Shown one piece after another: positions 1-64,000 of a stretch of DNA of 64,000 bases. Source of the DNA: Lophium mytilinum (Eukaryota > Ascomycota > Dothideomycetes > Mytilinidiales > Mytilinidiaceae); assembly GCA_010093605.1 (NCBI GenBank), contig MU004192.1:1696584-1760583 (forward strand). The letters run 5' to 3'. The position numbers and the translations under genes were made by a program. Within the stretch, counting starts at the first letter, position 1, and every line of letters begins with the position of its first letter. Below the pieces are notes generated by a model. It saw only the letters and a program-made list of their open reading frames with translations, was not told where the DNA came from and made no database searches.

Positions 1-836
1 TGCAGCACGTACTTATTCTTGATTCCCAGGCCTGCTAACTGGCACTCCCGACTCCTTTATTTCCAACCAGTATCTGAACCCCTTTCATTTGACACTTACG
101 TAGTGACTAATACAGTCAGAGGACTGCGCCGGCTCACTTACGAAGTTTGAAAGTGTTCGCAATAGACTGTCAAGTACTTCTTTGCCCTATTAAGAATACT
201 ATACAAGGCAACCCCTTTGGAAAGTGCAAATTAAGCCAGCACTGATTCCTATTTGCCAGGACTCACAAGCTTGTTGCAGCCTAGGTCTGCGGCTTAACGT
301 TGTCGCCAAATTTTGTATATATTTCTCGAAAGTTTTGACCTTTAATCCTTAATCTTTCCGTCTGTTGACAATAATCATGTGCTCATCAAACGCCGTAGAC
401 TGCACCGTCATAGCACGACCGTGGGGATGACGAAGATAAGGTCTACACGCGAGACTGCTGAATGAGTGAAGATCGCATTAAAAGGCTAGAGGTAGGATCC
501 ATGTCGACATCCAGTGCTCTTCGACCCTATTCTCTTTGAAAGTTTACCCAGGTTTCCAAATCACCCCTCCGCACCACCACAGTCCTAGTACCGAGCACTC
601 AATGGTCCCTTCTACCGTGCTTCGTCGAGCTGTAGAAACCCATAGCTCCAGGACAAACATTAACCGTCAACCTGCACCACCTTCACTGCGTCCCTTCACC
701 GTCATCAAGCCACCGCACCGCCACCTACCACCTCCGCTAACACCCTCTCCCCGTCTTCAACGCTTCAAAAGCCCCCAGCTCCACGCTTCAAAGCGTCTTC
801 TGAGTGGCACCGTAGAACGGCCAAGGCAATAATTTC
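1..836. other. Non-coding leader of the window
   Basis: I recognise no gene here. The one longer open frame (536-832) begins at a non-ATG codon and is proline/serine/histidine-rich without family resemblance, so I do not call it. Nothing repeat-like or RNA-like was seen. Confidence 0.5.
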
Positions 837-1205
837 ATGACCCCACAAGAACCCCCTGAAATGTGCCTCCTCATCGCCCCTCTCCACAGCTGCCGCCACC
901 GCCCCGAATTCCCCCTCTCTCACGAGCACAAACCTTCCTACATCTTCTGCAAAGGTGCGACGCGCTTGCCTAGGAGAAAGCCGTGTGCAGATACGATGAC
1001 GAAAAAGAGGGAAACGGGGACATGGTGTCCGAATTGCGAGAGGTATCTTGTGGATAGTTTGAGGAGGATGGATATGCTGCAGCAGGCCGGGGATGGGGAG
1101 TTGGAGTTGTTCTTGGGGGAGCAGAGACAGAGGAGGAAGGCGAGGTATTGGAGGAGGTTGGCGCAGATGGAGATGGGAGAGGGGAGTGGGGAGGAGGGAG
1201 GGTGA
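837..1205 (+). CDS. Possible small Cys-rich hypothetical protein
   Basis: This is an intact 122-codon ATG frame. A second ATG at 861 gives a start MCLLIAPLHSC, which looks like the short fungal proteins that begin with Cys/His pairs. The visible feature is a set of spaced cysteines and histidines (C..H..C..H near the start, then a WCPNCERYL pair) that could bind a metal. The C-terminal third is Arg/Glu/Gly-rich and lies in a purine-rich DNA tract, which lowers confidence. I do not recognise a family. It could be a real lineage-restricted gene or a chance ORF; transcript evidence would decide. Confidence 0.3.
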   Translation: MTPQEPPEMCLLIAPLHSCRHRPEFPLSHEHKPSYIFCKGATRLPRRKPCADTMTKKRETGTWCPNCERYLVDSLRRMDMLQQAGDGELELFLGEQRQRRKARYWRRLAQMEMGEGSGEEGG

Positions 1206-1922
1206 GAGGGGAAGGGGAGAGTGGTGGAGATGCGGAATGGTGGCGTTGATCGTGTTGTTGGTGAGGAGGTGGTAATTTTTGAGGAAGTATGATGGAAAGA
1301 TGGATGGGCATCTTGCCCTTGCCTAAACTTTCTTCATTTTAAAAACGCTATCACGCTTTACTCATCGGCATGGGAATATTTCGTCGCTGCTAGCAGGAGA
1401 AAGAATTTCGCAAGATCCTGTCAACTTTAGGTTGCGTGATGACGATAGCAACTATCAACTGGGGATGTTAGAGTAGTACCGGGAGTCTTGTAGTGTGGAT
1501 GGCGAGGAAAGGTTCTAGCAACGCACAGAACCTAGGTAAATGGTCTTGCATGAGCTACGAGCATAAAATCTACCTGAGAGCGCGTCTATCAGCAGAAGGC
1601 CTAACCCTGCCTAGCAAGAGATTTTCTGTCAAGGAGGAGCAGCAAGGGTTACGCCATGTATATCTTACCTCTTTTACTTAGCCTCACCTTCTTTCATACT
1701 CCTTCTTCCGTACCCCCTCGTCATCTTCGTCCAATATAGCACGAATATAGCACGCATAGCTGTAACCTCTACTTCTCTTGTTACATGGTTAATTAGCCAC
1801 CACTAGATAGTAGATATAAAACGCCTCAGTCTAAAGGCGTAGATGGAATTCGCTTATATATGAAGTATAGGAGTATCAACCCTCTTCCTCTATCTCGACG
1901 TACATCCTACAAGAAAGAAACC
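1206..1922. other. Intergenic, purine-rich at its left end
   Basis: The stretch from about 1130 to 1270 is strongly G/A-rich on the + strand. The rest shows no gene. It ends at the 3' end of the minus-strand monooxygenase. Confidence 0.5.
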
Positions 1923-4024
1923 TTACAACCTCGGAGTATCCTCAGCGTAATCCGTTACCGGCATCACAGTCTTGACATCAGTGTACGACATATAACCCGT
2001 GGTATCCCCGTTGTCCCGCTCTGCAACTGTGAATCCGCTTCCCAGGTATGACAGCGGCGCATCTTCTGGCAGCCAGGACTCGTAGTCGAAGTCTTCGTAG
2101 CGTGGGTTCTCCCAGCCGAAGTAGCCATGCATGGCGGAGCCGGGCCAGGAGGTGATGACGCGACCTTCGGGCTTGTTGCGCTTGAACCAGGTGAAGCACT
2201 GCATATAAACTTAGTAGGCTTCAGTAGATATTAGATGTGGGACACTAACGCTTTCAGACAGCACCGTGGTGCTCATGTGGTGATCAACTTGCTTTACCCA
2301 TGCGTTGACTGCCTTTTGCCTGTGGTGTTGTGTCAGCAATGTTGAGCTATTCAACGCTAGGAGCTTGGTGGACGTACTTGATGACCATCGATTTGATGTA
2401 CTCGAGCTGTATCTTCTTGATGCACTTGATGATATACTTCGCAGCACCCTCGAACGTATGCACGATCGAACCAGCGAATGGCGCCGAGTTGGGTCCAAAC
2501 ATGATGAACAGATTCGGCATATCCGGTGCCGCGACTCCGAAGTATGCAACTGGATCGGGGTCCCAGGCTTGCTGTAGTGTGATGCCGTTTCGGCCGACGT
2601 AAGGAGTACTTCGGTTATCCATGTTCCTATGATCTTGTAAGCTTCCTTCCATGTCGACTTAACTGACACTGTAAATGGTGACTTACTTATCGAACCCTGT
2701 CGCGCAAATGATTGCCTCGTACTCCCTCTCCACTCCGTCCGAGTCGATAAGGCCCTTCTCTGTGAACTCCTTTACAGCTTTTGGAATCAGATTCGCGTTC
2801 GGCTTGTTCAATGCCTCCAACCACGCCTGGCCCATAATAAGACGCCTACATCCTGGCGCATACTCCGGCATGAGCATATCAACGAGTTCGGGCTTATCTT
2901 TGCACGTCTGCCGCATGTTCTCCTTCAGCATCTCGCGAAATTGAGCGTTCATCTCCGTGCCTTTGAGCTGCACGGCTTGCACCATGTTGCTCCATTGCTC
3001 TTGCTTCTTGCGGAAGGCGAGGTAAGCTTCGGGGTTGTTGCAGAAGAACTTGCGCTCCCATTTGGGGTGGTCGAAGTTCTTTTCTACGCCTCGCTCAGCC
3101 AGCTCCTGGAAGTTAGTACCTCCTCCCGGTGGCACCCAAACTTTTCCGCGGACGTAGTGGTCGAGATGTTTGACGATGGGTTGGATGGCGGGAGTGATCT
3201 GGACACCTGTGGATCTGCGGAGGCTGGATTAGCAAAAGTCAGACGTTGAGAGTGATACGGATATTTCTCACCCGTATCCAACAACCGCAACGTTCTTTCC
3301 GGTAACATCGTAGCTGTCGTCCCAGTTGGCCGTATGCACCATATGACCCTTGAACTTCTCACGCCCGGGAACGTTTGGCCATTCCCACGCGTTCACAAAG
3401 CCGGTGGCTTTGATGAGAATATCGGCCCAGTCAGTTTTAACCTGGGATGGCATATGTAATTAGCTTCTGCTTTAAGCTGTATCCCATTATATGGATGTTA
3501 CTTACAGTGCCGTCCTCTAGGTTCAAAACCTGGACCTCCCATTGGCCGATATCTGCGTGCCACTTTGCGGACTCGAACTTGTGGCCAAACTTTACATACT
3601 TGTAGACGTCGAATTGCTTAGAGACGTCGATGAGGTACTGCTCGAATTCCTTGCCGGGTGGGTAAAAACGCGACCAATTCGGGTTGCTAGCGAAAGTGTA
3701 TTGGTATGTGTGCGGGGTAAGATCTGGCTGGACTCCGGGGTAGTGGTTCTCGAACCTTTAATCGTTAGATGGATTGTATGGGAAACGCAAACTTCTGCCA
3801 TCATACCAAGTTCCTCCAACCTCCGAATTCTTCTCGTAGATCACCAAATCCAGATTCGGTATCGCTTGGGGGAACAGAGCTCCAACAGTAATACCGCACA
3901 TTCCAGCACCAATGCAGATGACTTTCATACGTCGATAGTCATCCACGGGGCGGTACTGTGGGTCCGGGGGAAGTGGATTGGCGCCATCGGGCAACTGCAT
4001 GGGGTTGTATGCTGGGACGGCCAT
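1923..4024 (-). CDS. Baeyer-Villiger-type flavin monooxygenase (first copy)
   Basis: Seven exons on the minus strand: 4024-3807, 3755-3506, 3441-3272, 3214-2687, 2626-2378, 2319-2250 and 2198-1923. All six introns have GT-AG ends and the phases close to a 586-aa protein, normal for the family. It should insert oxygen next to a ketone, giving an ester or lactone, using FAD and NADPH. What shows this: a first Rossmann site (ICIGAGMCG, about residue 37), a GGTW motif, the family fingerprint F-x-G-x3-H-x3-W seen as FKGHMVHTANWD, a second nucleotide site (VVGYGSTGVQ), and the ATGF motif near the end of exon 4. The ATG at 4024 is chosen because it is the first methionine giving a typical N-terminus; an upstream frame extension uses a non-ATG codon. 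It is divergent from the MFS gene at 4741, so the two may share a promoter. The substrate cannot be read from sequence. Confidence 0.93.
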
Positions 4025-4740
4025 CTTGGAAATACTGGTCTTCTCTACCAGCTCTATCACGGATCCAAAGAGTGTTCGAAAAGCAGTTACAAAAATCAAA
4101 GAGGAATTGATTCAGCGAAATGCAGAAGCTACCCTTGCTTTAAAGGCGCGTCCGCAAGCTAGCTCCACCCGCCTTCACGTGCCTCCTCCACCACCGCATC
4201 CCAGATCCCGCTCGGCACAGCTAGGTTCAGGACCTTCGCCGCACCGCGGGTAGCTCCTCAGACCCAAGTGCGGAATGAAGGTGTTCATGATGCTCGACTG
4301 ACCGCGGATCGCGTCCAACCGGTCAGCCGAGCCCGCAGCTCCAAGCGATGCGCTAGAGCTGTACCGGGCTCGGAATGCTCAGATGCCGATATAGAAACCA
4401 TACATCCGGCGGGGCCCCAGGTTTATTTTTCTGAGAAGACGGGCCCGCACGCCAGAAGGTTAGCTGCTCAAGCGACGGGTGTGGCTGTAATCTAGATCGC
4501 AAACCGGGAATTAGATTTGAACTGTATGCCGAGTAGCCTACCTCCCGGACGGACCCTGCATGCTTCAGTCGCCGCGAACTCAGTGAATCGGATTTTTATT
4601 CCAGCGGTACGGAGCTGGGATCGCTTTTGGAAAGTGGTTCTTGGCTAGGACTCGAAATTCGAGCGGGCGGTTCTTTGCCCAGAGGTTTCACGGACACAGT
4701 TTAAACCACCCACCCCGGATCACGCCTCGGACTCTGGAGA
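4025..4740. promoter_or_regulatory. Divergent promoter region, BVMO / MFS
   Basis: This 716-bp region lies between head-to-head genes. It holds two CCGCGG palindromes (4244-4249 and 4302-4307, 58 bp apart), the kind of CGG half-site pair bound by zinc-cluster regulators. Whether they act is inference. Confidence 0.4.
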
Positions 4741-6606
4741 ATGTCGCGCGATGCTGAAGAGAAGCCTTCCAAGGAGTTCAACAGTGTTGCTTCCATTGCC
4801 TTGACGGAGGTGGAGAAACCGGCTTTGGATGATCCCGAGGGTCGAGAATTGGACATTGAGAAACAGGAGCCAAGAGAGACTCTGGAAGAGAAGCAAGATG
4901 GCCCTGTCGAAGTGAACAACAACATCGTGGACTGGGATGGGGACAATGATCCAGAGAATCCACGGAATTGGTCGAAGGGGAAGAAGTTGCTGAATGTTGG
5001 GATCATTTCAGCATCGTCTCTTACTTCGTACGTTTACAGGACCACTACTGGTCTAAGCACCTCAATTACTGCCATGGCGACTGACAACATACCTATCAAG
5101 TCCCCTAGCATCCTCCATGGTCGCGCCGGGTGTGAAGGCTCTCATGGCCGAGTTCCACAGTGACAGCAAATTATTATCATCATTCACTGTTTCATGTTAC
5201 ATCCTAGGATTTGCCATGGGGCCCTTAGTGTAAGCTCCATATAATTTGCACGAGCTCTGCATTGATCACTTGATTGACTTTTCAAAGACTAGCTCCTCTA
5301 TCAGAACTTTACGGAAGACGCAAGGTCTACTTGTTAGCATGGCTCATGTCATTTGGTTTTACTCTTGGTTGCGCCAAAGCTCCCTCACTTGGGGCATTTA
5401 TCGTGTTTAGAGTGCTAGCAGGCTGCGGAGGTGTCGTCGCCCAGGTGAATGGAGGTGGAACTATAGTCGATGTATATGACGTTCATCAACGAGGGGCCGC
5501 AATGTCTATCTTCGCTATGGGGCCTCTACTCGGTCCCGTGATAGGACCTATCGGGGGTGGATTTCTAGCTGAAGCGAAAGGATGGAGGTGAGATTCCTAC
5601 CCCAGTCCTTCAAGATCCTGCTGACCAGTGGTTCATAGATGGGTGTTTTGGTTCCTAACTATCCTTTTCGGTGTATCAACTGTCCTTGGCGCGCTGTTTC
5701 TACGCGAAACTTATGCTCCGACATTGCTCGAGAACAAGACGAAGCGGCTGATCAAAGAAACCGGCAATCGGAACCTCGAGTCCAAACTTGCCATCAAAAA
5801 GACGCCTAAAGATATCTTCTGGACCGCCATAAGGCGCCCAATGACGATGTTATTCCATGATCCTATTGTGGCTATTCTATCAATGTACGTCTAATGAGCC
5901 CCTTTTGTGACATCCAATTTTCATTATATCATCTGACCATCTTTCTAGTTATATCGCAATCATCTTCGCGTTCTTATACCTCCTCTTCGCCACGTTCCCC
6001 ACCGTCTTCGCGCAACAGTACCATTTCAACACCGGTATCCAAGGTCTCGCATACATCGGAATGGGCGTGGGTAATTTGGCCGGCGCCGTCTTGACAGCGT
6101 TCACAAGCGATCGGATATCCATTGCCCTAGCTAAGAAACACGGCGCGCCTAAGGCTGAGTTCCGACTCATCACGGTGATGATGACGTGTTGGGCATGCCC
6201 TATCGGGCTGTTCTGGTACGGCTGGGCAACCGAGACAAAAGTCCATTGGATTGTTCCGATCATGGGGACCGCTCTCTTTGGGCTGGGGCTTTTTGGTACT
6301 ATGGTGAGATTGTGTATTGATTCTCCAGATTCTCAAGAACTAATCACCTACATGCAGATGCCGATACAGACGTATTTGATTGATTCGTACAAACGATACG
6401 CTGCGTCAGCTCTCGCGGCGTCAACGTTGCTTAGATCGCTGCTTGGCGCGCTCTTACCTCTCGCGGGACAAAATCTGTATATCAAGCTTGGGTATGGGTG
6501 GGGAAACTCCGTGCTGGGGTTTATTGGGGTTGCGATGCTGCCTTTCCCGTTTCTGTTCTATCGATACGGCGAGGCGATAAGAACTAGGTTCAAGAGGGAG
6601 TATTAA
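4741..6606 (+). CDS. MFS transporter, DHA1 drug:H+ antiporter-like
   Basis: Six exons: 4741-5027, 5101-5229, 5288-5587, 5639-5884, 5949-6303 and 6358-6606, giving 521 aa. The last intron (54 nt) is a multiple of three and open, but has good gtgag/cag borders and removing it restores the family spacing. The N-terminal ~90 residues are acidic and cytoplasmic, with the [13 protein letters not shown] block typical of fungal DHA1 pumps. Twelve hydrophobic segments follow. The conserved loop SELYGRR after the second segment and the [16 protein letters not shown] block near the end are hallmarks of this subfamily. The protein should sit in the plasma membrane and exchange a small organic molecule for protons. 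It is divergent from the BVMO gene, so import or export of the cluster's compound is a fair guess. Confidence 0.93.
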
Positions 6607-6890
6607 GATTTAAAGCAGAAACCGAAAAGCGGCTGCACACAGATTAGATTGTCAAATACGTGGGGGCTAAACTCAAGATATATATAGATATGCACGGCCT
6701 CATAGATTGGACGTGATGTCGGAATCTTAGCAGACGGATTCCTAATAACAAAAGCGTGATACTCCTATAACTTGAGATTTTATCATCACATACACGAAGA
6801 ACACGAAATCTGTGTACTGGAATCATAACTGCAAGGCAAGAAATTGAAGCGCAATGAAGCATGTGTTCTGCGATATTTATGTTCGAACAA

Positions 6891-8621
6891 CTAGTGTACC
6901 TGTGCATCGCCGGCCTTGTAGTAATGCAGGACCTGGAGATCGCAGTACGTTTTGATAGCCCCTGGTCCACCCTCAACACCGATACCACTTTCCTTGTGGC
7001 CGCCGAAGGGAATCTTGATGGAAACCTTCTCCATACTGTTAATGTGAACACTTCCAACATCCAGCTGCTTCGCGATTCGTGTGGCCTGCTCTAAGTCGTT
7101 GGACCAGACGCTGGCGCCCAATCCCATTTCCGAGTCGTTCGCAAGCTCAATCACCTCCTCTTCCGTCGACCAGGGCATACTTGGCACAATCGGTCCCTAT
7201 ATCATATGTCAGCAATAAGACAAGTAAGGATATACTCGAAGACTTACAAATTGCTCCTCAGTGACGATCCTAGAATTGGCTGGAGGCTGATCCACGATGG
7301 TCGGCTCAAAGAAGAACCCCTTCTTGTCGATGACTGCCCCATTGCCAATCGTCTTATATCCGTGGGTCTTCGCGTCATCAAAGATGCTCTTGACTTTGTT
7401 ATATTGCATCTCGTTCTGAACGGGACCAATGGTCACACCCTCTGCATCACTGGCTCCGACTTTGAAACTCCGCGCAGCCTTCGCTATGGCTTCGAGGAAC
7501 TGTGGATAGATGTCTTCGTGAATGTAGATTCGCTTCGTTCCCGCGCACACTTGTCCCGTGTTGAAGAAAGCACCCAAGATAACCTGAGGAGCGGCTTTCT
7601 CGATATCGACGTCTTTGCAGACGATCGTAGCGTCATTACCTCCACTGGCCTGTCATTAGCTATATGTTCCACCACAGGATTTAAGGATATCTTACAGCTC
7701 AAGGGTGACTCTCTTCAGAGTCTTCGCCGCCGATTCCGCGATTTTCTTACCTGTCGCAACCGAACCAGCGAATGATATCTTTGCAATACCAGGGTGAGTA
7801 GTCAGGAGCGGGCCAAGGCTATCGTTCCCGTTCAGCACCGAAAGAACGCCTGGGGGCAGGATTCCCTGAGCAATCTCGACTAGCTTCAAGGCTGAATAAG
7901 GCGAGAACGGCGAGGGTTTTACGATGACTGTGTTTCCAGCCATCAGACCAGGGAGGAACTTCATCGTTGCCTGTCCAAGAGGATCTGCAAGTTGTTTAGC
8001 CATTGACGACCACTTCGATTAAGATTTGATGTTAGGAAGTCGCATACAGTTCCAAGGGCATATAGCAGCCACCACGCCCAAGGGCTGATATCTCAGAACA
8101 TATTCTCGGTCTTCGCCTTGGACTGTTTCGTCTTCAAGCCTCAAGTTTGCTGATTTGATTAGTTCGGAATCTTTAATCGAGAATTCCGGCCACATGGCAA
8201 CTCACTGAAGAACTCAAAAGCTTCAGCACAGGCGTATTGTGCTTCATGGTGAGCGAATCCTTTCTGTCGTATATCGTGAGAAGTGCAACCTTTGAATGTT
8301 GGAAGTTTCACGAACCGGCTTGCCGATCTCCTTCATGACCAAATCTCCGAGGTCTCCAAGATATGGCTTGATGGCCTCTGCATATTTCTTCAAGAGAACC
8401 GATCTCTCATCCATGGCTGTTTTGCTCCATGATTTGAAGGCAGTCTTTGCGGCCTGGATCGTTTCCTCAATGTCCTCGGGGCTCGCGATGGGAACATCCC
8501 ATAGATCCTGTTGAGTCGAGGGGTTGAAACCGTGCAGGAATTCCTTGCTGCTTCGCTTCTCGCCGTTGACGATGTTGTAGAACTGAGTGAAGTCAACGTC
8601 GGTCGTCCTCGCGGGTGCCAT
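6891..8621 (-). CDS. NAD(P)-dependent aldehyde dehydrogenase
   Basis: Six exons on the minus strand: 8621-8316, 8263-8206, 8149-8048, 7984-7696, 7644-7248 and 7196-6891, coding for 485 aa, the usual ALDH length. It should oxidise an aldehyde to a carboxylate in the cytosol. The ALDH core is complete: the PWNYPLGQ cofactor-binding segment, VTLELGGND with the general-base glutamate, and NTGQVCAGTKR with the catalytic cysteine. The C-terminus has the expected PFGGHKESG block. The ATG at 8621 is preferred; an in-frame ATG at 8630 would add three residues. It faces the FAH-type hydrolase at 9248 across a 626-bp shared promoter region. Which aldehyde it uses is unknown. Confidence 0.95.
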
Positions 8622-9247
8622 GATGAACAAGAATCTCCCAGATTTCTTTCAGATCCAAAGTCTCAAAGATATCTATTTGTAGTAAATATACAAGGCAGGT
8701 ATAAGGTCCAAGCCTTCAATATGTTGACTGGTTTTAGAGTAGAAACGGAGTTTAGAGTGCGATCACAAGTCCGGCTGAATCAGAGGAGGCAAATGGCCAA
8801 TGAATACAGTACTTTCGCGTTCTATGCGAATTTGCAAACTATGGTTGTGTCTGCTTAATGTTGTATTCATGTTCGGGTCCGGGTACGCTGGCTTCCTCGT
8901 GGTTCCGATATTCCACCGGCTGTCGTCCTCTTCCAGCATTGGTGCTCGGCCCGCTACCATCGTACTGGGTCCTCACAAACTACACTCCAAACACCCCTCT
9001 TTCACCCCGCATTTCTAAGCACTAGAATTATGGAGGCCATATCGGATAAAACGGATCGACTTCGGTCTAGGGTCGGCCAGCCATGGCGAATTCGATGTCA
9101 CGTGTGGCGGAATAAGTTCGCGGAATGGCGCAAGCAGGACTACATATAGAGCGAGACGAATGCCATGGCTATTAGATATTTTGCGCAAGCTCGTGATTCA
9201 CTTCAAGATATTCCCAGTCAAAATATCCATACCAGAACCTTTTCAAA
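8622..9247. promoter_or_regulatory. Divergent promoter region, ALDH / FAH-like
   Basis: This lies between two head-to-head enzyme genes. It contains ACCCCGCA at 9004-9011, one of several copies of TGCGGGG found upstream of genes in this run. No other feature is visible. Confidence 0.4.
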
Positions 9248-10230
9248 ATGGCCGATAGCTGGACTCATCTCGTGCGGTTCTACCACAATGGAATCCCTAC
9301 CTTTGGTCACTTGGTCGATTCATATGATGGCGGAGACCTTCCGGATACATTCAAGGTGAAGGTCGCGACCGGTGATCCAGTGAATGCGACCATCAAGTAC
9401 ACTGGTGAAACCGTGGAAGTGGTGAAGGTGGATCTCCTCGCGCCGCTTGCGAACGTCCCCATTGTCATCAACGTTGGCCTGAACTACAGCGATCACATTG
9501 AAGAGTCGCAATTCCATCTTCCGGTATGAATTCTAGGTGCTATTGCACGTCTAACAATACTCATTCCTACCAGGATCTTGCCGCCCCAATTCCTTACATT
9601 TTCTACCGACCCACCGAGTCGCTCGCTGCGCCCTTCAAGGAGAACCACAGGGTGTACAAGGTGCAACAAGAATGTCTCGACTACGAAGGCGAGATGGTGT
9701 TCCAAACCGACAGGTTTCCACTCAGGGATATCTCAGTTGAGGAAGCGTCGAAGCACATCATTGGTTTCACAGTCGGAAACGATTTCTCTCCCCGTCCTGG
9801 CAAAGTGCTCGGCAAGATGAACTTCATCTACTCGAAAGCTTTTGATGACTGGACTCCAGCTGGGCCAGTGCTCGTGCACCCGAGCGTGGTTGGAGACCTG
9901 CCGCACCTTGATCTGAAAACAACCGTGAACGGAAAGGTGAAGCAGTCGAGCAACACCAAGAACATGATCTTCAATGTTGCCGAGATTCTATCGAACATGT
10001 CTGTTGGACATACTGTTGCTCCCGGAACTGTCGTTTTCTCTGGGTAAGATGTTCCACTGCGAGTACTGGTTGGTTGATTACTGACTTCATACAGAACCTG
10101 CTCCGGTGGTGAATGGTTTGCGGCCCAGGGTAAGGGAGGTTACCAATCTGGATTGGTAGACGGAGATGTTGTTGAGGTCGAGGTTGCTAAGCTCGGCAAG
10201 ATCCGCACTAGGGTCGTGCTCGACAAATAG
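9248..10230 (+). CDS. Fumarylacetoacetate hydrolase (FAH)-family protein
   Basis: Three exons (9248-9523, 9574-10043, 10095-10230) code for 293 aa. FAH-family enzymes cut carbon-carbon bonds in beta-diketo acids or decarboxylate/hydrate oxo-acids, at the end of aromatic breakdown routes, using a divalent metal. Visible family features are the N-terminal VINVGLNYSDHIEES segment, the metal-binding E-x-E in LDYEGEMVFQ, the GFTVGNDFSPR strand and the late GTVVFSGT turn. The C-terminus ends with the GDVVEVEVAKLG strand typical of the fold. The gene starts a co-directional row (hydrolase, CMD-like, esterase), which suggests that the row works on ring-opened products. Exact substrate unknown; fumarylpyruvate- or acylpyruvate-type hydrolysis is an alternative. 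Confidence 0.93.
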
Positions 10231-10623
10231 ATGCATCTATCTGAAGGAAGTTGAGAAAGCGTGATCGCGGATGTTATCAAATAGCTCAAGATGAGCTGCA
10301 AATCAATGAACGGGACTATGACCCCAATTCATACTGATATATGAAACGTTTCCGCTGCCATAAAAGCTAGAGAGCGTGAAGATGTTGAGTGTCTTCAACG
10401 TTAGGCATGTGCTGCTCACGTGACTGTTAATACGATTTGGATGGTACTGAGCACTTTAAATAAGGGGTTTGAAAGCAGCTGCCCGCGAGTACGGACTCCG
10501 GAATCGACGAAGCCGACTACTCACATGATCTCTGCATTCTTAGCTGGAAGTTCGTCCGGCATCAAGTTGAGCGAACATATACACCTTTCCATGTGAACTT
10601 TCGACGCAGAACATCAAGCGCCA
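10231..10623. other. Intergenic, upstream of the CMD-like gene
   Basis: A 393-bp spacer with a TA-rich CTTTAAATAAGG box near 10453-10464 that could serve as a core promoter element. Nothing else seen. Confidence 0.35.
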
Positions 10624-11456
10624 ATGGCGACCACATCAATCCAAGACCTCTTCGAGACCATTCGAAAGGCGTTTCCAGAATCGCTTCCTCAGGATTCTTG
10701 GTATATCATAGTCGTAACTCACGCCCTTTCCAGAGCTCAAGTTGCGCACTCCGCCTAACATGCCCAGGCATCAGCTCTACTAGCAACAGATGGCGGGGAA
10801 CACTTCGCAGCTCTTTATAAATACGCCCTCGATCAACTAGGGCCTGGCTCTAGCAGCGAAGCACGAAAGAACGTATCTCGTCGTCTCCGCGAAGTCATTA
10901 TCAAGACATGGACGCTCATAGGCCTTCCTAAGGTCTTCCCAGCATACTACTCACTTGCCAGCGCTGAAGCCCCCGGAGATGCTGCCGCAGACTTCGAGAG
11001 ATCTGAGCGCCGAGCGAATCTGCATCCAGACCAAGTAACAGCACGGTCTCAGGATTGGCTTAAGAGGGAGCTCGCAGAGGATGGGGAAGCGGTCATGAAG
11101 TCGCTTTCTGCGAACCCGGACCTGGGTAGGAGTATCCTCGAAGTCAATAGTCTGAATCACTGAACTGACTCGTGATGGATATAGCTTGGACCATTAAGTT
11201 CATTCAGTACGGCTACTTCTTCGCTGATACTTCTGTTTTGGACACTATTGAGAACGAGTTTTGCATCCTCGCGGCTCTGATGGGCTCGGGAGCAAAGATG
11301 GCCATGTTCGCGCATATGAAGAGTTTGAGAAGACTAGGAGCTTCAAAGTCTGAGGCAGAAGCTTTCCAGGACGTTGTGGTCAAGGTTGCTGCGTTTCAGG
11401 GGACGGACAATAGCTCGTGGCATCGATTCGACGAGGTTGAGGAATTTTTCGAATAG
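10624..11456 (+). CDS. Carboxymuconolactone decarboxylase / AhpD-like protein
   Basis: Three exons (10624-10713, 10768-11125, 11185-11456) give 239 aa. The helical core with RRLREVIIKTWTLIG (about residues 57-71), the following LPKVFPAYYSL helix and the late NEFCILAALMGSG helix match the fungal branch of the carboxymuconolactone decarboxylase-like fold. Bacterial AhpD peroxidases carry a Cys-x2-Cys pair; I see only a single cysteine here, so peroxidase activity is unlikely and a decarboxylase or isomerase role on ring-cleavage products is more plausible. The first exon is short (90 nt) and rests on one splice choice, but the joined frame continues the helix naturally. The gene lies 393 bp after the FAH-like gene and 247 bp before the esterase, all in the same direction. 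Confidence 0.8.
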
Positions 11457-11703
11457 CCTCGAGATGGGTACTAAACTGGCTTTTGATACATGGAGACTGA
11501 AAAGTGCAAAAGTTGAGATTGTTTTCGATCGAATGCATTCGGCTCGTGTGCCGGTGCCTCGGGAACGGGCAGATCCGCGGCGGAATGACAGCATCTCAAA
11601 TATATTTCCTCGACGTTGCTCTTAACTCCGCCATAATTTAACGTGGGGTTCAATCACCATATTTTGATTATTGAGCCAACCATTGCTCACGTACCTTTTC
11701 ACG

Positions 11704-14003
11704 ATGCGGTTGTCCCTACTGATTCCTCTCTTCACGCTTACTTCATTATCACGATGCCATGAACAGCAACCGGTAGTAAACACACCACTGGGCACACTAG
11801 GCGGTCTTCATCTCCCGAAGTTTGACCAAGACGCATTCCTAGGAATACCATATGCGCTGCCTCCGACAAAACAATTGCGATTTGCACGCCCGCAGCCCTA
11901 CAATGTCACCTGGAAAGGCGTGAAAGATGTTACCTCATACGGCAAATCATGCTACGGCATGAGTAGCTTCTCCGATGGTCTCCCACTGGACGAAGATTGC
12001 CTCTTCCTCAACATTGTCAGGCCAGCAGAATCGAGCGGTGTCTACGAAAATGCATGGACTGGATTGAAAGAGAAGGTATCTGAAGGATTGGAATACGCGG
12101 GATTGGGCTCGTGGCTTGAAGATGGGGGAATCGCGCAACAGGTTCTTGACAAAGCGCCGGGAAAGAAGCTGCTCCCTGTGTTTATCTGGATTCATGGTGG
12201 AGGTAGGGTTGATCTTCGTCCATGATCCGCTTCAGATTTTGGAAATTGATGACAAGAGAAACTAATGTATGAGGCAGGATGGATCGGAGGAGGTTCTGCA
12301 GACCCTCGTTATAATCTCTCCTACCTCGTGGGCCAATCCGTGGAAATGGGCAAGCCGATGATTGGCATATCTTTGAACTATCGTATGCTAGGTTTTGGGT
12401 TTCTCTCTGGCGGGGATATGGAACCTACGGACTTCAATGCAGCCCTGAAAGATCAGAGATTGGCGCTCCAGTGGATTCACGATAATATTGCGGCGTTTGG
12501 GGGAGATCCGGGGCAGGTCACTCTCGCTGGGGAGTCGGCGGGCGCGTGGTCAACTGGATTCCAGCTTGTGGGTCATGGAGGGGATGCTGCGAAGAAGGGA
12601 TTATTCCAGCGTGCTATATTGCAGGTGAGCTGGTTTCAGTCCCGGGTTATTCACGAAGCTGACATCTGATAGAGTGGAAGCATGTATGGGAAGAAAAGTA
12701 GGTCAACCATGCCCAAAAGGGGGTCACGCCAGGAGACTAATTCACTCGCAGTCACTTCAAACGAGTTCTATACTAAACGTTACAATGAACTAGCAGAGGC
12801 GATGGGGTAAGTTGGCGTTCGCATTTACATCTCCGGGTTGCTGACACGGGACAAACAAGATGCGATACTTCGCCTAGCAAGCTCGACTGCCTCCGGGAGA
12901 TCCCACCAGACAAGCTCTTCGACTATTTCGTCGGCAACCTGCTGCAATACTTCTGGGATCCTACTCTGGACGGCGATTTCCTCATAAAAGAACCCTGGGA
13001 GCTGATGGAGAGCGGCCAGTTCGCCAAAGTCGACGTATTGATAGGCACCAACATGGTAAACCACAGAGCACGTCTACGTTCCAACTTTCACTGACTGCCA
13101 TCACAGGACGAATGCACATGCCCCACTCACGGTCCTCGAGGTTTCTTCAACACGACTGAGCAACTTCGAGACTTCTTGATAAGTACGTCTACCCCCTTTT
13201 GCCCCCTTCTTATTGCATCGCACTTCCTAACCCTCCCAGACGGTGCACCTCACTCACCCGAGTACCGCGTTCTCTCCCCTCTGCTCCCCCCTGAGCTAGC
13301 CGACCGCCTCCTTGAGGCCTACCCTGACACCCCCTCCGACGGCTGCCCCTTCAAAACCGGCCCCGAGCGCTTCGAAGAGCACGGGTACCAGTACAAGCGC
13401 GGGGCCGCGATGATTGGTGACTGGCTAATGCAGGCTGGGCGGCGGCATGTCGCACAGCAGTACGCGGATGTCGGAAAGAAGGTGTACTCATTCCATTTTG
13501 AGCAGGAACCGGTGCATGGGGTGGAGCACGGAGTTGTAGAAGAGTACCCAGTGGGCGTGGCGCATTTCACGGATGTAAGTGGTTAAGTGAACATGGGGAA
13601 GAAGGGGAGAGGGCTAATGTGGTTGTAGGTTGCGTATGTGTTTAACATCCCCGACCCAGAGTTAGTCAATCACTTTGGGGTTGATCCGGGGCATGTAGGA
13701 CTTGGGGAGTTGATGTCGAGGATGTGGATCTCGTTTGTCACGACGACGGATCCGAATAACCATGGCTGTAAGTGATTCTCTAGCAAGAAATAGGGGAGGT
13801 GCGCTGACAACGCGATAGTGGATGTTGGCAGTCTGAAGTGGCCGCTATATAAGCGCGAAGGGGGACAGAACATTATATTCAAGGCAAACGAAACGCGGAT
13901 TGAATCTGATGATTTCAGAAAAGAGGGAATGCGGTTCTGGGCAGAGACATGGAAACATACGAGTAAATCGATGCAAGAACACGAGCTGATGAGGGAGGTA
14001 TGA
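11704..14003 (+). CDS. Secreted type-B carboxylesterase
   Basis: Nine exons: 11704-12202, 12278-12624, 12673-12697, 12752-12806, 12860-13055, 13107-13182, 13240-13574, 13629-13767 and 13819-14003, coding for 618 aa. One exon is only 25 nt. The ATG at 11704 opens a hydrophobic signal peptide (MRLSLLIPLFTLTSLS), so the protein is probably secreted. The alpha/beta-hydrolase features are in order: IWIHGGG oxyanion loop (about residue 160-166), nucleophile elbow LAGESAGAW with Ser near residue 253, and the late GVAHFTD histidine. Several N-glycosylation sequons are present. It should hydrolyse an ester or lactone, which makes it a natural partner of the two BVMOs in this run, though a secreted enzyme would act outside the cell or on imported material's precursors. 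Confidence 0.93.
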
Positions 14004-14888
14004 TGGAGTTTCTTGCCAGGTAGTAGATCAGGGGGACTGATACGAGTTGGGATGACAATTCACTGTTAGAGAGCTTGACGCTTCCACTCAAGAAAAGGGG
14101 TAGTTGATTCACACCCCGTGACACCAGATAGATCCATAGAGACAAGAGTACATGCCAAGATCCAACGATACAAGCATGTTTCTCAAAATTCACAATCATG
14201 CATTATTCTATTTGCATGTCTCAAGCCCCACCGCAGCCGCAGAACACGAAATCACATGCCCTAAAATGCTCCGATCCCAGTAGTCGACATAAGCTCAGGC
14301 CCCTCCACGTGGGCGCCTCCCCGCCTTATTACCCCGCAGAGCGCCATCAGAATCCCCAGCTTTTGTGCGTTCCAGACGCTCTAGAACGTCGGGCCTAGCG
14401 TGCTCCCCAGCTCCCGGCCAGTATCCGCGATCCGGGTCGGTGCCCTGCGGATCTGGCGGAGCCCGAAAGCTCCCTGCCTTCCGCCCTGGACCCCACAGAT
14501 AACCTTTCGTCTTGTCCGCCACCCCGCGCCCGCGATACGGAGACTAGGATAGCGCTCGAGTCACATGGACGTGTGATGAAGGGGTGCGGGACGGCATCTT
14601 CGACGGTACGGACCTGCCGTAGAGGGGTGGGTGGCAAAGCGTGAGGGTAAGGTGATGGTTCGAGAGCGGCGCAAGCAGAGCGGAGAAGCATATCGCGACG
14701 CCGGCTGAGCGTAGGATCCGACCAATGGGGCGCTGATAAAGCAGCGTGGCTTAGGGCTCGTCGTATACATCCGACGAGCCTTTCGCAACTGTATAAATCT
14801 TTACTGTCAAACTTCTTCAAGCATCGTCAACTTTCCGCATTCTTTAAATTTCAAGCTCAAGGCTAGGGACTAGAAAGAAACCACAACA
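14004..14888. promoter_or_regulatory. Upstream region of the dioxygenase gene
   Basis: The region contains ACCCCGCA at 14331-14338 (the shared TGCGGGG word) and a TATA-like TATAAA at 14792-14797, about 95 bp before the dioxygenase ATG. Antisense ORFs in 14295-14820 are proline/arginine-rich and not convincing. Confidence 0.4.
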
Positions 14889-15800
14889 ATGGCAGTCCCA
14901 GAGACAGTGCATGCAACAGAGGCAGTCCAGGGAGAAGGCACTCCTACTAAGTACGTTCCGAGGAAGACTGGCCGCGCTCCCTGCTTCTTCGTCTCTCACG
15001 GCGCTGGCCCCTTCGCCATCCTCAACGCGCCCTTCCAACTGCAGCTCGTCGACCTCTGCGAGAAGACCCGCTGGGTGCTGGATGGCTGGAAGGGCGTCAT
15101 CCTCGTCACCGCGCACTGGGTAACCGACCAACCGCACATCTCATCCGGCCCCAAGCCGCACATCTACTACGACTACATCGACGGCCTCGACGGCATTCCC
15201 CCAGAAGCGTGGGAGATCAAGTACGAAAGCCGCGGCGACACCGAGTGCGCGCATGAGATCAAGAAGCGACTCGACAAGCAGGGCTTCAACTGCGTGCTCG
15301 ACGACGAGCGGGGCTGGGACCACGGCGTGTGGGTGCCGATGAAGCTGCTCCGCCCCGACGGCGACCTCCCCATCGTGCAGGTCAGCGTGCCGGGCAACAT
15401 GGGCGAGAAGGAGACCCCCGAGGCCCTTAAGCTCGGCGCCGCGCTCGAGAGCTTCCGCGACGACGGCTGGGTTATCCTCGGCAGCGGTTCGAGCTACCAT
15501 AACTTCGATGCTGTCATCCCCGCGATTATGGGCGTGCCGGGAGCGAAGGACGCGCCGGACAATAGGCCGTTTGAGGCGGCGTTGCAGAAGGTCGCGTTCA
15601 CCGAGGATGTGGAGGAGAGGCGGAGGCTGATGCTCACGTGGCGGGATTGGTTCCCGGAACATGACGTTGTCCAGCCTCTAGGGAAGGCGGAGCATTTCAT
15701 GCCGTTCATTGTGAATATTGGGGCGAGTGGTGGGGATAAGGGGGAGTTGTTGGGGACGTGGGATCTATTTGGGACAAAGATGACGAGTTATGTTTGGTAG
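14889..15800 (+). CDS. DODA-type extradiol ring-opening dioxygenase
   Basis: This is a single-exon, 303-aa gene. Enzymes of this class III LigB-like family use a non-haem metal to open catechol-type rings (the plant member makes betalamic acid from DOPA). The metal and catalytic histidines are visible in FVSHGAGP (His37), LVTAHWVT (near residue 79), DHGVWVPM and, late, AEHFMPF; the LGSGSSYHN strand is also typical. The coding DNA is GC-rich with a C/G third-base bias, stronger than in its neighbours. Being intronless among heavily split genes is mildly unusual, and horizontal acquisition is one possible explanation, but fungal members of the family are often intron-poor. Its presence supports an aromatic or quinonoid intermediate in the pathway. 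Confidence 0.94.
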   Translation: MAVPETVHATEAVQGEGTPTKYVPRKTGRAPCFFVSHGAGPFAILNAPFQLQLVDLCEKTRWVLDGWKGVILVTAHWVTDQPHISSGPKPHIYYDYIDGLDGIPPEAWEIKYESRGDTECAHEIKKRLDKQGFNCVLDDERGWDHGVWVPMKLLRPDGDLPIVQVSVPGNMGEKETPEALKLGAALESFRDDGWVILGSGSSYHNFDAVIPAIMGVPGAKDAPDNRPFEAALQKVAFTEDVEERRRLMLTWRDWFPEHDVVQPLGKAEHFMPFIVNIGASGGDKGELLGTWDLFGTKMTSYVW

Positions 15801-16126
15801 GGTGCTTGTGTGTATGGGCTTTTAGGGGGGCCTTTTGAGATTGGATACTTTGACCTGGGGTGTCAGATTCTAGATTAGGAGTATAGCTGTATCATGTCAT
15901 GTTCATGCGAATGAAGTAGTCAATTGTCCAACACCTCGATCCAAGTGAGAACGTGAACAGGACGTGAATCATGTATGAATGATAGTATTGGAAAGCGACG
16001 AGAAAGATTTAACTCCTAGCTATGCTGCGTTGCGGACGTCAAAGTGATTGAAAAGGGCGCCGTGTTGCCTCATGACGCCAAAGTCTCCAAGACGCCTGTG
16101 TAAACATGTTTTTTCCCACCCATAGT
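15801..16126. other. Convergent intergenic spacer
   Basis: This 3' spacer between convergent genes holds nothing recognisable beyond AT-rich sequence expected for polyadenylation. Confidence 0.4.
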
Positions 16127-18380
16127 TCACATTTCCGATCCGTCCATTGCCCAAATACTCCAATGTTTGAGAACATCCCATCCTACAGGTCGCACCCTCC
16201 GTCTCCATACAAACCGTTCCGTCTCTTGTGGAGCGTCCTCCATCTCTTTATCCATGTTGTGGACAGCAGGATGACCGCCATTTGAATGCTCGTTCAATGA
16301 TGAGTTTGACGTCGATCTAAGCTCGCGCGTCCGCTTGCCCAGGGTCGACTGAAGTGGTTTCCCAGACGGCGTCGACGTCCTTCGGGTCACTCTCGGCTGT
16401 GCCGTCGGTGTCCCAGGAAGAGACGGTGGTCTCGACCCTATAAGAGGCTCTGCGTATATCTCACCTAGCTCGTAGGACTTCCACCCCAGTCCTATGAGTT
16501 TAAGGTGGCCCCACGCTTCGTTGTCGCCGAGTGTGAGACCGATCTTCTCGATGTGCACACTTTCGTCAAGTTCTACGACTTCGCACAGCGGACGTGACCT
16601 CAGTGGAACTAGTAAGCCATGTGTATTTGCCTTTACGGGTTTGGGCGGCCCGCTGTTGGAATTAGGAGGGTATATGGGGACGAGGAGTCGGATCGCGACC
16701 AGGTTGCGGAGGAAGGGTATCAGGAGAGTCATGGTGTCGAAACTAGACGTTTCAGTTGCGTATCCAAGCTGCACGAGGTTCGGACACGTGTGCACGAGGC
16801 GTGCAATCATGGAGGTGGAGAGGTGCCATGTTGCGGAGAGGAGGAGATGAGTCAGCCACTGCCCGTGATTTGAGAGGATCGTCGTGAAGTAGTTGTCTTT
16901 GAGGTAGCTCTGAGTCTTGGGATCGTCGGCGAATGTTGGCGAGGGGTGTGATGTGCCGTTGGGTAGCACTCGGATAGTATCCATGTCGTGGTCTACCGAA
17001 CCTCGCCTAAAAATTGCCGGCGGTGATGCAGAGGGCCGCTCGATGTAATATCTGGCATCGTGGTTGACGAAATAAATTTGCTCGAGTCCCATCATCGAAC
17101 CCAGGAAGTCGCAATGCGCCCGAGATATCTTGTCATGTCTCATGACTTTGAAACCGGGTTTCGCGATTGGTGAAGGGTGGCGAGAATTTGCGGAGGGGTT
17201 GTGAAATATCATCGAAAAGGTACAACTGGAACTGTTCAGAATGGTGACCTCTTCAATGCGCTCTTGATCTATGGCCCGGTACAGATCATCGGTAGTTTCA
17301 GTGTGGAGGTTCTGAAATGCCAGTTTCTTGATTCTTAGTCGAGATGACCCAGTTGATCGCTTAAAGTAGTCGTGAAGTCGAACGCAGGGCTTTTTGGAGT
17401 CTACCATCCGAGGTGACCATTGCATTCTCAGATCCTGAAGCTTTCTGCTGCAAAGCAATGTCGAGATATCGTCCTGATTCAGTGAAGGGTCGATGTTGGT
17501 CACGGATAAGGCAACAAGGTGCGGCATGACGGGGACAACAGTGACAGGCTGTGTGCCCCGGGTTGACGGAAATCGCAAATGTAAGGCTGAGATTTTCAAG
17601 TTCGCTAGACCCAGGTACACGGTGTCTAGCATTCTGATATCGAGTTCCCAGCTGTGAGCGAATCAGGTCAGCCTTCTGCAATGTTGGGTGAAGTTTGTTT
17701 CGAAATACGTTCATGACACTATCGGGTATCTAGGGGCTCGCGGATGACGTGGATGACGTAGAGATTCAACTCAAAATTGATGGCTCTCACGTACCTGAAC
17801 TCTTGTAATCTTGTCGTCTTGTCCAAAGCAGCTCTTACAGCAATGTTCAGGATTGTCAGGCGATCCATAACGAAATCGTTGGAATGCCTTTGAATGGTAT
17901 CCTCTTTCCAGACGCCTCGTAATGTGAGAGAATGAACCATCGGACCGAGATTGCCTCTGACCAGCGAATTGAGACCAGTCGCGAAAGCGCTTCCACGTCC
18001 ACCGGTAGGTAATTTCTGATTATGGGGGCTTTCCTCGCCCGTGCTCAAGACGAGAGTCTCGTAGAGCAGTGGCACAGCCATGTAATTGAGGACTCGACAT
18101 GTTGAACATACTCGCGCAAGATCGGCGGCAGTGTCTATCTATGAAGCAGCAAACAACGCCAGTCAGTGGATGAACTCTGAAGCGACACTGATGAGCAAAG
18201 CCTATGACTCGATGAACTCACATATGAAACTATCAACGCGATTATCTTCAGTGGGAGCTGGACAAGAGAGGCCGGACGGGCCGACAATGGCGACTCGCTG
18301 CCGATGCTGTCGCTGGAAGTCAACATGAGCGATCTGATAGCCACCATGGCGGCCGGTCGTCTTTTGCGGGGCTCCGGCAT
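16127..18380 (-). CDS. F-box protein with leucine-rich/hydrophobic repeats
   Basis: Three exons on the minus strand (18380-18222, 18138-17795, 17651-16127) join in phase to 675 aa. The N-terminus carries an F-box-like stretch, LVQLPLKIIALIVSY, followed after the first intron by DTAADLARVCSTCRVLN, the usual second half of a fungal F-box. The next ~350 residues have spaced leucine-rich strands such as LHLRF, LVALSVTNI and LQDLRM, as in substrate-binding domains of SCF ubiquitin-ligase adaptors. The last 150 residues are Pro/Ser/Thr-rich and probably disordered. The start is uncertain: an ATG frame at 18834-18400 on the same strand, proline-rich, could be an upstream exon. The gene interrupts the enzyme run and need not be part of it. 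Confidence 0.8.
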
Positions 18381-19053
18381 TCCTTATGATGCAGTGAAGC
18401 TACCCCTGTATCCAGACTACGCTTAGAGCGTGCTTAGCCGACGTTAGCCACCGGGGAGCTGCATGCAAAGAGAAAATAGTGCGGAGTGTCGTCGGTTTCG
18501 CGGTATCGTGAGGGTTGCTGCTGCACTGTGAGGTGGGTGGAGGGAGGCAGGAGGGGAGCGGGTCATGGGCGGAGAAGTCGTGTTCTCGTCTCGACTCTCT
18601 CTCTCTGCCGCACTGAGGATATTTTGGCGCTAGGCCCATCGACGACGGCCTAATTGGCATAGGCGGTGGGCTGGAAGGTGGCGGAAAAGCTGTGGGCGGC
18701 GCTTCGTACGAATTGAAATCAAAGGGGGAGAGTCTGGGGATCGCTGCTAGGGTTCCCCGCACGGGGGTGGTCAATGCACCGGGGTCCGGGGAAGCGGTAT
18801 GAATGCGCATGGGCGAGGCGTGGTTTGACTGCATTGATTTTAGTCAGCAGGAAATGGTACTTCTGACGAATGTAGCTGCAGAGTCTGGTGTTATTTTCAC
18901 AGATATACGCCTTTGTACCGCTGAAGGTGGTCTATGCAATAATTCTCGACAGAAGCCTATTTGCAACTCTCGACAAACGAACCAGGATCGCTCGGACGTC
19001 ACGCGGCGTCCTGCAACGCCTTCATCATCGGCCCGGAGTCCTGTGCAGCCGGA
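18381..19053. other. Upstream of the F-box gene; possible extra exon
   Basis: A 144-codon minus-strand ATG frame (18834-18400) with a proline-rich sequence lies here. It may be an N-terminal exon of the F-box gene or leader sequence. I could not place a convincing splice joining the two. Confidence 0.3.
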
Positions 19054-19624
19054 TTAGCAAATCTGCGTCTATGCAAGGTTTATGCACGACACGTGACTCG
19101 GGACGGATGGAATGAGGATTTCTGACTTACACCCCACACCTGGAAATATTTGATGCGCACGTTGTCGGTGCCAACGTCCTTGAAGACTATCCGCGCGATC
19201 AGATTGCCGTCAATTCTGATGTTGTTCTTGTGCAGCACGATGCTAGCATCCCCGATTGCGAGTAGGTCTGAACCGTCATCCGTGCTTGTGTATACCTTCA
19301 CCAGTTTGTGCATCCGCTCCTTCACCACGTCCCAAGCGCGTTCTCTCGAGCTTGTGATTTCTGGCGCAAGTCAGCCTGCGAAGCTGCACTGGTCCTCTTC
19401 TTGAAGTGGAAACGGGCATGCTCAATCGTACCGTCGACCCCTGTGAATTTGGAGCTGGAAGTAATGAAGGTTCCGTCAGGCGTGAAGATTCTATCGGCAA
19501 GCTTCTGTCCGGCATCTGCTGTGTTCTCGTCTAGAATCTCGAAGAAATCGTCCAAGAGTGCTTTTGTGCTGGGTGCAACGCCGATTGACGGCCATTCCGT
19601 GTGGGTGGTTGCGAGATCTGGCAT
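19054..19624 (-). CDS. SnoaL-like (NTF2-fold) protein
   Basis: Modelled with three exons on the minus strand: 19624-19432, 19360-19131 and 19068-19054, giving 145 aa. The first join uses a gtacga donor and a cag acceptor and restores the run FTGVDEITSSRERAW, which matches the common layout of fungal SnoaL-like proteins (a short helix with S-R-E-x-A-W after the first sheet). The last strand ends IKYFQVWG. A strong gtaagt donor directly after it supports a tiny final exon encoding four residues. If that intron is retained, the frame would stop at 19080 instead. Proteins of this fold include cyclases, isomerases and hydratases of secondary metabolism; the exact reaction here is unknown. It lies between the F-box gene and the 21.3-kb SDR. 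Confidence 0.75.
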
Positions 19625-21282
19625 GATTTCGGTCTGTGAGGTGTGAATGTAGAGGAGGAAGGCTCTGTTTCCTTCGATACAGAGAGGACAGTAGGTGGCT
19701 AAGCTCAAAGGTGAGCGGTGTCTTGATATCTCTGTACCATGTCGGCTCCCACGGGAGTTGCTTGGCCCCGTCCCTCCTTACGGCTACGTGGATCATCCGA
19801 AGGCTTGCATGACTGACCCGGTAATTCTATTAAGGTGAAGCCAATGGGGCAATTCATTCCCTGCGCGAGTGGTAGCACCGTGCCTTAGCGAGCTGTGTTG
19901 GTGTTTCGCATGAATGCATCTTGATTACTTCCTAGTCACGAGGAGTATGGCGAGATCGGCTCCGCATATATATTCACCTTGAGGCGCTCTTTTCGGACAT
20001 CCTCGGTCAAATGAGGGGATGCTTTGTTCGGGCTTCCCAAGAGCAGTTATCATTACCATTGGTCTTATAAGGCGAATCCTTTCAGTCTCGCTATCACCAT
20101 ACGCCTTAGATACCACTGAAGAGATCTCAATCATTCGGTCGCCTTGCTCTCACACATCGGTTCTCATGATATTTATGTACACGATAGTTTCTTTATGGGA
20201 GATGCCGAGTTTAGCCATCCCGATGCCATAGCCTGAATATATCAGGATATCAATGTGCCACAGTGGTGAAGTTTCATTCATTGCTGAAACCAAACAAATC
20301 TATAGACGTGAGGAATCACCAATTCATCGCCATACTTTTAATCGATCAAAACTGCATGTGAAACAAAGTTCACTTCCACGGAAATTCGAAGGCATCTTCA
20401 CTTCCGTACGGAATAGCTGTGGCCCGGCACCCAGCCCTAGCCTCGCTTCAGTGAAATGAAGTGGGTCTCTTCAACCTGGTTTTAAACTCAACGAGCGTTC
20501 ATTGGGCAAGCTAAAAATCATATTCTCGTAGAGTTGAGCTATGCCTAAGTTGCTGCTAGTCTTGCGACTTAATTGGTGAATGCATATTAAGCTTTTCCTC
20601 GGAAGTTATCATAGGCTCGGTATTAAAGCGGTATTGAGCTGAGTGGCTCCATAAGCGAGGATTCATACGTTGTCGACTTTGAGCTTGTGAGTAGCACTGA
20701 AGTGTCTCTCAGCTAATCTTGGGCAAATTGAATTACTATCAGCTGTCATGCTTTCTATCACCCCCTTCCAAGAAACCGAGGGACCAAATTTGCAAGCACA
20801 GTATACTAAGTACTAGTTTGAACTTTATGATTGCACGAGTTTACGATCCACTAAGGGCAATATCCTTGAGGTACTTTTTTCTTGGAAAGACTTAAGTAAT
20901 AACTTGCTATATCATTGCCAGTCTAGCTGGCCCTCGTGACTGCTAAAAGAGTTTTTGAGAGACTAACAAAGTAAGGGAAGACTGAACCGTTTCGTTAAAC
21001 TTTCAGAGGCGCAGGTGCAACTGTGCTGCCCAATCTGCTGGAAGCACTCAAATCCAAGCTCTACGATCACGTTCTTACTGCGGGGTAGGAGCTCATGTCG
21101 AAGCCGCACTGGTTCCCTCGTGCCGGGTACACACTATGCCTTTTGAAGAAAGCTAACCCTGTGCATAGTCCCAGAGACTAAGATATATACTGGTGTAAAG
21201 CATTCTCAGGATGAGAAAAGTACAGTCTTACCCAAATCATTTACGTAGCTATCAACTTCAAACCCCAGTCAACCCGAAAAGT
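19625..21282. promoter_or_regulatory. Long divergent intergenic region, SnoaL-like / SDR
   Basis: About 1.66 kb with no gene recognised; the short frames inside it show no family. Close to the SDR start it holds TGCGGGGT (21079-21086) and CGTGCCGG (21119-21126), two words shared with other promoters of this run. Confidence 0.4.
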
Positions 21283-22259
21283 ATGTCGACAGCAAGAGAC
21301 GCAAAAGTGGCATTGGTCACTGGTGGAGGTAGCTTCCCATCAGTTCTTCACAATCACTTCATGCTAACAAAGACCAGGATCTGGGATGGGCAAAGCCGTC
21401 GTCGAATACCTCGCCTCCGAAGGCTGGAAAGTGTCGATCGCAGATATCGACGAGAAATCCGGCACTGCAGTCGCAAAAGCCACTGGCGGACTGTTCAACA
21501 AAACTGATGTCTCAAACTACGATGACATGCTGAAAGCATTCTCAAGCACCTTCGAGAAATGGAACCGTCTGGACTTCGGTCAGTAGTCCCTTTTCTAAGC
21601 CATTCGCATAGTTCCCTCTTGTTGACGACTTGCGAGTGTGAAAGTGTTTGCGAATGCTGGGATTCTAGATCCCACCGACTTCTATGCTGAATCCGCCCTT
21701 CCCCCACCAAAACCCAGCTACAAGTCCACGGACGTGAATTTGAACGGCGCAATCAACTCCGTGTACCTTTCCATGCATTACATGCGCAAGAACCCTGTCC
21801 CGGGCGGCTTCATTCTCGTTACAGGGTCAGGTAAGCCGACTTCTCCCTAAACAAAGTCAGCCGCTAAGTCGCCCTACCATTCCAGCCGCAGGCATCTATG
21901 CCAACGCAGCAATGCCCACCTACGGCGCCGCCAAACACGGTGTTGTCGGCCTCGTGCGCGGTGCTGGACGGCGGCTTGCAAAAGAGAACATCAGGGTTAG
22001 CACGATCCTACCTGGTCCCGTGAATACTAATATTACCACGTCGACAACTGTCGAGATTGTCCCCGGGGGAGTGAATCCATTTGGGGACGATGTGTGGACG
22101 ACTACGCAGAATATTATCGACGCGGCGATGCAGCTTTATAATGATCCGGAGGCTGGAGGAAAGGTGCTGGAGGTTAGTAAGGGGAACTTCTATGAGAGAG
22201 AGCAGCCGGATTGGGCAGATGAACTGATGAAGAAGGTATTGATGGGGACGGTGTATTAG
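21283..22259 (+). CDS. Short-chain dehydrogenase/reductase (first)
   Basis: Four exons (21283-21328, 21378-21578, 21645-21830, 21886-22259) code for 268 aa, a classical SDR length. It should oxidise a secondary alcohol or reduce a ketone with NAD(P). The cofactor loop TGGGSGMGK is built across the first intron, the aspartate in ADIDEKSG after strand 2 favours NAD, the NAG motif lies in FANAGILD, and the catalytic Ser and Tyr-x3-Lys are in VTGSAAG and YGAAKHG. The intron positions and phases are clean. Its divergent neighbour is the SnoaL-like gene, and the KstD-like flavoprotein converges with it from the right. Confidence 0.94.
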
Positions 22260-22543
22260 GTTTTGCGGCATGGGAACGCAGGCTTGGTGAGTGAGAGGGG
22301 GTCTGAGAAGAGAGTAGCAAAATAGCATACACTGTATGGACAGCTGCTCAGACCTTCTATCTGCTTCAGTTTCCTAGTATTCCCAAATCAGTCCGACCAT
22401 AGTACTTCGCTTTATAGCATCATTCGCGTTTCAGTTGAGGTCGTCGATTCGTAATGCAAGATGTATAAATAGATCAGAAGGTGCGCAAGTGAAGTTTCAT
22501 AGACTATCTGCACAAATCCTAGCTACGACATGTCAAAGAAAGA

Positions 22544-24260
22544 TCATTTCCCATTGGTTACAGCTTTCCCGGATCTCGTCTTGGTCATATGCAGCGCACC
22601 CAGATAGCCATAGAGCAAGCCCCGATTCATGGCAATACCGCTGTTATATCCTCCTCCCCAGTCGCGCCACGCCGCAGAGTTTCCAGTTGCATACAGACCT
22701 GGAACTGTTTTACCCGCCGCGTCAATGACATTGCCGTTGTTGTCAATCGGTAAGCCTGCCGTAGGCACGCCCATCGTCACACGCTCAAGTGGGACGGCGT
22801 AGAAAGGCCCTCTTTCAAGCTCGCCGAAACTAGGGTACTTGCGCGTGAAGTCTCCGGTCATAATGTGGCCCCATGGCACTTCTCCTCTGGCAAAATCAGG
22901 ATCCTTGCCTGTCTTGCAGAACCCGTTCCATCGATTCACGGTTGCTTCTAGACCTTCTGCATCAATGCCTACGGCTTCTGCTAATTCGCGCAAGCTGTTG
23001 GACTGGGTTGCCACGCCTTCAGGTACTGGTTGACCGGGGAATCCGGGAAGAAGATTGTGGTCGTCAACGAAATCTTGATCGAATATGATCCAGGCTGGCC
23101 AGTTTGGCGTCCCTTGCTCTTGTCCATCGAAACGGCCCACTTTGGTCGCAATATCGGGGTAGAAAGAGTCGTTTCCGAATCGAAGCCCCTTGTTGTTTAC
23201 GACGATCGTGTGAGGGTACCCAGGAGTATGTAGGCGGCTGGCCTGCCGTCCATATATGATCTCGCTCGGCACCTTGTAGCCGATGAAGATTGGTGACTGT
23301 GTGGGATTTCGACTTGGCATTGGAAGAACTCCTGCCTTGGAAGCCATGACTATGTGATCGCCAGTAATTGTTGGCATGGTCATGTTTCCTGCCTCTGGGA
23401 GAGCATCGAAGCTTTTAACAAAGTCTTTCCGCCACTTTCAGAAAATTAGTATGAGTGATGCGATTTTTCATATTGAAAACACTCACGTCGTAACCTCCTG
23501 TAGCCAGTGTCACCCCCAGGCGTGCCCGAATTCGATGCTCGCAGTCCGGAAGCTTCGCGACCACCCCAGTCACGACTCCATCTTCAATCACCAGCTCGGT
23601 GACTTCCGTGTCCGTGTGGATGTCAATGCCTAGCTTTAATGCTTGATACACCTGCGCGGAGGCCAATCCCGAGCCCGCACACCGTTCGTCTTTGGCAACA
23701 TGGCGTTGGATGCATGCCTTCATACTCTCTCCATTCCTAATCTGGGCTTTGATGAATTCGCCGGAGGTCGAATAGCTGTAATAAAATCCAAATGGGGATG
23801 TCATCACCTTGTCCTTCCATTCACCCAGCTTCTCGCTGGGAAACGGTTTGATTTCCAGGTATCGTCCTTCGACCGCGGATCCCTTCACTGCAGGATAGTA
23901 GTAGTCTGGCAAGTCTCTGACAACCTCGAGTTCGAGACCAATCTCGTCGGTGAAGAATTTAATGCTCTCCCGGCTCCGCTCGAAATATGCGTCGCGCATC
24001 TCAGGTGTGGAGTGTCCTTGGCCCAAATGGTCAATGTACGACTTCGCATCTTCGACTGAGTCTTTGATTCCAGCCTCCTCGGAAATGTGAGTGGGACCTG
24101 GCCAAAGCTGTCCAGATGAAAGAGCCGTTACACCTCCTAGAAGGTTGAACTTCTCGAGTACAATCACTTTTGCACCCTTTTTCGCGGCTGTAAGGGCTGC
24201 TCCCATACCGCCAATACCGGAGCCCACGACCACGACGTCGTATTCATTGTCCCAAGCCAT
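22544..24260 (-). CDS. FAD-dependent 3-ketosteroid dehydrogenase/fumarate reductase-like flavoprotein
   Basis: Two exons on the minus strand (24260-23487 and 23434-22544) give 554 aa. The N-terminal FAD site VVVVGSGIGGMGAALTAA is followed by VLEKFNLLGG and the SSGQLWPG turn, which are the usual start of the FAD_binding_2 family that includes 3-ketosteroid delta-1-dehydrogenase and fumarate-reductase flavoproteins. The C-terminus carries GLYATGNSAAWRDWGGGYN, the second FAD-binding block. Such enzymes introduce or remove a double bond next to a ring ketone. In this setting, with two BVMOs and SDRs, desaturation of a cyclic ketone is a reasonable guess, but the steroid specificity is not shown by sequence. 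It shares a divergent promoter with the MDR gene. Confidence 0.9.
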
Positions 24261-24865
24261 TTCAGCAAAGAGTGGGAAAAGTTAGAAGAGTGTGAGATCC
24301 GAAGCCAGCCTGACTGCCTGCGACAAAAAGCGGGAACTAGCGTACTATGCATGATTCTCATATAAGTTTCCACTTCGACTTTGGCTCGTGATGAAGTCGC
24401 CGCATGGCTGACATAATGTGTGAAAGCATTAGCGTGCACAACTTTATGTTATTATCCCCGGAACCGAAACGTCAATGCGCGATACGGGTTCCCCGCTAGA
24501 TTACCCCGCACACTATTTTGGTGTACTAGTATATCGGTTACCCAATTCTAACGTCCGCTGCTGGTGAGGACGAGCCGGCACGGATATCTGCAATCACAAC
24601 GGATGGATTACAACCATAATCCGTGCCGGATGTCAAGAATATGTAACACACGCTTTTCGGAGGAAGTCCAAAGCCGTTAAATCCTCCAATCTCCAGATCT
24701 GTAGGTCCCGCTTATCAAAGCTTCTATAGCGCTCTGGTGGCTTTCAAACCCCTGATAAGTCTTTCATCGCGTCAAGTTTCTGAAGGTCGTCTTTGCATGA
24801 GCATCAGGAATTCTCCGATATAGCCGTACTTCCCATCTCGTTCTTAGGTTTACTGAATTACTTTC
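24261..24865. promoter_or_regulatory. Divergent promoter region with inverted repeat
   Basis: Between the flavoprotein and MDR genes. It holds an 11-bp perfect inverted repeat, CCGGCACGGAT at 24575-24585 and ATCCGTGCCGG at 24619-24629, separated by 33 bp, plus ACCCCGCA at 24503-24510. The arms contain CGG half-sites, so a zinc-cluster dimer is a possible binder (inference). Confidence 0.55.
24575..24629. repeat. Inverted repeat, 11-bp arms
   Basis: The arms CCGGCACGGAT and ATCCGTGCCGG are exact reverse complements, with a 33-bp spacer. It lies about midway between two divergent start codons and is a good candidate operator. Related CGGCACGGA and CGTGCCGG words occur upstream of the second BVMO (32248) and of the first SDR (21119). 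Confidence 0.6.
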
Positions 24866-26020
24866 ATGGCTTTCCCAGCTCTCACTACTACTCAAATCAG
24901 CTTGGACACCCCAAATCTCGAGGACCCAGCAAAGAAGATGCCTAGTTGGTCCAACACTCCGAGCGGCACTATGGCCGCGAGCGTGCTCAGCGCGTTCTCT
25001 CTTCCTAAGCCTTCGGACTGCTTTACCTACGTCACGGACTACCCCAGGCCATCCCTGCCAAATAAGGACTGGGTTCTGGTTCGCGTCCATGCCGCAGGAC
25101 TGAATCGCGCCGAGCTGCGCGCAAGAAACCAAGAGCACGTCTCCAAGCTCGAGTTCGGCATGTTCATCGACGAATTCCACGAGAATCATCCCAAGATCAT
25201 AGGCGAGGAGTTCGTCGGAGAAGTCACAGAAGCCGGCACTGACAGCGGGTATAAAGTTGGCGACGTCGTTTGTGGATGGGCCTACGGCGGTGGTAAGCCC
25301 TACGACGGTGCTTATGCAGAGTACACCATCTGCCACAAGAAGCGATGCTGGCCGCTTCCAGACTCCGCCAGAAAGATTTCTTGGGAGGTTCTTGGAGCAG
25401 TGCCTATGGGTCTATGGACCGCATACGGCTCGATATTCCACGCCGGCCAGACGAAACCAGGCGACACTGTGTTCATTCACGGGGCTACTAGCAGCGTGGG
25501 CATATGGGGAATCTTGGTTTCCAAATCTGCGGGCTGCACTGTCGTTGCAAGCACGAGACAAGAAAGCAAGGTTCAAAAGTTGAAGGATGCAGGAGCCGAC
25601 CACGTTGTGCTCGAGAAAGACCTGCTAGCAGACCCAGGGCTGGTCAAGAAGCTAGTCCCCGGGGGTGCGAATACCATTCTGTCCATCGTTGGACTTCATA
25701 TGCTGAAGCCAATCGCTTTCCCCGCTTGTGCTATGTATGGCACGGTTGTTTCAATGGGTATTTTGGGCAAGGTGTGGTCGATTCCGGAGTTCAATGCGTC
25801 ATTCATTCCTACAACTCGCAAGTTGACTACATATACCACCTTGGACGAAGACTATGAACCTGCAAAAAAGGTCCTGGCGGACACTGTGGAGAAGATTCTG
25901 AGTGGTGAGTATAAGAGCGAGTGGTTCTTGGACAGTGTGTATGATTTGAAGGACGTTGGGAAGGCGCATGAGCGAATGGAAGCAAATGAAGCTTGTGGCA
26001 AGATAGTCTTGCGTTGTTAG
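24866..26020 (+). CDS. MDR-family quinone oxidoreductase / zinc-alcohol-dehydrogenase-like
   Basis: A single-exon gene of 384 codons. The GroES-like half includes VLVRVHAAGLNRAELRARN and the IIGEEFVGEV strand, and the Rossmann half has the glycine loop IHGATSSVG. The structural- and catalytic-zinc cysteine pattern of true alcohol dehydrogenases is absent, so a quinone or enone reductase using NADPH is more likely. The first ATG (24866) gives about 34 extra residues before the normal N-terminus; internal ATGs (MPSWSN, MAASVLSAF) are also possible starts. It has no intron, unlike most neighbours. It is divergent from the KstD-like flavoprotein gene, and an enone made by one could be reduced by the other. 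Confidence 0.9.
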   Translation: MAFPALTTTQISLDTPNLEDPAKKMPSWSNTPSGTMAASVLSAFSLPKPSDCFTYVTDYPRPSLPNKDWVLVRVHAAGLNRAELRARNQEHVSKLEFGMFIDEFHENHPKIIGEEFVGEVTEAGTDSGYKVGDVVCGWAYGGGKPYDGAYAEYTICHKKRCWPLPDSARKISWEVLGAVPMGLWTAYGSIFHAGQTKPGDTVFIHGATSSVGIWGILVSKSAGCTVVASTRQESKVQKLKDAGADHVVLEKDLLADPGLVKKLVPGGANTILSIVGLHMLKPIAFPACAMYGTVVSMGILGKVWSIPEFNASFIPTTRKLTTYTTLDEDYEPAKKVLADTVEKILSGEYKSEWFLDSVYDLKDVGKAHERMEANEACGKIVLRC

Positions 26021-26263
26021 TTGGATTATATAGTAGAAATTTTAGTCTATACCTCACTCGATTCACTTAAATAATTGCGACCCATGTCCTTTACACATCA
26101 AGCCAGGAAGTATAGTTTGGTAGTCTGTTCGTTTTTGAAACATGAAACTTCTTGCTCTGGCATCACCTTCAAGAACACACAGACATTTCAGATAGCAAAC
26201 GTCATTCCATTCTTCGGAGGCTTTTGGGATGAGATTATATCTACATCGTAGCTATGTGATAAC

Positions 26264-27130
26264 CTAGTGAAGCGCCATGACGTGACTGTAATCGGCTGTC
26301 GGATCCAATCCGTTCTTTGCATATTCTACCAGTATTTTGTCGAAATTTGGGAAAGTAGCCACCATAAACTTTTCTTGTCGAACGCCCTCCACGAAATCTG
26401 TCGCCGCTGCTGCTGGTGTGACTCCGTTGTCCTTGAAGTACTCTTGGATGGCATCGGTGAATGCTTTCGGTGCGTTTCCTCCTGTGAAGGCGGCGCCTGT
26501 CTTTGTAGCATCTGGATATATGACTGAAACCCCGATATTGTACTTTTGAAGACCTGCCTTCAAGGCCTGGCTCATGGAGATGTCACCCGCTTTGCAAACG
26601 TTGTAGGGCAGTCCGTACTCGGCATAACTTGCCGGTGGTGTGATTCCGTTCGGAGATGCTGTGTTGACAATCCATCCACTCTTCCGTTCGATCATTTTGG
26701 GAAGGAAAGCCTTCACGATGCGAAGATACCCCAAAACGCTGACATCTAGCGCCTTGCGGATGCCTTCGACGTCAATATCCTCGATACAGCCATTTGGGGC
26801 CCAGAAGGCGTTGTTGTACAGAATATCCGGGACACCAATTTCTTTGATAATCTTTTCACCCAGGTCCGCAACGCCTTGGTCGCTGGCTAGATCCACTGTG
26901 AACGAATATGCTTGAAACTGAGTGAGCCATGGAAACAAGTTCGACTTGATTTATTGCGTACCCGTATGGCCTTCTTTCTTCAAAGCATCAGCTGTCTCGT
27001 GTACCTTCTCTAAGACATCTAGCAAAACAATTCGCGCGCCGAATTTAGCAAACTCATAGGCAACAGCCTCTCCAATTCCACGTGCAGCTCCAGTCACCAC
27101 GATCAGATTGTCCTTGAAGTCTAAGACCAT
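26264..27130 (-). CDS. Short-chain dehydrogenase/reductase (second)
   Basis: Two exons on the minus strand (27130-26962 and 26910-26264) code for 271 aa. The cofactor motif TGAARGIGE, the NNAFWAPNG stretch in place of the usual NNAG, the serine in VNTASPNG and the catalytic YNVCK (Tyr-x3-Lys) are all present. The ATG at 27130 is the first true methionine; an upstream extension begins with GTG. The intron is 51 nt with a gtacgc donor and an aag acceptor. It should interconvert an alcohol and a ketone. It is divergent from the TRI12-like transporter gene, with a ~0.9-kb promoter region between. Confidence 0.92.
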
Positions 27131-28019
27131 GATGGCGCTAAGCACTGCGTGAAGGTCTGGATATGTTTACCTGAACTGTCGATAAGATAGCGCCTTGTGG
27201 AGATGATGAATGAATGTCTGAGACCGGCGTATAAAATATTGAGCGAATAAAAGCGAAAAGGATCGTTGCCCGATGTCACTTTGCAGATGCAATCTTCCCC
27301 CGGAGTATTTGGGGCGTTCAGTCGAGACTGGGGTCCGCAATACAGCTCCGCTTCGGGGTAATTAAGTACTTTGCATGCAGCCTTGTGAATTTTATACTCA
27401 GTTTTATTGATTTATGCAGAGAAGGAGTATCCGAGCCGATAGCTGCTATGCTAAATGCGATGCATGTGCCCCGGGCACCACGTCTAGGCCTCCCGCAGCC
27501 GGTAGCGGCAGATCAAGGCAAAACCAGCCCGGTCCTGGAAATTCTCGGTGAAAGGTAAACCTGTCGCGCGGCAATGCTGGCCTCGGAGCTGAGCGCATAC
27601 CGACAGTACGGCTGGATCCAAGACTTGAACCTGTCCGGCCCGCGGTTACGGTATTATCCGGCTGCATTCGTATCTCATGCCAGCGAGGCGTCTGTTGGGA
27701 AGGTACCTTGTCATACCAATTAGTCGAGTCAGCATGGATCTGATTGGGTGGCTTTCGTCTGTGTCCGCAAGGTTCCGCGTCTCGACCATCATTGCTATTT
27801 GCAATCAATTCCATGGGGCACTCGTGGCGTTTTGCGGGGAACTTGGGGAAAGCGCTTGGCTTGTCTGGGGAAGATACCGAAACGTCAACAAATCAATCCT
27901 TCCATCCATTTGTGCGCTTGCGGTATATAGCATAGACGCTAGTACTGCTGACTCCTGTGTCGAATCGACTATTATCTTACCTCTCCCCCGTGGTTTCGAT
28001 ATAACGATCAAACACAATT
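27131..28019. promoter_or_regulatory. Divergent promoter region, SDR / TRI12-like MFS
   Basis: 889 bp. It contains TGCGGGGA at 27833-27840 and the near-palindrome GTGCCCCGGGCAC at 27466-27478 (5-bp arms around CCG). CGG-rich words are frequent between 27460 and 27670. Confidence 0.4.
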
Positions 28020-30260
28020 ATGTCGATTTCGCCAACAGAAAAACAGACTCACAATATGACGGATGCTCATATCGAGAAAGTGGAGCATCCCACTCCTGAC
28101 GAGAGTGTGAGCCATGAGGATGAAACACCTTACAAGTTCACACTGGGCATGGGCTTTGCAATTGGGGTACGTAGCCGGAAGACTCACAGAGACTCATCGA
28201 TACTGACTATTTCAGTCGCTTATGCTTGGTTACATGGCGGCTGTATTTGCGATTCAAATGTCGGCTTCTGTTCTAACGCAAATCAACAACGATATTGGTA
28301 AGTTTGCGGCAAATTGAGACGTTTATTCCGAATCCTCTTCTCTGAGCTTCGTTCATGGCGTCGTAATCTGACTGTGACGATAGGACCAAGTACCTCGTTT
28401 GCGTGGCTGTCTACCAGTCAGGTTCTTCCAGTCGCGGTTCTAGGGCCTATGGCTGGACGACTGAGTGATATCTTCGGTCGACGAAATTTCATTCTTTTCG
28501 GAAACCTGTGTGGTCTCATCGGGTGCGCAATCTGTGCCACGGCACACAGCATTCCCGTAGCAATCGGTGGCGGCGTTTTTATTGGCGTTGCATCTACATT
28601 GCAGCAACTTGCGTGGACCGCCGTCGGTGAGATTGTCCCCAGGAAGGATCGAGGTCTTGCACTTGGTCTTTTCGAGATGTGCGCAGGTAAGTGAAATCGA
28701 TGAACCACCTTAAAATGATCGGAATCTAACGTGTTTCTGAAGTACCACCGGGAGCATTTGGTGCTATCATGGGTAAGTGACGAACATCTCTGAGGGTCTG
28801 TTTCTGAAAACTTACATTTTGCCCACAGGCTGCGCCATCGGAAAGTATAGTTCCTGGAGATGGGTTTACTGGGTCCCGTTCATCCTCAACACGTGTGGCC
28901 TCTTCGCCGTGTTCCTATTCTACCGACCGAAGAATCAGTGTGTAGAAGCTCTCCCGTGCCGTAGACTTCGCTAATCGTCCTAAGATACATCATTGAAGAA
29001 GGCAAGACCAGACGTCAAGAAATCTGGGATCTGGACTGGGTTGGCTTTTTCCTTTACGGAAATGGCTTGCTATTCCTGCTCCTTGGAATCTCATTTGGAG
29101 ACAACGTTTTCCCATGGTGAGCTCGACTCGTCTGCTGCACGTGATAGCGTCCGAAATGGCTAACAATTGCACAGGAAGTCTGCTGGTACAATCACCATGA
29201 TCGTCCTCGGAGTGGTTCTTCTCATCGCCTTTGGCCTATACGAGAAATTCTGGGATCAGATTTTCCCGCTTTTCCCGCCTGTGGTCGTGCACAAGATCCG
29301 CGGCGTCATTTTCGTCAATGTCGGCATCTTCCTCTTTGGTATGATGTACTACTCTGTGGCAGTTCTTTGGCCGCAATTGATCCAGGGCCTGTACACCACC
29401 GATCTTCTGAAAGTGGGTTGGTATGCGTCTGCACTTGGCATGACTGGTATCGTCTCATCGTTCATCACTGGTTTCGTGATGACTCGTTATGGACACGCTC
29501 GACTCATCTTCGCCACAATCATCGTTATCGGAACTATCGCTGCTGGATGCATGGCGATCAGTAAGTGCTACAAGAATACTCTCCAGTGATTCAGTACTAA
29601 TCATTCTCCCAGAGCCCCAATCCTCGACAGCATGTGTGATTCTGGTTGCGCTTCAAGGGTTGACTGTCGGCGGCGGTATGATTGTGTCCACTGCAATGAT
29701 TCAACTAGCTGTAGAGCACGAGTACATCGGCCTTGCTACCCAGATGGCCGTCACTGCCAGGAATGCCGGAGGCGCCGTCGGCACCGTTGTCTACACTGCG
29801 ATCTACACGGGCCAGATTAGGAAAAACATCAAGACAAGAGTGGCTCTTCCATTAGCCATGGCTGGAGTTGCTCCCACAAGCCTTCCTGCCGTGGTTGGAG
29901 CCCTTATGGGACAAGCTCCACCATCTGCTCTCGCGGTACTTTCCCCCGAGCAACTTGGCCTTGCTCTGGCAGGCCTAAGGCAAGCATTCATCCATTCTTT
30001 CCGTGTGGTGTTCCTAAGCTCTATCGCTTTCGGAGTTGTTGGAACTATTGCGGCGTGTTTGACGAAGGATGTTGACCAGTAAGATCCCCATCAACAAAGT
30101 TTCTCGAAGATATACTGACCATTACTACAGCCTCATGACCAACAAGGTGGAAATGACTCTTGACGAGGGCGCGAAATTCACCTCCAACAAGACCGACACT
30201 GGTGAAGGACATATCATTGGAATTGAAGAACAGAAGCTGCACACCAGGCACAGGGTTTAG
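28020..30260 (+). CDS. MFS transporter, TRI12-like (14 membrane segments)
   Basis: Nine exons: 28020-28166, 28216-28297, 28384-28686, 28743-28772, 28829-28937, 28985-29116, 29175-29560, 29613-30078 and 30131-30260, giving 594 aa. One exon is only 30 nt. The length and order of about 14 hydrophobic segments, the loop GRLSDIFGRRNF after the second, and the block VYWVPFILN fit the fungal trichothecene efflux pump (TRI12) and siderophore-transporter-like group. Start: the ATG at 28020 is first; one at 28056 (MTDAHIEK) is also possible. The long hydrophilic tail ends with the exon at 30131. It is probably a plasma-membrane pump for a pathway compound. It is divergent from the second SDR. Confidence 0.93.
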
Positions 30261-31219
30261 ATCACCGTTGCAAAGGGGTGGTCTGATGCGAAATGTTGGC
30301 CACTTGGCCTCTTTTCTGTCGCCTTTCCTGTTCAAATCGTCTGCTGTTTGGCCCTATGCTTTCAGTAGTCTTAACGATTACATGGTCAGCGGCGAGTGCG
30401 TTCAACGTACCGATATACCAAATAGTGTCGCTCGATCGCATATAGTAATCTCATAGTAATGCTTTGCCGCTTACTATTCAATTGAGCCACCGCATTGCTG
30501 GAATTGGATCCACTTGGCCTTCTGACGCCACTCAACTTTTTGGGGTCACATGTGATCACAGCCTCAAGTGGCTACAGCTTCATTGAGTGTTACCTTTTCT
30601 GGAAAGTGAGATGAGTGTCGTAAAAGGGTAGTACAGTGATCATGATGTACATGTATGTACACACTTCAATTCAACGACGTTGCTCTGAGCATGAAACCCG
30701 CATCTTCAAATTAGAATTCTAAGTAGACACACCTCTCCATCTTTATATATAGCCATATGCCAAGGATAGGTTCATTGAGAGTATTTAATCTGGTCTTCAT
30801 TTCCATATTTCGACACAAGTCGAACGATAATCATTCGGTGGTGTAGAGAACGGATATGCGGATGCTATCATGCTTGTGCCCGAAGTTATGTAGCATAGCG
30901 GCACCACAGCAATTGCCCATCCGGCGGGCTTGTGACTGGCCGACAACGTCGCCCCAAAGAACACCGAACTGTGCATCCGCCGGGAGTGCCGGTGACCAAT
31001 GCCCGGCTGCTGATTTGCGGTTATGCAGCACTCGGATATGTTGAAATGTAGCGCAAGCCGTTGAAGGCTGTAGTTCCTTCTTTCGCTCCTCTTTTGTCAA
31101 ATTCTCAGGCGACATTTTGCGCGTTTTACTCTGAATTAATTCTTTGCGCAATACCATTCCGCTAAAGCGATCCGCAAGTCACGCTCTCAAGACTCAATTC
31201 CCGGAACTTTCCAAGCAAA
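30261..31219. other. Intergenic between MFS and cytochrome b5
   Basis: About 960 bp without a recognised gene. A minus-strand ORF at 30831-31157 has no family resemblance. A TATA-rich stretch (TTTATATATAGCC, near 30741) and a CCGCCGGGAGTGCCGG cluster near 30977-30992 may belong to the promoter of the b5 gene. Confidence 0.35.
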
Positions 31220-31816
31220 ATGCCTAAGGATTACACGTATGCAGAGGTGTCAGATCACAACAGCCCTGGAGATGCGCTTCTAGTGATAGAAGGCAAGGTC
31301 TATGACATCTCAACCTTCGCCGAGGACCACCCGTATGGACATACCTCTCATACTCAATATCTCACACCAAAGACCCTTTGATTCATTGTTCTCGTTCATG
31401 AAGCTTTCCTTTGGGATGTAGCTCTTTCTTTCAGTGCCCCGCATGCGCTTTTGGACTCACTAATAACGCGGTCTCCAGGGGCGGCGAACCTATCATCTTG
31501 GACCAAGCGGGATCGGATGCAACAGAGGCTTTCAGAGATGTAGGACACAGCGATGACGCAAGAGCGATTCTGCGTACTTTGTTAGTTGGAATTTTGAGGC
31601 GCACTGTAAGGATCACTACATTGCGAAATCCCAAATCAAGTCGGCTTGCTAATTCAATTTGGCGCTCAGGCCGGAGACTCAGCAGGAGGCGCTGCGACCG
31701 TTCAGAAGACAAAGCCAGCCAGCACCAAATCCAGCTCTCTTCTTGGAGGGCCCGCGATCGGTCTCATAGTGCTTGCGGTAATCGGCATTCTATTAGCGCG
31801 AAAGTATCTGGCATAG
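31220..31816 (+). CDS. Small tail-anchored cytochrome b5
   Basis: Three exons (31220-31332, 31479-31605, 31670-31816) join in phase to only 128 aa, so no single long open frame marks this gene. It is an electron carrier. The haem-binding core is complete: HPGGEP with the first axial histidine (His37, split over intron 1) and VGHSDDA with the second (His61), with the [12 protein letters not shown] helix between them. A Gly/Ser/Thr/Lys-rich linker follows, then a single hydrophobic segment (about 104-124, [14 protein letters not shown]) ending RKYLA, which fits a C-terminal anchor in the ER membrane. The first intron (146 nt) is longer than usual. It sits next to the second BVMO and near the two P450s, to which it could pass electrons. 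Confidence 0.88.
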
Positions 31817-32483
31817 GGCGATGGTTCTGGTTATTGTTTTAGAGTACATTGAATTGAATGCAATCGGAATTCTGGGCCACTCTTCAAGCTTATATCCAGC
31901 CTTTGTGACTTTTCCAGAGTGCGTGAAGCCAGTGTCGGAATCCCAAGATAGAGAAACTAACCAAGTATGGAAGCTTTTCGAGCTCTGACTTTGCCCTATC
32001 GATAGTAATTGAAACTTTCGAAAGTGTGGGGGCGTCGTGATGAGATCCGGGGGATTTTGGACCCCACGCGATAGCTAGGTCTACTTGGACCCTCTCACGC
32101 CCGGAGCGGCTCAAGCCTTGCAAAATGCTATGCATATCTTATCACAAGGTTGTTCCATGCGGGCGTTTGTCCAGTCCAGATGCCTCGCTAACTCTTTTCC
32201 TCATCCGGTACTTTTCGGCACGTCACGGGAGTATCGGCTTGACCAGACGGCACGGAAGGAAACGATGCTTAGCTCCCCGCAACGGAGTCTCCATTCCCGA
32301 GCCCCAGACACCCCAGATTTTGGGCGCCGCTTAAGCTAGGTACACATGCTGGCGTGACAAGCTCGCCATCCCAGGACGCGTTCCGTAGCCGGGGGCGTAT
32401 ATGTAATCTCGAATTTCAATGCAGATCCAACCACAACTCTCAACTCATTCCTTTACACATTTTTGACAGTCTTGCAGCTCAGT
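31817..32483. promoter_or_regulatory. Upstream region of the second BVMO gene
   Basis: 667 bp. It contains CGGCACGGA at 32248-32256, like an arm of the 24.6-kb inverted repeat, and TCCCCGCA at 32274-32281 (shared TGCGGGG word). Confidence 0.4.
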
Positions 32484-34445
32484 ATGGTCGTCACACTCAC
32501 AAAACCGGACGAACATCGCTTCGCGATCATTGTTGGCGCCGGAATTGCTGGCGTCGTGCAGGGCTGCGAGTTTGTTAGGAAAAAGACCATTCCTTTGGAG
32601 GAGTTTGCGATCATTGACAAGAATGCCGGCTATGGGGGTGTTTGGTTGACGAACACGTATCCGGGATGCGCGTGCGATAGTGAGCTCGACTTGGAGACGC
32701 GATTTGGTGGAACTGAATTAACAGCTTCACAGTTCCGAGTCATGTCTATAGCATAAGCTGGGCAATGAACCCAGGTGAGATAGCGCTTTCTGCTCCCACA
32801 CGTGAGATGAGCTCCTTCATCTAACATCTCTACAGACTGGGGTAGGAGATATGCTCCTCAGACGGAAATTCAGAGGTATTACGAGGAGATCGCGGAGAAG
32901 CACCGACTTCCCGAAGTCACGACGTTCAACACGAAAGTTGATGGCGCAGAGTGGAATGATGGCTTGTTGCTGTGGGTTCTCCAAACGACAAACCTCAAAA
33001 CCGGGGAAAAGAAGACTTGGACCTGCAACGTGGTATGCGCAACTTCTGTGGTGTTGAATGATAAAATTCGCTAACAAACTTTGTCATAGCTCATGAGCCC
33101 TACCGGTCAATTCAGCGTCCCGAAAAAGGCTCCCATAGACGGCCTCGACAGATTCACTGGCGAAGAATGGCACACTGGTTCTTGGCCAAAGGGCGCTTCG
33201 GTCAAGGGCAAGCGAGTTGGTATCCTCGGCACTGGTCCCTCAGCTGCACAACTTCTCCCCAAGATCTACAAAGACTGCAAATCACTCGTTGTATACCAGC
33301 GAAGCCCTTCGTTCGTACTGCCTCGGGATGATTATGAGGTATCGCCTCTTCAAAAATGGATCTTCCGATACGTTCCGCTCGTGATGCGACTTCACAAGTG
33401 GTATGTGTATCAAATGGTACGTAAAGATCTTGAAATTTACTGGACGGCTGCTCACACGATGCGCAGAGCGCCTTTCTGAACAGGCACGTGTTCGTCGTCG
33501 GCTCATGGTTCCAAAAGAAAGCCATTCAGATGGCTTGGGGGCATCTCAACAAGCAGGTCAAAAACGAGGCCGTTCGGGAGAAACTTCGTTCCCACGACAA
33601 CTTCGGGTGCAAGAGGCGTAAGAATCTTTTTCTATCCCTATATCTCGCGGACGTATAGCTGACATCAACCAGCGTTGTTGTTGGATGACTACTACCCAAT
33701 ATTCAACTCCCCACACGTGGAGTTGGTGACAGACCCAGTCGTCGCTTTGACAGAGAACGGCATAGTGTCCAAGAGCCCCAAGAGTAACGCAAAGAAGGAA
33801 CACGAAGTTGACGTTCTGATCTGGGGAACTGGCTATCGGCCTGCCGAGTTTGGGATAGCTTATCCTTGCAAAGGACGAAGCGGAATCCTTTTGTCAGACA
33901 AATACAGGCCGGAGAACTTCTCTCTCTACGGTAAGTCTGATTCAGTATTTCGATGCTTCCCCAATCTAACGCGATGTACTTCTAGGTGTTGCAATCGACG
34001 ACTTCCCGAACTTCTTCACTTACCTCGGACCGAACAGCTTGGCCTTCGAAGCCAGCGTTATCGACGAATTGGAAAAGCAATCAACGCATAACGCGTTAAT
34101 AGCAAAGTATGTCTACGAGAAGAACAAGGGCAGTTTCAGATTTGCGGTGGAACCCCGCGAGGACGTTGTCAAATCCTGGACGTTGTCGCTGCGAGACGGG
34201 CAGGCAAAGCACCCGGCTAACGTTGCTACCTGCCAGAGCTACTACAAGGTGAGTGATGTCGTCTTCCCTTAGGCTTAGGTACAACAATACTAATTCACCA
34301 AAAGTCACTAGAAGGAAACATCTACTTCTGGCCATTCGAAATAGGAAAGTACTACAAGATCATCGCAAACCCCAACCTCAAGCGTGATTGGCGGTTACTA
34401 TCTACACGGCCGGGTCAAGGGGTGAAGATCTCTGAGGTCGATTGA
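32484..34445 (+). CDS. Baeyer-Villiger-type flavin monooxygenase (second copy)
   Basis: Eight exons: 32484-32679, 32733-32774, 32836-33032, 33090-33416, 33467-33617, 33673-33930, 33986-34248 and 34305-34445, coding for 524 aa. One exon is 42 nt and encodes most of the PSHVYSISWAMNP segment. The FAD site IIVGAGIAG, the GGVW motif, the NTYPGCACDIPSH block, the fingerprint F-x-G-x3-H-x3-W seen as FTGEEWHTGSWP, and the second nucleotide site GILGTGPSAAQ are all present. It differs from the first BVMO (which reads YPGVQPD where this has YPGCACD), so the two are not recent duplicates and may act on different intermediates. It follows the cytochrome b5 gene and converges with a P450. Confidence 0.93.
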
Positions 34446-35020
34446 GAGCAATATGGTGTAGTCGTAGTCTTGTACAGAGGGTGGAGAGGCGATGGTAGCT
34501 TGATATCTCATTTCCTTTTGGACACTGGTTCACTTAGTGTAAAATCAGGCACGTGTTAGCACTTTAGGCTTTGTTAGATGCATCACAAGTGATTTTCAAT
34601 CGCCTTCTTTTCTCCGGTCCGACTCCCGTGCAACCAAAGAAGCTGCCATTGGAGTCTGTCGATTTACAGCAATCCTACGCAAACCTATGAGAGAATGCAT
34701 CATCCATTCACATGTTTGAGTTTTGATGTCTCCGCATGTGTGTAAGGAGATAGTCGTTCTCCAAATTATACCATCACACCATTCTTTTACAAGCGGGCAA
34801 TTCAGTCGGGGAATCGTGATGGGCAGCAAATTGAGTTCTTTGTTGTGGTACACCTCCTAACTTCAAAGACACTAAAAGCGAACAGTATCTAAGCTAATTG
34901 ATTTCAAACGACTTCGAGGTCCGCTTCTATGAACAGCACCCCTACCGACAGGCAGCAAGCAAATGACCCCCATCGACTCGACTCATGGTTCCGTATGCAT
35001 TCTTTTCAAATTCGTAAAGC
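34446..35020. other. Convergent intergenic spacer
   Basis: 3' spacer between the BVMO and P450 genes. No gene or repeat was seen. Confidence 0.4.
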
Positions 35021-37000
35021 TCATCGCCACGTGTGGTCCAGATCAAGAGATACCTCAGGAGTCCTCGACTTATACAACATGATCGCCTCCGGATTCGTCA
35101 CATTCTCAAGGCCGTGTGCTCTGATTGGGGGTTGGCCTTGGTCTTCTGGAAATTTGAAGTCGTATTGCATTATGGCGAATGCCAGAAGGATCTTGATCTC
35201 GTTGGATGCAAAGAAGCGTCCTGGGCAGGCATGCTTTCCATGTCCAAATGGCAGGTAATCGTCTCCAGTGGTCACGAATTGGTGCTTGCTCTCCTCGCCG
35301 GCTCGTTGCCGCATGTCATAGAACCGACGACCGTTGAATACTTGCGGGTTCTCGTAGAATTCTTCGTCGTAAAGTCGGGTGTTGGGGACAGTCAGCGCGG
35401 AGCCTTTGGGAATTATGGTACCGTCGGAGAGGGTGATGGTCTCATTCGCGATTCGATTCATCGTCACTGGAAAACAATTAGTAGTTGTAGTAACTGAGTT
35501 AAGAAATTCTCATACTGAATGATGCCGGATGCATGCGGTTACTCTCTTTCATAAAGCTGTCCATCATCTTGAGGCCATTGAGAGTCGTCTTATCCCAAGA
35601 TTTCGCGGAGCCGAGCACCTCGATAAGCTCTTCTCTCAAAAGCTCTATTGAACCAGGGCTTCCAACGATGTTGTACATGCAGTTAGTGAATGTGATTGAC
35701 GTGGTATGGACTGCTCCAAGGGAGTAATTGAGTTGCCTGTGGTTCCTCGATGTTAGCACAGTGTCCATTTTTTGATATAACCATGAATGGTAATGAGAAG
35801 CCATACCCGTGAACGGCATTGCAAATATCCCCAGTCTTCTCGGTGACAGCGTCCATCCATGCGAATGCATCTGTGTACTTCTTAGGCTTCCGTCCGGCTT
35901 TGATATCCGCCTCACGCTCCTTCCGACGCGCAATAACAGTAGGCTCTATGATGCGACGAGCAGTTTCCACGTCTTCGCGTAGTTGCTTAGTTTGTGGCAA
36001 GAACCAATGGGCGATAGGTCGTAGAAGCGGAGGAATCGCTCTCATGACGTATCCTCCGTGTCCGAAATGCAGGGTGTACTCGACCGAAATGCGGAGCCAT
36101 TCTTCGTTCTTAGCAAGCTCTGGTGGCATGAAGGTTTGAGCGGAAAGTCTTGCAATAAACCTAAGCGCTATAGCATTGAACTTAACCGGGGTCCAGTCTG
36201 CGAAACTGTCAGCGTTCTCGTTCCTTTGTGAAACAGTTGACGGGAAATTTACCTTTCGCCGGGGGGAAAGCCTCGTCATAACAATATTTAGCTTCCTCAG
36301 CTAGCGAGTGTACTACCGTTGCTGCGAAAAAAGTCAGACATAAGAAGTGCAATGCAGTGTCAAAGATTCGACGTACCAAGAGACTGTGTCAGGCCCATTC
36401 TCACGGAGTCAATGAAGACATTGTTGTCGACAGCCGGCCTACACCATCGTTAGGGCGAGGCGTACAAAAGCAGGTACATGCACTTACTTAAAACCTTCAA
36501 ATCCAGGATAAGTTGTGAAGAAGTCCTATCGAGTCTGAGTAAGGCAGCTACATTTTTCAATTGAGGCATAATTACCCTCTTTAGCCAGCTCTTGAAAGTC
36601 ATGCGCTCGTCCGTCCGGACCTCCGACGTCATATGCGGTGGGATGATGATGAGCGGCCCGTTCATACCAAATACCTGGAAAGGGTGCTTCCTCTGTAGTG
36701 GCACACCGTCAGTAGCCATTTTGAAAAGCTTTAGATCTGCTTGCTGGCTCATCTTACCGTACGGACGGCACTGTTCACGATTTCTTTCGCGGATGACATC
36801 CATCGTTTCTTCGCTTCAGTGTAGTCCTTCTCGCCTTCCTGCTTGCCGATGAGGGGTATTCCAGTGATCGGTGTATTGTTCGAGTTTCCGAAAAAGTAGA
36901 CAAATGTCCCCAGTAGTACGGCGGTAGTAATGACGAGAACTCCGACGCCCCCCAGAAGACCAAAGGGGCCCAGCGAAAGGCTGTTGCTAGAGGAGGCCAT
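35021..37000 (-). CDS. Cytochrome P450, ent-kaurene-oxidase-like group
   Basis: Eight exons on the minus strand: 37000-36758, 36692-36576, 36525-36488, 36438-36377, 36321-36253, 36197-35807, 35736-35516 and 35466-35021, giving 528 aa. A membrane anchor lies at about residues 12-36 (LLGGVGVLVITTAVLLGTFVYFF region). The haem loop is FGHGKHACPGRFF, with the cysteine ligand, and the K-helix E-x2-R is in MKESNR. The I-helix reads LGAVHTTS where most P450s have A/G-G-x-D/E-T-T; this variant is seen in fungal P450s related to ent-kaurene oxidase, which often act on terpenoid or steroid-like substrates. It should hydroxylate or multiply oxidise a carbon with NADPH-P450 reductase. It faces the second P450 across 2.6 kb. 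Confidence 0.94.
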
Positions 37001-39592
37001 TATGATCAAGCGTGTGGTGTTTGAGATTTCTCAAGCAGTCATGCCTTGTGGGAACTTATATCTAGACTGGGCGGGAAGCGACTGGACCGATATATGCCTC
37101 CTGCAGCCACCGGCTCGTGCATATCTGGGCTGGTGCAAGTTTCCAGGGATCGTGTCGGCTTAGGTAGCATCCTCTTGAAGCCGTGCGCTCTTTCTTTACT
37201 GGGCTTACTCGTACGAGCATCGCAGCCAATCACATGAGAGAGAACGTGTTATGAATGGTCAGCCGTGCTTACCGTAGTGCACATGTTATGCAAATGCATA
37301 AAAGCAACCTGGCTCCGGCCACTTCTAGTGCATGGGGACCCCAGGATTGGCTCTCGGATGTTTCTGGGGCAGAAGATGCGGGGAAACGCAACCGGCAACT
37401 ACCCCCCTCCGCCGGTATAGCAGGGATTCCAGCCTCCCGAGAGGATGCCGTCCACGAGCACAACTCTGGACAAGGCTGCACGATTTCATGATAACCGTCC
37501 GAAAAGAACTGAGTTCCCAGCTTCATTCGGCCGAGAAGCTGGGACTTAGGGCCACTTCCTCTGAGAATCACCGTCATGGCCGTTCTTTTTGAAGAAATCG
37601 TAGGAACATGTCCCCACCTAGGCTTGTTCTGATTGGCCACGGGAATTCTCGGCGTAAGTTATGCGTGGCTTTTCTGGAGCATTACACACTCAGATAATAA
37701 TTCTGATTTTATTTATGTACATTCTCACTGCAATGTAGAGCGTTTAGTTCTATTCTCTTTGTTGCGTCCCAAGTACGGGATGATAGCTGCTCAATGCATA
37801 AAGAGTGTTGAAAACCGGTGCTTCACATTTCTATTCACTAGCTAGGAAGCACGGGAGACATTTATAAATACAGCCGCGCCGTTCTCTAGTTCACCAGAAG
37901 ATGAACTATCTAACCCCTATCAAGAATAGCGAGAGCTTTTATCCTACCTTATATGACCTCGATCATTGCCGCCAAAGACTGCTCTTGTCCCATCCCTTTT
38001 CCACAAAGTAATGTGCGATCAAGAGCCACTAGCTGTGTCCCAAGTCAATCTTCTCATTAAAGCGACTGGATGAAGAGTTAGATAGGCCGAAGTAAGGGAA
38101 GACGGATCCAGTGTGGTGACTCGGTTGGACGACCTTTGATCCGTCTGGTATCTGGCTTTTGCTGAGTTCTTCGCCTGTCTAGAGAGTAATGATTGCTGTT
38201 CGACTCGATGTGTGCCGCAATCTGGACGGTTGTATCAAAGCAGCCCTAAGTCTAGGATTATGCCCGGGAGAAGTTGATCCCCCCATCCTGTCAGGTGGCA
38301 GTGAAACGAATGCTGTGGCTCTTTCCAGGGGCTGCCTGCCATCTTTCGTGGATTCCAGAGAAGCTTCGAGAAGCTAGGCTGCGACATTCGATGCAAATCA
38401 AAATAAAAGGAGACTCCACGCTCAACAACGTCGTGCATTCGCTCCTTCAAAATGCATGTTTTGAGGAGTACATAAGATTCTACCCACTAGTCGCAAGATA
38501 TCTACCAATAATTGCTCCCAAGGAAGGCCAAGTGGCTATTAGGTACTCCTTTCTTTCGGTTGAACGGTTGAGTACAGTCTCTTGAGTTTCGTGTCTCTGC
38601 TTGCTTCCTCTCAGACCCAAGCCTAGATTGCCCCGGAGGTCATTGCTCACTGCAACGATAGGCTCGAAGATCTGGACAGGTATTGTCCTGAGCGCTGGCT
38701 TGTTGGAGGTATTAACGGCGAGTTTGGGTCGGAGAAGAGCGCGGCATCCCAGCCGCTCTAGGGCTTGCATTGGAAAGACGTAAGGGCTCGATGTGGAACA
38801 TGGTCTGAGATATCGTACTGGCCTTTCTGGGTCGTGTTTCCTGGGCTGAAATGCGTTTAAAATGTCCAAACAGCGGTGGAACTTCGATATTGATGTTGTT
38901 TTAAGAGGGGAGTGGTGACTAGATCCAGTAGAGGATGTGCCTACATCCTGTAGCAGAAGCCTCCGCTGGTCTTGAAACAGGAACCTGGATCGTGAGAAAC
39001 GAGTAGAGAACGGCACTCGATTATCCTGTGTTTCTGAGATACTCAAGTCGAAGAGGAGATGAATGTAAACAGCAAGTGAATACTGAGACTTTAGACGGCT
39101 GATATCTCGATGTCGATGAAAATATTCACCACGGAGTCCAACGCGTCAAGACAGCATTGCGTAGAAACACTGCTGCTGATAGTTCGAGGCGCACGATCAC
39201 AACCTTTGACTCAAAACGCAAAATCCTGTGGCGTTTTTGGGAACGGAGATGATTAAACCCAATAAATGATCATAATCATGTACCTAAGAAAAAAGGTGTG
39301 GAGTGGGTACGCTAGATACACGATACTGTTAGCTTGAGAGCATGGCATAATCATGCTGATGGGAATGGTGGATAGCACGGCAAGATCTAGTACGCGCGCC
39401 ATTTTTATGCACACCTCTCGGAATCATCTGATCCAGACATGCCTGGACTCGGAAGCCCACGCCCTGACCCCTCAGTTCGGGAGGCCTGTATCCGCCCCGC
39501 AGCAAGGTCGATATTTCTAAGGCTTGCAATAAAACCCGTGTTTGAGCCACCTTGAATTTTTTGTGTGCGTATCTCTGCCCGACTTTCTCACA
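37001..39592. promoter_or_regulatory. Long divergent region between two P450 genes
   Basis: About 2.6 kb. TGCGGGGA lies at 37377-37384 and GCCCCGCA at 39494-39501, near each end. Several open frames (for example 38480-39046 minus) start at non-ATG codons and match no family I know. A lost or rapidly evolving gene cannot be excluded. Confidence 0.35.
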
Positions 39593-41297
39593 ATGGGGTT
39601 CCTAGACGATTTCACGTCCCTCAAATTCGCGAGTCCCGCAGGACTGGTGCTCGCGCCCACTCTAGCATTCCTTCTCGTGAGAATATTTCCAGATGCTCCA
39701 CCAATTTCAACATGAAAATTACTAACCAGCCGTCACAAGATCGCGGGCTACTACATCAGCGCCGGGCTGTACAACATCACCTTCCACCCTCTGGCCAAGT
39801 ACCCAGGTCCCAAAAGCTACGCTTTCACTCGTCTCACATGGTCCATTGACGTTCTCTCCGGAAAATCATGCTTCCGCCTCGCCGCCCTCCACAACAAATA
39901 CGGCGATACCGTCCGCATCGGCCCGAATGAGCTCTCCTACACCAACTCGCGCGTCTGGAAAGACGTCTTCGGCTCCCAACCAGGTGGCAAGCCACAAATG
40001 CAAAAAGACCCTCTCCACTACCAAAAACATGACAAGACCCCCTCCTTGCACGTGTCTAGTGACGCGGATCATACGCGCATGCGAAGATTGATAGCCCACG
40101 CTTTCTCTGATAAGGCTCTGCGCGACCAGGAATACATCATGCAGGATTACTCGAGTTTGCTGATCAGCCGGTTACGGGAGGTGAGTGCGGGCGGAACAAC
40201 AGTGAATATCCGTCAATGGTACCACTGGGCGCTTTTCGACCTCTTTGGGGATCTGTGCTACTGTGAGCCTTTTGGGTGCTTGCGGGACGGGAAGAGCCAT
40301 CCATGGGTTGATATCATCGGGCAGTCGATCCAGGCGTTTATGTATATCGGCCTTGCACGACGGATTCCAGGACTGCAGAAGCTGATGATGAAGATGATGC
40401 CAAAGAAGAAGATTGAGCAAGCAGCGTGGCACACGAAGTTCAGCAGCGATTTGGCGGATAAGCGCATGGCGATGCAGACGGACCGACCAGATTTCATGAG
40501 CTTTTTGCTTAAGTATAACGATGAGAAGGGCTTGTCGATTCCAGAGATTCGCTCGAACTCGAATGTGCTTATTCCGGGTGGAAGCGAGACCACGGGGACG
40601 TTTTTGGCTGGAGCGACGTGGCATCTGTTAAAGAATCCAGACAAGATGAAAAAGCTTGTGAACGAGGTTCGGGGAGCCTTTGCTACTCAGGAGGAGATTA
40701 CAGTCGTCAAGCTGAACCAGCTGAAATATCTCACCGCCGTCATCGAAGAAGGCCTGCGGGTGTATCCTCCAGTGCCCTCGAACATGCCTCGAATGATTCC
40801 ACCGGAAGGCGCAACAGTGTGTGGGAAATGGGTACCTGGCGGTGTAAGTGGACTGACTTTCTATTTGAAACTCCCATACTTACAATCCATTCTCAGACTT
40901 CCGTTGCCGTGGCGCCATGGCCCATGTTCACGAGCGCAGCAAATTTCTCCGACCCGACCTCCTTCATCCCCGAGCGATGGCTGGGAGATCCGCTCTACAC
41001 GCATGATGACAGGGCTGCGTTCCAGCCTTTCTCGTCGGGCCCCAGGAACTGCATCGGAAAGAAGTAAAGTTATCCCTTTAGCACATGAACGGCAAATTCT
41101 AACATTTCGGTAGTCTTGCATATGCGGAGATGCGCATGGTCATGGCAAAGATGGTATGGAACTTCGACCTTGTACTACAGCCGGAAAGCGAGAACTGGTT
41201 CCCACACGAGATGGTCGTCGTATGGAACATACCGCCTCTTCATATCAAGCTCATCCCAGTGGTTCGCGAACCTACGAATCGCGTTACAGAATCGTGA
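39593..41297 (+). CDS. Cytochrome P450, benzoate-hydroxylase/trichothecene-hydroxylase-like group
   Basis: Four exons (39593-39676, 39740-40843, 40897-41063, 41114-41297) code for 512 aa. The N-terminus is a short hydrophobic anchor, followed by NITFHPLAKYPGP, the proline-rich hinge common to this fungal group. The I-helix is IPGGSETTGT, the K-helix E-x2-R lies in IEEGLRVYPP, the PERW motif is in FIPERWLGD, and the haem loop FSSGPRNCIGKNLAYAEM carries the cysteine ligand, completed across the last intron. Relatives include benzoate 4-monooxygenases and isotrichodermin C-15 hydroxylases, so substrate class cannot be set from sequence. It is the last clear enzyme of the 1.9-41.3 kb run. Confidence 0.94.
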
Positions 41298-42853
41298 ACG
41301 CTGTATTCTCGTGGGGAAGACGTTCCTTTAGACGTGTAAGCTTTGTAGCTACTGCGTTTATTGAAGGCTAGGAGCTTGAACTTACAGATGTATGAAGGGT
41401 TATGATAGAGTATAGAGCAGTATGGAAACTACCACTAGGACTTAAACAAATCGAGCGTTTAGCGTGACAGTCTATAATGAGGAAAAGGTAACGGAAAACC
41501 TACGACTCAATTTTTCCGTAAGCTGCAAAAGTGAGATGTTGGTTCCCAAATCCAAGCTGAACAAGATTTTTCCAAGCTCCGCGGCCATTATAAACGTTCC
41601 ATACTCGTCAAGCCAGACTCCCATGCTCCATAGCCACCGCTTCAGACCGCTCCTCTTCAAATCGCAAGATTGAGCTTACTACCCTTTACAATCTCGTGGG
41701 TATCTCGGCCGAGGAGGACCGCGAGGAAGTCGGAGGGATTCAAGGAAAGGGTAGGATGTATGCAAAGAGAAAAAAAGTCCCCCAAGCTCGAGCGCGGGAA
41801 GAACCACGCAATCGAGCGCAGACGTCCAGATATAAAAGCATTCAAAATTCTGCTCTCGCTAAAACCCTGTTGGAACGAACAAGATATAACTCAATCGCTG
41901 GAGGTACCATTCATCACCAAAGGGCTGAGCTCAAGCGAATAGAAATTAGAAATCACCCGGCATTCAGAACCTTTCCGTTGCAAAGGAAGTGGTGATCGTT
42001 TTGATAACACTCATCGCCGATACCCCTTCTATGAATGGCTTCGCATACGGTGGCTCGATATTTATTTTGATCAAGATCGAGATGCCGGTCGGTGTAACGG
42101 TTAAAGTCGACTCTCTACTTAGCTAGACCAATCAAGACAGGACTAACACAACTCAGTTGACCTTTCACTTTTCTCGTTATTCGACTGCGTGCGCAGAAGT
42201 TGGAGTGCACCGGCGCGGCGCGACTGCACATTGGCGAGACAACGCTGACTAGACCATCTTTGTCGGCAAAACTGAAGCTATAGTCGCGTGCTCAGCCTGA
42301 AAAGACTCTACCAGTGGAACTCAATCGACTTTGTGAGATCAAGAGCATGTAAGGGATGCCCTGTTGCCCTGAAGAGACGTCTTAGCAATTTGCAGAGGAA
42401 AATGCCGCGATCAATTCGCGGAGGCCACGTCTAGTGCTTCCTATAGCAACGAGACGCGTGAACAAGGCTTCCGCCAAGTGCTACAAGTGTGGGGCTGCTA
42501 AATCTTGATGGGTTTCTGATGGAGTCGCGATTATAGATACGAACGAAGAAACCATCGGAGTGGACGAAACAACATCACTACCAACAACGCTATCTGAATG
42601 AGCTATAGCACTCTTAGGGATCTTTAATGAGAGTCCACGATGTGAGAGTATATCCTTCATCATATATCCGGTGAGTTGAAAGGCGACTTCCGCTTTTGAT
42701 TCTCTCTCTCAACTCAGTTTTCTCTCCCTGCGTCCGATCCACAAATCCTACTGATGTGGTTACCCAGTTTTGTATGAACATACCTCTGCTTTGCATCTTG
42801 AGTTGCCGAAGTCTGTCCCTATCTATACATCATCCTTCATGCCGAAACACTTG
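41298..42853. other. Intergenic, 1.56 kb
   Basis: AT-rich in its middle part. The small frames here (41464-41995) have no family resemblance. No tRNA, repeat array or transposon ends were seen. It separates the enzyme run from the HET gene. Confidence 0.4.
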
Positions 42854-45800
42854 CTAATGTAAGGCAAAGCTGCCCTCTCTTATCTTCTTACCATCTAACT
42901 TCATAGCTTCACCATGCATAAGATTGTGAATGTATGCCTCGCCAATCACCTTGTACGATCCACCATCAGTACTAGGGCGCAGAACATAGGGTACCCGACC
43001 CCCATCAAGAACACAGATAATATCCCCAGGAGCCGCACCCCCAGGAACGAGCCCGAGCCTACCATCGGCAGTACAGCAGAACCGTCTGAACTGCGCCCAG
43101 CGGATGATAGCCGGCTCGTGGTAATTTCGTAGTCGAGACGTTGCCCACGCAGGATCTTTGAATTCGAGGAACCCATCGAGTGGGACATAGTTCCGCCATC
43201 CGTAGTCAGGGATGCGAAATCCTAGCTGAGTGGAAGCAACGGTGAAAGCATACAGCCACTTTCTTTTGAGTGGCTTCCCGCTAGCATCCAGGCCGCAAGA
43301 TAGGGTAGGCCACCATATCCGGAAGACTTCGAAAGGTAGATCGCCTGTGCCCTGAGTGGTAATCATCAAGGTCTCCCTGAGCCAGTCATGGATGCGTGTG
43401 TAGGACGAGCCGGCCGAATCTGGTCGCCCGCTCGAATTTGAATTGTAATAAGGTACCATCGCGAAGTTCGCTACGGAACCTACATCACTTATTTTGTCCA
43501 CCTGCCGGCCATGGACGCGGAGTTCAGAGTTGTTGTCTTCAAGAGAAACACGAGGCCATTTCCGCGTGCTCGAGACTCCTCGAACTGTTGATACGAAAGC
43601 CGAGCTATCCGCGTGGAACACGTCTCGTTGCTTCAGCCGAGCTGTGAGCCCTTCGGTCCATGAGGCTTCGCTAGCGGCGCTCGGTAGGTTAGGCATGACT
43701 GGCAGAGGGTCGGCCTTGTTAGGTCTAGCTAAATCGGGGACCCAAGATGGTAGTGATAGAGTAGGTGGCATCAGCGGGTCAGGTGTGAGTGCGAGAACCT
43801 GCAGATCGTGTCGTTTGGTAATGCTCCAGAGAGCAAACTGCTTGTAGACGTCTTCAATAGGACGCGAGTAGTCGGGCCTTACCTCCCAATCGGTCGACTC
43901 GACATCTTTCGCCATGCCGACGAGTGCGAAGACCTTGTCCCTCGGATCGGAGCACTCGAAACCCCTAGTCAATAATACAAGGTCGAGTAAAGTGTGGCCG
44001 CTTGTTTTGCTTTGATGTTTGGACCTCATCAGATGCATAGTCAATAGGTTTGTTCGCGCAATTAGGGTGTCTGCCGGCGGCGGCCCCAGTTCATATGTTT
44101 CTTTCGCATATTGATGCGGTATGATGGGCCAGAGGAAATCGACGACGCCTTTGAAAACGTTCCAAGAGAGCTCCGATTTACCGCACATTACGACCGCGCT
44201 TCGAGCACTCGCTAGCTCCTGGGTGACCCATATGCGCCGGAACCAAGAGTGACGAAGCAGCTCTGCGATTGGCTCTGTCCGTATTTTCCCGGAAATCAAG
44301 GGCGTCGAAGACTCGGGCATTTCGCGATCGATGGTAGGTTGTTCAACAAACGTCTTCTCGAAAAAGCTGTGAAAGTCTGCGTCCCAATCTTCCCAGTCCT
44401 CTACGTTAGACAGATATCCCAACTCTCGAGCCTCGTCTACCCAGCGAGCCATCTGATTTGGATACTCGGCACAAATTGCACGGATCATCTTGAAAGCCCC
44501 ACGATTGGCGTCTGTTTCTTTGCCTAGCCAGATCAAAACACGTTGCGCTGTAGAGTAAACCTCTCCTATCTGCTGTACTTGATGGGTTCGTTCTTTGATA
44601 TCGGCTTGATTGATACAGAGCGCATCAGCCCAGACTACACGCTCTTGATCCGGAAGTCTCAGGCCCTCCAGCGCCTCGTGAAGATTGATCCCAATATCGA
44701 CCTCCGAGTCCCCGCAGATGATCTCTCTCTGTCGGAGACTGTCTCCCCAAACGTAGGATAGTGCCTCGAACTGCGGATTGTCGGCTAATTCCACATGTCG
44801 TAGATCACAGAAAATCTTCTCGTCGTCTTTCCCGGGCTTGACAACGAGCACGCGGATTTCGCGTGGGACGAGTGGTTCGTATTGGGGCGGTCTTCGTGGC
44901 TTGCGAGCTTCCTGCCATTCATGAAGTCTCAAGCCGACGGTGTTCCTGAAAGCGAGAGAAGCGATATAGAAGACTATGGCAACTGGAATACCAAGCATGA
45001 TCCACTTGATCAGGAGGCCAATTTTGGTGCGCGGTTTCCGTGTGGAGGACGAGTATCTGCTGTACGTTGTGTCTACTTTTCCTCCTCTTATGTCTTTCTC
45101 TAATCGCTCGATGGCCCTTTCAATTAAGGATGCCATTTCGGGGATCCTGAAGTGCTCTCCTATCAGCTCGCCCATACCTGGGTGTAGTATCATAATGTCT
45201 TTCGTTTCGGTCTCAATCTTGAGCTTCCAGCGACCCGTGCGGAGTCTTTGATCAGCACCGGAGGACGAACCGTCTTGATGGATAAGATCGGCGCCGTATA
45301 TCTTGTCCAGGTCCGCAGATGGCGAAGGTATAATAGCATCCTTCTTAAGAAGTAACTCGAGGTGGCGGGATCCATTATATGCTACACACATCAGTCCCAA
45401 CAGGGTCAGTTGAAGAAAGCAGCATACCTCGCCAATGCGACCATGCCCTGAATGCTAAGTAAAAAAGAGGGAAATTAGGTATTCTTAATAAATTAGTGGT
45501 AGGCGTAGAAAAATGCTGTGTGCTCACTCACATTGGCACCAACGCAAAAGGCACCGCAAAAGGCAGACCAGCATAACTCCAAAACATCCGATCCGAATGC
45601 TTCAACTGGCCCTGCAGCGCGAACCGCTCCAATGTCTCCTTTACTTTCTCCTCGGTCATGAACCGTGCTGGAAATAACACCTCGACATCCGTGACCTTCC
45701 CATCCACAACATTCGTGCGTAGTTTCTTGCTCAAAGGTGGGATACTCTTCAAACCCCATTCTTGATACGGGATCCGTTTCAGAAGCTGGTTACCTATGGT

Positions 45801-45983
45801 TGTTGATTTCTTCTTCCAACCGCCGGGCTTTTTTTCCCAAGCAACCCATGTCTGCCGCGCCTGGGCTTCTACGCGTTCCACGAAGCGGTCAAAGAGGGAA
45901 TAATGACTAGAACTGGGTTTGGAAATATGCTGGCAGTAGATGAGAGAGTGACGGGCGGAGATTGGAAGGAGAAAAATGCGCAT
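42854..45983 (-). CDS. Fusion: mitochondrial K+/H+-exchange-related protein + HET domain
   Basis: Three exons on the minus strand (45983-45532, 45483-45428, 45381-42854) join in phase to 1011 aa. Residues 1 to about 270 match the mitochondrial K+-H+ exchange-related family: start MRIFLLPISARHSLIYCQ, KRIPYQEWGLKSIPPL, then AFRAWSHWRA built from the small middle exon, SRHLELLLKK, and the closing FRIPEMASLIERAIERLEK. The two introns (48 and 46 nt) lie inside this conserved part, so the joins are secure. Without a stop, the same exon continues into a membrane segment (about 292-314, KWIMLGIPVAIVFYIASLAF) and then a HET domain starting FEALSYVWGD (374-383) and VWADALCINQ (419-428), with a long C-terminal part. 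HET proteins trigger incompatibility cell death. I know of no such fusion; a merged gene model is the alternative, but the final exon is one uninterrupted frame. Confidence 0.82.
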
Positions 45984-46189
45984 TTTGTGTCCTCTGCCAC
46001 TGCGGGGAGCGGCAAGTTCGTGCAACAATGCAGTATTTGCGACTGCAACGTGGCATGTGTCTTTCCAGCTGCCAAGTAGCGTTCATTGGTATTATAGTCA
46101 AGCGCACAGTTCAGCCTTGTCGGGGTAAGGCAAGAGTTTGTGGGGGCCAAAAGCCCCACCCTCTCCTGAAACACGATAAACCCCCTCCA

Positions 46190-47508
46190 CTAACCCAAAA
46201 TCATGCCCGCTCCCCTGAACTTCTCGAAAGCGCCGAACCATGCCTCGTTCGGGTCTTTCTCTTCCTCAAATCCTGCCTTTCTGCACTTCTCCAAGCTCAT
46301 TTGCCTGTCGAAGTCGAGATAAAAGCCATACGAATCTAAGAATTCCGCTTTCCACACGAGAACACCCATTCCCTTCTCTTTTAGCACTTTCTCGTGCTTC
46401 TGGACATATTTGCTGGGCAATAGAGACGCTTCATCAGACTCAGGAGCCGGGCCAATTCCCATAAGCCCGAACCAGGACGCGATCTTAGGCCATCGGTCTC
46501 GCATGCTTTCTGCTCTTGCACTATCTGCAACGTTGAAAAGCTGACCAGCTGATACCTCGGGGTGGAGCGAGGCCCAAATGGCGAGGCGGGCGATGGTAGA
46601 AGAGGATGCTTCGTTGAGGAGCGAGTTGTATGCGTTTTCGGTGCCGGGAAAAGCAACACTAGAGCCGGCACCTTCGACATTGGCGTAGAGTGAGAGGTAG
46701 GTGGCCCAGTGGGCGGTCAGGTTATAGGTGGAGCCTGTTGGAGCAAATCCGATCTGTGATACAAAGGGTTAGTCATGGTCCGGGTTGGAGGAGTGGCAAT
46801 GCTCACAACTGCGTCAGGACGAACGTCGCACCACGTCCATTTCTTACCTTCACTTTTCTCGGTAAGAATATTCTGGAACTCGGCGTAATGAACGCTGCTA
46901 TCATTAGAACTGGGAAGGACCATATCCTCGGTGTACGGAGTTTTGAATGGTTTGGTTTCGAGGTGGATGCCGTAGCCCTACTTCATCAGAACCTGGTTTT
47001 CCAGCTATCTCAGAACCGACAACGTACTTTCGTGCCGCTAGGAACCACGACGAAGCTCAGTTCTGGAGAAAGCTTTGTCAATGCTCCTATTGCCCGCTCG
47101 AGCATTTTCGCATTTGCTTCTATTTCGATTTTCGGATTATCATCCTGCTTGTAAGCTGGCAATGTCAGCAGCGTCATATTTAACACGTTGAAGCCCCTCA
47201 CCGAAGTAGTACACGTGCGTCACTGTCTCTATTCCGGCCACTTGCTCCCTCAACACCTCAGTAAATTCCTCCACAGTGCCAGACGCAAGATTAATCCCGG
47301 AAAGGAGCTGAAGTTCCGGCCGGGACGGATCTGGAGTTGGCCAGTACGAGTTCTCAATGCTAAGTGGTCGATTGACCAGAGCTGTTACCTTGGAAAAGGT
47401 GTTATCACCAGGGTAACCTTTCACGAGCTCATCGACGAGAGCCCAGCCAATCAGTCCGGAAGCGCCGAAGACTAGGGCGTGCGCACCGGAAGTTCTGGAG
47501 GTTGACAT
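46190..47508 (-). CDS. PRISE-type NAD(P)H reductase (progesterone 5-beta-reductase/iridoid synthase-like)
   Basis: Four exons on the minus strand (47508-47202, 47155-47028, 46977-46807, 46753-46190) give 389 aa. It is an atypical SDR with the N-terminal Rossmann motif VFGASGLIGWALVDEL, the TVTHVYYFG strand, and VRPDAVIGFAPTGSTYN, the block typical of fungal relatives of progesterone 5-beta-reductase and iridoid synthase (often annotated as SirQ-like in fungal clusters). Such enzymes reduce enones with NADPH. It lies 206 bp upstream of the KHE-HET gene in the same direction. It is about 5 kb from the last P450 and could be an outlying member of the enzyme run, since enone reduction fits the other enzymes. 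Confidence 0.87.
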
Positions 47509-48806
47509 TTTGAGACCGAGAATCTGAATTGAAACACTGAAGGAAAAAAAGGTGATACGAGATGGAGACGGCTGGAGTAGAGACGAAGTATATAAGATAC
47601 TTTAGAAGGGTAAGTGATCCGGAAGCGGTCTAGCGTGTATTATTCGTCAAAATGACTCATTCCAGCATAGGGCTTCGGTTTCAGCAGACTACACCGAAGC
47701 AAGGTAATGACGAAGTTAGGGTTGGATACCATACTTCAATCAAGTCAATGCTGACCGTTAAAGAAATATATACTATCCGATAAGAATGAACCAACGATGA
47801 TTGGATACAACAGGTGGGGTATATTAATCCAGACTAACTACGGAGTACTCTCCTCGCCCCTCTCGATTTATCAAAATAGCTTACGAAAACATACATCCAG
47901 CGTCCATCACTCTCTATAGATAACTCGGACGTCCGAGGGTAGCAATCGTTACTCATGGACGAGGTATCTCAGATCTCGCGATGTTAGTAGGTGCTCGACG
48001 CGTCCAGATCTATGGCATTTACGATCTCTACGTATCGAGCAACTTTTCGTCTACTATGCAAGTACTTGCGCTGATTTCATCGTGTGTTTCCAAACTTCAG
48101 TATGCCTAAAGCTAGAGCCCTTGATGTCTGCTTTTTCTAGATTCGGGCCTTGACGATATCAGGAAGACGCCAGGAAACCTCGACCAAACCAGGACGTCCT
48201 CGATGTTGGCATCTGTCTTGTTGTCCATTCCAGTCATTCTTCTAAACTTTGATCTTTGTTAGCGACAGCAAGACCCCTCGCAAAGCCTCGGACTAGAGGT
48301 TGAGATAGACTTGTAAGACACGTGAACTGCACGTGATGTACCACCAAAAGCTTTGTAGAGCCACGGTTTTCGGCCCCTAATGTTAGTCGTAAGCTTTACA
48401 TCGAACTAAACGAAACTTTCACTCCTCACAAGAGGCCCAAACTTGATCCGACAGGGCGTAGAGGCAAACATTGTCAATCAAGAAAACTATCTCGCAGAAC
48501 TTAAACCAAGTCCAAACTCGAGACTCTTGTAAGCAAGACCTCTCCCTTTGTATGCCCGACGAAGTTTAACATTTGTGCGCGGCACTCAATTACAGCAACA
48601 TTCACGGAGATGGTAGTCGTCGGCGATCTTGCCACTCCGGTGAATGGGGATTCGTGAGCCCTAATGAACGTTCACCGCGATGTCGTGACGGCTCTCAACC
48701 TATAAAGACTGCGTTGATACCGTAGGCTCTTCCACAGAACATCTCACAACACACCCGCCACACTACACCACCACCACATTACACTAGCTTCGAACTCCAG
48801 CTCGCC
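47509..48806. other. Divergent intergenic, 1.3 kb
   Basis: No gene seen. It separates the PRISE gene (minus) from the F-box/ankyrin gene (plus). The short pyrimidine-rich stretch before 48807 is likely leader. Confidence 0.4.
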
Positions 48807-50705
48807 ATGGAATCCACAATGGCACCCACAGCGGCACCCACCCTCCACACCATTCCAAACGAGATGCTATTGGAAATGTCACAATGGATGTCTAACTCTG
48901 ATCTCAAAAATCTCGTTCGGACGCACTCCAACATCCACGTATTCTTGCAGTCGGAGCTACACAAGCGTGCCCTTATGGACAGGCCTGGCTGCAACCACTC
49001 TATCCGTTACCAGGCAGTCTGCACATGCGAGCGAATCCCAGCTCTTAAATGGGCTATTCGCAACGGTGACAGTCGTCTACTCCAATACCTCCTCCATCAC
49101 CAAGCGAGTGGCAAGTCTCAGAACGGGCATTGGCCGGTCGTTGATTGGGCGGTCGAGTTTGGCGAGTGCGAATCTGAACTCCTCATTGTGCTTCTACACT
49201 ACGCACAGCGCCTTGGCAGAGACTGTTGGACTGAAAAACCCCAAACAATATCGGATGAGACAAGCTGTTTGAGACAAACCCATCTGTAGCCTATATCAGA
49301 AGAATCAACCCCCTCCTAGAGGAGGGTATGGGTTTCCGTATTTCAACAGAGACCGCAATATTGTCAAGGACCAGATGACGAGCTTGCTGGAGAGACATCT
49401 TGAGAACTTTGGTAGTTCTCGGGTACCAGTGGAGAAGTCCAAAACCCGAACTCGATTCTACTGGTCATATTTTCTGTCTAAAGCCGATTTGAAAGTGGTG
49501 AGTCTCATAATACACATTTAGGGATTGCACAGGTCATGATCATTCCTAACCTCTAACAGGTGAGATTGCTACTCCAGCTCGGAGCCAATCCTATGGCTTT
49601 GTCCCCGAGACGGAACTGGTCATATACCACTACCCATCCATTGACTCCTAGTCCCTACATTTTCGGAATCACGGTTCCGAAGATCCTCAAGGAGTTCATA
49701 AACCACGGAGTAAATCTCTCATGGTTCTCAGGCGCGGGTAACATACTATGGAACGCCGCGAGAAAAGCTGATTATCCCATTGTCAAGACTCTGCTTCAAG
49801 CAGGGATGGATCCAAATGTTGGCGGGCCGACCAACATGTTTCATCCGCTGAATTGCGCACTGGATGTTCCTGTTAGAGGGTTTCTTGACACGACCGAGCG
49901 CCGAATGGTTGCAGAATTACTCATTGAGAAAGGCGCCGATCCCAATGTCCCTTTTCCCAACGGCGATTACCCAATACATAAAGTCGTCGTAGACTTTCAA
50001 AAGGGGTCCATAGGACACCTTATACCCGATATTTGCCACGACGAAGACTTTCAGAGGATTAGTCGAGAGCATTTCACGCTCCTCATATCTCGCTGCTCGA
50101 ACATCGACGTGCAAAACAGCGCTGGGAAGACGGCTCTCCACGTAGCATTCGAACGTCAATGTTCGCATGGGTGCACTAGCGGCCTGGGTTATGTACAGAT
50201 GCTGCTCGAAGCTGGGGCGGATCCCTTCCTGCCAGATCACTCGGGCGAAACGCCATACGAGTACGCTCTTGGTGAAGCCCATTCCGACTGCTTCCACCCT
50301 TTCCTCCATTTCTTCACCTCGTGTGCGCTCAAAAGCAACCGCGTGCAGCTGATCCCGGCAAAGGTCGTGTACGAGCAAGCTCACGCCGAACACTGTCTCA
50401 AGCTGCACCCAAAGTACAGCTACTATGATGGACAGACACCATTGGATCGACACATCCGGTCAGACACGGTCAGAATATTCCTGGACGTTAAGCATGCCCT
50501 GGAGGAGTTTCCATGGACTGTGGGGCCGGTAGGACTAAAGAAGCTGTACCGGTCGTTCTGGGAGCAGCATGGTGGAGAAATTTTGAACCCTGATTTCGAG
50601 GATGAGGTACAGATGGTAAAATGGGGTGAACTGTGCAAGGACTTTCCAGATTGGGCGCCGGGCGATTGGCAGAAATGGCGGGAGGATCAGGCGTGGATGA
50701 AGTAG
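48807..50705 (+). CDS. F-box / ankyrin-repeat protein, with a frame change
   Basis: The N-terminal part (48807-49289) has an F-box-like start, LHTIPNEMLLEMSQWMSNSD, then an ALKWAIRNGDSRLLQYLL ankyrin-type repeat. After a 62-nt intron (49498-49559) the large last exon (to 50705) carries more ankyrin-type repeats, for example LLLQLGANP, LLQAGMDPNV, LLIEKGADPNV, KTALHVAFE and MLLEAGADPFLPD. Between about 49271 and 49288 the reading frame moves by one base: the first frame stops at 49289, while the frame leading to the intron (KNQPPPRGGYGFPYF, MTSLLERHLEN) is already open. I found no intron with GT-AG ends that repairs this. It may be a frameshifted gene, a sequencing error or an unusual splice. 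The function would be substrate recruitment to an SCF complex (inference). Confidence 0.7.
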
Positions 50706-51205
50706 GTTGACAGATGCTTCTACCAAACCCCTGTGACCATATCGGGGGCATTTCGATATACTTCAAGTGGCTCTGTAAGTAGCGTGGGCCCTAAACGGTA
50801 AATATGTCAGGTCGAGAACATCAAAGCAATTTCACTCAAAACGCGGTGGTCCAATCAATATAGACACGTTTCTTTCACGGACGGTTCGTGAGTCGGTGAT
50901 GGCTTGCTATTCTTTCTCGGAAGCCTTGTTTATGTCTGCCCTGACGGATCGATGCCCCCCCCAACCAAAATTGTCTCTACCTAGGCAATTAACCTCTTAG
51001 CTGCGAGGTCATATCCATATCTTGATCTAAAGTAAACACAATGCAGTAAAACAGAGCTCCGTCACAGTGCCCGCATAAACACCGGTTACAGCAATGGATC
51101 ATAGAACAGAATCAGTGCCTAGGCCCGACCTTCAAAAAACAGACATTACGCCTGCATACGCATAAGACTCATCCAGCAAGAATAGAAATGGAATTTACGG
51201 CTCTC
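50706..51205. other. Convergent intergenic spacer
   Basis: 500 bp between convergent genes. No feature seen. Confidence 0.4.
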
Positions 51206-51748
51206 TCAAGACCACTTCCCTTGTTTCAGGAGCGGCGTGAGCGTCTCGGGATTCCTCCAAGAAGTACCTGCGCATTCCTCGCATCGCAAGTGATAATCGT
51301 CCTCGCGGTGATTGTAGCACACCCCCGCCGTATCATATGCATGCAATTCGTCACATCTGCAGCATCTCCACCATTGCTCTGGTATTCGCCTCGGAGACTC
51401 AGACCGCGGTCTCTTTCCATCCGGAGTTGTGGTGGTATCGGCACTTGCATCGGCTCTGATCTCTGCACTCTCCTTTTCGAACCTAGCAGCGACGCCGGAA
51501 AGGATCTCGCCATATCCCTCTCCATGTAATCTCTTGTCTTTAGGCGTTGGTCCCCCTGAGAAGTCGTAAGGGGTGGGCTTGAGCCACTCCGGGTGCCCTT
51601 CGGGAAGCTTCTTAGCGGGCTCGGGCTGTCTCAGGACTTCGTCGGCCCTGGACTTCGATGGCATCTTTCCTTTGTCTTGCGAGGATCTTCGTTGCTTGTC
51701 TTTTGCTGGATCTTTTCCATTTCTCTGTGAGAATTCCCTTGAGGACAT
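51206..51748 (-). CDS. Small zinc-ribbon-like hypothetical protein
   Basis: A single-exon, 180-aa gene with an ATG start at 51748. The N-terminal two thirds are charged and Lys/Ser/Pro-rich, probably disordered. The C-terminal part has WWRCCRCDELHAYDTAG, then CYNHREDDYHLRCEEC: a Cys-x2-Cys pair, His residues and a second Cys-x2-Cys pair, so one zinc could be bound. This design (WxCCxC near the end of a short disordered protein) recurs in filamentous ascomycetes without a known function. I do not recognise a specific family. Confidence 0.65.
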   Translation of the reverse strand: MSSREFSQRNGKDPAKDKQRRSSQDKGKMPSKSRADEVLRQPEPAKKLPEGHPEWLKPTPYDFSGGPTPKDKRLHGEGYGEILSGVAARFEKESAEIRADASADTTTTPDGKRPRSESPRRIPEQWWRCCRCDELHAYDTAGVCYNHREDDYHLRCEECAGTSWRNPETLTPLLKQGKWS

Positions 51749-52636
51749 TTTGGTAAGGTTTTGAGGTTGTGAGGTTTTACGCTTCGAAATTGAGCGAATG
51801 GGAAATGACGTGTATGGTATGGCTTGCTCTGAGAATGAACCTGAAGCCTTTATGTCGAGCGATAGAAGAGCAATCAGTGACTAGCAAGTAGTGAGTGCTA
51901 AGAAGCAAGCAGCAATTATGTAGTATCCTGCTTGTTCTCACGCGGTCGATTGTATGCTTTCATGCTCTGGAAACTACCTCAGAAAGCATAAACTGCTTAG
52001 TTTCACCAAGTCGAAGCGGCTCTACTAAGTTCACACCCTAATGTCAACTCAATCCACGAATTAAGGTCCCACCATTGTCACGTGACAAGTCCAGCCAAGT
52101 CCGAGATTTTGCGATTCTAGCAACTAAGTATGCTTACATGTCTACACTATGAGACTTCGATATAAAAATAGAAGGTTCCCAGGACTCTCAATGCTTTAAT
52201 GCTGCACCTATACACCATGAGTTTATCTTTACCTAGTCCACATCCGATTAGCGGGGTGAGGCAACTAACAAATAAGCAGCACCCCGCCTCCATCCTCTGA
52301 CTACATTCATACATCCTTCATACACGTTGTCAAGACTCATCGTACGAAGGCATCGCAGCTGTGGAACGTTGAGCAAACCCAAATACGTGACTAAACCATT
52401 CTTGAGCAAAAAACCCCGCTATCTCAAACCCGAGATTTTCGTTTTCAAACCCGATTGTTCTTACTTCGTATATATATTTTGCGTCACTCGTCTATTTTCA
52501 GCGCTCTTTGGTCTCCAAGGATCTCTCTTGCAGTTTCATCACTCTCAACTCTTTGAATAAGAAGACTTCTTATATTCTAGATTTCATTATCCCTCTCAAG
52601 CCTTATCATCTCGCGATCTAGTCCACCAACCTCACC
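51749..52636. other. Divergent intergenic, 0.9 kb
   Basis: Between the zinc-ribbon gene and the aminotransferase. It includes pyrimidine-rich leader sequence before 52637. No gene or repeat was recognised. Confidence 0.4.
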
Positions 52637-54153
52637 ATGAGTCCCGGCACAATCCTTGACTCCAAACCCGAATCCCACCCCAATCGCTCATCATCCAAGC
52701 TCCCACAAACCCATACCCAACTTGACCGCCTCACCGCCGTGCTCGTTACCGCCCGCGAACGATACACCAGCGCCAACCCAACGTCATCCCGCTTGCACGT
52801 AGAAGCAACATCGCACCTCCCTGGCGGCAACACCCGTTCAGTCCTCCATGCTTCTCCCTTCCCTCTTTACATGACTTCCGGAGCTGGTAACACGCTACTT
52901 GATGCTGACGGCCATCGTTATCTCGACCTCGTGGGTGATATGACCGCCGGCCTCTTCGGGCACTCGCAGCCCAAGATCCAAGAGACACTGGTCAAGACCA
53001 TTTCCTCCGTAGGACTCAACCTCGGTGCTACGACGTCCGCAGAAAGCCAATTCGCCGCGGTCATTAAGGAGCGGGTGAAGAGTATTGAGCAGCTGCGCTT
53101 CTGTAACTCCGGGACGGAAGCGAACCTCTATGCCCTCAGCATTGCGAAGATCCACACCGGTCGCCGTAAAGTACTGGTCTTTAAAGGTGCGTACCACGGC
53201 GGCGTATTGGGGTTTGCGACAGGTGTAGCAGTCAACAACGTCGACCGGGACGAGTGGGTGATTGGAAAATACAACGATGTTGCGAGTCTGAGGGAGCTGG
53301 TGAGGCAGTACAAGGGCGAGTTGGCAGCCGTGCTAGTCGAGGGGATGATGGGGGCTGGGGGATGTATACCCGGATCAGCAGAATTCTTGCACGCTATACA
53401 AGAGGAGTGCAGATCGGTAAGTCAATTTGAAACTAATCTTCTCATCGCTCAATCCTCTACGAAACTCGAATGCATGCCTTGATGGAGATCCCGCAATACT
53501 AATCCCCGTCTCAGAACTCCCTTCTCTTCATCCTCGACGAAGTAATGACCTTCCGCCTCGCCCCCTCCGGCCTCCAATCTACTATCCTGCACCCAACCAC
53601 CAACCAGGCCCTGTCTCCCGACCTCACCACCCTCGGCAAAAACATCGCCGGCGGCATCGGAATAGGCGCTTTTGGCGGCCGCGCCGATCTGATGGCAGTC
53701 TACGACCCCCGCACGTCGTCAGTCCCTCACTCTGGCACTTTCAACAACAACTCGCTCGCAATGGCGTGTGGGCTCGTTGCCCTGCCATCCATCTACACGC
53801 CCGCCGCTTGTCTTGAGCTAAACGCGCTCGGCGACGAACTGCGCGCGAAGTTGAACGAGATCGGCGCGGGGACGAGGATGAAGGTCACAGGTGTCGGTGC
53901 GGTCAGCACGGTTCATTTTATGCCTGACCCCGCGGCCAAGATACGGAGTGTAGAGGATCTTGAGGCTCAGAAAGGAGGGATAGAGGAATCATTGAGGGAG
54001 TTGTTCTACTTCTTCGCAATTGAGAAGGGATACTGGGTTGCAAGGCGGGGGATGACGAGTTTGATACTCGGCACGACGCGCGATGAGGTGGACGGGTTTC
54101 TGGGGATAGTAAGGGCATTCGTGGAGGAGTACCGGGATTCATTGACGATTTGA
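52637..54153 (+). CDS. Class-III PLP aminotransferase, glutamate-1-semialdehyde aminomutase-like
   Basis: Two exons (52637-53416 and 53515-54153) encode 472 aa. The fold-type I PLP enzyme features are in order: SHLPGGNTRSV and the DGHRYLDLVGDMTAG segment at the entrance, RFCNSGTEANLYAL, the FKGAYHGG loop, the LFILDEVMTFR aspartate, and the PLP-binding lysine in TTLGKNIAGG, followed by PHSGTFNNN. Fungi make 5-aminolevulinate through the Shemin route, so this is unlikely to serve haem synthesis; relatives act on amino acids or amines in secondary pathways or catabolism. The 98-nt intron has clean borders. It sits just before the tandem-repeat block. Confidence 0.92.
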
Positions 54154-54209
54154 AGAGAGCGAGAACGAGGTTACTTCCGAAGATGAGAGTTCGGGATGAT
54201 TCCTAGCGG

Positions 54210-55168
54210 CTCACTTGAGTGAAAGAAAGGGACCACATCTGAGATCCGCAATGTACCCCTTCATGTGCCCTCTGCGCCTGCCAGAATTCTTCTCTCGCGG
54301 TTAGATCCGTAATCTTTTCCAATGAAAGGGACTACGTTGGGTGCACGTAGCGTACCCCTTTGTGTACCCCTTTGGGCACCCTTCGCGCTTACTAAAATCC
54401 TCTCACGCGGTCAGATACATAACTTCTTCCCCTAAAAAGGACTACGTTAGGTAACCTACCCTCCGCACCTACTGAGATCTACTGACACAGTCAGATCTGA
54501 CACTTCTTCTACTTAAAGCGACTACGATACCTATACGTAGCGTGCTCTTTCACCTGCCCTAAGTTACTGTCAAAAATTCTTCCTCCGCGGTTAGATCCGT
54601 AATTTCTTCTAACAAAACCAGAATTCAGTGTACATGGTTAGATCGGAGACTTGTTCCAATAAAAGAGGCAATTGGGTGCACGTAGCGTACCCCTTAGCGT
54701 GCCCTCCTCGGCTACCAAAAGTCCTCTCATGCGATTAGATCTGTGACTTCATCCAATAGAAGGGACTACATTAGCTATACCCCACGTATCCCCTTGCGTG
54801 TCCTCTACGTCTACCAAAGAAATCTTTCACGGTTAGAACCGTGACTTCTTCTAATAAAAGAGACTACCTTAGGTGCACGTAGCGTGCCCCTTTGCGTGCC
54901 CTCCGCGTCTACCAAAATCCTCGTACGCGTTTAGATCTGTAACTTCTTCTTATTTAAGGAACTACGTTAGGTATACGTAGCGTGATCCTTTGCGTGCCTT
55001 CCGTGTCTATTTCGACTTCTCTTAAGTAGTCAAACCCGTAAATTCTACCTATATGAAAGGGACCGCATTAGATATATATCATGTACCCCTTCACCTGCCC
55101 TGCACGCTTACCAAAATTTCTCTTACGCGGTTCGATCCGTGACTTCTTCCAATAGAAGCACCAAATGT
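54210..55168. repeat. Degenerate tandem repeat, ~98 bp x about 10
   Basis: Diverged copies follow one another with starts near 54301, 54411, 54491, 54591, 54639, 54736, 54834, 54931, 55030 and 55131, plus a part copy before the first. Each unit begins close to TTAGATCCGTGACTTCTT, continues with an (A/G)-rich stretch, GGACTACGTTAGGTGCACG, TAGCGT-CCCCTTTGCGTG, then CCCTCCGCGTCTACC and AAAATCCTCTCACGCGG. Copies differ by many substitutions and a few deletions (the unit at 54591 is about half length). No open frame runs through the units. It looks like an old satellite-type array. Confidence 0.85.
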
Positions 55169-57282
55169 TCAATCGACTCTCCATCGCCGTCGCGCCGAAA
55201 GGTCACGAGACATATTACCGTTAAACATCATCTCTCCAATATCTGATCCTCACCATCCACTCTAATCACCACAGCAAAGCCCTACTTAACTTTACCTCCT
55301 CTACGCGGTTATTCCCATCATCTCATACTGCTGATACTTACCACCACCATTTCCCGCCCAATACCTCCTTTTCCCCATCAACTTCTTCGTCGACTGTGAT
55401 TGAAACACATCATGACCTGCCTATCTCCCGTAGTCGCCCACATCAACTTCCACTAGGAACGGTTTTGCTTCCAGACCTCCCCCACTGCTCCATATGCAAA
55501 TCTGTTCGTCATTTTGCTCGCCCCACCGCTCTCCCATGCCGCAGAAACCTCCTCTCATACTCCTCTCTTATATCCGCCGCCGACCCCCAGCGCACGTGCC
55601 CCTCACGTGCTCTCCACCCAGACCACGTGAACCAGCGCACCTCCCTCTCACCATCTCAACACCCAGTCGCCAACCCAGATTCTCTCGCCCGCAGGTGCTA
55701 CCCCGCGCGGCTCAAAGAGATTCAAAGCTCATCCTTTGCAGCTGGCTAACCCCCAGATCTCCCATCCCCTGCTCAGCCTCCCACACCCATCCCGTCACCA
55801 GACCCAACCCACCCCCTCTCCCTCCGGACGGTTCTCCGCCGGTCGGGCTGGACGCATCGAACTGTGGAGAGGGAGGCTGACAGGGCCCGGCAGTCTGGCC
55901 AGAACGTCGAGATGTCGAGATGTCCTGCATCAACGTACAGTACGTAGGCGGAGAAAGCGTCATGTCATGCATTGCCGTCAGCAGGTAAGGGAGCCAGCCG
56001 CGGCCCGTCGGGCTCGAGCGGACCGCGCTCGTTCCCTCAGAGAGCGCACGGGGAGGAAGAGAGCCGGAGGTCGTTCCTGAAGGGTGCCCGGCGGAGGGTG
56101 TGTGGATGGGAGGACGATTACGCAACAGCTCCGGTCCGAGGGAGTGGTGGGAGGCGTGAGTGGTGAATGGCGGGAGGCGGATGCAGAATGGGGGGATGTG
56201 TGAGTGTTGGATGGTGGGAGGTGAATGGTGAATGGTGGGAGGAGTGTTGCGTGATCTAGGATTAGAGTTCTTGGATTCCGGCATACATGCAGCCCCAGCC
56301 CGGGGGTTTCAGATGATCCGTAGGCCCGGACTCAGAATCTTGGGATGCAATGCTGGGGGAGGGGTGATTTAGATGAAGCGGGGATCAGGGGTTGCAGGGC
56401 TGAGGGGGTGCAGAGGGAGTGCGGAGCGGGCTCCGTGGATCAGGAGGGGGGATGGTTAGATAGAGGAGAGCCAGGTGCACCCGGCTGTTTGGTAGGGAAC
56501 ATGTGGGCAGCGGGAGGACTGAAAAGCTGGGGTTCGGCTGGGGGAAGCACGAGCGGGAATACATCGAAGTACCTAGAGTTGACTCGTGTATACCGCTGTC
56601 GTCGGGACCCATCCAGGCCGGTCTCAGATCATCCGAGTCAGGACACCTACACGTTGGTCAGAGTAGCAAGAAGGCGTGTTAAAGGCTGCGAACCTTGACA
56701 ATAGTAGAAAGACAAGGCAGGTAGGGCATGTAATTCCTATGACATTTTGAAAACTCTATAAACACCCATCGAGGACGTGATAGCAAAAATAACACAATAG
56801 AAGCAGAAGCGCGGATATCAGACAAGAGAGGAGATCCCCAACCCTTGACTTGGTATCCAAAAAAAAGGAAACGTCTAAGGAATTAAAAGAAGACGTTGAC
56901 GTTGGTCGTTCCGTAATCTCGATTCTATCAACAGAAAATACCGAATCCCGTAACATAAACCAACCAGCCATCAACACCGTCTATAAACAAGAAATGAAAA
57001 CAAAACACGCCATGTAGGCTTCCAAGAAGGACAGGGATGGGGTGTATCCGCGCATGCTGAAGTACTTTTGTTGTGCTAGCCTTTTTGGCTGCAACCTCAA
57101 AACGCCATGGTAGAGAGGGAATTAAGGGAAGTAAAGAAAGAAGCGTCAAGTGATGGCAATAACGACAAGAGAGAAGCAATATAGCGACCTTACCAAGTCA
57201 ATCAATCGTTTAGAACACCACCCATATTCTCGTCAGTGGCCGTGTAACCGGGTATATGTACCAGGGAAAGGGAATTGCGAGC
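55169..57282. other. Gene-poor region with low-complexity DNA
   Basis: Overlapping frames at 55396-56284 are proline/serine/histidine-rich on both strands and look like composition effects. Around 56150-56260 there are repeated GAATGGTGGGAGG-like words, and 56340-56460 is G-rich. The right end is probably the 3' region of the Sfp1-like gene. Confidence 0.4.
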
Positions 57283-59992
57283 TCATGATAGGAAGCCAGC
57301 ACCTGCAACGTTTACGTTCGGGCCTTGGAGGTTGTTCGGCCCTAAGCCCATGGCAGCTAGGTGGTTCATCCTCAAGTCCGGGTTGCATGGGTTTGAGTGT
57401 CCGCGATGGTACTTGAGACCGTTAAGGTTCTTGTAGCGCTTCCCACAGTGTTCACACTTGTATGGCTTCTCTTTCTCCATTCCAACGGTACCGGGGTATG
57501 GGATCGACGTCAGGGGATCTACGATGGAGAAGGTGCCGTCATCGTTTTCCTTGAGCTGCTGGTTTTGGTGGCCGTGCTGGGATGCATTAGTACAAAGTCT
57601 AATCTGAATATTGCGATGCTTCCGCTCTGTGAATCCTTACCACTTTGTGATACTTGAGGCCATTCTGGTTCTTGTATGCCTTTTCGCACCCAATGACAGG
57701 ACACCTAAATGGCTTTACTTCCTCCTGGAATTGCATCGGCGCCATGTTCAAATTGCCCGACGTGATCTGCTGCTGGCGCAACTTGGCGAACTCGCCGTTG
57801 TCGTTGCCCATCTGGTAGTTGTTGAAAGCCATCTGCAGCTGCTGCTGGTTGGGACCACCCTGCTTGCTGTATAGCCGCTTCGCGGGCTGGTCAATGGTCC
57901 CGTCGAAGTTGGAGATGCCGTTCTGAAATCCAAAGTTGAAATTGTCGGACCCCTGCATCATTCCCGCGCCCATTTGCATGGGTAACCCGGCAAAATCAAA
58001 GTCTAGCAGCTCGGCAGGCGTGCCAGGATGCGACGAGTCAGGTGATGACCGATTTTGCTGCTGCTGCTGCATGGTTCCGAGGGTCGGCGTGTTGACGGAT
58101 GAAACAGTGGGGTTGTGTTGCAACCCGAACCCCTGATGTCCAGCCGCCGGCGTGCTAGGGGTCGAAGTACGTAAACCTGAGTGGGCTACTGTGTTGGCAA
58201 CGTTCACGTTAAGCTGTGGTAATCCGTTGCCAGTGGGAGTGTCGTGGGGTAGCTGGTAATTACCGGTCAATGGGTTCTCATCGATCTGCGGAAGAGGATC
58301 CGCATCGTCCATCTCCATGTCTTCCAATGAGTCCATATCCTGCACCGTCGATAGATTTGTCCTGTTGAAGCCGTCTGAGCCTATCCGCTGCGACCTGAAG
58401 GTGCTCGCTGGCGTCGCCGTGGGTGTTCGGAAGCCGTGTTGTGTCTGCGTGGTCGAGTCGGGCTGGGCCTGGACTGCTGGAGCTGCTCCGGACGAACCGT
58501 TTGCATTGCTGCTGCCAGGCAGTCCTCCCTGCGCAGACTGTGATGTTCGCAAGTTCGATGGGTTAGCGTGCTTCTCTTCGTAGTGCTGGAGCAGCTCGTG
58601 CAGTGTGTCAAGGACGAGCCCACAGCACGAAAAGTCCTTCATGAAGTTGGCCTCCATTTTCGGCAGATATGAAGACGAGTGATACGAGGGCGATTGGTTG
58701 AAGGCAGGCGAGGTGCCTCCCATGAAGATACTGTAAAACGAATTGTATTAGCAGCTGGTATGGCGGCGAAGTGGGACAGGTGCCGAGTTGGTGGCACAGG
58801 TGAATAGAGGGACATACTCGTCTCTGATGAAGCTGCCGACGGAAACGCCGCCCCAGGACATGCCGCCCATGAAGCTGCCATTGTTGCTCTCTCGGCGTGG
58901 GCGGTCTTTCATGGAGATGGGACGAGCGCCTGAGCCGTAGTAAGAACCGCCAAGACCGTTGCTGATGGAGTCATGGCGCCCGCCCACGCTCAATCTACCG
59001 TCGCGGGATTCCTGGGTCGCTCCTCCGATATTCAGGGCTGAATCATGGTAGTCGTGAGCCGATGCACCCTGGAGGGCATAGGTCAAGTTGCTGGCCGGGT
59101 TGCGTGGCGAGGTCGAATTGAAGCGTGGTGGCGTGGAGATGTCGATGGGCGAGGCTGCTGTGGCCATGTCGAATGCCGTGTGCCGCGGGGGCGACTCCGG
59201 GAACAGAGGGAAGCTGCAGTCGCCCGCGTCCTCGAACAGAAGATCCGAGTCCTGGAGCTCGTTGGTCCTGTGGCCAGAGCCGAGCTCGTGGGGCTTGCGG
59301 CGGGCGTGCCACGAGAAGTAGAGGTCCTTCTCTCCTCGCTTCCGGCCAAAGTGAGGGGAGCAGGCGGCCTCGATCGGGGTGCTAATGGGAGTGGTGTCGG
59401 CGGTCGACTCGCGCCCTCGGTCGCTGGTGACGGGCGAGTAGTAGAGGGGTGGCGGCGTTGAAGTCTCTTGTGAATCCAGCTTCACGGCTTGCACAGTTGA
59501 GCCGGCGGTGTCGGCGGCGGCAGGCAGAGCAGACGACTCGGCGGCGACAGCGGAGAGGGCGGCGCGCGAGGGCACTGTGATGCAGCGCGGGATGGTTCAA
59601 ACGACGGGTGCGTCGTCGTGTCGGGGCTGCGCGTGGAGCAGAGTGCGAGAGAGTGTAGTGGTGGTGGAGTCTCGAGTGTCGAGGGATAAATGCGGTGACG
59701 AACCAAAGGCCCGGCGGACTGGAAGACGATGCGGCCCGGGAGCTGCAGCGGTATGGACACGGTGATTCGCTGCGGAATAGTCTTGGACGGCGACTGAGCT
59801 CGTTCGAGATGCGAGGGTGCACGGCTGCGTACCTAGAGGCGGGTCTGTGTCACGGCCGTGGGTCTCTGTAGTGGGCGGCGGCGAGGTTTCAAAGTTCTCA
59901 AGTGGATGATGTCGAATGTGCTGCTCTGCTGCCAACGGGCGGGCTGCGGGCTGCCTCACGTCTATGTATTGCAGCGGCTGCAGTAGCACCAT
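57283..59992 (-). CDS. sfp1: C2H2 zinc-finger regulator, Sfp1-like
   Basis: Modelled with four exons on the minus strand: 59992-59833, 59574-58818, 58730-57641 and 57576-57283, in phase, 766 aa. Two C-terminal C2H2 fingers are seen: FRCPVIGCEKAYKNQNGLKY, which completes its histidines across the last intron, and YKCEHCGKRYKNLNGLKYH. A third, unusual Cys/His cluster lies in FSCCGLVLDTLHELLQHYEE. This spaced layout is typical of Sfp1-type regulators of ribosome-biogenesis and growth genes. The regions between are Gln/Ser/Pro/Asn-rich. The first exon is less sure: the second exon's frame has no ATG near its 5' end and follows a CAG acceptor, and an upstream ATG frame ends at a GTACGC donor in the matching phase (258-nt intron). 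It is a nuclear protein. Confidence 0.82.
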
Positions 59993-62900
59993 GTATCTAA
60001 AGGGCGATTGGATGTCAGGCTCATACACACTCTGCCTGTCGCCCCGAGTCTTGTCCTAGCTCGAGCGTCGAGCTGTTGCCACGCGAAATGGTCCCGCGAC
60101 GGCCCATCGCGTGGCTTTCAGGGTGTTCGGTGTCTTTCTTTTCCATGACGACGCCCTTCCCTTGGCCCCTACCGCACCCAACATCCGTATACTACACTAT
60201 CTACACCAGCTCCAGCCCCTCCAACACCAAGCCGCGCCTCTTTGCCGCCCGCTTTGAGGAGTTCGTCTCATGAACCGTCTCTGCATCTCCAGACGCCTGA
60301 CCAGGGCAATGCTGGCGAGCAAGCCGCGCTATCCCCTGCTTGGCGCTGGTATCGTCCAAGGTTGCTTTTAATCTCATACCACCACCGCCCGCTGCGTATA
60401 TCACCACCACACTCGTCCGCACCCAGTGTGCTTAGTAGTTCGGTAGGCAATAAGCATCCGGGCCACTCATCACAACTTGGGGTTGACATTGGAGAGCACT
60501 ACTGCGGCCCAGCAATGGGGTACTACCGTGGTTCAATCGCATGCGTCAACGCCATGGTTCAAGGGTGGAGCCGACTTCGACATTAGCTCCTATTCCCATG
60601 CAGACATTGAAGGTTGCGTTTGCACATGAAAGCACGCGAACACAGCTCTCAAAACAACCGCCAGAGCTTGCATAAAACATGTCTCACGTTTCGGCATACC
60701 GCATTAGACGGCCGCCCCGCATATTAAACGTTTCCAGCCATGGCTTTCCAAGATTCCACGACGACAGTCGTATTTCAAGCTTGATTGATGTCAGTCTAAT
60801 AAGCATTTTCCACCTGCACGCTTCTAGCCCTCGGTCTCGATCAATTGAGCAGCTACCAAGGTAGTCGCCGACCTCACCTGGCGGTGGAGTCTCTCTGACC
60901 GTGGAAGATGTCGGCGGGCTCGATTCCTCTTTCGGCACTCCAATCCCTTCTCGCATGGACGCTTCAATAGCTGGAGTATGGCTTTGGGGTATGACACCGG
61001 TCCCGCATCCTCCACCTCCCCAGCTTCGTCCTCCTCAACATTCCTCCACTCCTGCACCGGCTGCGCTAGCTGCTCTAACCTGTTGCGGCTCCGGCGTGCC
61101 ACCTCAGCACGCACGTTAGCAACGGCTAATCCTTCGGCCAGGAGCCCCACCTTGCCGCGGCAGGCGTACACGCTGTTTGATTGGATTGATTCGTGTTCCA
61201 ACGGTGTCTGGACCCTGCATTTCTCAGCCCAATCCGCAGCTTCCAGAAGGACACTCGGACCAGCCGAGAGTCATGCTAGCCCCCATCGCCACACGGACTC
61301 CGTTCTGTCCCCGACTCAACCTCCCACCTAACCACAACTAATTCCCATCGTCAACCAAAACACACGCGCCAATTTCCCGCTGCACATCTGCTCTGCAACC
61401 ACCAGGAGCTGCCTCTTCCAGCTTTTCCAGCCCTACGAACCACCACCAAGCACGGCCTCGGAACCATCACGGCCATGTCCACAGCTACGCCACGGCCACG
61501 GGCTTGTCTCGGCGCGCCTCATCATCTCGCCGCACCATAGGAACCCTTACGCACTCAATCACCAACCGGCTGTGCGGCTCGATGCGTTGCTTGCACCTCG
61601 TCGGCCGAGGCGTACATCTTACATGTCTAGCCGCTTCATCGTCTCTGTCGTCTCGCAGCGGCCCAAGAGCTGTCGGTCCTGTGATAATCCAAAGACGCCG
61701 AAAACTAGAGGCGTACTATGTAGCGCGTAGTACCTGCGTATCACTCCACAAAACCCATGTCGGGGAAGTCGGGACTAGGCTGATTAGCATCTCGAAATAC
61801 ACCGCAGAAATACACCGCACCCCAGCGCGATGGATGCTGGCGGGATGCTTATACATTGAAAAGTGGAGTGTGGTCGTAGTGCGATGGGGCTCACAGGAGG
61901 CATATATCAACCTCCATTCAGATTCAGCCGGGCCGATACATCTACGAAGTATGAGTGATCTTTAATAGGCACACAGTACGAAAGGTGGGAGACCCACGTT
62001 GACCTCTCCTACACAGCAAGATAGGTTTTTCACTTCGTCTCCCTATGCATGCATAGAGGGAAAACAGCGCTGCAACTATTTGCGACTAACGCCGAGTCTC
62101 GGTGTAGTTTCCCGTCGCAAAGACATCAGCGACGTTCGTTTTCGGCTAATCTATCACGAAACACCAAGATCAGCGCTCTCAACCAATGGCGGCCGATCAT
62201 CAACTATCGCGATCGGATCTGGTACCTATCATCGAACAACGAGAACCACTTAGCACCGCACTACGTGCCGATCCCGACGTTAGGCGCTAACTTCCCCAAA
62301 TACCCATGAGCGGTCACTACCACACTACATAGCACATACTATTCACCCAATTACCTGATCACATTCGAGCCTGGACTTCATCTCCATGCACTCTTTCCAT
62401 TCTTAGCCATGACAGGTGGTAGCGACGAGCTGCTAGACATGTCGCCACCGTCACGAGGATACCAAGTCGCTTACTCTCCACGACTTAGCATGACTTAGCA
62501 AAACTACCGTTCGAGAACCCCGAGCGAGGATCGACCACCAGCGCGAAGTAGTGTTCGGATAGTGAATTTTGAAAATCGAACTACTATCCTTGCTGCAGTT
62601 TAGTTGACTTTTGGATTTGCTTATCAACTCAATGGTGGGCGATTTTCGGATGCAGATGTAAGACGTTACCTGCCACCTACATACATCTACGGAAATTTCA
62701 CCGGCATCTCCACTCCATCCTCTCTCTCCGCTGTTCCAACTTCGACCCCGGATGACCCCGGATATCAGCTCCCTTGATTCCGGGTGTCGTAAAACCTAGA
62801 GGTAAGATGAAGTGCCACCTACGTATCTCACGCAAAATCACTCCGAAGATACTCCCATTGAGCACCGTCTTGATTGGATCACGATCTCGTGAATATTGTA

Positions 62901-64000
62901 GCCGAACCACCGTAGTGTCGGAATGTTAGATGTAGGCACTTTGAAGTAGGACCGCCCATGCCGGCGTATCGTCTCGAGAAAATCAACTTTTCAGAGATGC
63001 CTATCAACTAATTTTCTTCTTGAATCTCGATCCTGTCATCAAGATTCTCCAGCACTCGAATATACTACAGTGCAAAACTAAGGTACCAAGTAGGTACCTG
63101 GTACGCAAGAACTACTATCCTTCTTTCTCAAGTTCTTTCAACCTCTATCTAGGTCTTGGGAGTCGCCACCATTTGTATCGACCTATCGATTTCCTGTTTT
63201 AGTAAGCTCCAGAAGGTCAGGTACTACCTACGTACCGTACCCTAGGTAGAACCCTGGATCTATCTAGGATTTCTGTCCGAGATACCTCCAGTATTCATTA
63301 TCTCGGATCTCGACCACCGACCCTCCGCATTCTCGGGCGTATTTACACCAGACCTGAAGTGCCACCTACGTACATGGCCCTGCGTGCTTTCCATTTATAC
63401 GCTTCGTACTTTCTGATCCATTTGCCCGAACACGAGAATCTCGATCGTGTATCTCGACCAATCTCCGGGGCGTACGACTTCAAGATATGAAGAACCTCCA
63501 TCATCTCACATACTAGACGAACTCATCCCCACCTTTACTCCGTGAACACTCCAACCGAAACCTTATCACGAGCCGCAACCTTGTCAATCAAACCCTAAAC
63601 CCCGACTCCCGACTCCCGACTGACCTACGCCAACCCGCCCGAGCCCGCCGAGCCTACTAAACCTAGCGTGATGTGCCGAGCCACCGACGGCACCTAGGCA
63701 CATTAGTTCTACGACTAAACTGCCGAAACCAGCATCATGCCGAAGGCGGCAAATGCCCCATTCCACGCATCGGCTACCGGTCTGCTCTCTGATCCCGTTC
63801 ACCTCGAAGGCATGCGTAACGGCAGTAAGGTACGTCGCAAATCGTCATTTTCAGATATTCACCGTCTCTATCGTAACCAGCGGCGACGCCAGCCCAGGAT
63901 TGCTAAGGCCAGGCGGCTCTAGGCTATGCATACAGTAGAGCTCAGAATTTCAACTGATTCGTTCACATGGGAGGTAGCACCGCTTTCATTTATGAAACTC
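59993..64000. other. Four kb without a recognised gene
   Basis: The first part is probably the long promoter and leader of the Sfp1-like gene. Frames such as 60978-61331 or 61504-61965 show no family. At 62809-62825 and 63356-63372 a 17-bp word is repeated exactly. Around 63080-63250 there are many TACC/GGTA words, and 63600-63660 has short CCCGACT and CCCGCC/GAGCC tandems. No telomeric repeat was seen. Confidence 0.45.
62809..63372. repeat. Pair of 17-bp direct repeats
   Basis: GAAGTGCCACCTACGTA occurs at 62809-62825 and again at 63356-63372. A close relative, TGCCACCTACATACATC, begins at 62671. The nature of the element is unknown; they may be pieces of a worn dispersed repeat or shared binding sites. 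Confidence 0.5.

Follow-up and report, generated by a model that had tools for sequence, protein, structure and literature searches.

The window analysed here is a 64,000-nucleotide stretch of the Lophium mytilinum genome (assembly GCA_010093605.1, contig MU004192.1, hereafter C12). Its minus strand carries, from position 45983 to 42854, a gene of three exons that splice in frame to a product of 1011 aa (Table 1). A Pfam scan of this product up to E 1 found Mit_KHE1 and HET alone, with neither a NACHT or NB-ARC domain nor repeats of the kind that mark a fungal NLR, and an NCBIfam search returned no matches at E up to 0.1. Specifically, the N-terminal part matches the mitochondrial K+-H+ exchange family Mit_KHE1 (PF10173; KHE hereafter) at 195.4 bits (E 1.4e-57; profile positions 1-188 of 188), and the C-terminal part matches HET (PF06985) at 104.1 bits (E 1.1e-29; profile positions 1-146 of 146), the curated Pfam cut-off being 22.5 bits for both. 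Exon 3 is a single open frame that runs across the end of KHE, a linker and the HET protein. That KHE and HET are encoded as one gene is strongly established by the DNA itself, and the gene is presumably expressed as a single protein.

Table 1. Features of the fusion gene, in window coordinates.
Feature	Position	Strand	Description
Exon 1	45532..45983	-	452 nt; start codon and about the first half of KHE; aa 1 to ~151
Intron 1	45484..45531	-	48 nt; GTGAGT...TTAAG, with CTAAT as branch site; position and phase shared with the C1 gene
Exon 2	45428..45483	-	56 nt; PNFPLFYLAFRAWSHWR
Intron 2	45382..45427	-	46 nt; GTATGC...TGTAG, with CTGAC as branch site; position and phase shared with the C1 gene
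Exon 3	42854..45381	-	Final third or so of KHE, then the linker containing the membrane segment, then the entire HET protein; stop 42856-42854
Mit_KHE1 (PF10173) match	45347..45980	-	aa 2-181, spanning both introns; Pfam
Membrane segment in linker	44948..45025	-	About aa 289-314; Kyte-Doolittle, 19-residue window, peak mean hydropathy 2.24
Sole in-frame ATG between KHE end and HET domain	44996..44998	-	Inside the membrane segment; MLGIPVAIVF...
HET (PF06985) match	44216..44770	-	aa 374-558; FEALSYVWGD, VWADALCINQ, WFRRIWVTQE; Pfam
LPSWVPD motif behind HET	43733..43753	-	aa 713-719

A PRISE-like reductase gene lies just upstream, with 206 bp between its stop and the KHE start, and a P450 flanks the fusion gene on the other side, with ankyrin and aminotransferase genes further away. 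The locus is about 80 kb from the end of C12. The last 300 bases of that contig (1824292-1824591) are very AT-rich, show no telomere repeat by eye and might be as left by repeat-induced point mutation.

We take PF10173 to be the family of yeast YDL183C. Passages of two papers list YDL183C within the yeast mitochondrial K+/H+ exchange system (PMC9105532, PMC3744574). A profile search of the 43.18-Mb, 24-contig genome placed Mit_KHE1 matches at three places, which amount to two genes. The second gene, at C1:3620314-3621393, is unfused, encodes 324 aa and scores 215.8 bits against the 195.4 bits of the fused half. The two proteins align from Met1 (MRIFLLPIS in the fusion, MRLFLLPIS in the C1 copy) to about aa 269 of the fusion (about position 45083), beyond the end of the Pfam match, and this 41% identity, N-terminus included, indicates that the KHE half is intact and not decayed. 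The conserved KHE end reads FRIPEMASLIERAIERLEK in the fusion and FKLPEMEIEIERAVEQVET in the unfused copy; the charged tail of about 50 aa that follows it in the C1 protein is missing from the fusion, which has the membrane segment and HET instead. Both genes carry introns at the identical two places, in phases 2 then 1, and share a 56-nt exon 2. These shared places and phases imply that the fused half is a DNA-level duplicate and not a retrocopy, and the existence of a second, unfused gene with matching introns suggests that the front half of the fusion stems from a gene duplication, its tail having been replaced. Judged by comparison with this one unfused member, the front half is KHE-derived and not a plain member of the Mit_KHE1 family. 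With an alignment of both KHE proteins as query, 28 pattern matches in bacterial and archaeal contigs and 25 in viral contigs yielded no confirmed relatives, counts that concern those collections and say nothing about fungi.

Much of this architecture had been anticipated in a preliminary description of the locus. Its three exons in phase and 1011 aa agree with our model in both coordinates and length; the full KHE protein that it placed in the first ~270 residues, with a conserved C-terminal block, is borne out by the match to the whole profile and by similarity to aa 269; and the membrane segment and HET domain that it assigned to the same uninterrupted exon indeed lie in the one open frame of exon 3, with the HET motifs intact. 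It had also raised the possibility of a second, unfused KHE-type gene as a check, and the C1 gene is such a gene. Its interpretation, a HET module tethered to mitochondria or a mitochondrial protein used as the sensed part, is supported in part: the sequence bears out the in-frame fusion and the unfused gene, a mitochondrial location is plausible, and a sensing role may apply.

In the HET half, the blocks ALSYxWG (aa 374), WxDALCINQ (aa 419) and W..R.WV.QE (aa 549) are intact; these are the conserved HET blocks, and they are also present in other HETs of the genome. Regarding the motif behind the domain, passages of PMC10890737 mention a PSWIPRW-type motif with TOL and PIN-C. The genome holds at least 152 HET matches, a lower bound, as for large families generally, in which some matches may be pieces of one gene. 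By summed bits, the top relative of the HET half within the genome is C2:1162279-1164040 (+), at about 263 bits; it is collinear over most of the HET half, 43% identical in the best piece and 28% and 33% identical in two long pieces. The best single-piece match is C15:1169676-1170998 (147 bits, 33%). In a first tree, the fusion HET and the C2 HET fell in a group of four with support 87/65; a second tree again gave a four-member group, its membership partly different, with support 89/94, and the two HETs as a pair received 74/12. The trees thus hint weakly at kinship between the two HETs. A single-sequence structure model of residues 337-600 had a mean pLDDT of 33.8 and was discarded, and a PDB sequence search gave no matches at E up to 1.

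Part of the 152 matches was surveyed for what precedes the HET domain. A motif pattern picked out 55 distinct HET frames in loci L001-L008 and L012-L081; 27 of 82 loci, including the three KHE loci as well as the contig end, added no new frame by that pattern. A membrane segment of at least 1.8 stands ahead of HET in three of the 55 frames (the fusion, C2 and C16:1484374), a count that covers same-frame extensions only, so that a partner lying across an intron would have escaped notice. At its N-terminus the C2 protein is rich in arginine and serine, 8 of the first 60 residues being basic and 2 acidic, and a membrane segment comes next; by eye this gives a hint of a mitochondrial presequence plus anchor. 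The net charge of +6 is the fourth highest among the 47 HET N-termini listed, and the helix moment of 0.42 is ordinary. The C16:1484374 (+) protein opens directly with a membrane anchor, MDFLWALLSLCIFLASSAVL. When 13 other HET N-termini were compared with Pfam, the sole partner above cut-off was a protein kinase on C15: at C15:644778-646949 (-), Pkinase (125 bits) lies ahead of HET in one 1318-aa open frame, and the best-scoring kinases elsewhere in the genome are 37-38% identical to it. A further HET frame, at C13:1572273-1572617 (-), has an N-terminal PAM2-like motif (E 0.0075; 16.3 bits, under the Pfam cut-off of 20), PAM2 being a docking motif for poly(A)-binding protein.

How might such a protein work? 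Passages of several papers report that HET domains alone are sufficient for cell death (PMC10197012, PMC12881547), that their mode of action is unknown and that they are distant kin of TIR domains (PMC10197012, PMC12881547, PMC10890737). As the best explanation, to which we give an even chance as a whole, we propose a cell-death effector of the HET type that the KHE copy targets to the mitochondrial inner membrane and anchors there. Under this scenario, a duplicate of the nuclear KHE gene would have lost its own charged tail and acquired a membrane segment with a complete HET protein in its place; the KHE half would direct import to the mitochondrial inner membrane, serving as address and anchor and perhaps as sensor too; and the HET half, fired by some cue, would trigger regulated cell death from the mitochondrion. 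A mitochondrial location can reasonably be inferred from the KHE family and from the intact N-terminus common to the unfused copy, and a death function of the HET half in the fusion would follow from what is reported of HET domains generally. The topology can be sketched in the same conditional terms. If the hydrophobic region of KHE (~aa 133-165, by eye) crosses the membrane twice, both KHE ends would lie in the matrix. A basic stretch (TRKPRT) precedes the linker membrane segment, and the charge, estimated by eye, is about +5 just before the segment and about +1 over the 15 residues beyond it; the charge rule would keep the basic stretch on the matrix side and leave the HET half facing the intermembrane space. 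This last placement is soft, because further basic residues follow a little later after the linker segment.

A more ambitious version of the tether can be put forward tentatively, with the balance of probability well against it. In that version the protein would be an immune receptor in the mitochondrial inner membrane, the ion-exchange duplicate acting as both anchor and sensor of disturbances in the mitochondrion and firing the TIR-related HET inside the organelle, and it would belong to a broader class of mitochondria-targeted HETs that has so far gone unrecognised, with C2:1162279-1164040 as a possible member. A mitochondrial virus, a plasmid or an incompatible mitochondrion after cell fusion could, for instance, provide the cue.

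Among the rival explanations, the one that survives best, though we consider it unlikely, is an integrated decoy or guard: the duplicated KHE half would be chiefly a bait or reporter of attack on mitochondrial ion exchange, the attacker being envisaged as a mitochondrial virus, a plasmid or a bacterial effector, and its disturbance would fire the HET half. The persistence of the donor gene, unfused, on C1 is what the decoy idea requires, and the kinase fused ahead of another HET in the same genome is also in its favour, as is a proposal, in passages of a study of Sordariales, that fungal NLRs with a built-in CHK-2-like kinase carry it as a decoy (PMC12258605). A search of the L. mytilinum genome with the mitovirus polymerase family gave no matches, and the control likewise matched nowhere, so that this search is uninformative. 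Against the decoy, we know of no attacker or ligand for KHE. The plain tether requires fewer unseen parts, which is why we place it ahead of the decoy.

At the junction between the halves, the linker spans 66-67 codons, from the KHE end (aa 269) to the YEPL block with which the HET protein begins (aa 337). Its 66 codons from aa 270 to aa 335 contain no in-frame stop, as did 266 of 5,000 shuffles, and its in-frame coding score of 4.9 was reached by nine of 5,000 shuffles. One reverse frame of the linker scores 4.3 and the first 19 codons are slightly negative (-0.7), so that codon bias of the linker alone is weak evidence. The similarity of the linker to the N-terminus of the C2 HET relative is not significant (656 of 2,000 shuffles score as high), and against the tail of the unfused copy its raw, unshuffled score of 21 gives no sign of relation. 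Introns at the junction were sought among GT...AG pairs of 42-129 nt starting from 45250 to 44600, by our rough scoring; to pass, a pair needed a donor score of 0.3 or more, a pyrimidine ahead of AG and no fewer than four of the five branch letters. None of the pairs scanned had all five branch letters. The best candidate (45177-45100; 78 nt, donor 2.4, branch 4/5) would keep the frame but excise the conserved KHE end, and it was rejected.

These results bear on a distinctly unlikely rival, in which two products overlap at the locus: alternative processing would give a KHE-only protein, and the ATG at 44998 would start a separate, membrane-anchored HET protein. That ATG has A at -3, and the protein starting there would be a HET with an N-terminal membrane anchor, like C16:1484374. 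It leaves room for an extra, separate HET product, yet it gives KHE no stop, and an unspliced KHE-only product would have no in-frame stop; the HET promoter, for its part, would need to sit within conserved KHE coding sequence. Splicing of a 46-nt GT...AG stretch that overlies the membrane segment would bring KHE to a stop. With a donor of 0.8 and a branch of 3/5, this stretch compares poorly with introns 1 and 2, which have donors of 3.0-3.5 and a branch site of 5/5 letters each by the same rough scoring, and we rejected it as an intron.

Very unlikely, in our estimate, is a chance chimera, that is, a harmless or silent rearrangement with no selected function as a fusion. According to passages of PMC10890737, HET varies more in copy number across the taxa compared there than any other Pfam domain, and a position about 80 kb from a contig end would suit such an origin. 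Nonetheless, the reading frame stays open for about 1000 codons through both halves, with in-frame coding bias, and no stop or frameshift has arisen in the KHE half, although that half, sharing 41% identity with the C1 copy, is no recent duplicate. An assembly or base-calling artefact that joined two neighbours through a lost stop or a frame shift is barely credible, since, although a single assembly lies behind the sequence, the frame holds on either side of the linker where the other two forward frames have stops, no KHE-like tail was seen continuing in those two frames, and the contig is long (1.82 Mb) in an assembly of 24 contigs.

Passages of PMC10197012 and PMC10890737 state that the killing mode of HET and the roles of most HET proteins are open. 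A HET joined to a protein of a mitochondrial family offers a concrete place to look for HET action, and the fusion is a testable case of a duplicated housekeeping gene built into a death switch. Searches of open-access literature yielded no report of HET with K+-H+ exchange, of Mit_KHE1/PF10173, or of HET with mitochondrial targeting, and the preliminary description likewise knew of no account of such a fusion. The fusion appears new among HET proteins; annotations of other fungi may already include this domain arrangement.

The fusion shares with the Mit_KHE1 family the whole-profile match, the N-terminal start, the C-terminal PEM...IERA block and the intron places of the unfused copy, and departs from it in having a membrane segment and a ~675-aa HET protein in place of the charged tail. 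With HET proteins outside NLRs (such as TOL, PIN-C, HET-6 and BH) it has in common the full HET profile, the motif blocks and LPSWVPD behind them. In HET-D/E/R and BH, as far as the excerpted sources describe them, HET is N-terminal, whereas here it begins at aa 374, after a mitochondrial protein. Fungal NLRs that carry a CHK-2-like kinase, the proposed decoys in passages of PMC12258605, likewise have a duplicated housekeeping gene fused to an immune-type protein while the original is kept. By contrast with those NLRs, the fusion has no nucleotide-binding domain, and its added part is a mitochondrial membrane protein in front, where theirs is a kinase at the back.

The closest parallel in how the protein might work is animal SARM1, a resemblance of mode of action and not of membership. 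According to passages of PMC12165793, SARM1 is a TIR NADase with an N-terminal mitochondrial targeting sequence and is found in part in the intermembrane space; the role of its mitochondrial pool is there called unclear, and SARM1 is able to act without its mitochondrial sequence, which implies that a mitochondrial address need not be essential. In both proteins a TIR-related death domain would stand downstream of a mitochondrial address. SARM1 uses a short targeting stretch and the fusion a whole membrane protein; SARM1 is a TIR NADase, whereas the excerpted texts of PMC10197012 and PMC10890737 do not establish that HET has NADase activity. If the mitochondrial reading is true, the fusion would be a fungal parallel to SARM1 and would tie regulated cell death in fungi to the mitochondrion.
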